This document shows, piece after piece, positions 1 to 37,309 of a DNA stretch of 37,309 bases. A program made the translations under genes and the position numbers. The stretch is from Arthrobacter sp. H35-D1 (GTDB lineage: Bacteria; Actinomycetota; Actinomycetes; Actinomycetales; Micrococcaceae). The notes under the pieces are model-generated. The model saw nothing but the letters and a program-made list of their open reading frames with translations. It did no database searches and was not told where the DNA came from. The stretch lies in the NCBI RefSeq assembly GCF_030063185.1, contig NZ_JASISP010000017.1, positions 48,647 to 85,955 of the forward strand, given 5' to 3'. The first letter of the stretch is position 1, and each line of letters begins with the position of its first letter.

Positions 1-58
1 CCAAGCGGTGGAGATGGTGTTGGTGGTGGGTTGTCTGTGTCGGTGGGGGGGTGGCTCA

Positions 59-102
59 GGGGGGGGGGGGGGGGGTGTGCCCGAGGCCGCGATACCCCCC
101 CC
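59..102. repeat. 17-nt poly-G tract with facing C8 tract
   Basis: An uninterrupted run of 17 G occupies 59-75 and a run of 8 C lies at 95-102. G68-75 could pair with C95-102 around a 19-nt loop, giving a terminator-like hairpin, and the upstream G runs could form a quadruplex. I see no supported gene in 1-412. The tract lies over 200 bp upstream of the GH101 promoter, so a direct effect on that promoter is unproven. Homopolymer length may also be a sequencing artefact. Confidence 0.5.
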
Positions 103-289
103 AATTCCGCGGAGGTGTGCAATTCAGTCCGACCGTGCGCGGCCCGGAGGCCCTCCTGGAAGCACCGGGGGGGCTCCCGGCCTTCACGCGGGGGAACGCC
201 GCGGTTCTTTGCCGTTCCCATACCGTTCCCATGCCGTTGCCTGCCGTTGCCTGCACCGAGAACTTCACCCGTAACATTGATCCCGGCCA

Positions 290-319
290 TTGAATGTAGC
301 GGACATCACACACTACGAT
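290..319 (+). promoter_or_regulatory. Probable promoter of the GH101 gene
   Basis: A -35 box TTGAAT (290-295) and a -10 box TACGAT (314-319) are separated by 18 bp. The operator at 319-332 begins on the last base of the -10 box, which suits repression by steric block. The start codon at 413 has its own ribosome-binding sequence, AAGGTGG, at 402-408. Confidence 0.55.
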
Positions 320-332
320 GTTATGGATAACA
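319..332. promoter_or_regulatory. Operator copy 1 (TGTTATGGATAACA)
   Basis: This inverted repeat has 6-bp arms and a 2-bp spacer. The same site occurs reading the other way before the GH35 gene (17537-17550), and with one mismatch before the GH20 gene (10328-10341). It sits just downstream of the -10 box of GH101. The LacI-family protein encoded at 16359-17381 is the most likely ligand-sensing repressor, inferred from proximity. Most LacI-family sites have a central CG step, which this site lacks, so another regulator is possible. Confidence 0.7.
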
Positions 333-412
333 GAAATGTGCAGTGGTCTGCTGAATCCAAGCTGTCAAATAGTCCTTGGGCCAAGCTGGCACTGCCCTAG
401 CAAGGTGGTTCG

Positions 413-3400
413 ATGACTGGAAGTGAAATTCCTTCGGGCAGCAAGTCCCGGAAGAAACTCAAGGCAGGATATTTACGGGGGTCTCTGGCCACGCTGACAA
501 CGCTGGCCATCATGTCCTCAACAGCTGTGGGAATCGCCGCGACAGCGATGGCTGCACCGGTTGACGCAGGAACCTTGGCTCTGACCAACGGCAATGGCCT
601 GACCGTCGCCGTGGGAGAGGCCTTTCCGCAGGTGGTTTCCTACACCCTCGATGGGGAAGTCATCGGTGGGCAAAGCAAAGTCCTGACAACCTTCATGATC
701 AACGGTGAGGCAAAGGCAGCCACCACCACGGTCACGGTCAGCGGTGCCACGGCAACCTACCAGTCCACCATCGCCAGCCCGGCGATTGTCATTACCTCCA
801 CCATCACGGTCACAAGTGCCAACACGGTGGAATTCAAGGTCACGAAGATCAGCGGTGCCGGTGAATCTTCGGTCAACACCCTCTCCATCCCGGACCACTC
901 GCTGCTGTCAGTCAGCTCGGCCGAGGCCGGTGCCGTGCTGTCCCGCACAAAGAACAACGACAACAAAGTCGCCCCGCAGGACCAGTACCTGCCGGTCACC
1001 ACGGCCACTGCCGTGGATGCGGAAGCCGTGGGCACGCCCTACGGCTTCGTCAACAACCAGAACCTGGCTGCTGGCATCATCACCAATGCCACGGAAGACT
1101 CAGGCAACAACGAGTGGAACAACCGTTTGTTCTCGCAAGTCGAGAATGGAACCGCGGGTGCAAAGGTGGCATCGCTGTCCCCGGGCACCTTCACCTACCA
1201 CCCGAAAGGGGCCAGCGACCCGCGCGTATCAACTTTTGACCTGCCCCAGGCAACTGTGGTGCTGGCGGGCGATGTGAACGGCTCGGGCACAGTGGACTGG
1301 CAGGATGCTGCCATTGCCTACCGCAACAATGCCGAGAAGCCGCTAGGCTCGGATAAAATTCCGGACCGTGTGGTTGCCCGCATTCCCTTCAACTTCGGCA
1401 GCGCCGCCACCAACCCTTTCCTGAAGACGCTGGACAACGTCAAGCGTTTCTCGATGGCCACGGACAACCTGGGCCAGTGGATTTTGGAAAAGGGCTACCA
1501 AAGTGAAGGGCACGACTCGGCCCACCCCGACTACGGCAATGACATCAACACCCGTGCCGGAGGTGTAGACGATTTCAATACCCTCGTTAACTCTGGTGCA
1601 GACTACAACACCGAGTTTGGGGTCCACGTCAATGCCACCGAAGCCTACGCCCAAGCCCACTACTTCAGCGAAGAACTGATCGGCACCCGCCAGGGCGCAT
1701 GGGACTGGCTCAACAGCGCGTACAAGATCGACATGCGCAACGACCTGGGCAAGGGCCACGTGCTGGACCGTTTCCAGGAACTGAAGGACACCGTCCCCGG
1801 CCTGAAGAGCCTCTACATTGATGCTTATCTGGAAAGCGGTGCGATGGCAGATGGACTTGCCAACAACCTGCAGAAAATGGGCTTCGAAATCACCACGGAG
1901 TACGCTCACCGCTTTGAAAACAATGCCATCTGGTCGCACTGGGCCAATGACAAGAACTATGGCGACAACAAGGGCATCAGCTCCAAAATGATCCGCTTCA
2001 TTGCCAACTCCGACCGGGACCTGTGGAACATTGACCCCCTGCTGGGCGGCCAAGTGGTCAAGGACTACGAAGGCTGGTCGGGTCAGAAGGACTTCAACGC
2101 CACCTACTCCAAGGTGTGGAGCGACAACCTTCCCACCAAGTTCCTCCAGCACTACGAGCTGATGGACTGGCAGCCTGGCACTTCAGCGAAGCTGCAAGAC
2201 GCAGACGGCCACAAGGTCGCCATTGACATGGTTGGCGGCGTCCGCCAAGTCACCCTCGACGGCAAGCTGGTCATTGACGGTAACAAGTACCTGATCCCGT
2301 GGCAGGATGTTTCCAACCCGGATGTGGTCTCCAACCCCAACGAGGCCACCAAGCTTTACTTCTACAATGCTGCCGGCGGAACCGCCACGTTCGACCTCCC
2401 GGCCAGCTTTGCCGGCACCAGCAACCTTGAACTGTTCAAACTCACCGACAACGGCCGCGTCAAGGTTACCGACGTTGCGGCAGCCGCCGGTAAGGTCACT
2501 CTCACCGGAGATGCATCGACACCGTACGTACTCGTCCCCGCTGGTGGCAAGGCGCCGCAGCCTGCCGCCAACTATGGCCAAGGTACATCACTGATCGACC
2601 CGGGTTTCAACACCGGAAACCTGACTGCGTGGAACGCCACCGGCGGTGCCACAGCCGAGCGCACAGCCCTTGGTGACTATGTAGCGGTACTGGGGGACTC
2701 GGCGTCGTCCATTTCCCAGAGCATCATGGGACTGACCCCCGGTCAGAAATATACCGTGAGCGCAGACGTCGAAATTGCTCCGGGCCAGCACCGCGCCACT
2801 GAGCTCAAGGCCACCGGCTCCGGGCTCGAAGCCGCCAACGCCTTCGACGTGACACCCGCGCAGAACCGCATGGCCTCGGATTCCAAGAGCGAAACGTACG
2901 CCCAACGTGCCCCGCTGACGTTCACGGCACCTGCCGACGGACAAGCGAAAATTGAGATTTCAGCAGCCCCGGGTACGGCAAAAGTCAACATCGACAACGT
3001 TCGAGTCATGATCAATGCGCCACTGAATTCGCTCATGACCAACCCGCAACCGGTTGTTCCCACCACCCTGCCGAAGATTGGCGGGGATGTGGTCTTCGCC
3101 GAGGGCTTTGAAGGCAACCAGCCAGGCTGGGGCCCGTTCTTCAAGGGCAACAACGGCGGGTTGTCCGATCCGCAGACAAGCATCAGCCAGCTTCATGCAC
3201 CCTTCACACAGAAGGAGTGGAAGGGTGACGGACAGGTGGATGACGTCATCACCGAAAATGGTGGCACACACTCGCTGAAGGCGCACAACGAACGTGCCGG
3301 CCTGATCTACCGCACCGCACCTGTGACGTTGCCGTTTACTTTCGGCCACGAATACGAGATCACGTTCGACTACCAGTCAAACGGTGCCAACCAGTGGCAG

Positions 3401-5173
3401 TGGGTGACAGGGGTTGACTCGATGACCGGAACCACTGTGGAAACGAAGGAGACCAACAACGAGACGCTGGCGCCGGCACTGTCGACGACGAGCTTCTCCA
3501 GCAAGATGGTGGCCGGCTGCGGATCATCATGGGTTGGTCTGCGCCGCATCGGCAGCGGATCCACAGACATGGTGCTGGACAACATGGTGGTCAGGGACCT
3601 CGGTCCCGCCGCAAACCAGCCGGGCTGTGCGAAGCTTGATGTTGCGCCCGTACCGGCGCTGACGCCGGAGGTGCCGGCTGAAATTGTGACAACTTTCGTC
3701 AACAGCGAGGAAACGGCTGCCAGCAACGTTGAGCTGAGCCTGGGCACACCCCCGGAAGGGTGGACGTTCCTGGTGAAGGAAAAGAACGGTAACCTCTTTG
3801 ATATTGTGGAGCCCGGCGCCAGCGTTTCAACCACCTGGGTGGTGGTTTCGGCAGCCGGTTCAGGTGGCAGCACCACCAAGCTGACGCCCACCGCCGTGTA
3901 CTTCAACGACAATGTCACCAAAACTGTCTCCAACCAGGTGAACCTGCCGGTGCAGATTAGCGGCATGGTTCCGTTGGACAAATTGAAGGTCACCACCGAT
4001 TCCCAGCAATCCACCACGGGCGACGCAGGCCCCGTTGGCAACGTCCTGGACGGGGATGTGTCCACCATCTGGCACTCCAAGTGGGACACCGTCAACAGCC
4101 CGTACCCGCACTGGGTCGTCTTTGACCTGGCCGAAGCGTATGACCTGACCGCCTTTGGTTACCAGGGCCGCCAAACGGGCGGGGACAATGGCCGCATCAA
4201 GGACTACAAGGTCTACGTGTCCGACGACGGCGAAACCTGGGGCGAGGCAGTTGCCACGGGAAGCGTGAATGCAGGTCTGGACATGCAGACTCTTCCCATC
4301 CCGGCAGGCCACAACGCCCGCTACGTGAAGTTTGAGGCCCTCAACGCACACAACGGGCTCGGCTTCGCTGCCGCTGCAGAAATGCGCGTGTACGGCACCA
4401 ACGGCAGCGAACCTGTCGTCACTCCGCCGGTGGGCTTTGAACCCGGCGAGCGCGAACCCGACGCGACGGAAGCCTCCCCTTTGGTGCTTTCCATTGATAC
4501 CGATGCAGACGCACTGAAGGCTGGTGACAAGTTCACCGTCACAGTGACCGATCTGTTGCCCGAAAGCCAAGTGGACTTCACCCTTGCCCCGGGTGGCCAG
4601 GCGCTTGGATCGGCCACCGCTGATGCAAGCGGCGTGGCAAAGCTGGCGACGGCTGTGCCTGCGGATGCCGTGCCGGGAGCGTACTCCGTTCAGGCCAGCG
4701 GAACCAATGCTGCTGGTCAGGAAGCTTCAGGGGCACTGGCCATCAGCGTAGTGGCGTCGACGACGGATCCGACAACACCCCCGGCGACGGATCCGACAAC
4801 ACCCCCGGCAACCACGCCGCCGACGACGGATCCGACGGTTCCTTCGACGACTGACCGGACGACGCCGCCGGCAACCACGACGTCGGCAACGGATCCGACG
4901 GTTCCTTCGACGACTGACCCGACGACGCCGCCGGCAACCACGACGCCGGCAACGGATCCGACGGTTCCTTCGACGACTGACCCGGCCGGGACCGACAAGC
5001 CGACGGTGAAGCCGACGCAGACCTCGGGGGCACCTGCAACTGACAGCGACGACCTAGCACATACAGGCGCGTCTGTAAGCGGATATGCAGCCGTTGGCGC
5101 ACTGCTGCTGTTGCTTGGTTCAGCGGCCCTGGGCCTTCGACTGCGCCGGACAGGACGTGGTCGCAGGGCCTAG
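413..5173 (+). CDS. Wall-anchored GH101 endo-alpha-N-acetylgalactosaminidase
   Basis: This 1586-aa surface enzyme should release the core-1 disaccharide Gal-GalNAc from Ser/Thr of mucin-type glycoproteins. A signal peptide covers residues 1-47. A galactose-mutarotase-like N-domain is followed by an EF-hand-like loop (D287-V-N-G-S-G-T-V-D295-W-Q-D298) typical of GH101, then the TIM barrel. By comparison with the pneumococcal enzyme, the nucleophile is D470 in YIDAY and the acid/base is E496 in TTEY. Beta-sandwich carbohydrate-binding modules follow (about 720-860 and 893-1065), then a NEW3-like domain (about 1076-1180) and a CBM32/F5-8C domain (about 1186-1330). A Thr/Pro linker (about 1447-1540), the sortase motif LAHTG (1548-1552), a membrane segment and an Arg-rich tail end the protein. 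The ATG at 413 has AAGGTGG four bases upstream. Expression is probably controlled by the operator at 319. Domain limits are approximate. Confidence 0.93.
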   Translation: MTGSEIPSGSKSRKKLKAGYLRGSLATLTTLAIMSSTAVGIAATAMAAPVDAGTLALTNGNGLTVAVGEAFPQVVSYTLDGEVIGGQSKVLTTFMINGEAKAATTTVTVSGATATYQSTIASPAIVITSTITVTSANTVEFKVTKISGAGESSVNTLSIPDHSLLSVSSAEAGAVLSRTKNNDNKVAPQDQYLPVTTATAVDAEAVGTPYGFVNNQNLAAGIITNATEDSGNNEWNNRLFSQVENGTAGAKVASLSPGTFTYHPKGASDPRVSTFDLPQATVVLAGDVNGSGTVDWQDAAIAYRNNAEKPLGSDKIPDRVVARIPFNFGSAATNPFLKTLDNVKRFSMATDNLGQWILEKGYQSEGHDSAHPDYGNDINTRAGGVDDFNTLVNSGADYNTEFGVHVNATEAYAQAHYFSEELIGTRQGAWDWLNSAYKIDMRNDLGKGHVLDRFQELKDTVPGLKSLYIDAYLESGAMADGLANNLQKMGFEITTEYAHRFENNAIWSHWANDKNYGDNKGISSKMIRFIANSDRDLWNIDPLLGGQVVKDYEGWSGQKDFNATYSKVWSDNLPTKFLQHYELMDWQPGTSAKLQDADGHKVAIDMVGGVRQVTLDGKLVIDGNKYLIPWQDVSNPDVVSNPNEATKLYFYNAAGGTATFDLPASFAGTSNLELFKLTDNGRVKVTDVAAAAGKVTLTGDASTPYVLVPAGGKAPQPAANYGQGTSLIDPGFNTGNLTAWNATGGATAERTALGDYVAVLGDSASSISQSIMGLTPGQKYTVSADVEIAPGQHRATELKATGSGLEAANAFDVTPAQNRMASDSKSETYAQRAPLTFTAPADGQAKIEISAAPGTAKVNIDNVRVMINAPLNSLMTNPQPVVPTTLPKIGGDVVFAEGFEGNQPGWGPFFKGNNGGLSDPQTSISQLHAPFTQKEWKGDGQVDDVITENGGTHSLKAHNERAGLIYRTAPVTLPFTFGHEYEITFDYQSNGANQWQWVTGVDSMTGTTVETKETNNETLAPALSTTSFSSKMVAGCGSSWVGLRRIGSGSTDMVLDNMVVRDLGPAANQPGCAKLDVAPVPALTPEVPAEIVTTFVNSEETAASNVELSLGTPPEGWTFLVKEKNGNLFDIVEPGASVSTTWVVVSAAGSGGSTTKLTPTAVYFNDNVTKTVSNQVNLPVQISGMVPLDKLKVTTDSQQSTTGDAGPVGNVLDGDVSTIWHSKWDTVNSPYPHWVVFDLAEAYDLTAFGYQGRQTGGDNGRIKDYKVYVSDDGETWGEAVATGSVNAGLDMQTLPIPAGHNARYVKFEALNAHNGLGFAAAAEMRVYGTNGSEPVVTPPVGFEPGEREPDATEASPLVLSIDTDADALKAGDKFTVTVTDLLPESQVDFTLAPGGQALGSATADASGVAKLATAVPADAVPGAYSVQASGTNAAGQEASGALAISVVASTTDPTTPPATDPTTPPATTPPTTDPTVPSTTDRTTPPATTTSATDPTVPSTTDPTTPPATTTPATDPTVPSTTDPAGTDKPTVKPTQTSGAPATDSDDLAHTGASVSGYAAVGALLLLLGSAALGLRLRRTGRGRRA
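4827..4990 (+). repeat. 63-bp tandem repeat in the GH101 wall-spanning linker
   Basis: A 63-bp unit (21 codons, rich in TDPT, VPSTTD and TPPATT) is repeated about 2.6 times with few changes; for example, the CCGACGGTTCC block recurs at 4832, 4895 and 4958. The period is a multiple of three, so copy-number change would alter linker length without a frameshift. The linker probably spans the cell wall between the enzyme and the sortase motif. Confidence 0.8.
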
Positions 5174-5184
5174 CAGCCAGCACT

Positions 5185-5245
5185 AAACACAGGAAGGGCC
5201 TTGTGCCACCCGAAGTTCGGGTGGCACAAGGCCCTTCCTGTGTTT
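5185..5245. terminator. Perfect 61-nt palindromic bidirectional terminator
   Basis: Two perfectly complementary 30-bp arms (5185-5214 and 5216-5245) are separated by a single G. It lies between the convergent GH101 gene (stop at 5173) and lipoprotein gene (stop at 5296), so it should end transcription from both sides. The AAACACAGG and CCTGTGTTT ends give an A-tract and U-tract in either direction. Confidence 0.85.
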
Positions 5246-5295
5246 ATCTGGAAGGCTTTGTCTGGAGATTTTGTCTGGAAAGCACCGGACGGGAA

Positions 5296-5760
5296 TTACT
5301 TGGCGGACTCCACCGGCGCGAAAAAGCACTCCAGCGGATGGGGGTCGTTGGCGCTCATGGCAGCAACTTCCTTCCCGTCAATTTCAACGCTGCACGAGAT
5401 GCTGGCCTTGCTGTTGTCGGTGTACTGGGCATAGACAAAGATCTTGTTAAGGGACTGCCCTTGCGGCAATGTGAATTCTTGCGTGTAGGGCAGCTTTTGC
5501 CACTTTGTTTTTTCACCTATTTCGTTGCCGTCGCCGGTCGTCACGTTGGCCGTGACCAAAGCAGTGTCTTGGTCACCGCTCACTTGCATCTTGATGACGC
5601 TGCCAGAGGGCGGTGCAGCACCCGTGGTGTTGATACCGTCGAGGATCGAGCCCGATCCCCCAGGGGAACACGCGGCCAAAGCAAGGCCCAACGCGGCCAA
5701 CGATGCGCCAACGAACAGCGGTTTCCAAGTGCGGCCGAAGCGTTTTTCCCCAGTAGTCAT
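5296..5760 (-). CDS. MmpS-like lipoprotein
   Basis: This is a 154-aa exported lipoprotein with a basic N-terminus, a hydrophobic segment and a lipobox ending LALAAC (lipidated Cys31). The mature part (about residues 45-150) resembles the MmpS-type small beta-sandwich: a VIKMQVSGD start, then a TKWQKLPYTQEF stretch, then an ISCSVEIDG strand and a late Cys. MmpS proteins are accessories of MmpL transporters, but no mmpL is present, so the function here is unknown. The ATG at 5760 was chosen because it opens directly into the signal peptide. An upstream in-frame extension to 5880 would run through the terminator hairpin and is unlikely. The gene sits alone between the two wall-anchored hydrolases, facing GH101. 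Confidence 0.72.
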   Translation of the reverse strand: MTTGEKRFGRTWKPLFVGASLAALGLALAACSPGGSGSILDGINTTGAAPPSGSVIKMQVSGDQDTALVTANVTTGDGNEIGEKTKWQKLPYTQEFTLPQGQSLNKIFVYAQYTDNSKASISCSVEIDGKEVAAMSANDPHPLECFFAPVESAK

Positions 5761-5841
5761 TTTTTGATTATGGCAAGGAAGAAACAGTACATCAAGGGTG
5801 GGTATTCCGGAGCGGACCGGAACTCGGACTTGGGGGAACAG

Positions 5842-5886
5842 AAGGGTGTGGGTCCACCCGCAGTTTTCCGGTGGACCCACACCCTT
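5842..5886. terminator. Hairpin terminator downstream of the GH20 gene
   Basis: Perfect 17-bp arms (5842-5858 and 5870-5886) flank an 11-nt loop. It lies 26 bp beyond the GH20 stop codon at 5912 on the minus strand. The flanking AAGGGTG/CACCCTT gives a short T-tract for the minus-strand transcript. It also insulates the lipoprotein gene, whose promoter must lie in 5761-5841. Confidence 0.8.
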
Positions 5887-5911
5887 TGGATACTGCTATG
5901 TGGCCTGTATC

Positions 5912-8900
5912 TTAGGCGTGCGTTGAATTTCGTTTGCGGCGGCTGACTACCGTGACCGCACCCGCCAGGAGCAGAAACAATCCGCCGAGCAGGAACGGTG
6001 TGGTTGCGGCACCTGTGTTGGCCAAGTCGTCGCTGTCAGCTGCAGACGCTGCCGAGGTCTGCGTCGGGTTCACCGTCGGATTGTCAGTTCCGGCTGCATC
6101 CGTCGTTGACGGAGACGTCGGGTCCGTGGTGGGGTCCGTTGTCGGGTTGGCTGTCGGGTCCGTCGTCGGGTTGGATGTCGGGTCCGTCGTCGGGTTGGTT
6201 GTCGGGTCCGTGGTGGGCTCGGTCGTCGGGTCTGTGGTCGGCGTGGGCTGAACTGCAACAGTGACAGCCAGGGCAAGCGTCGCGGTAGCGTCGCCCGCTG
6301 AAGCTGAGATCGTGTAATCGCCGGCGGCGGTGGCCGCCGGAATGGTGATGGTCTTGCTTGCAGCACCTTCGGTGTCCGTGGTGACGGTGCCCAAGGAGAT
6401 TCCGCCCGGAGCCAGTGACAGCTCAACTTCTGTGTCGGCAGGGAAACCCTTGAGGTCCAGAGCCATGTCCTTGCCTGCCTCGACGGTGTCCACCGTGGAC
6501 GTGATGGCGGGCTTGGCTGTTTCGGTGCCGGGCAGAACGCCGCCAATGTTCACTTCGGCGCCGCCAGCAAATTCGTTGCCTTCGATGGAGTTCAGACCTA
6601 CCAGCTTCACGTATCGGCCAACTTTTCCACCCTCAATGGTGACCACCTGGGGTCGTGAAACATCCAGGAAGGTGCCCGAGGAAACCTTGGTGCCGAAGTC
6701 GGTGGGGCTGTCGGAGGCAAAGATCTCGTAATCCTTGATCTTGCCGTTGGGGTTGGACTGGCGCTGGGTGTACTCAAAGCCCGTCACCGTGTAACTCTCG
6801 CCCAAGTCAAAGACGACCGAGTGCGGGAAAGCATCCGCACCGTTCCTCCACTTGGTGTGCCAGAAAGTTTCCTTCTTGCCATCAAGGAGAGCTGTTGCAG
6901 GACGGTTCGTGGATTCTTCATCAGTCAGTTCCTCGGAGGTGACTGATTCGATGGAGATCTCGCTCTGCGTGATCTTGTTGGGCAAGGGAACCACGTTCGA
7001 CTCCACGTCCAAAGTGGTGCTGGCCGTGCGCTCACCCTGGGTCGCAGTGAGTGCGTTCTCGCCAGAGTAGGTGCTCGGGTACACCGGCATCTGCTGGGTC
7101 ACCTTGCCTTCGGCATTGGGAAGGACGGTGCCAACCCTGTTGCCGCCCAGGGTGAGGGTCACATATTCGCCTGGCACGAAGCCGGCCAAGGTGGTCAAGG
7201 CGCGGTATCCGGCGCGGACAGTGGACGTGGTCGTTTCAATCGAGGGGGTTTCGCTTGAATCCCACTCGTAAGGCAGCTCCGGATCGGCGGTGCCGGCTGC
7301 AACAACCACGGTGAACTGTGCCGTTGTGCCGTTTGATGCCGTCAAGGTGCCCGTGTAGGTCCCCGCTGTGTCATAGCTGTGCGTGCCCTGCAGCTGGTAA
7401 AGACCGCCAGCCGACATATGGTTGCGGGCAATTTTGGTCTCAAAGGCTGCAGACGTGGCGTCTGTCCCGTCACCCCAGTCGACGCTTACGCCCAGATCGC
7501 CCACGATGCTTGAGGCGCTCACGCCGTCGGCATCGTCAACAGCATCAACGGCAATGGTTGAACCGTCGGCAGATGCCTTGGTGCCAGGGGCTGCCAGCTG
7601 GCCAACGTCAAGCTTCAGGCTCTTGCCGGGGGAGACTGCCACCGGCAGGCCTGCCATGGCGGGGGTCCACTTGGCTTGGTTGCCGTCATAGAAGTTTGTA
7701 TCGGCCGCCAGCAGGCGCGAACCCATGGATGCCATGCGGACCTTGAAGTCAGCAACATTTCGCTGTACCTGGGGGGTCCAGCCAATTTCGGCGAAGGAAA
7801 TCACGCGCGGGAAGACCATGAATTCAGTTTGCTTGCCTCCACGGATGGTCTCGGACCACTGCGGGGCTTCAACACCCAGGATGTCTGAATCGTCAAGGTT
7901 GGCGGCACCATCCTTGACGACTGCTGCCGGATTCCAGTTGTAGTACTGGGGGAAATCGCCCATGCCGGCCCATGTCAGGCCAATCGGGGTTTTGGAGTTG
8001 TACTTCATATCCAGGTAGGCCGTGGAGCCATTGGAAACCATGAGCTTGGCGCCCTTGTCCTTGATGGCAGCCAACGTGTCGGCGGTGCCACCGGTCCAGT
8101 ACTGAATGCCGTCCCCGGCTTGCAGGCCGCCAATGGCGACCTCGTTCCAGCCAATGGGCTTCTTGCCCAAATCGTGGATGAGTTGCACCGCCTTGGTGAT
8201 GAACTCGACGTAGTTGTCGTGGCCCGTTACATGGGACTCGTCGCCACCAATGTGGATGTAGTCACTGGTGGTTGTCATATCGGCGATCTGGCCAAAGACG
8301 TGCTCAAGGAACGTCCAGGTCTGCGGGGCAGCAACATCCAAGGTGGACACGCCCACATTGCCGGTTCCATCTTCGGGAACTACGCCCCATTCGTCAACGC
8401 TGGGCTTCGTGCCGGCGGTGTTGAGTTGCGGGATGGCGTGCAAAATGGCCGAAGTGTGGCCAGGGACGTCAATCTCGGGAATGATCTCGATGTGCCGCTC
8501 GGCGGCATAGGCCACCAGGTCCTTGTATTCGTCTTGAGTGTAGAAACCGGTATGACCCAGGAGGTCCTTGTAGGTGCGGCCGAACTGGGTCATGCCGCCC
8601 TTGCCGGAGATCTCGGTCAGCTGATTGTAGTCGATATCATCGCCAGCAGCTTTGCCGTCATTGGTGATCTCGATGCGCCAGCCCTGATCGTCGGCGAGGT
8701 GCATATGCAGCGTGGAGATCTTGTAGGAGGCCAGCGAATCAATGATGGCCTTGACTTCGTCGGGATTCTTGAATTCCCGGGCAACGTCAAGCATCATTCC
8801 ACGCTTGTCGAAGCGGGGGGCATCGGAAATTTCCACGGCTGGAGCGGACCAGTTGGCGTTGACCTTGGTTTTGGACTCAATGAACGCCGGGAAGAGTTGG

Positions 8901-10279
8901 CGCAGCGTCTGGACTCCATTGAAGATGCCGTCGTCCGTGGCGGCCGTGACTTTGGCGCCTGTAAGCGCATCAACGCTGAGCGTGTACGCCTCTGCTTGCA
9001 GCTGGGCGCCCAAGTTGGGAATATCGCCCGGTGTTTGAAGGAGCACGATGTCATCGTCGTCGCCCGTGCTGCCATCCACTACCGGCAGGGCCAGTCCTGT
9101 GGAGGTGCGGAGGAGCTCAGCCAGGAAATTGGCACTCTTCTCAGTCACGGGATTGTTGGCAACGATGCGCGACTCTGCCCCGAGTTTGAAGGGTGCTTCA
9201 TCCGGGGTTTCCAAGTTGACCGGCAGCGGGATCAGGCTGAGGGGCTCTGACACAGGTGCTGGCGTGGTGGCTTCCTCACCGTCCCACACCTCGAACTCCC
9301 ACATGGAGATGCCGTATTTGGTGCCCCCGATCGGGGTGCGTTCAATTCCTTGCATGCGAACGTACTGGTACTCGTTCCCGGCAACGTCGGCATTGAGTTT
9401 CTGTACGTCGCGGGTGTCGCAGGTCGGGGCAATCTCGCCCGTGGCGTCCACAAAGGTTGTGCCGTCGTTTGAGACCTGCAGCTTGTACTTCGCCACACAG
9501 GCTTTTTCCCACACGATGGCCACATGGTCAATGACTGTCGGTGCAGCCAGCTTGACGGTGATGTTGGCGTCGTCGGCCGTGTTTGAGGACCAGCGGGACT
9601 GCTGCGCGTTGGGCTTGGTGCCGTCCGTGTCGCCGTCAATAACCAGGGCTGGACCCCATTGATTGGCAACTTCTTGGCCGGAAGCGGTGACAGCTGCCCC
9701 GGCCGAAGCCAGCGCAATGTTTTTGGCGGGAGCCGCCGGGACGCCCCAAACTTCCATTTCAAAGAGGGAGATGCCCCACTTCACGTCGTTGATAGGCGTG
9801 CGGGCGACGCCCTGCATGCGCACGAACTGGTACTTTGTGCCAACCAAGGAAGACTTGATGGTCTGGGTATCGGGTGTCTCCGGATCGCAGTCGGCACGCG
9901 AAATGACGTCCGTGGCATCCACAAAAGTCACGCCGTCGTTTGAGACCTGCAGCTTGTACTGGGCTGCGCATGCCTTTTCCCACTTGATGACGATCTTGTC
10001 AATCGCCGCAGGCTTGGCCAGCTTGACTGTCAGCTGCGCATCGTCGGCATGGTCCGAGGACCAGCGCGTGGTGCCACTGCCGTCGATGGCAAGGTCTGCA
10101 CCATTGCTCGTGGCGGACTCGTCACCGGAGGCGGTGACGGTTGCCCCGGCCGAGGCTAGGGCTAGATTGGTTGAAGCGGGGTCGCCGGGGGCGGCCACCG
10201 CTGGAGGGGCTGCCATGGTCAGGAGCATCGCCGGTGTCACCACCGCCATCGCAAGTGTTTTTTTCCACATGGAACGCAA
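5912..10279 (-). CDS. Wall-anchored GH20 beta-N-acetylhexosaminidase
   Basis: This 1455-aa surface enzyme should remove terminal beta-GlcNAc or beta-GalNAc from glycans or chitin oligosaccharides. The order is signal peptide, two N-terminal CBM32/F5-8C domains (about 30-170 and 185-335), GH20 N-terminal domain (about 340-475) and TIM barrel (about 480-840) with the catalytic pair D680-E681 in HIGGDESH. A PKD-like domain (about 920-1010), a third CBM32 (about 1120-1260), an Ig-like segment, a Thr/Pro linker, LANTG (1419-1423) and a basic tail follow. I prefer the TTG at 10279, because AGGA lies eight bases upstream; the ATG at 10270 has no well-placed ribosome-binding site. Its C-terminal anchor closely resembles that of GH101. 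An operator at 10328-10341 suggests co-regulation. Confidence 0.93.
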   Translation of the reverse strand: MRSMWKKTLAMAVVTPAMLLTMAAPPAVAAPGDPASTNLALASAGATVTASGDESATSNGADLAIDGSGTTRWSSDHADDAQLTVKLAKPAAIDKIVIKWEKACAAQYKLQVSNDGVTFVDATDVISRADCDPETPDTQTIKSSLVGTKYQFVRMQGVARTPINDVKWGISLFEMEVWGVPAAPAKNIALASAGAAVTASGQEVANQWGPALVIDGDTDGTKPNAQQSRWSSNTADDANITVKLAAPTVIDHVAIVWEKACVAKYKLQVSNDGTTFVDATGEIAPTCDTRDVQKLNADVAGNEYQYVRMQGIERTPIGGTKYGISMWEFEVWDGEEATTPAPVSEPLSLIPLPVNLETPDEAPFKLGAESRIVANNPVTEKSANFLAELLRTSTGLALPVVDGSTGDDDDIVLLQTPGDIPNLGAQLQAEAYTLSVDALTGAKVTAATDDGIFNGVQTLRQLFPAFIESKTKVNANWSAPAVEISDAPRFDKRGMMLDVAREFKNPDEVKAIIDSLASYKISTLHMHLADDQGWRIEITNDGKAAGDDIDYNQLTEISGKGGMTQFGRTYKDLLGHTGFYTQDEYKDLVAYAAERHIEIIPEIDVPGHTSAILHAIPQLNTAGTKPSVDEWGVVPEDGTGNVGVSTLDVAAPQTWTFLEHVFGQIADMTTTSDYIHIGGDESHVTGHDNYVEFITKAVQLIHDLGKKPIGWNEVAIGGLQAGDGIQYWTGGTADTLAAIKDKGAKLMVSNGSTAYLDMKYNSKTPIGLTWAGMGDFPQYYNWNPAAVVKDGAANLDDSDILGVEAPQWSETIRGGKQTEFMVFPRVISFAEIGWTPQVQRNVADFKVRMASMGSRLLAADTNFYDGNQAKWTPAMAGLPVAVSPGKSLKLDVGQLAAPGTKASADGSTIAVDAVDDADGVSASSIVGDLGVSVDWGDGTDATSAAFETKIARNHMSAGGLYQLQGTHSYDTAGTYTGTLTASNGTTAQFTVVVAAGTADPELPYEWDSSETPSIETTTSTVRAGYRALTTLAGFVPGEYVTLTLGGNRVGTVLPNAEGKVTQQMPVYPSTYSGENALTATQGERTASTTLDVESNVVPLPNKITQSEISIESVTSEELTDEESTNRPATALLDGKKETFWHTKWRNGADAFPHSVVFDLGESYTVTGFEYTQRQSNPNGKIKDYEIFASDSPTDFGTKVSSGTFLDVSRPQVVTIEGGKVGRYVKLVGLNSIEGNEFAGGAEVNIGGVLPGTETAKPAITSTVDTVEAGKDMALDLKGFPADTEVELSLAPGGISLGTVTTDTEGAASKTITIPAATAAGDYTISASAGDATATLALAVTVAVQPTPTTDPTTEPTTDPTTNPTTDPTSNPTTDPTANPTTDPTTDPTSPSTTDAAGTDNPTVNPTQTSAASAADSDDLANTGAATTPFLLGGLFLLLAGAVTVVSRRKRNSTHA
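6108..6240 (-). repeat. 24-bp tandem repeats in the GH20 linker
   Basis: Imperfect 24-bp units encode eight-residue repeats of the type TTDPTxNP or TTDPTxEP just before the LANTG motif. The period keeps the frame. The unit differs in length from the 63-bp unit of GH101, although the sequence immediately before the sortase motif is alike in both proteins. Confidence 0.7.
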
Positions 10280-10594
10280 GTTTCTTGTCCTTTGCTGAAC
10301 GGAGAGATACAGATCACACAAGGTACATGTTATCCATATCAACGGCAGATCAGTAGGCGGAACCAGTATTTGACGTGGACGGCTGGGGTCTTGGGGTTTA
10401 TGGCTGGGTGGGGAGTTTCCTCAAAGAGGGGGGCGCATGGGTGAAAATGTGTCATCATGTGTGTTGAAGCACATGCAGTGACTCCAGCCATTTGCGCGGA
10501 GGGCACGAAAAAGCGCGCCGCCCTGCATGAAAAACAAGGACGACGCGCCGGCTGAAGAGTCAGCCCAAAACAAGTGAATGCTTGTAAAAGGTTC
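10280..10594. other. Intergenic stretch upstream of GH20 and downstream of the nitroreductase
   Basis: This 315-bp stretch holds the GH20 regulatory region with the operator at 10328-10341. On the minus strand a TTGATA overlaps the operator and could be a -35 box, but no -10 box is convincing. A short inverted repeat, CATGTG with CACATG, lies near 10456-10475. I see no coding potential. Confidence 0.5.
10328..10341. promoter_or_regulatory. Operator copy 2 (TGTTATCCATATCA)
   Basis: This matches the operator TGTTATCCATAACA with one mismatch in the right arm. It lies 48 bp upstream of the preferred GH20 start codon. The core TATGGATAACA, read on the minus strand, is identical in all three operator copies. 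Confidence 0.6.
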
Positions 10595-11224
10595 TTACAA
10601 CGTTACGTTGGCGGCGTCGAATTCAAGGCGTGGGAGGCGTGCGCGATCAACAACGTCGCTGGGACGGCCCAAGTTCACCACCATGAAGGATGTGCTGGGG
10701 GAGTCGGCGTTGAACTCATTGTCAACACCAGCAGCGTCAAAGCCCGTCATGGGACCGGCAGCCAATCCTGCAGCCCGGGCAGCCATGATGAAATAGCCGG
10801 CCTGAAGATGGGCGTTGTTCACTGCCATGAGCTTGCGAACATCGGGATTCGACTCAAACGAAGGCACCATTTTGGACATGTGCGGCGCGGTGGTGGGAAG
10901 CAGTTCATGCCATTCCGTGGTGTAGCTCAACACCGCAACCATGGGAGCTGTGAGGGTTTTGGCCCTGTTGCCGTCATTCATGTGCACGGCAAGGCGCTCA
11001 CGGGCTTCCGGCGAGCGTACCCAGGCAATGCGCAGCGGCTGGATGTTCATGGCCGTGGGGCCCATCCGGGTCAGCGCGTAGACGGCCTGCAAAGTTTCAT
11101 CGGCAATCTCCCCGGTAGCCCAGTTGTTGGCCGTGCGGGCCTCAAGGAACAAGGCAGCAGCTGCTTCCTTGTCAAGGACGAGTTCATTGTGCAGGTCTGG
11201 TTCGGTGACAACGTCAAGACTCAT
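10595..11224 (-). CDS. Nitroreductase-family protein, RutE-like (malonic semialdehyde reductase type)
   Basis: This 209-aa protein belongs to the FMN-dependent nitroreductase fold. The segments ARTANNWATGEI, GPTAMNIQPLRI and AGLAAGPMTGFD match the RutE/HadB-like subgroup, whose best-known member reduces malonic semialdehyde in pyrimidine breakdown. No other rut genes are nearby, so the substrate is uncertain and a general quinone or nitro reductase role is possible. The ATG at 11224 was chosen because family homology starts there; upstream sequence lacks similarity to the family. The gene is transcribed divergently from the GNAT-AAA gene. Confidence 0.8.
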   Translation of the reverse strand: MSLDVVTEPDLHNELVLDKEAAAALFLEARTANNWATGEIADETLQAVYALTRMGPTAMNIQPLRIAWVRSPEARERLAVHMNDGNRAKTLTAPMVAVLSYTTEWHELLPTTAPHMSKMVPSFESNPDVRKLMAVNNAHLQAGYFIMAARAAGLAAGPMTGFDAAGVDNEFNADSPSTSFMVVNLGRPSDVVDRARLPRLEFDAANVTL

Positions 11225-11375
11225 GTGCTCAGCTTTCTCTATTTCCGGGGAAGGTGCTCCTGTTGTACAGCGCCGGGCACGCGTGAATTGTTTCCGCACG
11301 GGCCGTGAAATGGCACACATTGGCACTGGTGTGTCATGATGCGGACAGTGGCCAACGCAAAGGAGCGGCAGTCTT

Positions 11376-12662
11376 ATGACGACATGGACCATTCGTGATT
11401 TTCATGCACACGACGTTGAAGGCATTCTCCAGCTGTGGCAGGCGCTGCGCGAAGAAGACGTGGAACCTGTCTACGACTTGTCCGAAGTGCTGGCCAGCTG
11501 TGAGAAGGACCATGCCGTGGTGGCCCTCCACGGTGAGGAAATCGTGGGTGCCGCCGTGGGACGTGCTGCACACGACCAGGGATGGATAGTTTTTCTGGCC
11601 ACTTTGCCCGCTTTCCGCGGCAAGGGAATTGGCACTTTGCTGCTCGCCGCCGTGGAAAAGCGCATGGCTGCCCACGGGCTGAACAAGCTCTCGGCACTGA
11701 TGCCCGACACCGCCACGAGGTTTGAGGCGTTTAGCAGCCGGGGTTTCGTCGTGAAGAAGAACCTGCGCTATTTTGAGCGAAAGATCCCCGTTCAGCGTGC
11801 CGAACTAGGAGCAATGGATGAGTTGGGCGGGAGGTTGCTGCCGCGGGACCTGTGGGACAGGGTTGCCGGGATGAGCGCTGAAAAGGAATTGCTGGAGCGG
11901 CGCCTTGTCCTTCCGCTGGCCAAGTCGGAACTGGCTGAGGAATTTGGCGTCGTCCCGCCGCGCGCCGTCGTTCTGTTTGGCCCGCCCGGCACTGGCAAGA
12001 CCACCTTTGCCAAGGCCATTGCCTCCCGGTTGGAGTGGCCGTTCGTGGAGGTCTTCCCGTCACGGCTGGCTGGGGATCCCGGTGGCCTCGCCGGGGCGCT
12101 GCGCCAAACCTTCCTGGACATCGCCGAGCTGGAGCACGCAGTGGTGTTCATCGACGAAGTGGAGGAGATCGCCTCGCAGCGTTCGGGAGAGCCTCCTTCT
12201 CCCATGCAAGGCGTGACCAACGAGCTGCTGAAGATCATCCCGGCCTTCCGCGACCAGCCCGGCCGGATTCTGGTCTGCGCCACGAACTTCATTCGCTCGC
12301 TGGATTCGGCCTTTCTTCGCCACGGTCGCTTCGACTATGTGATCCCGATCGGGCTGCCGGATGCGCAAGCCCGCGCCGCCATGTGGCAGCGCTTCATACC
12401 TGCCGCCGTGGCCGGACAGATCGACGTTCACACCCTGGTGGAGGCCAGCGCAGGTTTCTCACCGGCCGATATTGAGTTTGCCGCCCGCAGCGCTTCCCAG
12501 CGTGCCTTGGAGAAGGCCGTGTACGACGACGATTCAGTCACCAAACGCAGTGGTCCGGAAACGGCCGACTACCTGGAAACTGTCGCCGAGACGAAGGCCA
12601 CTGTCAGCGATGCCGTGGCGGCGGATTTTCTGGAGGACATCGCGGCCCTGGCAAGAACGTAG
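11376..12662 (+). CDS. GNAT acetyltransferase fused to an AAA+ ATPase
   Basis: This 428-aa protein joins two domains. Residues 1-140 form a GNAT N-acetyltransferase with the acetyl-CoA loop in LPAFRGKGIGTLLL and a final YFERK strand. Residues 160-428 form an FtsH/CDC48-type AAA module: Walker A GPPGTGKTT (202-210), Walker B VVFIDE (256-261), sensor-1 CATNF and the RHGRFD arginine finger. There is no protease or membrane segment. The single frame has no stop and a continuous linker, so the fusion looks real. AAAGGAG lies 10 bases before the ATG. A plausible idea is ATP-driven remodelling coupled to acetylation of a protein partner, but substrate and role are unknown. It converges on corA with an 18-bp gap. 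Confidence 0.85.
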   Translation: MTTWTIRDFHAHDVEGILQLWQALREEDVEPVYDLSEVLASCEKDHAVVALHGEEIVGAAVGRAAHDQGWIVFLATLPAFRGKGIGTLLLAAVEKRMAAHGLNKLSALMPDTATRFEAFSSRGFVVKKNLRYFERKIPVQRAELGAMDELGGRLLPRDLWDRVAGMSAEKELLERRLVLPLAKSELAEEFGVVPPRAVVLFGPPGTGKTTFAKAIASRLEWPFVEVFPSRLAGDPGGLAGALRQTFLDIAELEHAVVFIDEVEEIASQRSGEPPSPMQGVTNELLKIIPAFRDQPGRILVCATNFIRSLDSAFLRHGRFDYVIPIGLPDAQARAAMWQRFIPAAVAGQIDVHTLVEASAGFSPADIEFAARSASQRALEKAVYDDDSVTKRSGPETADYLETVAETKATVSDAVAADFLEDIAALART

Positions 12663-12680
12663 GCGTGTCCCCGAGGGGGC

Positions 12681-13676
12681 TTAGAGCCAGGTCTTCTTTT
12701 TGAAGATGAGGTACATGACAAGGCCCACCAGGAACATCAGCGTCAACGCGAAAGGGTATCCGAACGCCCAGTGGAGTTCAGGCATGTTGTCAAAGTTCAT
12801 GCCGTAGATGGAACCCACAAAGGACGGGGCGAAGAGGATGGCTGCCCAGGACGAAATCTTTTTTACTTGTTCATTTTCGGCAGCTGCGGCCTCGTTTTGC
12901 CTGTTGGTGGTCAGGGTGCCGTCAACTGTCAGGGCGTTTTGCAGCAGCTGGCGAAAGGAGTCTGCCTTGGCCGTGACGGTTCCAATGTGGTCCTCCACAT
13001 CACGCAGACGGCGCTCCAACTCGACATTGAAACGGAATTTTTCAAAGCCTGCCTTGAGCTGTTGCAGTATTTCCTGCAGGGGATGGATGGCGCGCTGGAA
13101 CTGGATGACCTCGCGGGAGAGCTGGTAGATGCGCAGTGAGACGTTGGGTTCCCCGGCGAAGAGTTGGTCCTCGATCTCATCAATGTCATTTTCCAGGCCG
13201 CTTATCACCGGCTGGTAGTCGTCAACCACCTGATCCATGATGGCGTACAGCACCGCTTCCGGTCCCAGGGCCAGCAGTTCCGGGTCGGCTTCCAGCCGCG
13301 TCCTGGTTGAGGCCAGGCCGGGGGTCTCGGCGTGGCGGATGGTGACCACAAAGTCGGAGCCGGTGAAAACATGCAGCTCGCCAAATTCCACCGTCTCACT
13401 CTCATCGTCGTAGCGGGCCGGGCGCAGCACGGTGAAAAGGACGTCGTCGTAACGTTCCATCTTGGGCCGTTGGTGGGCCTTGATGGCGTCCTCCACGGCC
13501 AGCTCGTGGAGCGAAAACTCGGCTGCGAGTGAGCGCATCTCGTGGGCGTCTGGCCTGAACAAGCCTATCCAGGCCATGCCTTGGCAGGAATCCATCACCT
13601 CATAGGTTTGCTCGAGGTTCTCTGGATTGGCGAATCGTTTGCCGTCAACATAAATGGCATTGTCAATGATGGTCAC
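12681..13676 (-). CDS. corA: CorA-type magnesium/cobalt channel
   Basis: This 331-aa protein is an inner-membrane Mg2+ channel of the CorA family. A soluble alpha/beta N-domain is followed by long helices, then two C-terminal membrane segments. The signature YGMNF precedes the loop (FDNMPEL), and the tail ends in the basic KKKTWL. The start is a GTG at 13676. No ribosome-binding site is seen, but CATAAT ends six bases before it, so the mRNA is probably leaderless. Confidence 0.92.
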   Translation of the reverse strand: MTIIDNAIYVDGKRFANPENLEQTYEVMDSCQGMAWIGLFRPDAHEMRSLAAEFSLHELAVEDAIKAHQRPKMERYDDVLFTVLRPARYDDESETVEFGELHVFTGSDFVVTIRHAETPGLASTRTRLEADPELLALGPEAVLYAIMDQVVDDYQPVISGLENDIDEIEDQLFAGEPNVSLRIYQLSREVIQFQRAIHPLQEILQQLKAGFEKFRFNVELERRLRDVEDHIGTVTAKADSFRQLLQNALTVDGTLTTNRQNEAAAAENEQVKKISSWAAILFAPSFVGSIYGMNFDNMPELHWAFGYPFALTLMFLVGLVMYLIFKKKTWL

Positions 13677-13718
13677 CTGCCCATTATGGGCGAGGTGGGC
13701 AGCATACGTGGTGCACCG

Positions 13719-14234
13719 TTAGCTGATTGGTCCCGTATTACCCGGAATGTGTTTGAAGACGAGAGTGGTTTCGGTGTGTCCCACCACGGGGTCGGTAGTC
13801 AGGTTGTCCAACACCCAGTCGCGCAGCGCATCGGTGTCGCGGACGGCAATGTGCAGCAGGTAGTCCACCGAGCCGGAGGTGTGGAAGGTGGAAAGCACCT
13901 CGGGCAGCAGCGGCACTCGGGCCGTGAAGGTGTCGATCTGGTCCCTGTCATGGGCGCGCAGCCGCACTGCAATGAGGGCCTGCACGGCACGGCCGATCGA
14001 GGTGAGATTCAGCTTTGCCTCAAAGCCCTCAATCGCCCCGCGTTCCATGAGGGCGCGTGTGCGCATCAGTGCAGTTGAGGGGGCGATCCCCACCGCGTCG
14101 GCGAGATCCCGGTTGGTGATGCGGGCATCAGCCAGCAGGATGTCGATGATCTGCCGGTCGACGGCGTCCAGCGGCTCAGCCGACAGGCTTCCCTGTCCTT
14201 GTTCGCGCCGAACGTTCTTCGCCGGTGTTGCCAT
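13719..14234 (-). CDS. Lrp/AsnC-family transcriptional regulator
   Basis: This 171-aa protein has an N-terminal winged helix (about residues 28-75, LDAVDRQIIDILLADARITNRDLADAVGIA in two parts) and a C-terminal RAM ligand-binding domain (about 90-165). Members bind DNA as dimers or octamers and often sense amino acids. The ATG at 14234 has GGAGG five bases upstream, which decides the start. Two inverted repeats upstream, at 14252-14272 and 14293-14317, suggest autoregulation. The gene lies downstream of the nitronate monooxygenase on the same strand with 102 bp between them. The target genes are not known. Confidence 0.9.
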   Translation of the reverse strand: MATPAKNVRREQGQGSLSAEPLDAVDRQIIDILLADARITNRDLADAVGIAPSTALMRTRALMERGAIEGFEAKLNLTSIGRAVQALIAVRLRAHDRDQIDTFTARVPLLPEVLSTFHTSGSVDYLLHIAVRDTDALRDWVLDNLTTDPVVGHTETTLVFKHIPGNTGPIS

Positions 14235-14251
14235 GGGATCCTCCAAGATTC

Positions 14252-14272
14252 CGGAATTTTACGAAAATACCG
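14252..14272. promoter_or_regulatory. Palindromic operator of the Lrp/AsnC gene
   Basis: The 21-bp site reads CGG-N-ATTTT-N3-AAAAT-N-CCG, a near-perfect inverted repeat. It lies 17 bp upstream of the start codon, between the -10 region and the ribosome-binding site. Lrp-family proteins bind such AT-rich interrupted palindromes, so autorepression is likely. Confidence 0.65.
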
Positions 14273-14292
14273 CCGGGCGGGGCATTCGTTCG

Positions 14293-14317
14293 TTCGCCAT
14301 TCTAGCAAATTACCGAA
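14293..14317. promoter_or_regulatory. Second weaker Lrp-type palindrome over a -10 box
   Basis: TTCG at one end and CGAA at the other flank an ATT/AAT core, matching the first site in layout but less perfectly. On the minus strand it contains TAGAAT (14304 to 14299), a good -10 box for the lrp gene. The two centres are 43 bp apart, roughly four helical turns. Confidence 0.45.
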
Positions 14318-14336
14318 TAATTGACCCGCGTTGTGC

Positions 14337-15392
14337 TTAGAGCTCGCGGAGGAAGCTCTCCACGACGTCGGCGGCCGGGACCGCTTGGGCGGACTTCCAG
14401 CCGGAGCCGGCCCACAAGTTGAGGGCACGCGGGTCTGCGGCGGCGGCAGCAGCAGCCCGCAGCGGTGCCGTGAGGAAGTGCACTTCCGGATACGCCTCCG
14501 GTGCGGCGTCCGCAAAGTCGTTGACAAAGTCGTTCACCAGGGCGCGGGCGAGCTTGCCCGTGAAAGCCCGTGTCAGGGCCGTGCGGGTGTAGGCGGGATC
14601 GGCCAGCGCGTCTTTGTGCAGCGCCCTCGCCCCGCTCTCATGGGTGCGGATCAAGGCGGTGCCGATGGCCACCGCCTGTGCTCCGGCTGCAAGAACCGCC
14701 TTGGCGTCGGCTGCTCCTGAAACTCCTCCGGCGGCCACCAGTGGCAATGCCACGGCTGCGCCCACTGCTGCGATCAACTGCGGCAGAGTGCCGTCCCCTG
14801 CCCGGCCGCTGGAATAGCCTGCGGCCGAGGCAGGCAAAAAGGCCGCAGTGTGGCCTCCGGCGTTGGCGTGCTGGACCACCAAGCCGTCAACACCTGTCCC
14901 GGCAGCAGCCAGCGCTTCGGCCACGTTCGTGACGGAGGCGAGGACTCGGGTGCCCGCCTTGTGCAGCTGTTCCACCACTCGGACCGGTGCCAGGCCAAAG
15001 GTAAAACTGACCACGGGCACCGGCTCGGCCAGCAGCAAGGCGATTTTTTCGTCCCAAAAATCCTGCGCTCGGGGATCCTCGGGGGCAGGCAGCGTGCTGG
15101 GAAGCTCGGCCCCGTAGCGGGATGCCGTTGCCAGCAGCAGTGAGCGGTAGGCCTCCAGCGCACCGGTCTGACGCGCAGACTTCAAGCCTGTTGCGGGGCG
15201 CGGGACAAACAGATTAACGCCAAAGTCGGGGCCTGCGGCACGCAACGGCGCAATGTGGGCGCGCAGCTGTTCGGCCGTTTTGTATCCCCCGGCTGCGAAA
15301 GCAAAGGCTCCGGCGCCTTGGACTGCCACGGCAAGGTCCGCCGTCGTGGTTCCACCGGCCATGGGTGCGGCTATCAAGGGTGTGCTGAACAT
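14337..15392 (-). CDS. Nitronate monooxygenase (2-nitropropane dioxygenase family)
   Basis: This 351-aa FMN-dependent TIM-barrel enzyme should oxidise nitronates, detoxifying compounds such as propionate-3-nitronate. The start APMAGGTTTADLAVAV, the NAGGHTA flavin-site motif and the PLVAAGGVSGA plus AVAIGTALIRT phosphate-binding stretches are characteristic. The family also includes FabK-like enoyl reductases, but the architecture fits the monooxygenases better. The ATG at 15392 follows TAGACT by six bases, so the transcript is likely leaderless. The start codon lies 18 bp from that of the divergent sugar kinase. Confidence 0.85.
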   Translation of the reverse strand: MFSTPLIAAPMAGGTTTADLAVAVQGAGAFAFAAGGYKTAEQLRAHIAPLRAAGPDFGVNLFVPRPATGLKSARQTGALEAYRSLLLATASRYGAELPSTLPAPEDPRAQDFWDEKIALLLAEPVPVVSFTFGLAPVRVVEQLHKAGTRVLASVTNVAEALAAAGTGVDGLVVQHANAGGHTAAFLPASAAGYSSGRAGDGTLPQLIAAVGAAVALPLVAAGGVSGAADAKAVLAAGAQAVAIGTALIRTHESGARALHKDALADPAYTRTALTRAFTGKLARALVNDFVNDFADAAPEAYPEVHFLTAPLRAAAAAAADPRALNLWAGSGWKSAQAVPAADVVESFLREL

Positions 15393-15397
15393 GACAT

Positions 15398-15404
15398 TAG
15401 TCTA
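15398..15404. promoter_or_regulatory. Symmetric -10 element driving two divergent leaderless genes
   Basis: TAGTCT (15398-15403) on the plus strand is followed by six bases and the GTG of the kinase (15410). TAGACT (15404 to 15399) on the minus strand is followed by six bases and the ATG of the monooxygenase (15392). One 7-bp sequence thus supplies a TAnnnT -10 box to both strands. The start codons, and probably the transcription starts, are 18 bp apart. Confidence 0.65.
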
Positions 15405-15409
15405 GAGGC

Positions 15410-16330
15410 GTGGACAAAGACACCCTGAATCTCTCGACCTGCCCGACCCGCTTCGTTGGCCTGGACATTGGCGGCTCCAAAACCCGTGGAATCGTTTGGA
15501 CGGACGGTGCGGTCAGCTCCGACCACAGCGTCGGCAGCACCAATGTCCAAAACGTGAGTGTGGAAACAGCCCGTGAAAACATGGCCGATTTGTTTGCACA
15601 CCTCGATGTTGCCGAAGCCACCCACCTCCTTGCCGGGGCAGGTGGTGTTGACACGGACGACGACGCAGCGGCACTTCGCAGCCTCATCGCACCTTTTGTC
15701 CCTGTCGCCCACGTGAGCGTGGTGCACGACACCCGCCTGCTGCTGGCCGCATCGGGGGCGACCGAAGGGGTTGCCGTCATAGCAGGGACAGGCTCGGCGG
15801 CCTGGGGCATCAATGCCGCCGGGGAACAGGCCCGCGCCGGCGGTTGGGGCTACCTGCTCGGCGATGAGGGAAGCGGCTACTGGCTTGGCAGGGAAGCCGT
15901 GCGCCACAGCTTGCGACGGATGGATTCGGGCGAGCCCGCCGACGAACTCACGGCACCCCTGTTGGAGTATTGCGGTCTTTCCGAAGCCGACGAACTCATC
16001 CGGCATTTCCACCAAGGCACCACGCGGCGCTACTGGGCTGCTGCGTCTCCGGTGATCTTTACGGCTGCAGAGCGAGGTCATGTGGAGGCCCGTGCCATGG
16101 TGGCGCAGGCCGCAGCGGACCTGGCGGCCATGGCAGGCAAGGTCGCCCACCAGCTGGGTATTCCGGGGCCAGTGGTGCTCGGCAGCGGCATGGGCAGCAA
16201 TGTCCCCGCTTTGCAGGAGGCATTCAAGGAGCAGCTGACCGCCCAAGGACTGCACAACGTGCAGATACTGCAGCAGGACCCCATTTTTGGCATCCCGCTG
16301 CTTGTCGCCAGCGAGCAGCCAACTTCCTGA
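15410..16330 (+). CDS. BadF/NagK-like N-acetylhexosamine kinase
   Basis: This 306-aa cytosolic protein has the ASKHA fold of the BadF/BadG and N-acetylglucosamine kinase group: phosphate-1 loop GLDIGGSKTRG, phosphate-2 loop VAVIAGTGSAAWG, the GWGYLLGDEGSGYWLG signature and the adenosine loop VVLGSGM. It probably phosphorylates GlcNAc or GalNAc, which would serve the GH20 and GH101 products. That substrate is inferred from family and context. The start is GTG at 15410, six bases after TAGTCT, without a usable ribosome-binding site. No copy of the glycan operator precedes it. The 3' end converges on the LacI gene with 28 bp between stops. Confidence 0.82.
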   Translation: MDKDTLNLSTCPTRFVGLDIGGSKTRGIVWTDGAVSSDHSVGSTNVQNVSVETARENMADLFAHLDVAEATHLLAGAGGVDTDDDAAALRSLIAPFVPVAHVSVVHDTRLLLAASGATEGVAVIAGTGSAAWGINAAGEQARAGGWGYLLGDEGSGYWLGREAVRHSLRRMDSGEPADELTAPLLEYCGLSEADELIRHFHQGTTRRYWAAASPVIFTAAERGHVEARAMVAQAAADLAAMAGKVAHQLGIPGPVVLGSGMGSNVPALQEAFKEQLTAQGLHNVQILQQDPIFGIPLLVASEQPTS

Positions 16331-16358
16331 CGTACTTTCCCGGACTTATTTTGCCGAC

Positions 16359-17381
16359 CTACTTTCCAGGGGGCGGGGGAGCCGTGCTGCCGCGGATCAC
16401 GAGGGTTGGCGCCACGAGGTCCGGCGCGGTTGCCTCCTCCGGGTGCGCGATCTGGGACACCAGCCGTTGCACGGCGCGGCGGCCGGTGTCTTCAAAGGAC
16501 TGCCGAATGGTGGTCAGCGGTGGATTTGAGTACGCTGCCAAGTCGATGTCGTCGATGCCCACCACGGAGACATCCTGCGGGACGCGGCGGCCCAGTTCGT
16601 TCAGGGCGCGGAGAACGCCAAAGGCCATTTCATCGCTTGCCACCAAAATAGCAGTGGCCTCCGGCATGCGGCCCAGGATGAGCCCGTTGCGGTAGCCGGA
16701 TTCCGGGCTCCAGTCGCCGTGGAGTTCCGGAGGCACTTCGCATCCGGCCTCCTGCAAGGTCCGGCGCCAGCTGTTGAGGCGGCTGGCCGCATCCGACCAG
16801 TCGGCGGGACCTGCCACGTGCCATACGGTTTTGTGCCCGAGCTCCAGCAGATGGCGGGTGGCAACCACTGCTGCAACGTCCTGGTCAACGCCCACCAACC
16901 TGTCGCCCATGCTGGAAGAACCGTCGGTGTTGACAGTGGGGATCCTTGCCGTGATGCGGCGCACCTTTTCGGCGGCTTCTTGGAGCGGGGCGGCAATGAT
17001 GATGCCGTCCACGCCTTGGTTCACGAGCCGGCTGACGGCATCGGTCAAGGCGTCTGCGCTCAGGCTTGAGGTCACCGAGTTCACGGTGTACCCGGTCTCG
17101 CGGGCGCCGAGTTCGATGCCAAGGGCAAGCGAGGATCGTGAGTAGTTGTTGGTGGCCAAAGTCAATACGCCAAGGGTCCTGGACCGCCCGGTGACCAGGG
17201 CGCGCGCGGTGTTGTTGCGTCGGTAGCCAAGCTCCTCAACGACAGCCAGCACGCGCCGTCGCGTACTGTCCTGCACATTGGGGTGCTCATTGAGCACCCG
17301 CGAAACTGTCTGCGCCGAGACGCCGGCTGCTGCAGCCACATCGCGCATCGCAGGACCACGGGTGAACTGCTGGGTGCTCAT
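16359..17381 (-). CDS. LacI-family transcriptional regulator
   Basis: This 340-aa protein has an N-terminal LacI helix-turn-helix (about residues 12-60: MRDVAAAAGVSAQTVSRVLN, then hinge NNTARAL) and a periplasmic-binding-protein-like sugar domain to the C-terminus (GVDGIIIAAPL, ILVASDEMAFG, VSVVGIDDIDLA). The ATG at 17381 has AAGGAG four bases upstream. It is divergent from the GH35 gene across a 213-bp gap that contains the operator at 17537. It is the best candidate for repressing GH101, GH20 and GH35 and releasing on a galactose- or hexosamine-containing ligand. A weaker half-matching site near 17459-17473 could allow self-control. Confidence 0.92.
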   Translation of the reverse strand: MSTQQFTRGPAMRDVAAAAGVSAQTVSRVLNEHPNVQDSTRRRVLAVVEELGYRRNNTARALVTGRSRTLGVLTLATNNYSRSSLALGIELGARETGYTVNSVTSSLSADALTDAVSRLVNQGVDGIIIAAPLQEAAEKVRRITARIPTVNTDGSSSMGDRLVGVDQDVAAVVATRHLLELGHKTVWHVAGPADWSDAASRLNSWRRTLQEAGCEVPPELHGDWSPESGYRNGLILGRMPEATAILVASDEMAFGVLRALNELGRRVPQDVSVVGIDDIDLAAYSNPPLTTIRQSFEDTGRRAVQRLVSQIAHPEEATAPDLVAPTLVIRGSTAPPPPGK

Positions 17382-17530
17382 TGCTCTCCTTGGAATATGG
17401 GGTAGTCTTGCCGGTTTAGGCACCGCTTCTGTGGGGCGAATCCAGGTGCAAGACAGTTTGTTTACTTGTAACATACCGCGAGTTCTCTATATTGCGTGGA
17501 TCAGTGTTCATTTAACCACCGTGGCTGGCC

Positions 17531-17550
17531 TAGAATTGTTATCCATAACA
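17531..17550 (+). promoter_or_regulatory. GH35 promoter -10 box and operator copy 3
   Basis: TAGAAT (17531-17536) is a good -10 box; a weak -35 such as TTCATT lies 18 bp upstream. The perfect inverted repeat TGTTATCCATAACA (17537-17550) begins on the next base. This repeats the arrangement at the GH101 promoter, where the operator also starts at the -10 box. Confidence 0.72.
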
Positions 17551-17594
17551 GTCATCCATTTTCTTTGTCTGAGAAATTAGTTCCAGGAGTTTAG

Positions 17595-19514
17595 TTGTCA
17601 CAGTCCGCGACCTTGTCAGGAGCAGCAGTCCCCGGCACGCCGGCGCACGTCGAGGCATTGGAGGCCGTGACGGCGGTCTCCGCGCTGAGCTACGCCGAGC
17701 GAAAGCTGTATAAAAACGGGGAGTCGCACCGCATCATTGCCGGTGCCGTCCACTACTTCCGCGTCCACCCCGAGCAGTGGCAGGACAGGATCGACAGGCT
17801 TGTCGCCATGGGTGTGAACACCCTTGACACCTACATCGCCTGGAACTTCCACCAGCCCCGTGAAGACAACTCCCCGGACTTTACGAAGTGGCGCGACATT
17901 GCCCGTTTCATCACGATGGCCGGCGACTCCGGCCTTGATGTCATTGTCCGTCCCGGCCCGTACATTTGCGCCGAATGGGACAACGGCGGCTTTCCCTCCT
18001 GGGCCATCTCCAACCCGGAGATGGTGCTGCGCTCCTCGGACCCCCTGTTCACGGATGTGGTGGAAAAATGGTTTGACCAGCTGCTGCCCGTTATCGAGCC
18101 GTTGCAGGCTTGCCACGGCGGTCCGGTGATTGCCGTCCAGGTCGAAAACGAGTACGGCAGCTATGGCGACGACAAGGAATACCTGCGCTGGAACCGCCAG
18201 GCGCTCCTTGAGCGGGGCATCACCGAAATGCTGTTTACGGCCGACGGCGGCACGGACTATTTCCTTGACGGCGGCGCCCTGCCAGACACCTGGGCAACGG
18301 CAACCCTGGGCTCGCGCGGGGACGAAGCCGATGCCGTGTGGGAGCGCCGGCGCCCGGGCGAACCGTTCTTCAACGTGGAGTTTTGGAACGGTTGGTTCGA
18401 CCACTGGAGTGAGGACCACCACACCCGGGACGCGGCCGATGCGGCAGACGAAGCCAAGAAAATCCTCGACCTTGGCGGCTCCATCTGCCTGTACATGGCC
18501 CACGGCGGCACCAACTTTGGGTTGTCCTCGGGTGCCAACCACGACGGTTCCATCCAGCCGACAATTACAAGCTACGACTCGGACGCACCGATTGCCGAAG
18601 ACGGCCGTCTGACCGAGAAGTTTCACGCCATGCGCGAGGCCTTCCATGCCGCATCGGGCCGACCGCTGGAACCCATCCCCGCCCATGTGGAACATCCGGC
18701 ACCTGTCCTTCCCGCCTGCTCGGTTGCCCTGAGCCCCGGCACGGCCCTGCTGGACTTCGTCAGGGCGGTGGAGCCCGTACGCAGCGTCAAGCCGATGTCG
18801 TTTGAACAGCTCGGCCTTGACCGGGGCCTTGTCCACTACAGCGCCAAGGCCGTGCTGCCCGCCGGCGAAGGCACCATCAAGATCCGGGACCTGCACGACA
18901 GGGCTTATGTGTGGGTGGACAACACCTACGCAGGAGTACTCACCGACGCCAACTGCAACGAGGGCTTGAAAGTCAATGGCACCGGAGAGTTGGCTGGACT
19001 TGAGATCCTCGTTGAAAACCAAGGCCGCATCAACTATGGCCCTTGCTTTGGCCAAGGCAAGGGCATCCTCGACGGCGTGCTGATCAACCAGCGCTATGTC
19101 TTCCACTGGGACCAGCGACCCATCGACGTGGAAAAGCCGCTGGTCGAGTTGCTCCAAGTGGGCGCGGCATGGGACGGAGCGGAAGTACCTGACAGCACCA
19201 GTGCAGCGGCACGGGCCGTCGATGTCCCCGGAGCGGGCTACTTCCATGGGGAACTGCACATTGCGGAAGTCGGCGATACGCACTTGGCCCTGCCAGGCTT
19301 TGGAAAAGGGCTGGTTTGGATCAACGATTTCCTGTTGGGACGCTTCTGGGAGATTGGCCCACAAGTGACTCTGTATGTTCCCGGACCGCTGCTGAAGGCA
19401 GGGCGCAACAAGATCACAGTGCTGGAACTTGAGCATGGTGGAACGCATGCCGAACTGCACGAAGAACCCAACTTGGGCCTTGTCGGGGTAACGTATGTAG
19501 AGGATTTGGGGTAA
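17595..19514 (+). CDS. GH35 beta-galactosidase (intracellular)
   Basis: This 639-aa enzyme removes terminal beta-galactose. The TIM barrel spans about residues 35-360, with substrate loops RPGPYICAEWDNGGFP and HGGTNFG. The acid/base is E186 in VENEYGSYG and the nucleophile is E262 in FFNVEFWNGWFDHW. Two beta-sandwich galactose-binding-like domains follow. No signal peptide is seen, so it works in the cytosol on imported products. GH35 enzymes of similar size in streptococci prefer beta-1,3-linked galactose, which would suit the Gal-GalNAc product of GH101; the preference here is inferred. The start is TTG at 17595 with AGGAG five bases upstream. The operator at 17537 links it to the other two hydrolases. 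Confidence 0.93.
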   Translation: MSQSATLSGAAVPGTPAHVEALEAVTAVSALSYAERKLYKNGESHRIIAGAVHYFRVHPEQWQDRIDRLVAMGVNTLDTYIAWNFHQPREDNSPDFTKWRDIARFITMAGDSGLDVIVRPGPYICAEWDNGGFPSWAISNPEMVLRSSDPLFTDVVEKWFDQLLPVIEPLQACHGGPVIAVQVENEYGSYGDDKEYLRWNRQALLERGITEMLFTADGGTDYFLDGGALPDTWATATLGSRGDEADAVWERRRPGEPFFNVEFWNGWFDHWSEDHHTRDAADAADEAKKILDLGGSICLYMAHGGTNFGLSSGANHDGSIQPTITSYDSDAPIAEDGRLTEKFHAMREAFHAASGRPLEPIPAHVEHPAPVLPACSVALSPGTALLDFVRAVEPVRSVKPMSFEQLGLDRGLVHYSAKAVLPAGEGTIKIRDLHDRAYVWVDNTYAGVLTDANCNEGLKVNGTGELAGLEILVENQGRINYGPCFGQGKGILDGVLINQRYVFHWDQRPIDVEKPLVELLQVGAAWDGAEVPDSTSAAARAVDVPGAGYFHGELHIAEVGDTHLALPGFGKGLVWINDFLLGRFWEIGPQVTLYVPGPLLKAGRNKITVLELEHGGTHAELHEEPNLGLVGVTYVEDLG

Positions 19515-19540
19515 CTCGGAACAAGTTTGAGGAGCAGGCA

Positions 19541-20500
19541 GTGGCAGTTCGCAAACGCATGGTCGCGCTGGGCGTGGCCGTGGTGTTGCTGGGCACAGCC
19601 ACTGCCTGCACTCCCGAACCGATCGTCAGCATCGAGAGCATTTCGCAGGGCCCGGCAAAGCCCGCGCTGAAAGTCGGCACCCCCGAAGTTCCCGACGGCG
19701 TGGATCCGCAGGAAGGCGAGCTGCTGGCCCAGGTCTACGCCGCAGCGTTGAATGCTGCCGGCATCGAGGCAATTGTCGTTCCAGCTCCGGTAAAGCCCGG
19801 GGCACTTGCCACAAGCATTGAATCCGGGCGCATAGACCTGATTCCGGCGTATTCCGCCCTTTCCCCGTCCGGGGGTGGCCCAGCAGCAGATGCCGCCAGT
19901 GACATCAGCGATGCGCTCAACCCAACACTGCCCAGCGGTGTGGTCCAGCTTGACCCGGCCAAGGCCGAGGTCCGCGACGCCGTGGTGGTGACTGCCGTGA
20001 CGGCAGAAAAATACCAGCTCAAGAGTCTCAACGACATTGGCAAGGTGTGCAACCAACTTGTCCTGGGAGGCTCGGCAGGGTTCAAGACCAAGGCCAATGG
20101 TCTGGCCGGACTGGGCAGCGACTATAATTGCGTGCCAGAGAAGTACAGGTCGTTGAAACCCATGCTTGACTACGGCCCCGACAGCACCTTGTGGGCACTG
20201 CTGCGCGACGACATCCAGATGGCGAGCATGCCCACTTCCTCCCCGGGCATTGCAGACAACTCACTTGTGGTGCTTGATGATCCCAAAAACTTGTTTCCAA
20301 ACCAAAACATTGTGCCCCTCGCGGCAACCGGGAAATTGCCGGCCGATGTGCAGGCCGACGTCAACAAGGTCAGCGCGGCGCTGGGCACCGAGGAACTGGG
20401 CAACCTGAACCGCTTGGCCCAAGACGGGCATTACAACGTGGTTTCGGACGCAGCCACCGCCTGGCTGGTGCAACAAGGGTTGATCAAGGCCAGTTCTTAG
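19541..20500 (+). CDS. Glycine-betaine/choline-type ABC transporter binding lipoprotein
   Basis: This 319-aa lipoprotein has a signal peptide ending in TATAC (Cys23) and a ProX/OpuAC-like binding domain, seen in KVGTPEVPDGVDPQEGELLAQ (written in part), RIDLIPAYSAL and YGPDSTLWALLRDDIQMA. It would capture quaternary-amine osmolytes for an ABC importer. No permease or ATPase gene is next to it, so it is an orphan in this window. The start is GTG at 19541 with GAGGAG six bases upstream. It lies 26 bp after the GH35 stop and may be transcribed with it, though no shared function is evident. Confidence 0.78.
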   Translation: MAVRKRMVALGVAVVLLGTATACTPEPIVSIESISQGPAKPALKVGTPEVPDGVDPQEGELLAQVYAAALNAAGIEAIVVPAPVKPGALATSIESGRIDLIPAYSALSPSGGGPAADAASDISDALNPTLPSGVVQLDPAKAEVRDAVVVTAVTAEKYQLKSLNDIGKVCNQLVLGGSAGFKTKANGLAGLGSDYNCVPEKYRSLKPMLDYGPDSTLWALLRDDIQMASMPTSSPGIADNSLVVLDDPKNLFPNQNIVPLAATGKLPADVQADVNKVSAALGTEELGNLNRLAQDGHYNVVSDAATAWLVQQGLIKASS

Positions 20501-20554
20501 CCATTGGCCTGCGGGCCACGCACGTTGCGCGCGCAAACTCCGGCTGCGGTGTGC

Positions 20555-20560
20555 CATATT
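20555..20560 (+). promoter_or_regulatory. -10 box of a probable leaderless aminotransferase transcript
   Basis: CATATT ends six bases before the ATG at 20567, the spacing expected when transcription starts at the start codon. No ribosome-binding sequence lies between. Confidence 0.4.
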
Positions 20561-20566
20561 GGGTAA

Positions 20567-21784
20567 ATGGCAGAATTCACCCAGTCCACCAAGCTCCACA
20601 ATGTCCTCTATGACATCCGCGGTCCGCTGCTGCAACGAGCGCAGCAGATGGAGTCCGAGGGGCACCGGATACTGAAGCTCAACATCGGCAATCCGGCACC
20701 CTTTGGTTTTGAAGCCCCCGACGCGATTTTGGTGGACATGATCCGTCACCTCCCGCATGCCCAGGGCTACACGGACTCGCGCGGCATCTTCTCGGCGCGC
20801 ACTGCCGTGGTGCAGTATTACCAGACCCGCGGCATTGCGAATATCGACGTCGACGATGTGTATTTGGGCAACGGTGTCAGCGAGCTCATCACGCTGTCCC
20901 TCATGGCCCTGCTGGACACCGGGGATGAAGTTTTGATCCCCACCCCCGACTACCCGCTGTGGACGGCCTCGGTGAGCTTGGCCGGGGGGCGCCCCGTGCA
21001 CTACCTGTGTGACGAAGACAACGAGTGGTGGCCGGACCTTGAAGACCTTGCCGCGAAGATCACCCCGCAGACCAAGGGGCTGGTGATCATCAACCCCAAC
21101 AACCCCACCGGTGCCGTGTATCCCAAACACATTGTTCAGGGCATGGTCGACTTGGCCAGGAAACACGATCTGGTGGTGTTCTCTGACGAGATCTACGAGA
21201 AAATTCTGTACGACGATGCCGAACACATCAACACGGCCACCATCACCGGCGACGACGTGCTGTGCATGACCTTCAGTGGACTGTCCAAGGCCTACCGGAT
21301 TTGCGGCTACCGGTCCGGTTGGCTGGCGATCTCAGGACCCAAGGCGGACGCCGCCAACTACCTGGAGGGCATCAACCTGCTCGCCAGCATGCGCCTGTGC
21401 GCCAACGCCCCCGGGCAGCACGCCATTCAAACCGCATTGGGTGGGCACCAGAGCATCCAGGACCTGATCCTGCCCGGCGGACGCCTGCGCGATCAGCGCG
21501 ACCTGGCCTACCGCTTGCTCAATGACATTCCCGGCGTCAGCACCAACCAGGCCAAGGGGGCACTGTATCTGTTCCCGAAGCTTGATCCGGAGGTCTATCC
21601 CATCAAAAGCGATGAGAAGTTCGCCCTCGACTTGTTGGAATCGCAAAAGATCTTGATTTCACACGGCACGGCCTTCAACTGGGTCCGTCCGGACCACTTT
21701 CGTCTTGTCACTTTGCCAAATCTGCTTGATTTGGAAGAAGCCATTGGCCGCATTGCAGAGTTCCTGAGCACCTACAAACCTTAG
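20567..21784 (+). CDS. Class I/II aminotransferase, AlaA-like
   Basis: This 405-aa PLP enzyme resembles alanine/aspartate transaminases of the AlaA type. Features are GNPAPFGFEAP near the N-terminus, YTDSRG, the NPNNPTGA cofactor motif, SDEIYEK and the PLP lysine K241 in SGLSKAYRICGYRSGW. The length is typical. It probably interconverts pyruvate and alanine with glutamate as amino donor. The ATG at 20567 matches the family N-terminus (FTQSTKLHNVLYDIRGPLL). The ppk2 gene begins 14 bp after its stop, so the two are probably an operon. Confidence 0.9.
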   Translation: MAEFTQSTKLHNVLYDIRGPLLQRAQQMESEGHRILKLNIGNPAPFGFEAPDAILVDMIRHLPHAQGYTDSRGIFSARTAVVQYYQTRGIANIDVDDVYLGNGVSELITLSLMALLDTGDEVLIPTPDYPLWTASVSLAGGRPVHYLCDEDNEWWPDLEDLAAKITPQTKGLVIINPNNPTGAVYPKHIVQGMVDLARKHDLVVFSDEIYEKILYDDAEHINTATITGDDVLCMTFSGLSKAYRICGYRSGWLAISGPKADAANYLEGINLLASMRLCANAPGQHAIQTALGGHQSIQDLILPGGRLRDQRDLAYRLLNDIPGVSTNQAKGALYLFPKLDPEVYPIKSDEKFALDLLESQKILISHGTAFNWVRPDHFRLVTLPNLLDLEEAIGRIAEFLSTYKP

Positions 21785-21798
21785 CGAAAGGCTCCACC

Positions 21799-22653
21799 AT
21801 GTCATTGCCCGTCGGTTTTAGCGATCACCCTTCCGAGCTGCTGCGGGTAGTGCCGGGTTTCGTCCTGGCGGAGCAGCCCACGAAGGTGGCGCCCGGGTTT
21901 TCCGGAAAGAAGATCGACGGCGCCGAGACCTTGGCTGTGCGTTCCCCTGTGCTTGCGCAGCTGCAGGAGCAGCTCTTTGCCGAGAGCCGTTTTGGCGGCA
22001 CGAAGTCGGTGCTGCTGATTTTGCAGGCCATGGACACCGCCGGAAAGGGCGGAATCGTGGGCCATGTGGTAGCTGCCGTGGATCCCCAAGGCGTGAAACT
22101 GACAACGTTCAAGACGCCCACCGACGAGGAAAAGGCGCATGACTTCCTGTGGCGGGTGCGTCCGGCAGCGCCCGAGCCGGGCATGTTCGGGGTTTTTGAC
22201 CGTTCCCATTATGAGGATGTGTTGATTCATCGCGTCCACGGTTGGGCGGACGAAACGGAACTGCAACGACGCTATGACGCCATCAACGAGTTTGAGGCGG
22301 AGCTTGCCGAGTGCGGAACCAGCATTGTAAAAATCATGCTCAACCTCGGCCCCGACGAACAGCTTGAACGTCTGGCCGCACGCCTGCACGACCCCACAAA
22401 GTACTGGAAGTACAGCCCCACGGACCTGGACGAACGCAAATTTTGGCCGCAATACATGGATGCCTACCAGCGTGTCCTTGACCGGACCAACACTGAGCAC
22501 GCGCCCTGGCATGTAGTGCCCGCGGACAAGAAATGGTATGCGCGCATGGCCGTGCAGGAAATTCTCATCAAGGCGTTGGGTGGGCTGAACCTGCAATGGC
22601 CCGCAGGGGACTACGACCTGGCCCATGAGCGGGCCCGCCTGAAGGACGCCTAA
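21799..22653 (+). CDS. Polyphosphate:nucleotide phosphotransferase, PPK2 family
   Basis: This 284-aa protein is a single-domain PPK2 that moves phosphate between polyphosphate and AMP, ADP or other nucleotides. The Walker A variant QAMDTAGKGG (76-85) and the Walker B-like FDRSHYEDV (133-141) are intact. The conserved lid region (DPTKYWKYSPTDLDERKFW) and WHVVPADKKWYAR follow. Length and motifs fit the class III-like group. GAAAGG lies seven bases before the ATG. It is probably co-transcribed with the aminotransferase. Confidence 0.9.
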   Translation: MSLPVGFSDHPSELLRVVPGFVLAEQPTKVAPGFSGKKIDGAETLAVRSPVLAQLQEQLFAESRFGGTKSVLLILQAMDTAGKGGIVGHVVAAVDPQGVKLTTFKTPTDEEKAHDFLWRVRPAAPEPGMFGVFDRSHYEDVLIHRVHGWADETELQRRYDAINEFEAELAECGTSIVKIMLNLGPDEQLERLAARLHDPTKYWKYSPTDLDERKFWPQYMDAYQRVLDRTNTEHAPWHVVPADKKWYARMAVQEILIKALGGLNLQWPAGDYDLAHERARLKDA

Positions 22654-22714
22654 GCGGCCCCGCACTACATGGCGGGACGGGCCCGCGTCCGGGCTCAAGA
22701 TCAGCCGTTCCGGA

Positions 22715-23680
22715 TCAGTTGAGCAGGATGGGGAAGAACGCACTGAGCGCCTCGGCCACGGTGATGTCTTGGGTTGTCCTGCCAGCAATGAAGATGGCTT
22801 TTCGATGATGGTTGGGGAGCACGTGCCCGCCGCCAACCACGGTATACAGCGCAACGGGAGGAGTCCCCTCCTGTTCATAGCGGGTGAGGGTGACAGAAGT
22901 TCGGCCACTTTCCTTGCGGTGCGGAAGAACGGTGCGGGTCGGGGCTACCAGGATTTTATTGCGGGCGGCGAAATACTGGGCGGTTTCGGGAGTGGAGGGG
23001 CCCCGCTGCCTGCCGAAAAATCTGCCAAACCACCCTTCGCCGCCATACGGGACCACCATGTCGTGCGTCCCGTGGACGAGCATCACAGGCAGTGGCTGCA
23101 ACTTATCCGCAAAGGGCATGCCTCCAGCCCGTGGCAGCGTTGCACCCACAAGGGCGGCTCCATGGATTTTGCCTGGCATTTCATGAATCAGCCGGATCAC
23201 CAGCTGACCGCCGTTGGAGAACCCGGCAACAATCACCGGAACGGGGCCGTGCTGGGCATGGAAATGGTCTGCCAGTGCCTCCATGAAGGCAACATCATTG
23301 GTGGTTTCGGGGGCGGATTTGTTGTGATTCCACTGCTTCCTAAATCCATCCGGGTAGACGACAGCCACGAGGCCAGTCTCCGCCAAATGGTCAAAACTGT
23401 TCCCGCTGTAGGAGCGTACAGCCTGCCCCGTCTGGGATGAGCCATGCAGGACGAGCAAAACAGCGGAGACCTTGGCTCTGCCCTGGCCTTGGGAAATGGC
23501 GGCTGCGTCTGCAGGATTGGATGCAGGCGCAGCGTCTCGCGCAACAAGCAGGTACGTCCGCTTTTGACCACCAACCATGATTTCCATGGTTTTGCCAACA
23601 ACTCCGGGTAAGGCAACAGCGTCCAGTGGTGTGGCACGTTCGGAACCAAGGACGTGTCCCTTGATCCAGCTGAATGCCAT
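22715..23680 (-). CDS. PHB-depolymerase-type esterase (alpha/beta hydrolase)
   Basis: This 321-aa protein has the alpha/beta-hydrolase fold of the LpqC/PHB depolymerase group. Motifs are VLLVLHGSSQTG, the nucleophile S155 in GFSNGGQ, an acid in GTHDMVVPYGG and a histidine in GGGHVLPN. It has no clear signal peptide, so it may be cytosolic, unlike secreted polyester depolymerases. The substrate is unknown; short acyl or feruloyl esters are possible. The ATG at 23680 begins 26 bp after the xseB stop, and a longer upstream frame would run through xseB. It is probably the last gene of the xseA-xseB-esterase operon. Confidence 0.8.
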   Translation of the reverse strand: MAFSWIKGHVLGSERATPLDAVALPGVVGKTMEIMVGGQKRTYLLVARDAAPASNPADAAAISQGQGRAKVSAVLLVLHGSSQTGQAVRSYSGNSFDHLAETGLVAVVYPDGFRKQWNHNKSAPETTNDVAFMEALADHFHAQHGPVPVIVAGFSNGGQLVIRLIHEMPGKIHGAALVGATLPRAGGMPFADKLQPLPVMLVHGTHDMVVPYGGEGWFGRFFGRQRGPSTPETAQYFAARNKILVAPTRTVLPHRKESGRTSVTLTRYEQEGTPPVALYTVVGGGHVLPNHHRKAIFIAGRTTQDITVAEALSAFFPILLN

Positions 23681-23706
23681 GGCGATGTCCCGGCCTGCCG
23701 TTGTTG

Positions 23707-23985
23707 CTACTGCTCGGAGGAAGTTTTGCTGTCGGCGGTGCGGGCCGCGTCGAGGCGGGCCTTGGCACCCTCGAGCCATTCTTCGCAGCGCTTGGCCAAG
23801 GCTTCCCCGCGCTCCCACAGTGCAAGGGAATCTTCAAGGCTGGCACTGCCGGCTTCCAGTTTGTTGACCACATCCATCAACTGCTCGCGGGCCTGTTCAT
23901 AGCTCAGCGCAGCGATGTCCCCTGTTGCACTGTCTTGTGCCGCGCTGCCTGTCGGGGGAGAGGGTGCACCTTTGGTGGGGCTCAT
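23707..23985 (-). CDS. xseB: Exodeoxyribonuclease VII small subunit
   Basis: This 92-aa protein carries the XseB signature: [18 protein letters not shown] followed by [22 protein letters not shown], forming two helices that bind XseA. Exonuclease VII digests single-stranded DNA from both ends. The ATG at 23985 overlaps the xseA stop in an ATGA, so the two are translationally coupled. A low-complexity N-terminal extension of about 25 residues precedes the domain. Confidence 0.95.
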
Positions 23986-25280
23986 GCGTTTTCCTTTGCT
24001 GTTGTACTGGGTGGGGTGGGGCTGGCGAAGGCGGACTCTGCGCCGGTCGCGGCAAAATCGCCCCCGGCCACACGAATTCTCAACGGCATGCCGTGGACGA
24101 CCTGCGCAGGGTCCCGAACAATGCTGCTGTCCTCGAGCTGGACAACGGCATAGCCGCGGTCAAGGGTCTTTTGCGGCGACAAGGCACGGACCTGCGCGCG
24201 CAGGTGCGAGAGCCGATCGACGTGGCGTCCCACCTGTGTACGCACAGCGGTCAGAGCCCGGGCGCGGAAGGCGGCGACGTCGTCGTACTTGGTGGAGAGC
24301 ATGAGTTGCGGATTGGCCAATACGGGGCGCGTGCGCAGATAGGCCAAGCGTTCGGATTCGCGGCCCAAGAGGTCGTGGATGCGCCGGTTGAGCTGCTGGC
24401 GTGCCGCATCCACACGCCGCAATTCTTCGCCGACGTCGGGAACAATGCGCTTGGCGGCGTCGGTGGGTGTGGAAGCCCGCAGATCTGCCACCTCGTCCAA
24501 GAGCGGACGGTCGGCTTCGTGCCCAATGGCGCTGACCACAGGGGTTTGGGCGTCGGCCACGGCCCGGACCAGCAACTCATGGCTGAACGGCAGCAGGTCT
24601 TCCAAGGAACCGCCGCCGCGGGCAATGACAATGACGTCGATGCGCGGGTCGGCGTCGAGTTCGGCGAGCGCGGCGGTCACGGCGGCAACAGCGTTGACAC
24701 CCTGCACAGCGACCTCGCGGATCTCAAACTCGACGGCGGGCCAACGCAGGGAGGCATTGCGCACAACATCCTTCATGGCATCGGAATTGCGGCCCGTGAC
24801 AAGGCCAATCCTGTGCGGCAGCAGCGGAAGCGGTTTCTTGCGCCGGGCGTCAAAGAGCCCCTCTGCAGCCAGTGCCTGGCGCAGCTTTTCTATGCGGGCC
24901 AGCAAATCGCCCAAGCCTACGGGCCGGATGTCCTGCCCCTGCATGGACAGCCGGCCAGTTTTGAGCCAAAAGTCGGGTTTGAGCTGGGCAACCACGCGTG
25001 TTCCGCGTTCCAGCGGTGCTTCGAGCCGGCTCAGGACCGAACCCCAAAGGGTGACGCTGAGGGAGACCTCGGCGTCAATGTCGCGCAGCGTCAAGTAGCT
25101 GACGTTGGCACGCTTGTTGAGTTCAATGACTTGGGCTTCAACCCACGCCGGGGGAGCCTTTTCAATGTGCGCCTTGAGCTTCTGGCTCAGCAGCTGCAAC
25201 GGCCAGGGATTGTCAGGGGAGGTCTCTGCCGCTGTTGTTGCTGTCGCTGGATTGGGCTTGCGTTCAGGGGTTTCTGCCAT
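23982..25280 (-). CDS. xseA: Exodeoxyribonuclease VII large subunit
   Basis: This 432-aa catalytic subunit has an N-terminal OB-fold (about 25-125) and the nuclease domain with [30 protein letters not shown] and the [17 protein letters not shown] catalytic region. A coiled-coil stretch and the final DRGYAVVQ strand complete it. The family length is about 400-460 aa. The ATG at 25280 starts a variable Ala/Thr/Pro-rich leader. It is the first gene of the xseAB operon. Confidence 0.96.
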
Positions 25281-25446
25281 GGTTGCAGCTCACCACCCTT
25301 CACTAAAAGTGTCCTGCCGGGCCGTCGGATGCGTCCCTTGCCACAACTCTAGCTTTCACCACCGACACCCGGACGCCGCTATCCACAGGCATGCACTAAT
25401 GTTGAAAATTGTTATTGGATTCACTTGTGTTTTTTAAGGGCGGCAA

Positions 25447-26280
25447 ATGCGCACTGCAGGTTCAGCAATTCTTGTCATTCTGGCTTTGGTACTGGCCGCA
25501 GCTGCGGGCCCGTCGCTCTGGCTGCAACGCCATATTGTGGACGAAGCTGGTTTCGTGGAACTGGCCGGCCCATTGGGCAGCGACGAGGAGTTTCAGGGAA
25601 GCCTCACCGCCACGTTGTCCAGCCAAGCCGCCGCATCGGTGGACCTGCCACCGGTGCTGAATGCGCTGGCCGTGGAAGTTATCAATTCCGCAGTACGTGC
25701 CATCTACACCGACCCCGGATATCCAGAGGCATGGTCGCAGACCCTCCAGCGCAGCCACGCATTGACCTTCAAAGCCGCCGAAAACTCGGAAGTAGCCGGG
25801 GACGTGCAACTGGACATTGCACCGTTGGTGGGCTTGGTGGCGGCCAAGGTCAGCGCGGACGTCGGTGTCGACGTGCCCACACCCGAGGAGGTTGTGGTGA
25901 CCATGGACCAGCCGCAGATGGCGCGTGCCCTCCCACTGGCGGCAACGTTGGGAAGCTGGTCGGGTGCGATGGTGCTGATTTCCGCGGGTCTTCTGGTACT
26001 GGGCGTCGTGGTGGCCCGGCGCCGTTCACTGACTGTCATCGCCGGGGGTGTCGGTTTGGCGCTCGTCGCGTTGCTATGGGTGCTGGCCTCAAGCCTTGCG
26101 GAGACCTTCCTTTCCGGTCTGGCCACGGGTCCGGAGTCCGCGACGGTTATTGGCTCCAAACTCGCGCAGTTGTCCGTGGACAGCTGGCAGGGAGGGATAA
26201 CAGCCACGTTTATCCTGGCCGCCGCCGTGGCAGTGGCCGGTGTTGCATCTCTCGTGGTGGCACGCACGCGCAGCACGTAG
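25447..26280 (+). CDS. Membrane protein of unknown function
   Basis: This 277-aa protein has an N-terminal membrane segment (about 5-25), an outside domain of about 130 residues rich in Val, Ala and acidic residues, then three further membrane segments (about 157-180, 185-208 and 245-270) ending in a short basic tail. I do not recognise a family with a known role. The ATG at 25447 has AAGGG upstream. Its stop TAG (26278-26280) overlaps a possible -10 box, TAGGAT, of ispH. Confidence 0.75.
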
Positions 26281-26290
26281 GATGGTGGCC

Positions 26291-27370
26291 ATGAGCACCA
26301 CTGCCGTTTCCGTTCCCATGCCCGCCGTTCCGCGCCGCCGCCGCACACCCGAAGATGTGACTGGCGCTGCCCCCGTGACGGGCGAAAAGCGAGTACTTCT
26401 GGCCGCCCCCCGTGGATACTGTGCTGGCGTGGACAGGGCCGTCATAGCAGTTGAGAAGGCGCTGGAGCACTACGGGGCGCCGGTTTACGTGCGCAAGCAG
26501 ATTGTGCACAATGTGCACGTGGTTTCCTCCCTTGAGGCTCGAGGAGCCATCTTCGTGGAAGAAAACGAGGAAGTGCCCGAAGGTGCGCTGGTGGTCTTTT
26601 CCGCCCACGGCGTCTCCCCGGCCGTGGTCCAATCCGCAGCGGACCGTGGTCTGCGCACCATCGATGCAACCTGCCCGCTCGTGACAAAGGTGCACAAGGA
26701 AGCCGTCCGCTTCGCGAAGGAAAAAAACCATATCCTCCTGATCGGCCACGAAGGTCACGAGGAAGTGGAAGGAACCTACGGGGAAGCTCCCGAGAGCATC
26801 ACGATCGTGAACAACCCGGACGAGGCCCGCACCGTCCAGGTCGAGGACCCAGAGCACCTGATTTGGCTTTCGCAGACCACCCTGTCGGTTGACGAGGCCA
26901 TGGAGATTGTCGAAATCCTGCGCTCACGGTTCCCCAAGTTGCAGGATCCTCCCAGCGACGACATTTGTTATGCCACCACGAACCGCCAGACGGCAATCAA
27001 GGAGATCGCCCCGCAGGCGGACCTGGTGATCGTGGTTGGCTCGGCCAACTCATCCAACTCCGTCCGCCTGGTGGAGGTTGCCCTGGAGTACGGTGCAAAA
27101 GCCTCCTACCGTGTGGACTTTGCCCACGAAATTGACGAGACCTGGTTTGAAGGCGTGGCCAGTGTGGGCGTCAGCAGCGGTGCTTCAGTGCCTGAAGTCC
27201 TGGTCCAGGAAGTGCTGCACCTGCTGGCCACCTACGGCTACGAATCAGTGGAAGAAGTGGTCACGGCCCAGGAAGACATCCTGTTTTCCCTGCCCAAGGA
27301 ACTGCGGGCAACACTGAAGGCTGCCGGTGATCCCGACTACAAGGGCGTCCGCAGCGCGAACCTGCTGTGA
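26291..27370 (+). CDS. ispH: 4-hydroxy-3-methylbut-2-enyl diphosphate reductase
   Basis: This 359-aa iron-sulfur enzyme makes IPP and DMAPP in the last step of the MEP isoprenoid pathway. The three cluster cysteines are C44 (RGYCAGV), C128 (DATCPLV) and C226 (ICYATTNRQ). The substrate histidines lie in [15 protein letters not shown] and [10 protein letters not shown]. An N-terminal extension of about 30 residues is poorly conserved. The ATG at 26291 is preferred; TAGGAT ends seven bases before it, so a leaderless transcript is possible. An in-frame ATG at 26282 is the alternative. Confidence 0.96.
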
Positions 27371-27389
27371 TGCTCCGCTGCTGAGCTTG

Positions 27390-27425
27390 GGCACCGGCCC
27401 GGACTGTTTTGTCCTGGCCAGTGCC
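27390..27425. terminator. Bidirectional terminator between ispH and rmuC
   Basis: Arms of 15 bp (27390-27404 and 27411-27425) pair with two mismatches around the loop TGTTTT. It sits between the convergent ispH (stop at 27370) and rmuC (stop at 27437). Confidence 0.65.
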
Positions 27426-27436
27426 ATGCCCGGTGG

Positions 27437-28648
27437 CTAGCCGGCAGCATCCAGGCGGCCGGGCGCGTCGAATTTCGGCGCATCAAATTCCGGTGCGGCA
27501 AGCCCGCGTGGTGCCACCTCCACCTGTGCCGGGGCGTCAAGGGTTTTGGGATCCATGGCGTTGAGCTTGCGGGCGGTGGGAAGCACCCGGGCCTCCAGCG
27601 TGCCCACCAACTTGTTGTAGCGCTCCACGCTGGTTTTCAACGACACCCCGACGGCCGAGACTGCCTCGCCCATGGTGCCCAAGCGCGAGTACAGCTGGGC
27701 CGAAAGCTCAAAGAGCTCCTTGGCGCTTTCAGTCAACACGTCCTGGCGCCAGGTGAAGGCGACGGACTTCAGGATGGCCAGCAGCGAGATGGGCGAGGCC
27801 AGCACAACATTCCGGGCCATGGCATAGTCCAGCAGCTCGGGATCGGTCATGAGCGCCGCGGACAAGATGGACTCCACGGGGACAAAGCAGATCACTAGCT
27901 CGGGGGAGTTCTTCGCCGAGGTCCAGTACTGCTTGCTGCCCAGCGCATCAATGTGTGCCTTGACCGCTTTCGCATGGCGAGCCAAGTGTTGGCGGGCTTC
28001 GGCACTGTCTTCCGGACCGGCGTCGTGCGCGTTGAGGAACGCCGTCAACGGGACCTTGGCGTCCAGTACCAGCTCCTTGCCGCCGGGCAGCCTGACCACC
28101 ATGTCGGGACGGTGCACGCCGTCGTCCGTGGCAGTGTGAACCTGCTCCTGGAAATCAACGTGTGCCAGCAGCCCGGCTGCCTCCACCACGCGGCGCAACT
28201 GCACCTCGCCCCACTTGCCGCGGGCACTGGTAGACCGCAAGGCCGATGCAAGGGAGGACGTGGTGGCAAGCAGCTTGGCATCGGCATCCTTGGCCTCGCG
28301 CAACTGCTCGGCCAGCTGTCCGTACTGCTCCACACGGTCGCGTTCAAGCAGTGACACCTGGCGCTGAACGGCGTTGAGCTTCTCCGCCACCGGGCCCAAA
28401 GCCTGGAGCACGGAGGCATCAGAGCCCTGCCGCTGCGCCAGCGCATGGTTTTGCGTGGATAAAAGCCTGCGCTCGGCATCGGCGGCGGCAAAACGGGCGT
28501 TCAGCTCCGCCGCTCGGGCATGGGCGGCGTCGGCTTCCCCTTCCGCACCTCGCAACTTGGCCAACAACAGCCGCGCCACCACGGCAGCACCAAGCGCCGC
28601 CCCTGCCAACAACATCAAAACAGCTACAAGCCAGCCAATTCCATTCAT
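27437..28648 (-). CDS. rmuC: DNA recombination protein RmuC
   Basis: This 403-aa protein has an N-terminal membrane anchor (about 3-28), a long coiled coil (about 30-140) and the RmuC domain: RGKWGEVQLRRVVEAAGLL, then VRLPGGKELVLDAKVPL, which contains the PD-(D/E)xK-type core, then FVPVESIL. RmuC limits inversions at short repeats and is thought to be a membrane-tethered nuclease. The ATG at 28648 opens at the anchor. It is divergent from ychF. Confidence 0.94.
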   Translation of the reverse strand: MNGIGWLVAVLMLLAGAALGAAVVARLLLAKLRGAEGEADAAHARAAELNARFAAADAERRLLSTQNHALAQRQGSDASVLQALGPVAEKLNAVQRQVSLLERDRVEQYGQLAEQLREAKDADAKLLATTSSLASALRSTSARGKWGEVQLRRVVEAAGLLAHVDFQEQVHTATDDGVHRPDMVVRLPGGKELVLDAKVPLTAFLNAHDAGPEDSAEARQHLARHAKAVKAHIDALGSKQYWTSAKNSPELVICFVPVESILSAALMTDPELLDYAMARNVVLASPISLLAILKSVAFTWRQDVLTESAKELFELSAQLYSRLGTMGEAVSAVGVSLKTSVERYNKLVGTLEARVLPTARKLNAMDPKTLDAPAQVEVAPRGLAAPEFDAPKFDAPGRLDAAG

Positions 28649-28763
28649 GGAACCACTGTCGCACGGGCCACTGACATTGTGCGTTTCACGGCGCTGCGGC
28701 AACCGGAACGGTCCGATATCAGACAGTGAAACAGCGAATGGGCACAAAAGCTGACCCTGACGG

Positions 28764-28769
28764 TAGAAT
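28764..28769 (+). promoter_or_regulatory. -10 box of ychF
   Basis: TAGAAT lies eight bases before the GTG at 28778, with no ribosome-binding sequence between, so the mRNA is leaderless or has a one- or two-base leader. Confidence 0.5.
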
Positions 28770-28777
28770 CACATACC

Positions 28778-29863
28778 GTGGCTCTTACTATTGGCATCGT
28801 CGGACTGCCCAATGTCGGCAAATCAACCCTTTTCAACGCTTTGACGCGAAACAACGTGCTTGCGGCGAACTACCCGTTCGCCACCATCGAGCCGAATGTG
28901 GGCGTCGTCAACCTACCGGATCCCCGCCTGGCAACGCTGGCCGGGATCTTTGGCTCCCAACGCCTGCTCCCGGCCGTGGTGTCCTTTGTGGACATCGCCG
29001 GGATCGTCAAGGGCGCCTCGGAAGGTGAAGGCCTGGGCAACAAGTTCCTCGCCACCATCCGTGAAGCCGAAGCGATCGCCCAAGTCATCCGGGTCTTTGA
29101 CGACCCCGATGTCATCCATGTGGATGGCAAGGTTGATCCCCGCTCTGACATGGAGACCATCAACACGGAGTTGATCCTGGCGGACATGCAGACCGTTGAA
29201 AAAGCCATCCCGCGCATTGAAAAGGCCGTCAAGCTCAAGCAGCGAGACGCCGCAGAACTGAACGCTGTCAAGGCCGCACTGAGTGTCCTTGAACGCGGCG
29301 ACACCATCTTCTCTTCCGTCAAGAGCGACAAGCTGGAGATGGAACACCTGACGGAATTGAGCCTGCTCACCGCCAAGCCTTTCATCTACGTCTTCAACGT
29401 GGACGACGCCGTGCTGGCCAACCCGGAGCGTCAGGCTGAACTGCGCGAGCTGGTTGCCCCCGCCGATTCCATCTTCCTCGACGCCAAGCTTGAGGCCGAC
29501 CTCGTGGAACTGGACGAGGACGAGGCCCGCGAAATGCTGGAGATGAGCGGCCAGGAGGAATCCGGCCTCGACCAGCTGGCGCGCGTCGGTTTCCACACGC
29601 TGGGCCTGCAGACCTACCTGACGGCCGGGCCGAAGGAATCGCGTGCCTGGACCATCCGCCGGGGCGACACCGCACCGCAGGCAGCCGGTGTCATCCACAC
29701 CGACTTCCAGCGCGGCTTCATCAAGGCCGAGGTTGTCCACTTTGACGATCTCGTCGAGGCAGGCTCCATGCACGAGGCCAAGGCCAAAGGCAAGGTCCGC
29801 ATCGAAGGCAAGGACTACGTCATGCACGACGGCGACGTGGTGGAGTTCCGCTTCAACGTCTAA
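28778..29863 (+). CDS. ychF: Ribosome-binding ATPase/GTPase YchF
   Basis: This 361-aa Obg-family P-loop protein binds ribosomes. It shows G1 GLPNVGKST, the switch region FATIEPNVG, G3 DIAGIVKGAS, a NVDD motif in place of the usual NKxD, a coiled-coil insert and a C-terminal TGS domain ending VVEFRFNV. YchF proteins usually favour ATP because of the altered NKxD motif. The start is GTG at 28778. The last 25 bp of the gene are repeated downstream at 32536 and 34765, with a diverged copy at 31622. The 3' end therefore looks like an attachment site whose use leaves the coding sequence intact. Confidence 0.96.
   Translation: MALTIGIVGLPNVGKSTLFNALTRNNVLAANYPFATIEPNVGVVNLPDPRLATLAGIFGSQRLLPAVVSFVDIAGIVKGASEGEGLGNKFLATIREAEAIAQVIRVFDDPDVIHVDGKVDPRSDMETINTELILADMQTVEKAIPRIEKAVKLKQRDAAELNAVKAALSVLERGDTIFSSVKSDKLEMEHLTELSLLTAKPFIYVFNVDDAVLANPERQAELRELVAPADSIFLDAKLEADLVELDEDEAREMLEMSGQEESGLDQLARVGFHTLGLQTYLTAGPKESRAWTIRRGDTAPQAAGVIHTDFQRGFIKAEVVHFDDLVEAGSMHEAKAKGKVRIEGKDYVMHDGDVVEFRFNV
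29839..29863 (+). repeat. att-like repeat copy 1 (3' end of ychF)
   Basis: This 25-bp stretch, beginning GGTGGAGTTCCG and ending AACGTCTAA, includes the ychF stop codon. It matches 32536-32560 perfectly over 25 bp and 34765-34787 perfectly over 23 bp, all in the same direction. Confidence 0.8.
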
Positions 29864-29980
29864 TTTGTAATGATTAGGCTCAAGCCTAGAAACATGCTCA
29901 GATTACTTTCTAAGGCATGTTTTCTTGTATATCAGTAATAGTGCGGCAGCGTATTGGACAGCGATGATTTCGCATAGGTG

Positions 29981-30166
29981 TCATCCGTGAACGGCGTTAG
30001 GCGTTAAGCAGAAGTGAGGCACCATGCCGAGTTTGATCGGACGTAGCGCTGGCGATCCATTGCGGATGACCTGACCGACCTTGGGTACGTCTTGGAAATG
30101 CGAGCCCGCCCGGTCGAACACTTGGCGAGCCCTGGCGATGTCGACCCACTCAGCATTCGATACCAC
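29981..30166 (-). CDS. Small ORF following the 397-aa protein in module A
   Basis: This possible 61-aa protein starts at GTG 30166 with AGGA seven bases upstream, only 21 bp after the stop of the larger gene. I recognise no domain. A basic, Pro-containing C-terminal half (VIRNGSPALRPIKLGMVPHF) is the only feature. The spacing suggests co-transcription. It could be a non-coding frame by chance. Confidence 0.35.
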   Translation of the reverse strand: MVSNAEWVDIARARQVFDRAGSHFQDVPKVGQVIRNGSPALRPIKLGMVPHFCLTPNAVHG

Positions 30167-30187
30167 GGGCAGGTCCTGTGGCTCGGC

Positions 30188-31381
30188 CTATGTGATCGTC
30201 ATGGATTTGACAGGTCGCACGCCGATTTCAGCCTGGTCGATTTCGACCATCCGGATCGTTCGTAGCCGTCGGTAATCGGGAAGACTGCCTCCGCCTGCCT
30301 TGGATCCAGCATGGTGTTCCACGTCCGCGATATCCTTGATCTCCCACCACGTTCCTGGTGGGAGAACGAGCTCCAGCTCAGAGTCCAGATGGGACTCGAT
30401 CATTATGGAGAGGCTCTTGCCGATGTACAGGCCGGTCTTGGGCACCATCTCGAGTGCCAGAGCCGCCTCATCACCTTCGGTGTCCAACCCTTCAGGTAGC
30501 GCGAACGTCAACCCGAGATTCATTATCCACTCATCTTTCAACGTGGTCGCGCGAATGTGGTCATACCGCAGGACCTGACCGACTTCAAGAGCCAAATGAT
30601 CCTGGAAAGTCTTGTTGGTGAGACGCTCACGAGGTGTCTCAGTAGTCTCGAGCGCAACGATCTGATGAACAGTCACGATATCGGTCGGAACGCTAACGTC
30701 GACACCCGGCTCGGTGAACAACGTGATGAGCTCGGCGTGGCAATTGTTATGTTTATAGTCCCACAACGCCTTCCTGCGTGACGTGAGGACATCGACGTTG
30801 CGCGATGCCTGCTCCTCAAGAGCTTCAATCCAGATGTTTTCAGCGTGACGAGGCTCCGTGATCGGCCGAAACGGCGGGCTACTCGGATGCTTCGTTTCAC
30901 GGGTCCTTCGAGCTAATCGGTCAAGGACCTCGGGCGGCGCGAATTCTCTCTGATTGATCTCACTTTCAAGGTAGATCGGTCCCGTGGTGCCCAACTTCAG
31001 ATCAGGAACCTCGAGACTGATGTGGTCAATAATCCAGCCAGCGGCGGGCAATTGCCACGAGGGTAGCCCTGTTTCGGCGTGCCATGCCTGCGCACTCGAA
31101 TCGAGAAGCATCTTCGCCACATGGAATCGCACTTCCTTTACTTCAACGATCGCCCGATGCTTCACGAGTATTGAAAGTGCATCGTCATTAGCAATCCGCT
31201 CGAGCTTCACCACTCGGGGACGAACGCTCGCCCACCAGGCTCGACAGTCATCACTGATTTCCGCATACGGATTCACATCTCTACGCGTCTTCACGATGGT
31301 GTGGAACCAACACGTCGTACCGTTGCACAGTCGACGACAATTCACTGCGAGACACACTCGTCCGTTCAGTGCATCGACCAC
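30188..31381 (-). CDS. Unknown 397-aa protein of module A
   Basis: I do not recognise this family. The protein is soluble, with no signal peptide or membrane segment. An N-terminal Cys-containing stretch (VCLAVNCRRLCNGTTCWFH) could bind metal, but this is speculative. A mixed alpha/beta middle is followed by a C-terminal beta-rich part (ELELVLPPGTWWEIKDI, VRPVKSMTIT). The GTG at 31381 has GGAGG seven bases upstream, which decides the start. It is the main cargo between att copies 1 and 2. Its location in a recombinase-less island next to a HEPN gene makes a defence role possible but unproven. Confidence 0.65.
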   Translation of the reverse strand: MVDALNGRVCLAVNCRRLCNGTTCWFHTIVKTRRDVNPYAEISDDCRAWWASVRPRVVKLERIANDDALSILVKHRAIVEVKEVRFHVAKMLLDSSAQAWHAETGLPSWQLPAAGWIIDHISLEVPDLKLGTTGPIYLESEINQREFAPPEVLDRLARRTRETKHPSSPPFRPITEPRHAENIWIEALEEQASRNVDVLTSRRKALWDYKHNNCHAELITLFTEPGVDVSVPTDIVTVHQIVALETTETPRERLTNKTFQDHLALEVGQVLRYDHIRATTLKDEWIMNLGLTFALPEGLDTEGDEAALALEMVPKTGLYIGKSLSIMIESHLDSELELVLPPGTWWEIKDIADVEHHAGSKAGGGSLPDYRRLRTIRMVEIDQAEIGVRPVKSMTIT

Positions 31382-31700
31382 GAGGCCCCCTCCCTAGTTA
31401 CCTCACTCTAAATCGTCAGCGAACATCGAGCGTATCCGATGCTCTGTTCCAAAAACACCGGCTGGCATTAGTGTCGACGACAATTGCGTCCTCGATGACG
31501 TCGTTAACGGTGAGTGTTAACGGTGAGCCGAAACTTCTCGTGTGCGCCTTGGCTGCGGGAGAGCGAATTACCGCTGCGAAGGTGCCCTGCACCGGACCTG
31601 AAGGTAGTTCCGTACCTGAAAGTGGCGGAGTTCCGGGTCAACGTCTATTAGTAGTTTTCAGGTTTTGATCTGACACAGAGTTCTCGTGACGTATCTATCT
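31382..31700. other. Intergenic stretch between modules A and B
   Basis: This 319-bp stretch holds the ribosome-binding site of the 397-aa gene at its left end, a 12-bp direct duplication GTTAACGGTGAG (31503-31514 and 31516-31527), and the diverged att copy at 31622. I see no supported gene. Confidence 0.5.
31622..31647 (+). repeat. att-like repeat copy 2 (diverged)
   Basis: This 26-bp stretch aligns to the ychF end (29838-29863 region) with three mismatches and then continues differently. In the ychF-like frame it encodes VAEFRVNVY and a stop, against VVEFRFNV and a stop in ychF. It may be a remnant from another lineage's ychF. Confidence 0.6.
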
Positions 31701-32384
31701 CTATCTGTTGGATCGTTGAAGCGGCCCCAAGGTTGGGATCTGCTCCGATAATTGGCGGCAGGTGTCCACCGGCCAGTCTGGAAGATCTTCCGAAGTCCCC
31801 CCAAAAGCCACGATGGTCTGATCGACAAGGTCGCAACTCGCTTGGAGAAAACCGTCCACACCCATCATTCGTAGCGATGGCCCCTTGTTGGTAGCCCAGA
31901 GGGCCCCTGAATCATTCTTTGTGGAGAACGGATCGCCACCGTGGGTGAGGCGATCGCGCAACCACTTCATATCGTTCAGATACATACGTACGTCCCCTCC
32001 TCTATAGACGCGCCATTCGCAAAACAAGCCGTCATCTTGAGATTTTGAAGGGATAAGTGTTCTCACCCCCCATTCGCGAGTGAAGAGCGTGAGCTCATAA
32101 TCTCTCTTGATTGCATCGCGAATTTTATCCGCGTTTAGGGGCAAGATGCGTGTATTTGGGCTCTTGCAGATCTCATTGAAAAATCCCTCTAATGCTGCAT
32201 ACGTAAGCAAAAAAGCTCCCCATCGGAGAGTGTGCTGTCCCTTGCCCTGCAACGTCTTCCCATCGGGACGCTTGGCATAGCGTAGGTCGCTATGAAGCGA
32301 GATCATGTCTGACGGAATCTTAAGGCGCTGGCATGTGGTTTTGACCGCGCTGACGACTAGTTCAAGGGGTTCGTTTGTGCTCAT
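31701..32384 (-). CDS. HEPN-like protein with R-x4-H ribonuclease motif
   Basis: This 227-aa protein has a helix-rich core (TLRWGAFLLTYAALEGFFNEI, residues 52-72 in part) typical of RiboL-PSP/MAE-type HEPN domains. A later helix has R143-D-R-L-T-H148, the R-[D/N/H]-x3-H form of the catalytic HEPN motif. Such proteins are often RNases in toxin-antitoxin or phage-defence systems. No partner antitoxin gene lies beside it in module B. The ATG at 32384 follows CATGAT by six bases, which fits a leaderless start; longer in-frame starts up to 32528 would run across the upstream region near att copy 3. The family assignment is from motif and helix pattern only. Confidence 0.6.
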   Translation of the reverse strand: MSTNEPLELVVSAVKTTCQRLKIPSDMISLHSDLRYAKRPDGKTLQGKGQHTLRWGAFLLTYAALEGFFNEICKSPNTRILPLNADKIRDAIKRDYELTLFTREWGVRTLIPSKSQDDGLFCEWRVYRGGDVRMYLNDMKWLRDRLTHGGDPFSTKNDSGALWATNKGPSLRMMGVDGFLQASCDLVDQTIVAFGGTSEDLPDWPVDTCRQLSEQIPTLGPLQRSNR

Positions 32385-32760
32385 CCTCCCATCATGCCTG
32401 ATCACGTGATGGGGCTGTCTTTGGTTGTCAATAATGACAAATGTTCTAGGTGTCGCGTGACTTCCTAAGGGCCTGCGACGCACGTGCGAGCGATGCTGGC
32501 TCCGAGCCTGTAGGCGTTGCTCGGCCACTGAACGCGGTGGAGTTCCGCTTCAACGTCTAACCGACAACGGTCTGAACCCATACCGTACGGCAGAAAACCC
32601 GGCACGTTTCACTCTCTACCGGCCGTTGGATCTTTCCGCTGATTTATTAGATGGTTTGGGGTATTCAGCTGACCGGATCTGAGCCCGGAACCTGCGCCAA
32701 TACCCCCACACATTGTGCTCGTATGTACTGATCTTCACATCATCTTGTGGCTAGGCCGGT
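32385..32760. other. Intergenic stretch with att copy 3, before the insertion sequence
   Basis: This 376-bp stretch contains the promoter side of the HEPN gene, att copy 3 at 32536-32560, and about 200 bp with no coding potential before the IS target duplication at 32753-32760. Confidence 0.5.
32536..32560 (+). repeat. att-like repeat copy 3
   Basis: It matches the last 25 bp of ychF perfectly. Similarity to copy 4 extends about 22 bp further left: GAACGCG at 32530-32536 matches 34757-34763, and a GTTGCTC at 32516 matches 34743, with five mismatches between. Copies 3 and 4 thus share arm sequence that ychF itself lacks, as expected of sites derived from one recombinase system. Confidence 0.8.
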
Positions 32761-32882
32761 AGTAGTGTCCCTTAGAGTGGTGCAACACCCGCCGGTGACC
32801 GGTACCTCCCTTAACGTGGCACGGTGGTCACCGTGGGTCCTTCGAGGAAACTCTCACATCCCACTCGAAAGGACATCTCACG

Positions 32883-33935
32883 ATGACCGCTCCTCATATT
32901 CTCGACCCTGCCAGCGTACTTTTGCGAAGCTTTGGGTGACGCGTCGCCTGATCTGATGCGTCACTTGCTGCAAACCATGATCAACGCGCTGCTCTCCGCG
33001 GACGCTGACGCCGTGGTCGGTGCTGAGTGGGGCAAGCCCTCACCCGACCGGCTGACCCAGCGCAACGGCTACCGCCACCGCGAGCTGGACACCCGTGCCG
33101 GCACGATCGATGTCGCGGTACCGAAGCTGCGCCAGGGCACGTACTTCCCGGACTGGCTACTGGAGCGGCGCAAACGTGCCGAAGCGGCCATGATCACCGT
33201 CGTCGCCGACTGCTACCTCGCCGGGGTCTCCACCCGCCGCATGGACAAGCTCGTGAAGGCGGGCGCGTGATCAACGCGGTCGTCATGGTGGCCACCGGTG
33301 TGAACGCTGACGGGCACCGTGAAGTCCTCGGGGTTCGGGTGGCGACCTCCGAGACCGGGGTCCTGCTGGTCACCTCCGACGCGCACGCCGGGCTCATCGA
33401 GGCGATAGCAGCGAACCTGCCCGGGGCGTCTTGGCAACGCTGCAGGACTCACTATGCGGCGAACCTGATGGCGGCGACCCCGAAGAGCCTGTGGCCGGCG
33501 GTGAAAGCGATGCTGCACTCGGTCTATGACCAGCCCGATACGGCCAGCATGAACGCCCAGTTCGACCGGCTCCTGGACTACGTCGAGGGGAAACTTCCGA
33601 AAGTGTTCGAGCACCTGGATGCGGCCCGTGCCGACATCCTCGCGTTCACCGGGTTCCCCGAGGATGTCTGGCAACAGATGTGGTCAAATAACCCCAATGA
33701 GCGCTTGAACAAGGAGATCCGCCGCCGCACCGACGTCGTCGGGATCTTCCCCAACCGCGACGCGATCACCCGCCTCGTCGGCGCCGTGCTCGCCGAGCAA
33801 AGCGATGAATGGGCCGAAGGACGCCGCTACTTCAGCCTCGAGGTCCTGGCCCGCTGTCGCCTCACGGCTGAGGACCACGGCGACGTGCCCCACACCGATC
33901 TGCTCGCCCTGAAAAGCATGAAGATACAAGCATGA
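32883..33935 (+). pseudogene. Decayed IS256-family transposase
   Basis: The start MTAPHILDPASVLL (from ATG 32883) shifts frame near 32925 into EALGDASPDLMRHLLQTMIN, and a second shift near 33262 leads to VINAVVMVATGVNADGHREV. At the second break about 50 residues are missing compared with intact relatives, including the first catalytic Asp. A further short deletion lies before TSDAHAG. The second Asp (TSDAHAG) and the Glu (ERLNKEIRRR) remain. The frames total about 350 codons, against about 400-415 in intact family members. The protein should be inactive. Confidence 0.88.
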
Positions 33936-34087
33936 GCCCCACCCAACCCAACGCCTCAGGGCGCCAACCTGACCTTGAGCTCCTCACCCCCGGCCATGAC
34001 ACCGGATGGTGGGACGAACACTGCAGCTCAGCACCCTGGCCCGAGGACTTCTGGCAAGTCGACGGCACCATCAACCCCCACTGGTAG
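33932..34087 (+). CDS. Small 51-aa ORF coupled to the transposase end
   Basis: An ATG at 33932 overlaps the transposase stop in an ATGA, giving a 51-aa frame with the Trp-rich segment GHDTGWWDEHCSSAPWPEDFW and the ending DGTINPHW. It lies inside the insertion sequence, so it travels with it. The function is unknown. The stop-start overlap and the unusual composition argue that it is or was translated. Confidence 0.5.
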   Translation: MSPTQPNASGRQPDLELLTPGHDTGWWDEHCSSAPWPEDFWQVDGTINPHW

Positions 34088-34294
34088 CAAGCCGGCACCA
34101 ACCCGAAGGAGAAACCAGCACCCACCACCACGCCCGACGACCACGACTTCTGAACCTCAACTACCTCGAAACCCCACGAAACGGGTACACCACTCGACCG
34201 GACTTGACCAGGCCGGTCGGCTGAATACCCCAGAGATGGTTAACTAGAAGATCAATCTCAGATCCGTCGCACACTTATGAAGGAGCATCCAACC

Positions 34295-34735
34295 ATGACT
34301 TTTATTGTCTATCTTTCCGGTGAGATTCACACCGACTGGCGTGACGAGATCCAGCGCGGTGCACAGGCCGCAGGGCTCGACGTGGAATTTACCTCGCCGG
34401 TGACCGACCACCCCGCAAGCGACGCCGCAGGCGACCATCTCGGCGCGACTTCCAGCCAGTTCTGGCGCGATCACCAGTCCGCCAAGGTCAACGCCATCCG
34501 CACGCGCACCCTGATTGAACAGAGTGATTTCGTGGTGGTGCGCTTTGGGGACAAGTACAAACAGTGGAACGCCGCCTTCGATGCCGGCTACTGTGCTGCG
34601 CTGGGCAAGCCATATGTGACTTTGCACGACGAAGATATTGTCCATCCACTCAAGGAGGTCGACGCCGAGGCTCAGGCTTGGTGCACGACCACCGAACAGG
34701 TGGTGCAGACACTGACGTACGTGCTCAAGGCATAA
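34295..34735 (+). CDS. ytoQ: YtoQ-family protein (nucleoside deoxyribosyltransferase-like)
   Basis: This 146-aa protein matches the YtoQ family: VYLSGEIHTDWRDEI at the start, SPVTDHPASDAAGD, SDFVVVRFGDKYKQWNAAFDAG (in part) and LHDEDIVHPLKEVDAEA. The fold resembles nucleoside 2-deoxyribosyltransferases, but the activity is not established. Residues 80-105 contain the Asp and the WNAAFDAG loop expected near a nucleotide site. The ATG at 34295 has AGGAG nine bases upstream, better than the ATG at 34277, which overlaps that ribosome-binding site. It is the only intact gene of module C. Confidence 0.85.
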   Translation: MTFIVYLSGEIHTDWRDEIQRGAQAAGLDVEFTSPVTDHPASDAAGDHLGATSSQFWRDHQSAKVNAIRTRTLIEQSDFVVVRFGDKYKQWNAAFDAGYCAALGKPYVTLHDEDIVHPLKEVDAEAQAWCTTTEQVVQTLTYVLKA

Positions 34736-34764
34736 GCCCACGGTTGCTCCGCGCCGGAACGCGC

Positions 34765-34787
34765 TGGAGTTCCGCTTCAACGTCTAA
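34765..34787 (+). repeat. att-like repeat copy 4 (right end of island)
   Basis: It matches the last 23 bp of ychF perfectly, from TGGAGTTCCG to the TAA. The sequence after it runs into a strong terminator, as expected for the native region downstream of ychF. Confidence 0.8.
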
Positions 34788-34814
34788 GTCCCGACCTACC
34801 TGAAACTTTTACCG

Positions 34815-34848
34815 GTGGCCGCCAAGAACACGTGTTCTTGGCGGCCAC
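34815..34848. terminator. Perfect 34-bp palindromic terminator, probably the original ychF terminator
   Basis: Two 17-bp arms (34815-34831 and 34832-34848) are perfectly complementary with no spacer, and ACTTTTT follows. It lies 28 bp after att copy 4. Without the island it would sit 28 bp after the ychF stop codon, the normal place for a terminator. Confidence 0.85.
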
Positions 34849-34867
34849 GCACTTTTTGCCAGCGGTT

Positions 34868-34896
34868 GTCCCGTTGAAATGATGCCTCAACGGGAC
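34868..34896. terminator. Hairpin downstream of the SCO1664-family gene
   Basis: Perfect 10-bp arms GTCCCGTTGA and TCAACGGGAC flank a 9-nt loop. It lies 30 bp beyond the stop of the minus-strand gene at 34927 and could end its transcript, although no long T-run follows. Confidence 0.5.
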
Positions 34897-34926
34897 CCAG
34901 CCTGCCACGCCGGTGCCGTCATCCTC

Positions 34927-35694
34927 TTAGAAAAGGGGCCAAGGCACCGCTGACATCTGACCGCTCGGAGCCGGAAACTGTCCTCCCAAGCGCAACTGGG
35001 CGCAACGGGCGGCGAGCGCTGCGATCTCGTCGGCGGTGAGCAAGTCCGCCAGGTCTCGGCCCAGCCCACCGTGAAGTCCTTTGCTGACACGATCTATGCC
35101 GTCGAGTTCCTCAGCGGTCAGGCCCTCTCCCAGCCATCCCCACAGGACCGTGCGCAGCTTGTGGTCACGATGAAAGGTGAGCCCGTGGTCCACGCCGTGC
35201 CGCTGTCCGTCAGCCATCGCAAGTATGTGGTCGCCTTTGCGGTCGGCATTGTTGATGATGATGTCGAACACCGCCATGCGTCGCAGCGCCGGCGAGTCTT
35301 CGTGAACGAGGGCGACCATCCGTCCGTTCTCATCGCGTCCCTCGAGAACGTATTTCCAGCCTGTCTCCGGCACAAGATCCGTTGCGACCAGGTCCACGGG
35401 GTTTTGGGCGGGGTCTTGCTCCTGCCAGAGCTGCACCATTCCTTCGCCCAGCGGACCATCGCGCAGCCAGGTGTGCGGCACCACGTCCCCGCCGAAGACC
35501 TGCGAGAGAAGATACGCGGCCACCTCCCGATGAGCCAGACATCCTTGGGGAAAATCCCACAGCGGACTTTCGCCTGCTATCGGCTTATAGACCACCACCA
35601 CGTCACCGATGCTGCCCAGGAATGTAGCGTTTGAAGCCGTCGTGATGCGGCCGGTGAGAGTCAGCTCAGACGTCGCTAGATTCGGCGCTGCCAT
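34927..35694 (-). CDS. SCO1664-family protein, PI3/4-kinase-like fold
   Basis: This 255-aa protein belongs to the conserved actinobacterial family SCO1664 (TIGR03843). It has kinase-like features: a possible ATP-binding lysine K37 in VVVVYKP, the FDIIINNADRKGDHIL catalytic-loop-like stretch and VDHGLTFH in the place of a metal-binding motif. The substrate is unknown. The ATG at 35694 overlaps the stop of the DUF3090 gene in TGATG, so the two are translationally coupled. In other actinobacteria this trio often lies near mshC of mycothiol synthesis; mshC is not in this window. Confidence 0.85.
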   Translation of the reverse strand: MAAPNLATSELTLTGRITTASNATFLGSIGDVVVVYKPIAGESPLWDFPQGCLAHREVAAYLLSQVFGGDVVPHTWLRDGPLGEGMVQLWQEQDPAQNPVDLVATDLVPETGWKYVLEGRDENGRMVALVHEDSPALRRMAVFDIIINNADRKGDHILAMADGQRHGVDHGLTFHRDHKLRTVLWGWLGEGLTAEELDGIDRVSKGLHGGLGRDLADLLTADEIAALAARCAQLRLGGQFPAPSGQMSAVPWPLF

Positions 35695-36248
35695 CAGTCC
35701 TCGGGAGGGGGACAAATGTGCCCGTCGGCGTCCATGGGGTAACCGCAGAGTGGGCACGTTGGGCGCCCAGCGCCCACGATTTCCCGGGTGCGCCTGGCGA
35801 AGGCGCGGGCGGTGCCGACCGGCATTCGCACCAGCAGCATTTCCGGCTCGTTGGCGCCGTCTTCACCAGGCCATTCGTCGTCGTCTTCGGCATCGACAGC
35901 GGTGATGGGGTGGGCCTCAATGACGATCTGGGCCGTGGTTGGGTCCCACCCCAAGCTCATGGCCCCGGTGCGAAACTGCTCCTGGACGGCCTCGAGCTGG
36001 TCATTGTCAACAAGTTCAATGGGAGTACTCGTGGGAACGCTGAAGGGGTTGCCTTCGACGGTGCTGAGCTGGTCGAGAATTTCGTCGATGTTCTGCGCGA
36101 GCAGAGCCGCCTGCTGTTTCTCGAGGGCAATACTCACCACCTGCGTCCCTGCGCGCACCTGCAGGTAGAAGGTTCGCGTTCCGGGAAGGCCAATGGTGCC
36201 AACGACGGCCCGATCCGGCCAGTCAAACTCGTGGATATGTGTAGACAT
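35694..36248 (-). CDS. DUF3090-family protein
   Basis: This 184-aa protein matches DUF3090 (TIGR03847). It begins HEFDWPDRAVVGTIGLPGTRTFYL (in part), contains EKQQAALLAQNIDEILDQL, and ends with a CPLCGYPMDADGHICP two-Cys-pair segment that probably binds zinc. No activity is known. The ATG at 36248 follows TAGAAT by exactly six bases, so a leaderless transcript is likely. It is coupled to the SCO1664-family gene downstream. Confidence 0.88.
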   Translation of the reverse strand: MSTHIHEFDWPDRAVVGTIGLPGTRTFYLQVRAGTQVVSIALEKQQAALLAQNIDEILDQLSTVEGNPFSVPTSTPIELVDNDQLEAVQEQFRTGAMSLGWDPTTAQIVIEAHPITAVDAEDDDEWPGEDGANEPEMLLVRMPVGTARAFARRTREIVGAGRPTCPLCGYPMDADGHICPPPED

Positions 36249-36254
36249 ATGTGT

Positions 36255-36260
36255 ATTCTA
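36255..36260 (-). promoter_or_regulatory. -10 box of the DUF3090 operon
   Basis: TAGAAT on the minus strand lies exactly six bases before the ATG at 36248. It sits in the 24-bp gap after the phosphatase gene, so this gene pair has its own promoter as well as possible read-through. Confidence 0.55.
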
Positions 36261-36272
36261 GGCACATTTGGT

Positions 36273-36965
36273 TCACGCCGCTTTTTGCCCTGCACCGCCG
36301 CCCACCGGCGCGTCGCCAGCGAGGATGCCGTGCGAAAGCCACGATAGATCGCCCGCGGTGGTGTTGGTCGCGTGGACGCTCGGCCGACTAGAGCCGTAGT
36401 GCACGATCGATACAGAGGCAGGGCCAACGTTAATGCGCTGGAACAGGTCAAGGTGCATGCCGAACGCATCGGCAAGGATTGACTTGATGATGTCACCGTG
36501 ACTGACCGCAACCCACACGGCTCCCGGCCCGTACTCGGCTTCGAAAGCTGCATCGTGGCGCCGAATTGCTGCCACAGATCTGGCCTGCATCCCGGCCATT
36601 GATTCACCACCGGGAAATACGACGGCGGACGGTTGCGACTGCACTACCGGCCACAGATCCTCGGTCGCAAGATCACGCAGTGTGCGGCCCTGCCATTGGC
36701 CGTAATCGCACTCGATGAGAGCCGGATCGACCAGCGTATTCAGCGTGCCAGCCTGGCGATCGAGGATGAGCTGGGCGCTCTGCTGACAACGCGCAAGGGG
36801 GCTCGACACCACCGCAACTACGGGCACGGCCGCGAGCCGTTCTCCGGCCTGAGCCACCTGATCGCGCCCCACCTGGTCCAGATCGACGCCTTGCGCCCGG
36901 CCGGCCAGCAGTCCGGTGGCATTTGCTGTGGTGCGGCCGTGCCGCACGAGAATAACTGTCGCCAT
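36273..36965 (-). CDS. Histidine-phosphatase (phosphomutase-like) protein, MSMEG_4193 family
   Basis: This 230-aa protein is a histidine phosphatase superfamily member of the MSMEG_4193 type (TIGR03848). The catalytic motif is RHGRTTANA (His near residue 9), with SSPLARCQQSA, the acid residue in ALIECDYGQWQGR and the second His in VSHGDIIKSI. It may be a phosphatase rather than a mutase; the substrate is not known. The ATG at 36965 follows TAGGCT by six bases, with no separate ribosome-binding site. Confidence 0.9.
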   Translation of the reverse strand: MATVILVRHGRTTANATGLLAGRAQGVDLDQVGRDQVAQAGERLAAVPVVAVVSSPLARCQQSAQLILDRQAGTLNTLVDPALIECDYGQWQGRTLRDLATEDLWPVVQSQPSAVVFPGGESMAGMQARSVAAIRRHDAAFEAEYGPGAVWVAVSHGDIIKSILADAFGMHLDLFQRINVGPASVSIVHYGSSRPSVHATNTTAGDLSWLSHGILAGDAPVGGGAGQKAA

Positions 36966-36971
36966 CCACCC

Positions 36972-36977
36972 AGCCTA
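36972..36977 (-). promoter_or_regulatory. -10 box of the histidine phosphatase gene
   Basis: TAGGCT on the minus strand is followed by GGGTGG and the ATG at 36965, the six-base spacing of a leaderless start. Confidence 0.5.
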
Positions 36978-37167
36978 GCCACTCGCTCGATGGGGGTGTG
37001 AACCGCACCGCGTCGTGCGTCGAGCAGGCAGGCAAGGCATTGAAGGAACCTTTCAAACACACGGGGCGACCAAAGGGAGGGCCGTGCCGGAACCTGGTGG
37101 AGTTTAGGTTTAGGGTTTGCCAGTAAATTAGCCGGTGTTTCGTGTTGTTGGGCCGTATCGTTGTGTT

Positions 37168-37309
37168 ATGGCGATTGGCGTAGAGGTTGAGGGTAGTTTG
37201 CGGGCGAAGTTTGATTCGTTGTTGCCGCATTTGGATGAGCGTCAGCGCCGCCTGTTGCTGGGGGCTGAAGCCCGGGTGTTGGGTCATGGCGGGATCAAGC
37301 TGGTGGCCC
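37168..37309 (+). CDS. ISAzo13-like transposase, N-terminal part (cut by window end)
   Basis: The first 47 residues, from ATG 37168, include FDSLLPHLDERQRRLLLGAEARVLGHGG, the typical opening of ISAzo13-family DDE transposases. The rest lies beyond the window. Base composition upstream (TTTAGGTTTAGGG near 37104) is poorer in GC than the neighbouring gene and may mark the left end of the element. I could not identify the inverted repeat or target duplication. Confidence 0.8.
   Translation, partial: MAIGVEVEGSLRAKFDSLLPHLDERQRRLLLGAEARVLGHGGIKLVA

Follow-up and report, generated by a model that had tools for sequence, protein, structure and literature searches.

In SCC, large serine recombinases (LSRs) insert the elements into the conserved protein-coding gene rlmH, at its 3' end, and the gene is reconstituted; the recombinases are of the Ccr type, composite tandem elements occur, and some elements lack a recombinase. 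CIMEs are flanked by attachment sites, have neither a recombinase nor transfer genes of their own and grow by accretion; those known originate from ICEs and mostly exceed the modules described below in size. Integrons depend on a tyrosine integrase, IntI, located beside attI, and on attC sites with a folded single-strand structure. According to a published account, the ssrA genomic islands of Dehalococcoides are arranged in tandem at the 3' end of a single host gene and are bounded by direct repeats of the ssrA end (28 repeats), which a conserved motif immediately precedes, and they have a serine recombinase, DsiB; 15 of the islands have no integration module and were termed possible cis-mobilizable elements by the authors (PMC3146451).

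We analysed a stretch of 37,309 nucleotides (hereafter the window) from Arthrobacter sp. H35-D1 (assembly GCF_030063185.1, contig NZ_JASISP010000017.1, positions 48,647 to 85,955 of the forward strand). We consider it probable that 4.9 kb behind ychF in this window represent three non-autonomous cassettes, inserted successively and site-specifically at the 3' end of the gene, probably by an LSR acting in trans.

The array resembles SCC in that LSR-type elements appear to have entered a protein gene at its 3' end, that composites are arranged in tandem and that recombinase-less elements occur, and differs in its target, ychF instead of rlmH, and in that SCC elements are larger. As in CIMEs, the modules are bounded by repeats (copies 1 to 4) and no integrase was found, whereas most ychF modules are only 0.5-3 kb long and mutually unrelated. 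With integrons it shares ordered single-gene cassettes, mostly unique cargo, recurring toxin-antitoxin cassettes and probable growth at one end; in contrast, no IntI was found and no attC-like site was noted, the ychF repeats directly copy the end of a coding sequence, and the recombinase is likely to be of the serine and not the tyrosine type. The Dehalococcoides islands belong to another phylum and target a tmRNA gene, whereas ychF encodes a protein and its last codons are re-encoded by each cassette; those islands are also large and rich in reductive dehalogenase genes, whereas the ychF modules are often single genes.

Repeat copies and modules in the window

The end of ychF recurs downstream of the gene (Table 1), and these repeats mark inserted modules. 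An initial annotation, made from the sequence alone, had proposed an exact 25-bp copy at 32536, and this copy is indeed identical to the ychF end and in direct orientation. Two further copies are real but had been delimited differently: the one given as 23 bp at 34765 covers 25 bp with one mismatch, while the one placed at 31622 with three mismatches is a weak copy with four mismatches over 25 bp. In total, three matches to the ychF end with at most three mismatches were found in the window, as compared to none in 100 shuffles, and these three are the only ones in the whole genome (at most three mismatches over 24 bp; none in the reversed control). Copies 3 and 4 have in common an additional left arm (a 45-nt family, 89% identical), as had been noticed previously, and a left arm of about 25 bp is present in the downstream copies and absent from ychF. 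The inverted repeat at 34815-34848 and the relic at 37096 had been overlooked.

Table 1. Features of the ychF array and its surroundings (positions in the window).
Feature	Position	Strand	Basis or remark
ychF, 3' end = attachment site	28778..29863	+	ORF; single copy in 23/23 genus genomes, E<=1e-100
Copy 1: ychF 3' end, proximal junction, core GGTGGAGTTCCGCTTCAACGTCTAA	29839..29863	+	core 42.1 bits
Module 1, 1785 bp, main cargo 397-aa orphan	29864..31648		repeat bounds
397-aa ORF, family without assignment	30188..31381	-	no Pfam, no PADLOC match
Copy 2, decayed: left arm 31599-31623, core 31624-31648	31599..31648	+	core 27.1 bits; arm 15.2 bits, an in-sample score because copy 2 is among the 40 genus copies behind the arm profile
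Module 2, 912 bp, HEPN-type cargo	31649..32560		repeat bounds
HEPN-type gene, 227 aa	31701..32384	-	ATG matching database protein; 275 aa in the initial annotation's ORF
Copy 3: left arm 32511-32535, exact core 32536-32560	32511..32560	+	42.1 and 16.3 bits
Module 3, 2227 bp, ytoQ cassette	32561..34787		642 bp minus IS and one 8-bp repeat
IS256/Mutator-type element, transposase frameshifted	32657..34233	+	PF00872 in two pieces; inverted ends 95%
ytoQ	34277..34735	+	PF11071, E 1.5e-64
Copy 4, distal junction: left arm 34738-34762, core 34763-34787	34738..34787	+	37.4 and 23.7 bits
Perfect inverted repeat with T-run, terminator-like	34815..34848		38 bp past copy 4
Copy 5, att-like relic: left arm 37071-37095, first 17 bp of core	37071..37112	+	13.0 and 18.2 bits

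The division of the 4.9 kb into three modules by copies 1 to 4 agrees with the initial annotation, as does one main cargo gene for each, with the exception that the IS256-type element in module 3 had been missed. This element is bordered by AGATGGTT at 32649-32656 and 34234-34241. The 397-aa protein has no Pfam match and a single relative besides the window's own protein, with 79% identity, and its fold prediction was unusable (mean pLDDT 35). The HEPN-type protein has 80 database proteins, of which the named ones are called RiboL-PSP-HEPN domain proteins, and contains an invariant R-x4-H motif (R143 and H148 in a 10-row alignment). YtoQ is 90-96% identical in G007, G008 and G016, and module 3 has counterparts in G007 (642 bp) and G008 (644 bp). 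PADLOC gave no match for the three window proteins. Neither an integrase nor a serine recombinase was found in the window modules, consistent with the earlier claim that integrases and Ccr-type recombinases are absent.

The ychF locus across the genus

We compared the locus in 23 genomes of the genus. The distance from ychF to the next gene is about 0.15 kb in two genomes (G010 and G013, the empty loci) and 0.7-19.6 kb in 19, and the gap was left unclosed by the assembly in the remaining two. Empty sites and other module sets were thus found among relatives, most of which hold differing sets of modules. Neither of the outcomes that would have spoken against the initial annotation, an ancestral 4.9 kb with the repeats at unrelated places or the lack of any relative with a module missing precisely between repeats, was encountered, and G007 carries the ytoQ module alone (642 bp), resembling module 3 minus its IS. 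The serial site-specific integration of cis-mobilised elements envisaged in the initial annotation is supported by these empty loci and differing module sets, mobilisation in trans being an inference. In 10 filled genomes a terminator is located 36-39 bp beyond the last copy, and in both empty genomes it follows ychF itself at a distance of 40-41 bp; judged by its position, the inverted repeat in the window is ychF's own terminator, displaced by the array.

A repeat profile gave 70 matches above 15 bits over 22 genus loci, a count in which the ychF ends and second repeats in tandem are contained, as compared to none above 12 bits in the reversed or minus-strand control. At a stricter cut-off of 24 bits, 40 downstream copies were identified within the genus, in 17 of the 22 loci, and another 43 outside it, in 23 loci, while three of the 19 filled genus loci (G009, G016, G017) yielded none. 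The left arm is conserved over about 25 bp upstream of the core, and its profile, built from the 40 genus copies, recovers 30 of the 43 copies outside the genus (p<0.001). There is no conservation downstream of the core: class-specific "right arms" were considered and rejected, since the commonest one is the start of HigBA cassettes, and conservation beyond the core is therefore cargo. The proposed rebuilding of the ychF coding end is borne out by a comparison of A+T content in 16 genomes: the ychF-adjacent tail is richer than the most distal one in 11, the two are equal in four, and the distal one is richer in one.

The modules are small (median 1.5 kb) and their cargo, which is very varied, differs almost entirely from genome to genome. 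Among the 92 ORFs of the genus arrays, PADLOC models recognized type I restriction-modification, AbiE, AbiD, Fic-type and TIR proteins, among others. Toxin-antitoxin cassettes recur in the arrays.

These patterns bear on two other explanations. In the first, the ychF end would have been copied by chance, the copies would have undergone tandem duplication and homologous recombination, and unrelated genes would have been gained in between; the three near-identical cores in the window would permit homologous exchange. It is highly improbable and already contradicted by the exclusively direct orientation of the repeats, the conserved left arm, which is separate and not present in ychF, a terminator distance fixed at 36-39 bp in 10 genomes and cargo that is almost wholly different between genomes. 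The array could also be an old LSR insertion that is now merely decaying and moved by homologous recombination, as the decayed copies at 31624 and 37096, the IS inside module 3 and the failure to find an LSR in the genus would suggest. We regard this as rather unlikely: cassettes have turned over between G018 and G019, the ychF genes of which are 99.3% identical and the distal modules 99.0% identical over 4079 bp, while their proximal modules give no match to each other, and two copies in the window retain intact cores.

A candidate recombinase at ychF in other genera

The search for a recombinase at this site, which the initial annotation had suggested, identified a single LSR clade (support 99/96; none of 500 shuffles as low). 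The position of ychF relative to the LSR was examined in 25 of the 48 genomes with an LSR match, the other 23 being outside the sample. Eleven of these are the genomes with clade-like segments (nine plus G086 and G082), and in nine of the 11, all from genera other than that of the window, the LSR shares a contig with ychF and lies downstream of it at a distance of no more than 11 kb. The LSR was not located just downstream of ychF in any of the 14 control genomes with less similar LSRs. The two genes are on separate contigs in eight controls and share a contig in six, of which five have them at least 97 kb apart and one (G259) has the LSR some 10 kb from ychF, towards its 5' end; no ychF-end site was found in the flanks examined. 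The seven remaining "other" LSR rows in the tree were classed solely by scanning their flanks for a ychF-end site.

A ychF-end site is located at most 60 bp from the LSR start in the viral contigs L153 and L299 and in G237, G281 and G251. Module-type left arms were identified in the phage contig L153 (18.2 bits, p 2e-5), at the distal end of the LSR element of G289 (22.7 bits, p 1e-5) and beside the LSR of G251 (9.2 bits), while G131 contains an LSR remnant and three array copies within one locus. The distal left arms of L122, L262, L279, L280 and L299 fit weakly, no better than the best flank of ychF itself. The modules share with the ychF-type LSR elements the attachment site, the ychF 3' end with a module-type left arm, but the arm of four LSR elements fits weakly. 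LSR elements with an arm of this kind are present in other genera and would be candidates for mobilisation in trans of the CIME type.

The clade's LSR gene itself is absent from the window and was not found in the genus, where no serine recombinase among the long-frame ones compared exceeds 39% identity to it; in this the array differs from the Dehalococcoides islands with their DsiB. The closest matches to the L153 LSR among named phages are 40-44% identical. Among 263 plasmid records, the 10 best rows include no ychF-type LSR (at most 29% identity); one of the 263 reaches 60-80% identity over a piece. Two further patterns searched in viral contigs returned nothing. Unlike in SCC, the window modules contain no serine recombinase, the sole one in the genus loci is a small, broken resolvase (G002), and the LSR at ychF elsewhere is of a different clade than Ccr. 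The G002 resolvase was rejected as the engine, being broken (one stop, family positions 19-144) and not homologous to the ychF-type LSR. A third tyrosine recombinase, conserved in the genus, was likewise dropped as an engine in trans, as nothing linked its loci to ychF.

The mover of such an array could instead be a tyrosine integrase for which the ychF 3' end is likewise the target. Four other actinobacteria (L115, L119, L123, L138) have a tyrosine integrase immediately after ychF, several PF00589 proteins are encoded elsewhere in the genomes of genus members, and in L153 the site is flanked by a tyrosine integrase at 21 bp and by the LSR at 43 bp. In L119, the sole tyrosine element for which the distal end was found, the left arm scores only -29.5 bits (p 0.71), however, and in the Gordonia element L114 it reaches -5.4. 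In L299 the site lies beside the LSR, with no tyrosine integrase within 6,754 of 11,810 bases. A search of the genus ychF loci with a local tyrosine-recombinase profile built on 15 sequences yielded no match, and hence no IntI-like integrase, and no PF00589 place among the matches listed is inside a ychF insert. We consider a tyrosine integrase an improbable mover, and the LSR of the ychF clade is the likely engine of cassette movement. As no ychF-type LSR was found in the genus of the window, it would have moved these cassettes in trans.

Proposed mechanism

Each cassette ends in the left arm of about 25 bp and the 25-bp core, in which the YchF C-terminal residues EFRFNV are encoded anew together with the stop codon. 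The crossover may occur at the left part of the core, with GGTGGAG as the putative exact bases; the 5' part of ychF would therefore be kept and its tail supplied by the incoming cassette, while the earlier tail would shift downstream and become the next repeat. New cassettes, presumably moving as circles, would enter adjoining ychF. The LSR was most likely brought by autonomous elements or phages and would act in trans, the genome of the window now being without it.

Implications for actinobacterial genomes

No description of arrays at ychF was found in open-licence published papers, judged by titles and starts of abstracts, in line with the suggestion that such an array may be undescribed; a pneumococcal prophage adjoining ychF has been reported (PMC8637289). 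Close precedents exist, however, the nearest being SCC and the Dehalococcoides ssrA islands, and the kind of system is therefore not new. Many actinobacteria carry stacks of small cassettes, often with defence or toxin-antitoxin genes, at the end of ychF.

More tentatively, the ychF end may be a class-wide, integron-like and LSR-based platform in actinobacteria, with recombinase-less single-gene cassettes that carry their own YchF tails and with helpers in trans. Helper phages or elements would provide the enzyme, and LSR-bearing elements would rewrite the C-terminus of YchF, so that their presence would be written into a universally conserved GTPase.

The ychF end and the left arm provide a simple address for the search for novel small defence and toxin-antitoxin genes, and the LSRs of the ychF clade are candidate enzymes for the field with a defined natural target. 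The array also opens to experiment the question of how recombinase-less cassettes stay mobile. If the LSR is indeed the engine, the ychF array would be a little-noticed counterpart of the integron, and actinobacteria would gain a cassette-capture site comparable to integrons.

Direct repeats of the ychF 3' end in the window

The downstream recurrence of the ychF 3' end described in the initial annotation was borne out by three copies in direct orientation, and the extra left arm reported for copies 3 and 4, which is missing from ychF, was likewise present and is shared by copy 2. No such repeats were obtained in 100 shuffles, and within the whole genome of the strain the ychF-end sequence is confined to this locus. 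When the IS256/Mutator-type element and one of its flanking repeats are subtracted, the ytoQ module measures 642 bp, as compared to 642 bp and 644 bp in the relatives G007 and G008, respectively.

Positions of the ychF-end copies and the insertion element in the window
Feature	Position	Orientation	Remark
Copy 1, ychF 3' end	29839-29863		Reference for the direct repeats
Copy 2 core	31624-31648	Direct	Decayed match to the ychF 3' end
Copy 3 core	32536-32560	Direct	Exact match to the ychF 3' end
Copy 4 core	34763-34787	Direct	1 mismatch to the ychF 3' end
IS256/Mutator-type element, frameshifted	32657-34233		Within module 3; flanked by AGATGGTT

The ychF locus in the genus

All 23 genomes of the genus carry one copy of ychF, and PI34K, the next conserved gene, was found in 21 of them. 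Relatives with empty sites, proposed as a check in the initial annotation, were found: the ychF-PI34K gap is only 138 bp in G013 and 156 bp in G010. It spans 0.7-19.6 kb in 19 genomes and is unclosed in G004 and in G020, the contig of which stops within the last residues of ychF. With a position profile of the core, 70 matches above 15 bits were obtained in 22 loci, a figure that counts ychF ends and second repeats in tandem; reversed and minus-strand controls gave none above 12 bits. At a stricter cut of 24 bits, 40 downstream copies were identified in 17 of the 22 loci; the other five are the two empty loci and G009, G016 and G017, where inserts are present with no downstream copy at this cut.

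In the two empty genomes, 40-41 bp separate ychF from a terminator-like inverted repeat, which in 10 filled genomes, the window included, lies 36-39 bp past the last copy; the inserts thus part ychF from its terminator precisely at the ychF-end repeat. A similar sequence, with 2 mismatches, lies 37 bp behind ychF in Arthrobacter bambusae (L077). In G016, the inverted repeat is found 629 bp behind ychF without a strong copy, and in the other 8 of 21 genomes examined nothing matched even with 5 mismatches allowed.

A fifth att-like site in the window (37071-37120) is truncated at the start of what looks like another insertion sequence, and the contig ends there. Att-like sites beyond the HisPhos gene were also observed in G001, G002 (37.1 and 30.6 bits), G016 and G022, with weaker ones in G012 and G013. 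Because such sites lie past HisPhos in the window and several members of the genus, the conserved PI34K-DUF3090-HisPhos block could in its turn be a module that was fixed long ago; an argument to the contrary is that PI34K and DUF3090 follow ychF in the same order in Nesterenkonia (L090) and Clavibacter (L140).

Some copies are unusual. In G004 (+23 and +951), G011 (+338), G021 (+23), L080 (+1126), L137 (+1236), Demequina L098 and L121, the core is followed, at 23- or 18-bp spacing, by another that is incomplete and is perhaps an accessory binding site. The copies at +2511 and +5830 in Naasia (L124) bear the left flank of ychF itself rather than the module arm, and would be longer duplications of the ychF end, from an event distinct from module insertion. 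A second replicon of G001 (L222, contig 2) contains the last 93 ychF residues at 8697-8978, 84% identical and with the core intact, and is a possible vehicle for array pieces.

Module turnover and cargo

The 40 intervals between successive copies in the genus have a median of 1.5 kb, with 22 of at most 1.6 kb and 30 of at most 3 kb, some being overlong because of undetected copies. In G018 and G019, ychF is 99.3% identical and a 4,079-bp stretch containing the distal module is 99.0% identical, whereas the proximal modules do not align to each other; the sole other matches are pieces of 191-520 bp at 85-88% around module ends and 37 bp at the ychF end. In G007 and G016 the ytoQ module is the only one; in G008 it holds second place, and in the window it is the final one. 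This turnover and module order fit the entry of new modules next to ychF. In 11 of 16 genomes the tail next to ychF has a lower G+C content than the one farthest downstream (equal in 4, higher in 1), a pattern that would be predicted if newly arriving modules brought the EFRFNV codons with them.

A Pfam search with 92 ORFs from the genus arrays, which were picked by length and thus include some antisense frames, matched 76 families, and none of the 25 families listed occurs in more than two ORFs. PADLOC models for restriction-modification, AbiE, AbiD, Fic-type and TIR proteins were matched, among others. Two HigBA-like cassettes were confirmed to encode HigB, one with a HigA-like HTH protein beside it, and HigBA-like sequences recur in arrays of several genera, including Microbacterium, Cryobacterium, Brevibacterium and Demequina. 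The HEPN-type protein of the window has 80 database matches; the 397-aa protein has one apart from its own entry.

Candidate recombinases

The absence of an integrase, noted initially for the window, holds for the genus arrays: none was found, a local tyrosine profile gave no match, and the sole serine recombinase was a broken small resolvase in G002. Outside these arrays, ychF is followed by two kinds of recombinases, tyrosine integrases (L115, L119, L123, L138) and large serine recombinases (LSRs; Schaalia L122, Kocuria L089 and others). Of 297 genomes of the order searched with the LSR of phage contig L153, 48 gave a match. An LSR or remnant (remnants in G131 and G086) is located within 11 kb downstream of ychF on the same contig in 9 of 11 clade-like genomes checked; in G251 and G082 the LSR contig does not contain ychF. 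In 14 less similar genomes the LSR was never found at the ychF 3' end, with LSR and ychF on different contigs in 8 of the 14. A phylogeny of 41 LSRs groups the 10 that are linked to ychF or to a ychF-end site in a single branch (99/96), and in L153, viral contig L299, G237, G281 and G251 less than 60 bp separates such a site from the start of the LSR. Within the array of Demequina globuliformis (L143), a 39-residue LSR piece, 72% identical, was observed at 14146-14262 on the minus strand; it would be a relic of a recombinase-bearing module.

A 25-bp left-arm profile built from 40 genus copies recovers, at p<0.001, 30 of the 43 copies from outside the genus. It scored 18.2 bits at the L153 attachment site, 22.7 bits at the distal end of the G289 LSR element, 9.2 bits beside the G251 LSR and 5.3-15.8 bits at three copies behind the LSR remnant in G131; four further LSR elements were not clearly matched at their distal ends (-6.7 to 3.0 bits), nor was L299 (-3.4). 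L119, the one element with a tyrosine integrase for which an end was located, scored -29.5. Given these mixed scores at LSR elements and the value at L119, the LSR clade is the best, albeit unproven, candidate for the engine. In all 12 loci examined that hold an LSR-bearing element, the YchF tail reads EFR and then continues with different residues, for the most part in the pattern xGxTS...KK; G019, a member of the genus, has a tail of this kind.

Distribution and precedents

Arrays with the same arm are present in Pseudarthrobacter, Arthrobacter castelli, Nesterenkonia, Demequina, Microbacterium, Brevibacterium and others. Allowing at most one mismatch, a strict 33-bp pattern that detects two of the three downstream copies in the window's own genome matched 13 of 394 genomes of the class, from 8 families, and 0 in the control. 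SCC elements accumulate in tandem where the end of a host gene is repeated; a serine recombinase drives this, and some of the elements lack it. A study on Dehalococcoides describes islands stacked at the repeated end of ssrA, with a serine recombinase as the engine and some islands without one (PMC3146451). The ychF arrays share with both this stacking at a repeated gene end. A search of open-licence papers, excluding preprints, found no account of such arrays at ychF; with these precedents, the general kind is known and the ychF version is a variant. Its interest lies in the small, mostly single-gene cassettes and in their class-wide spread.
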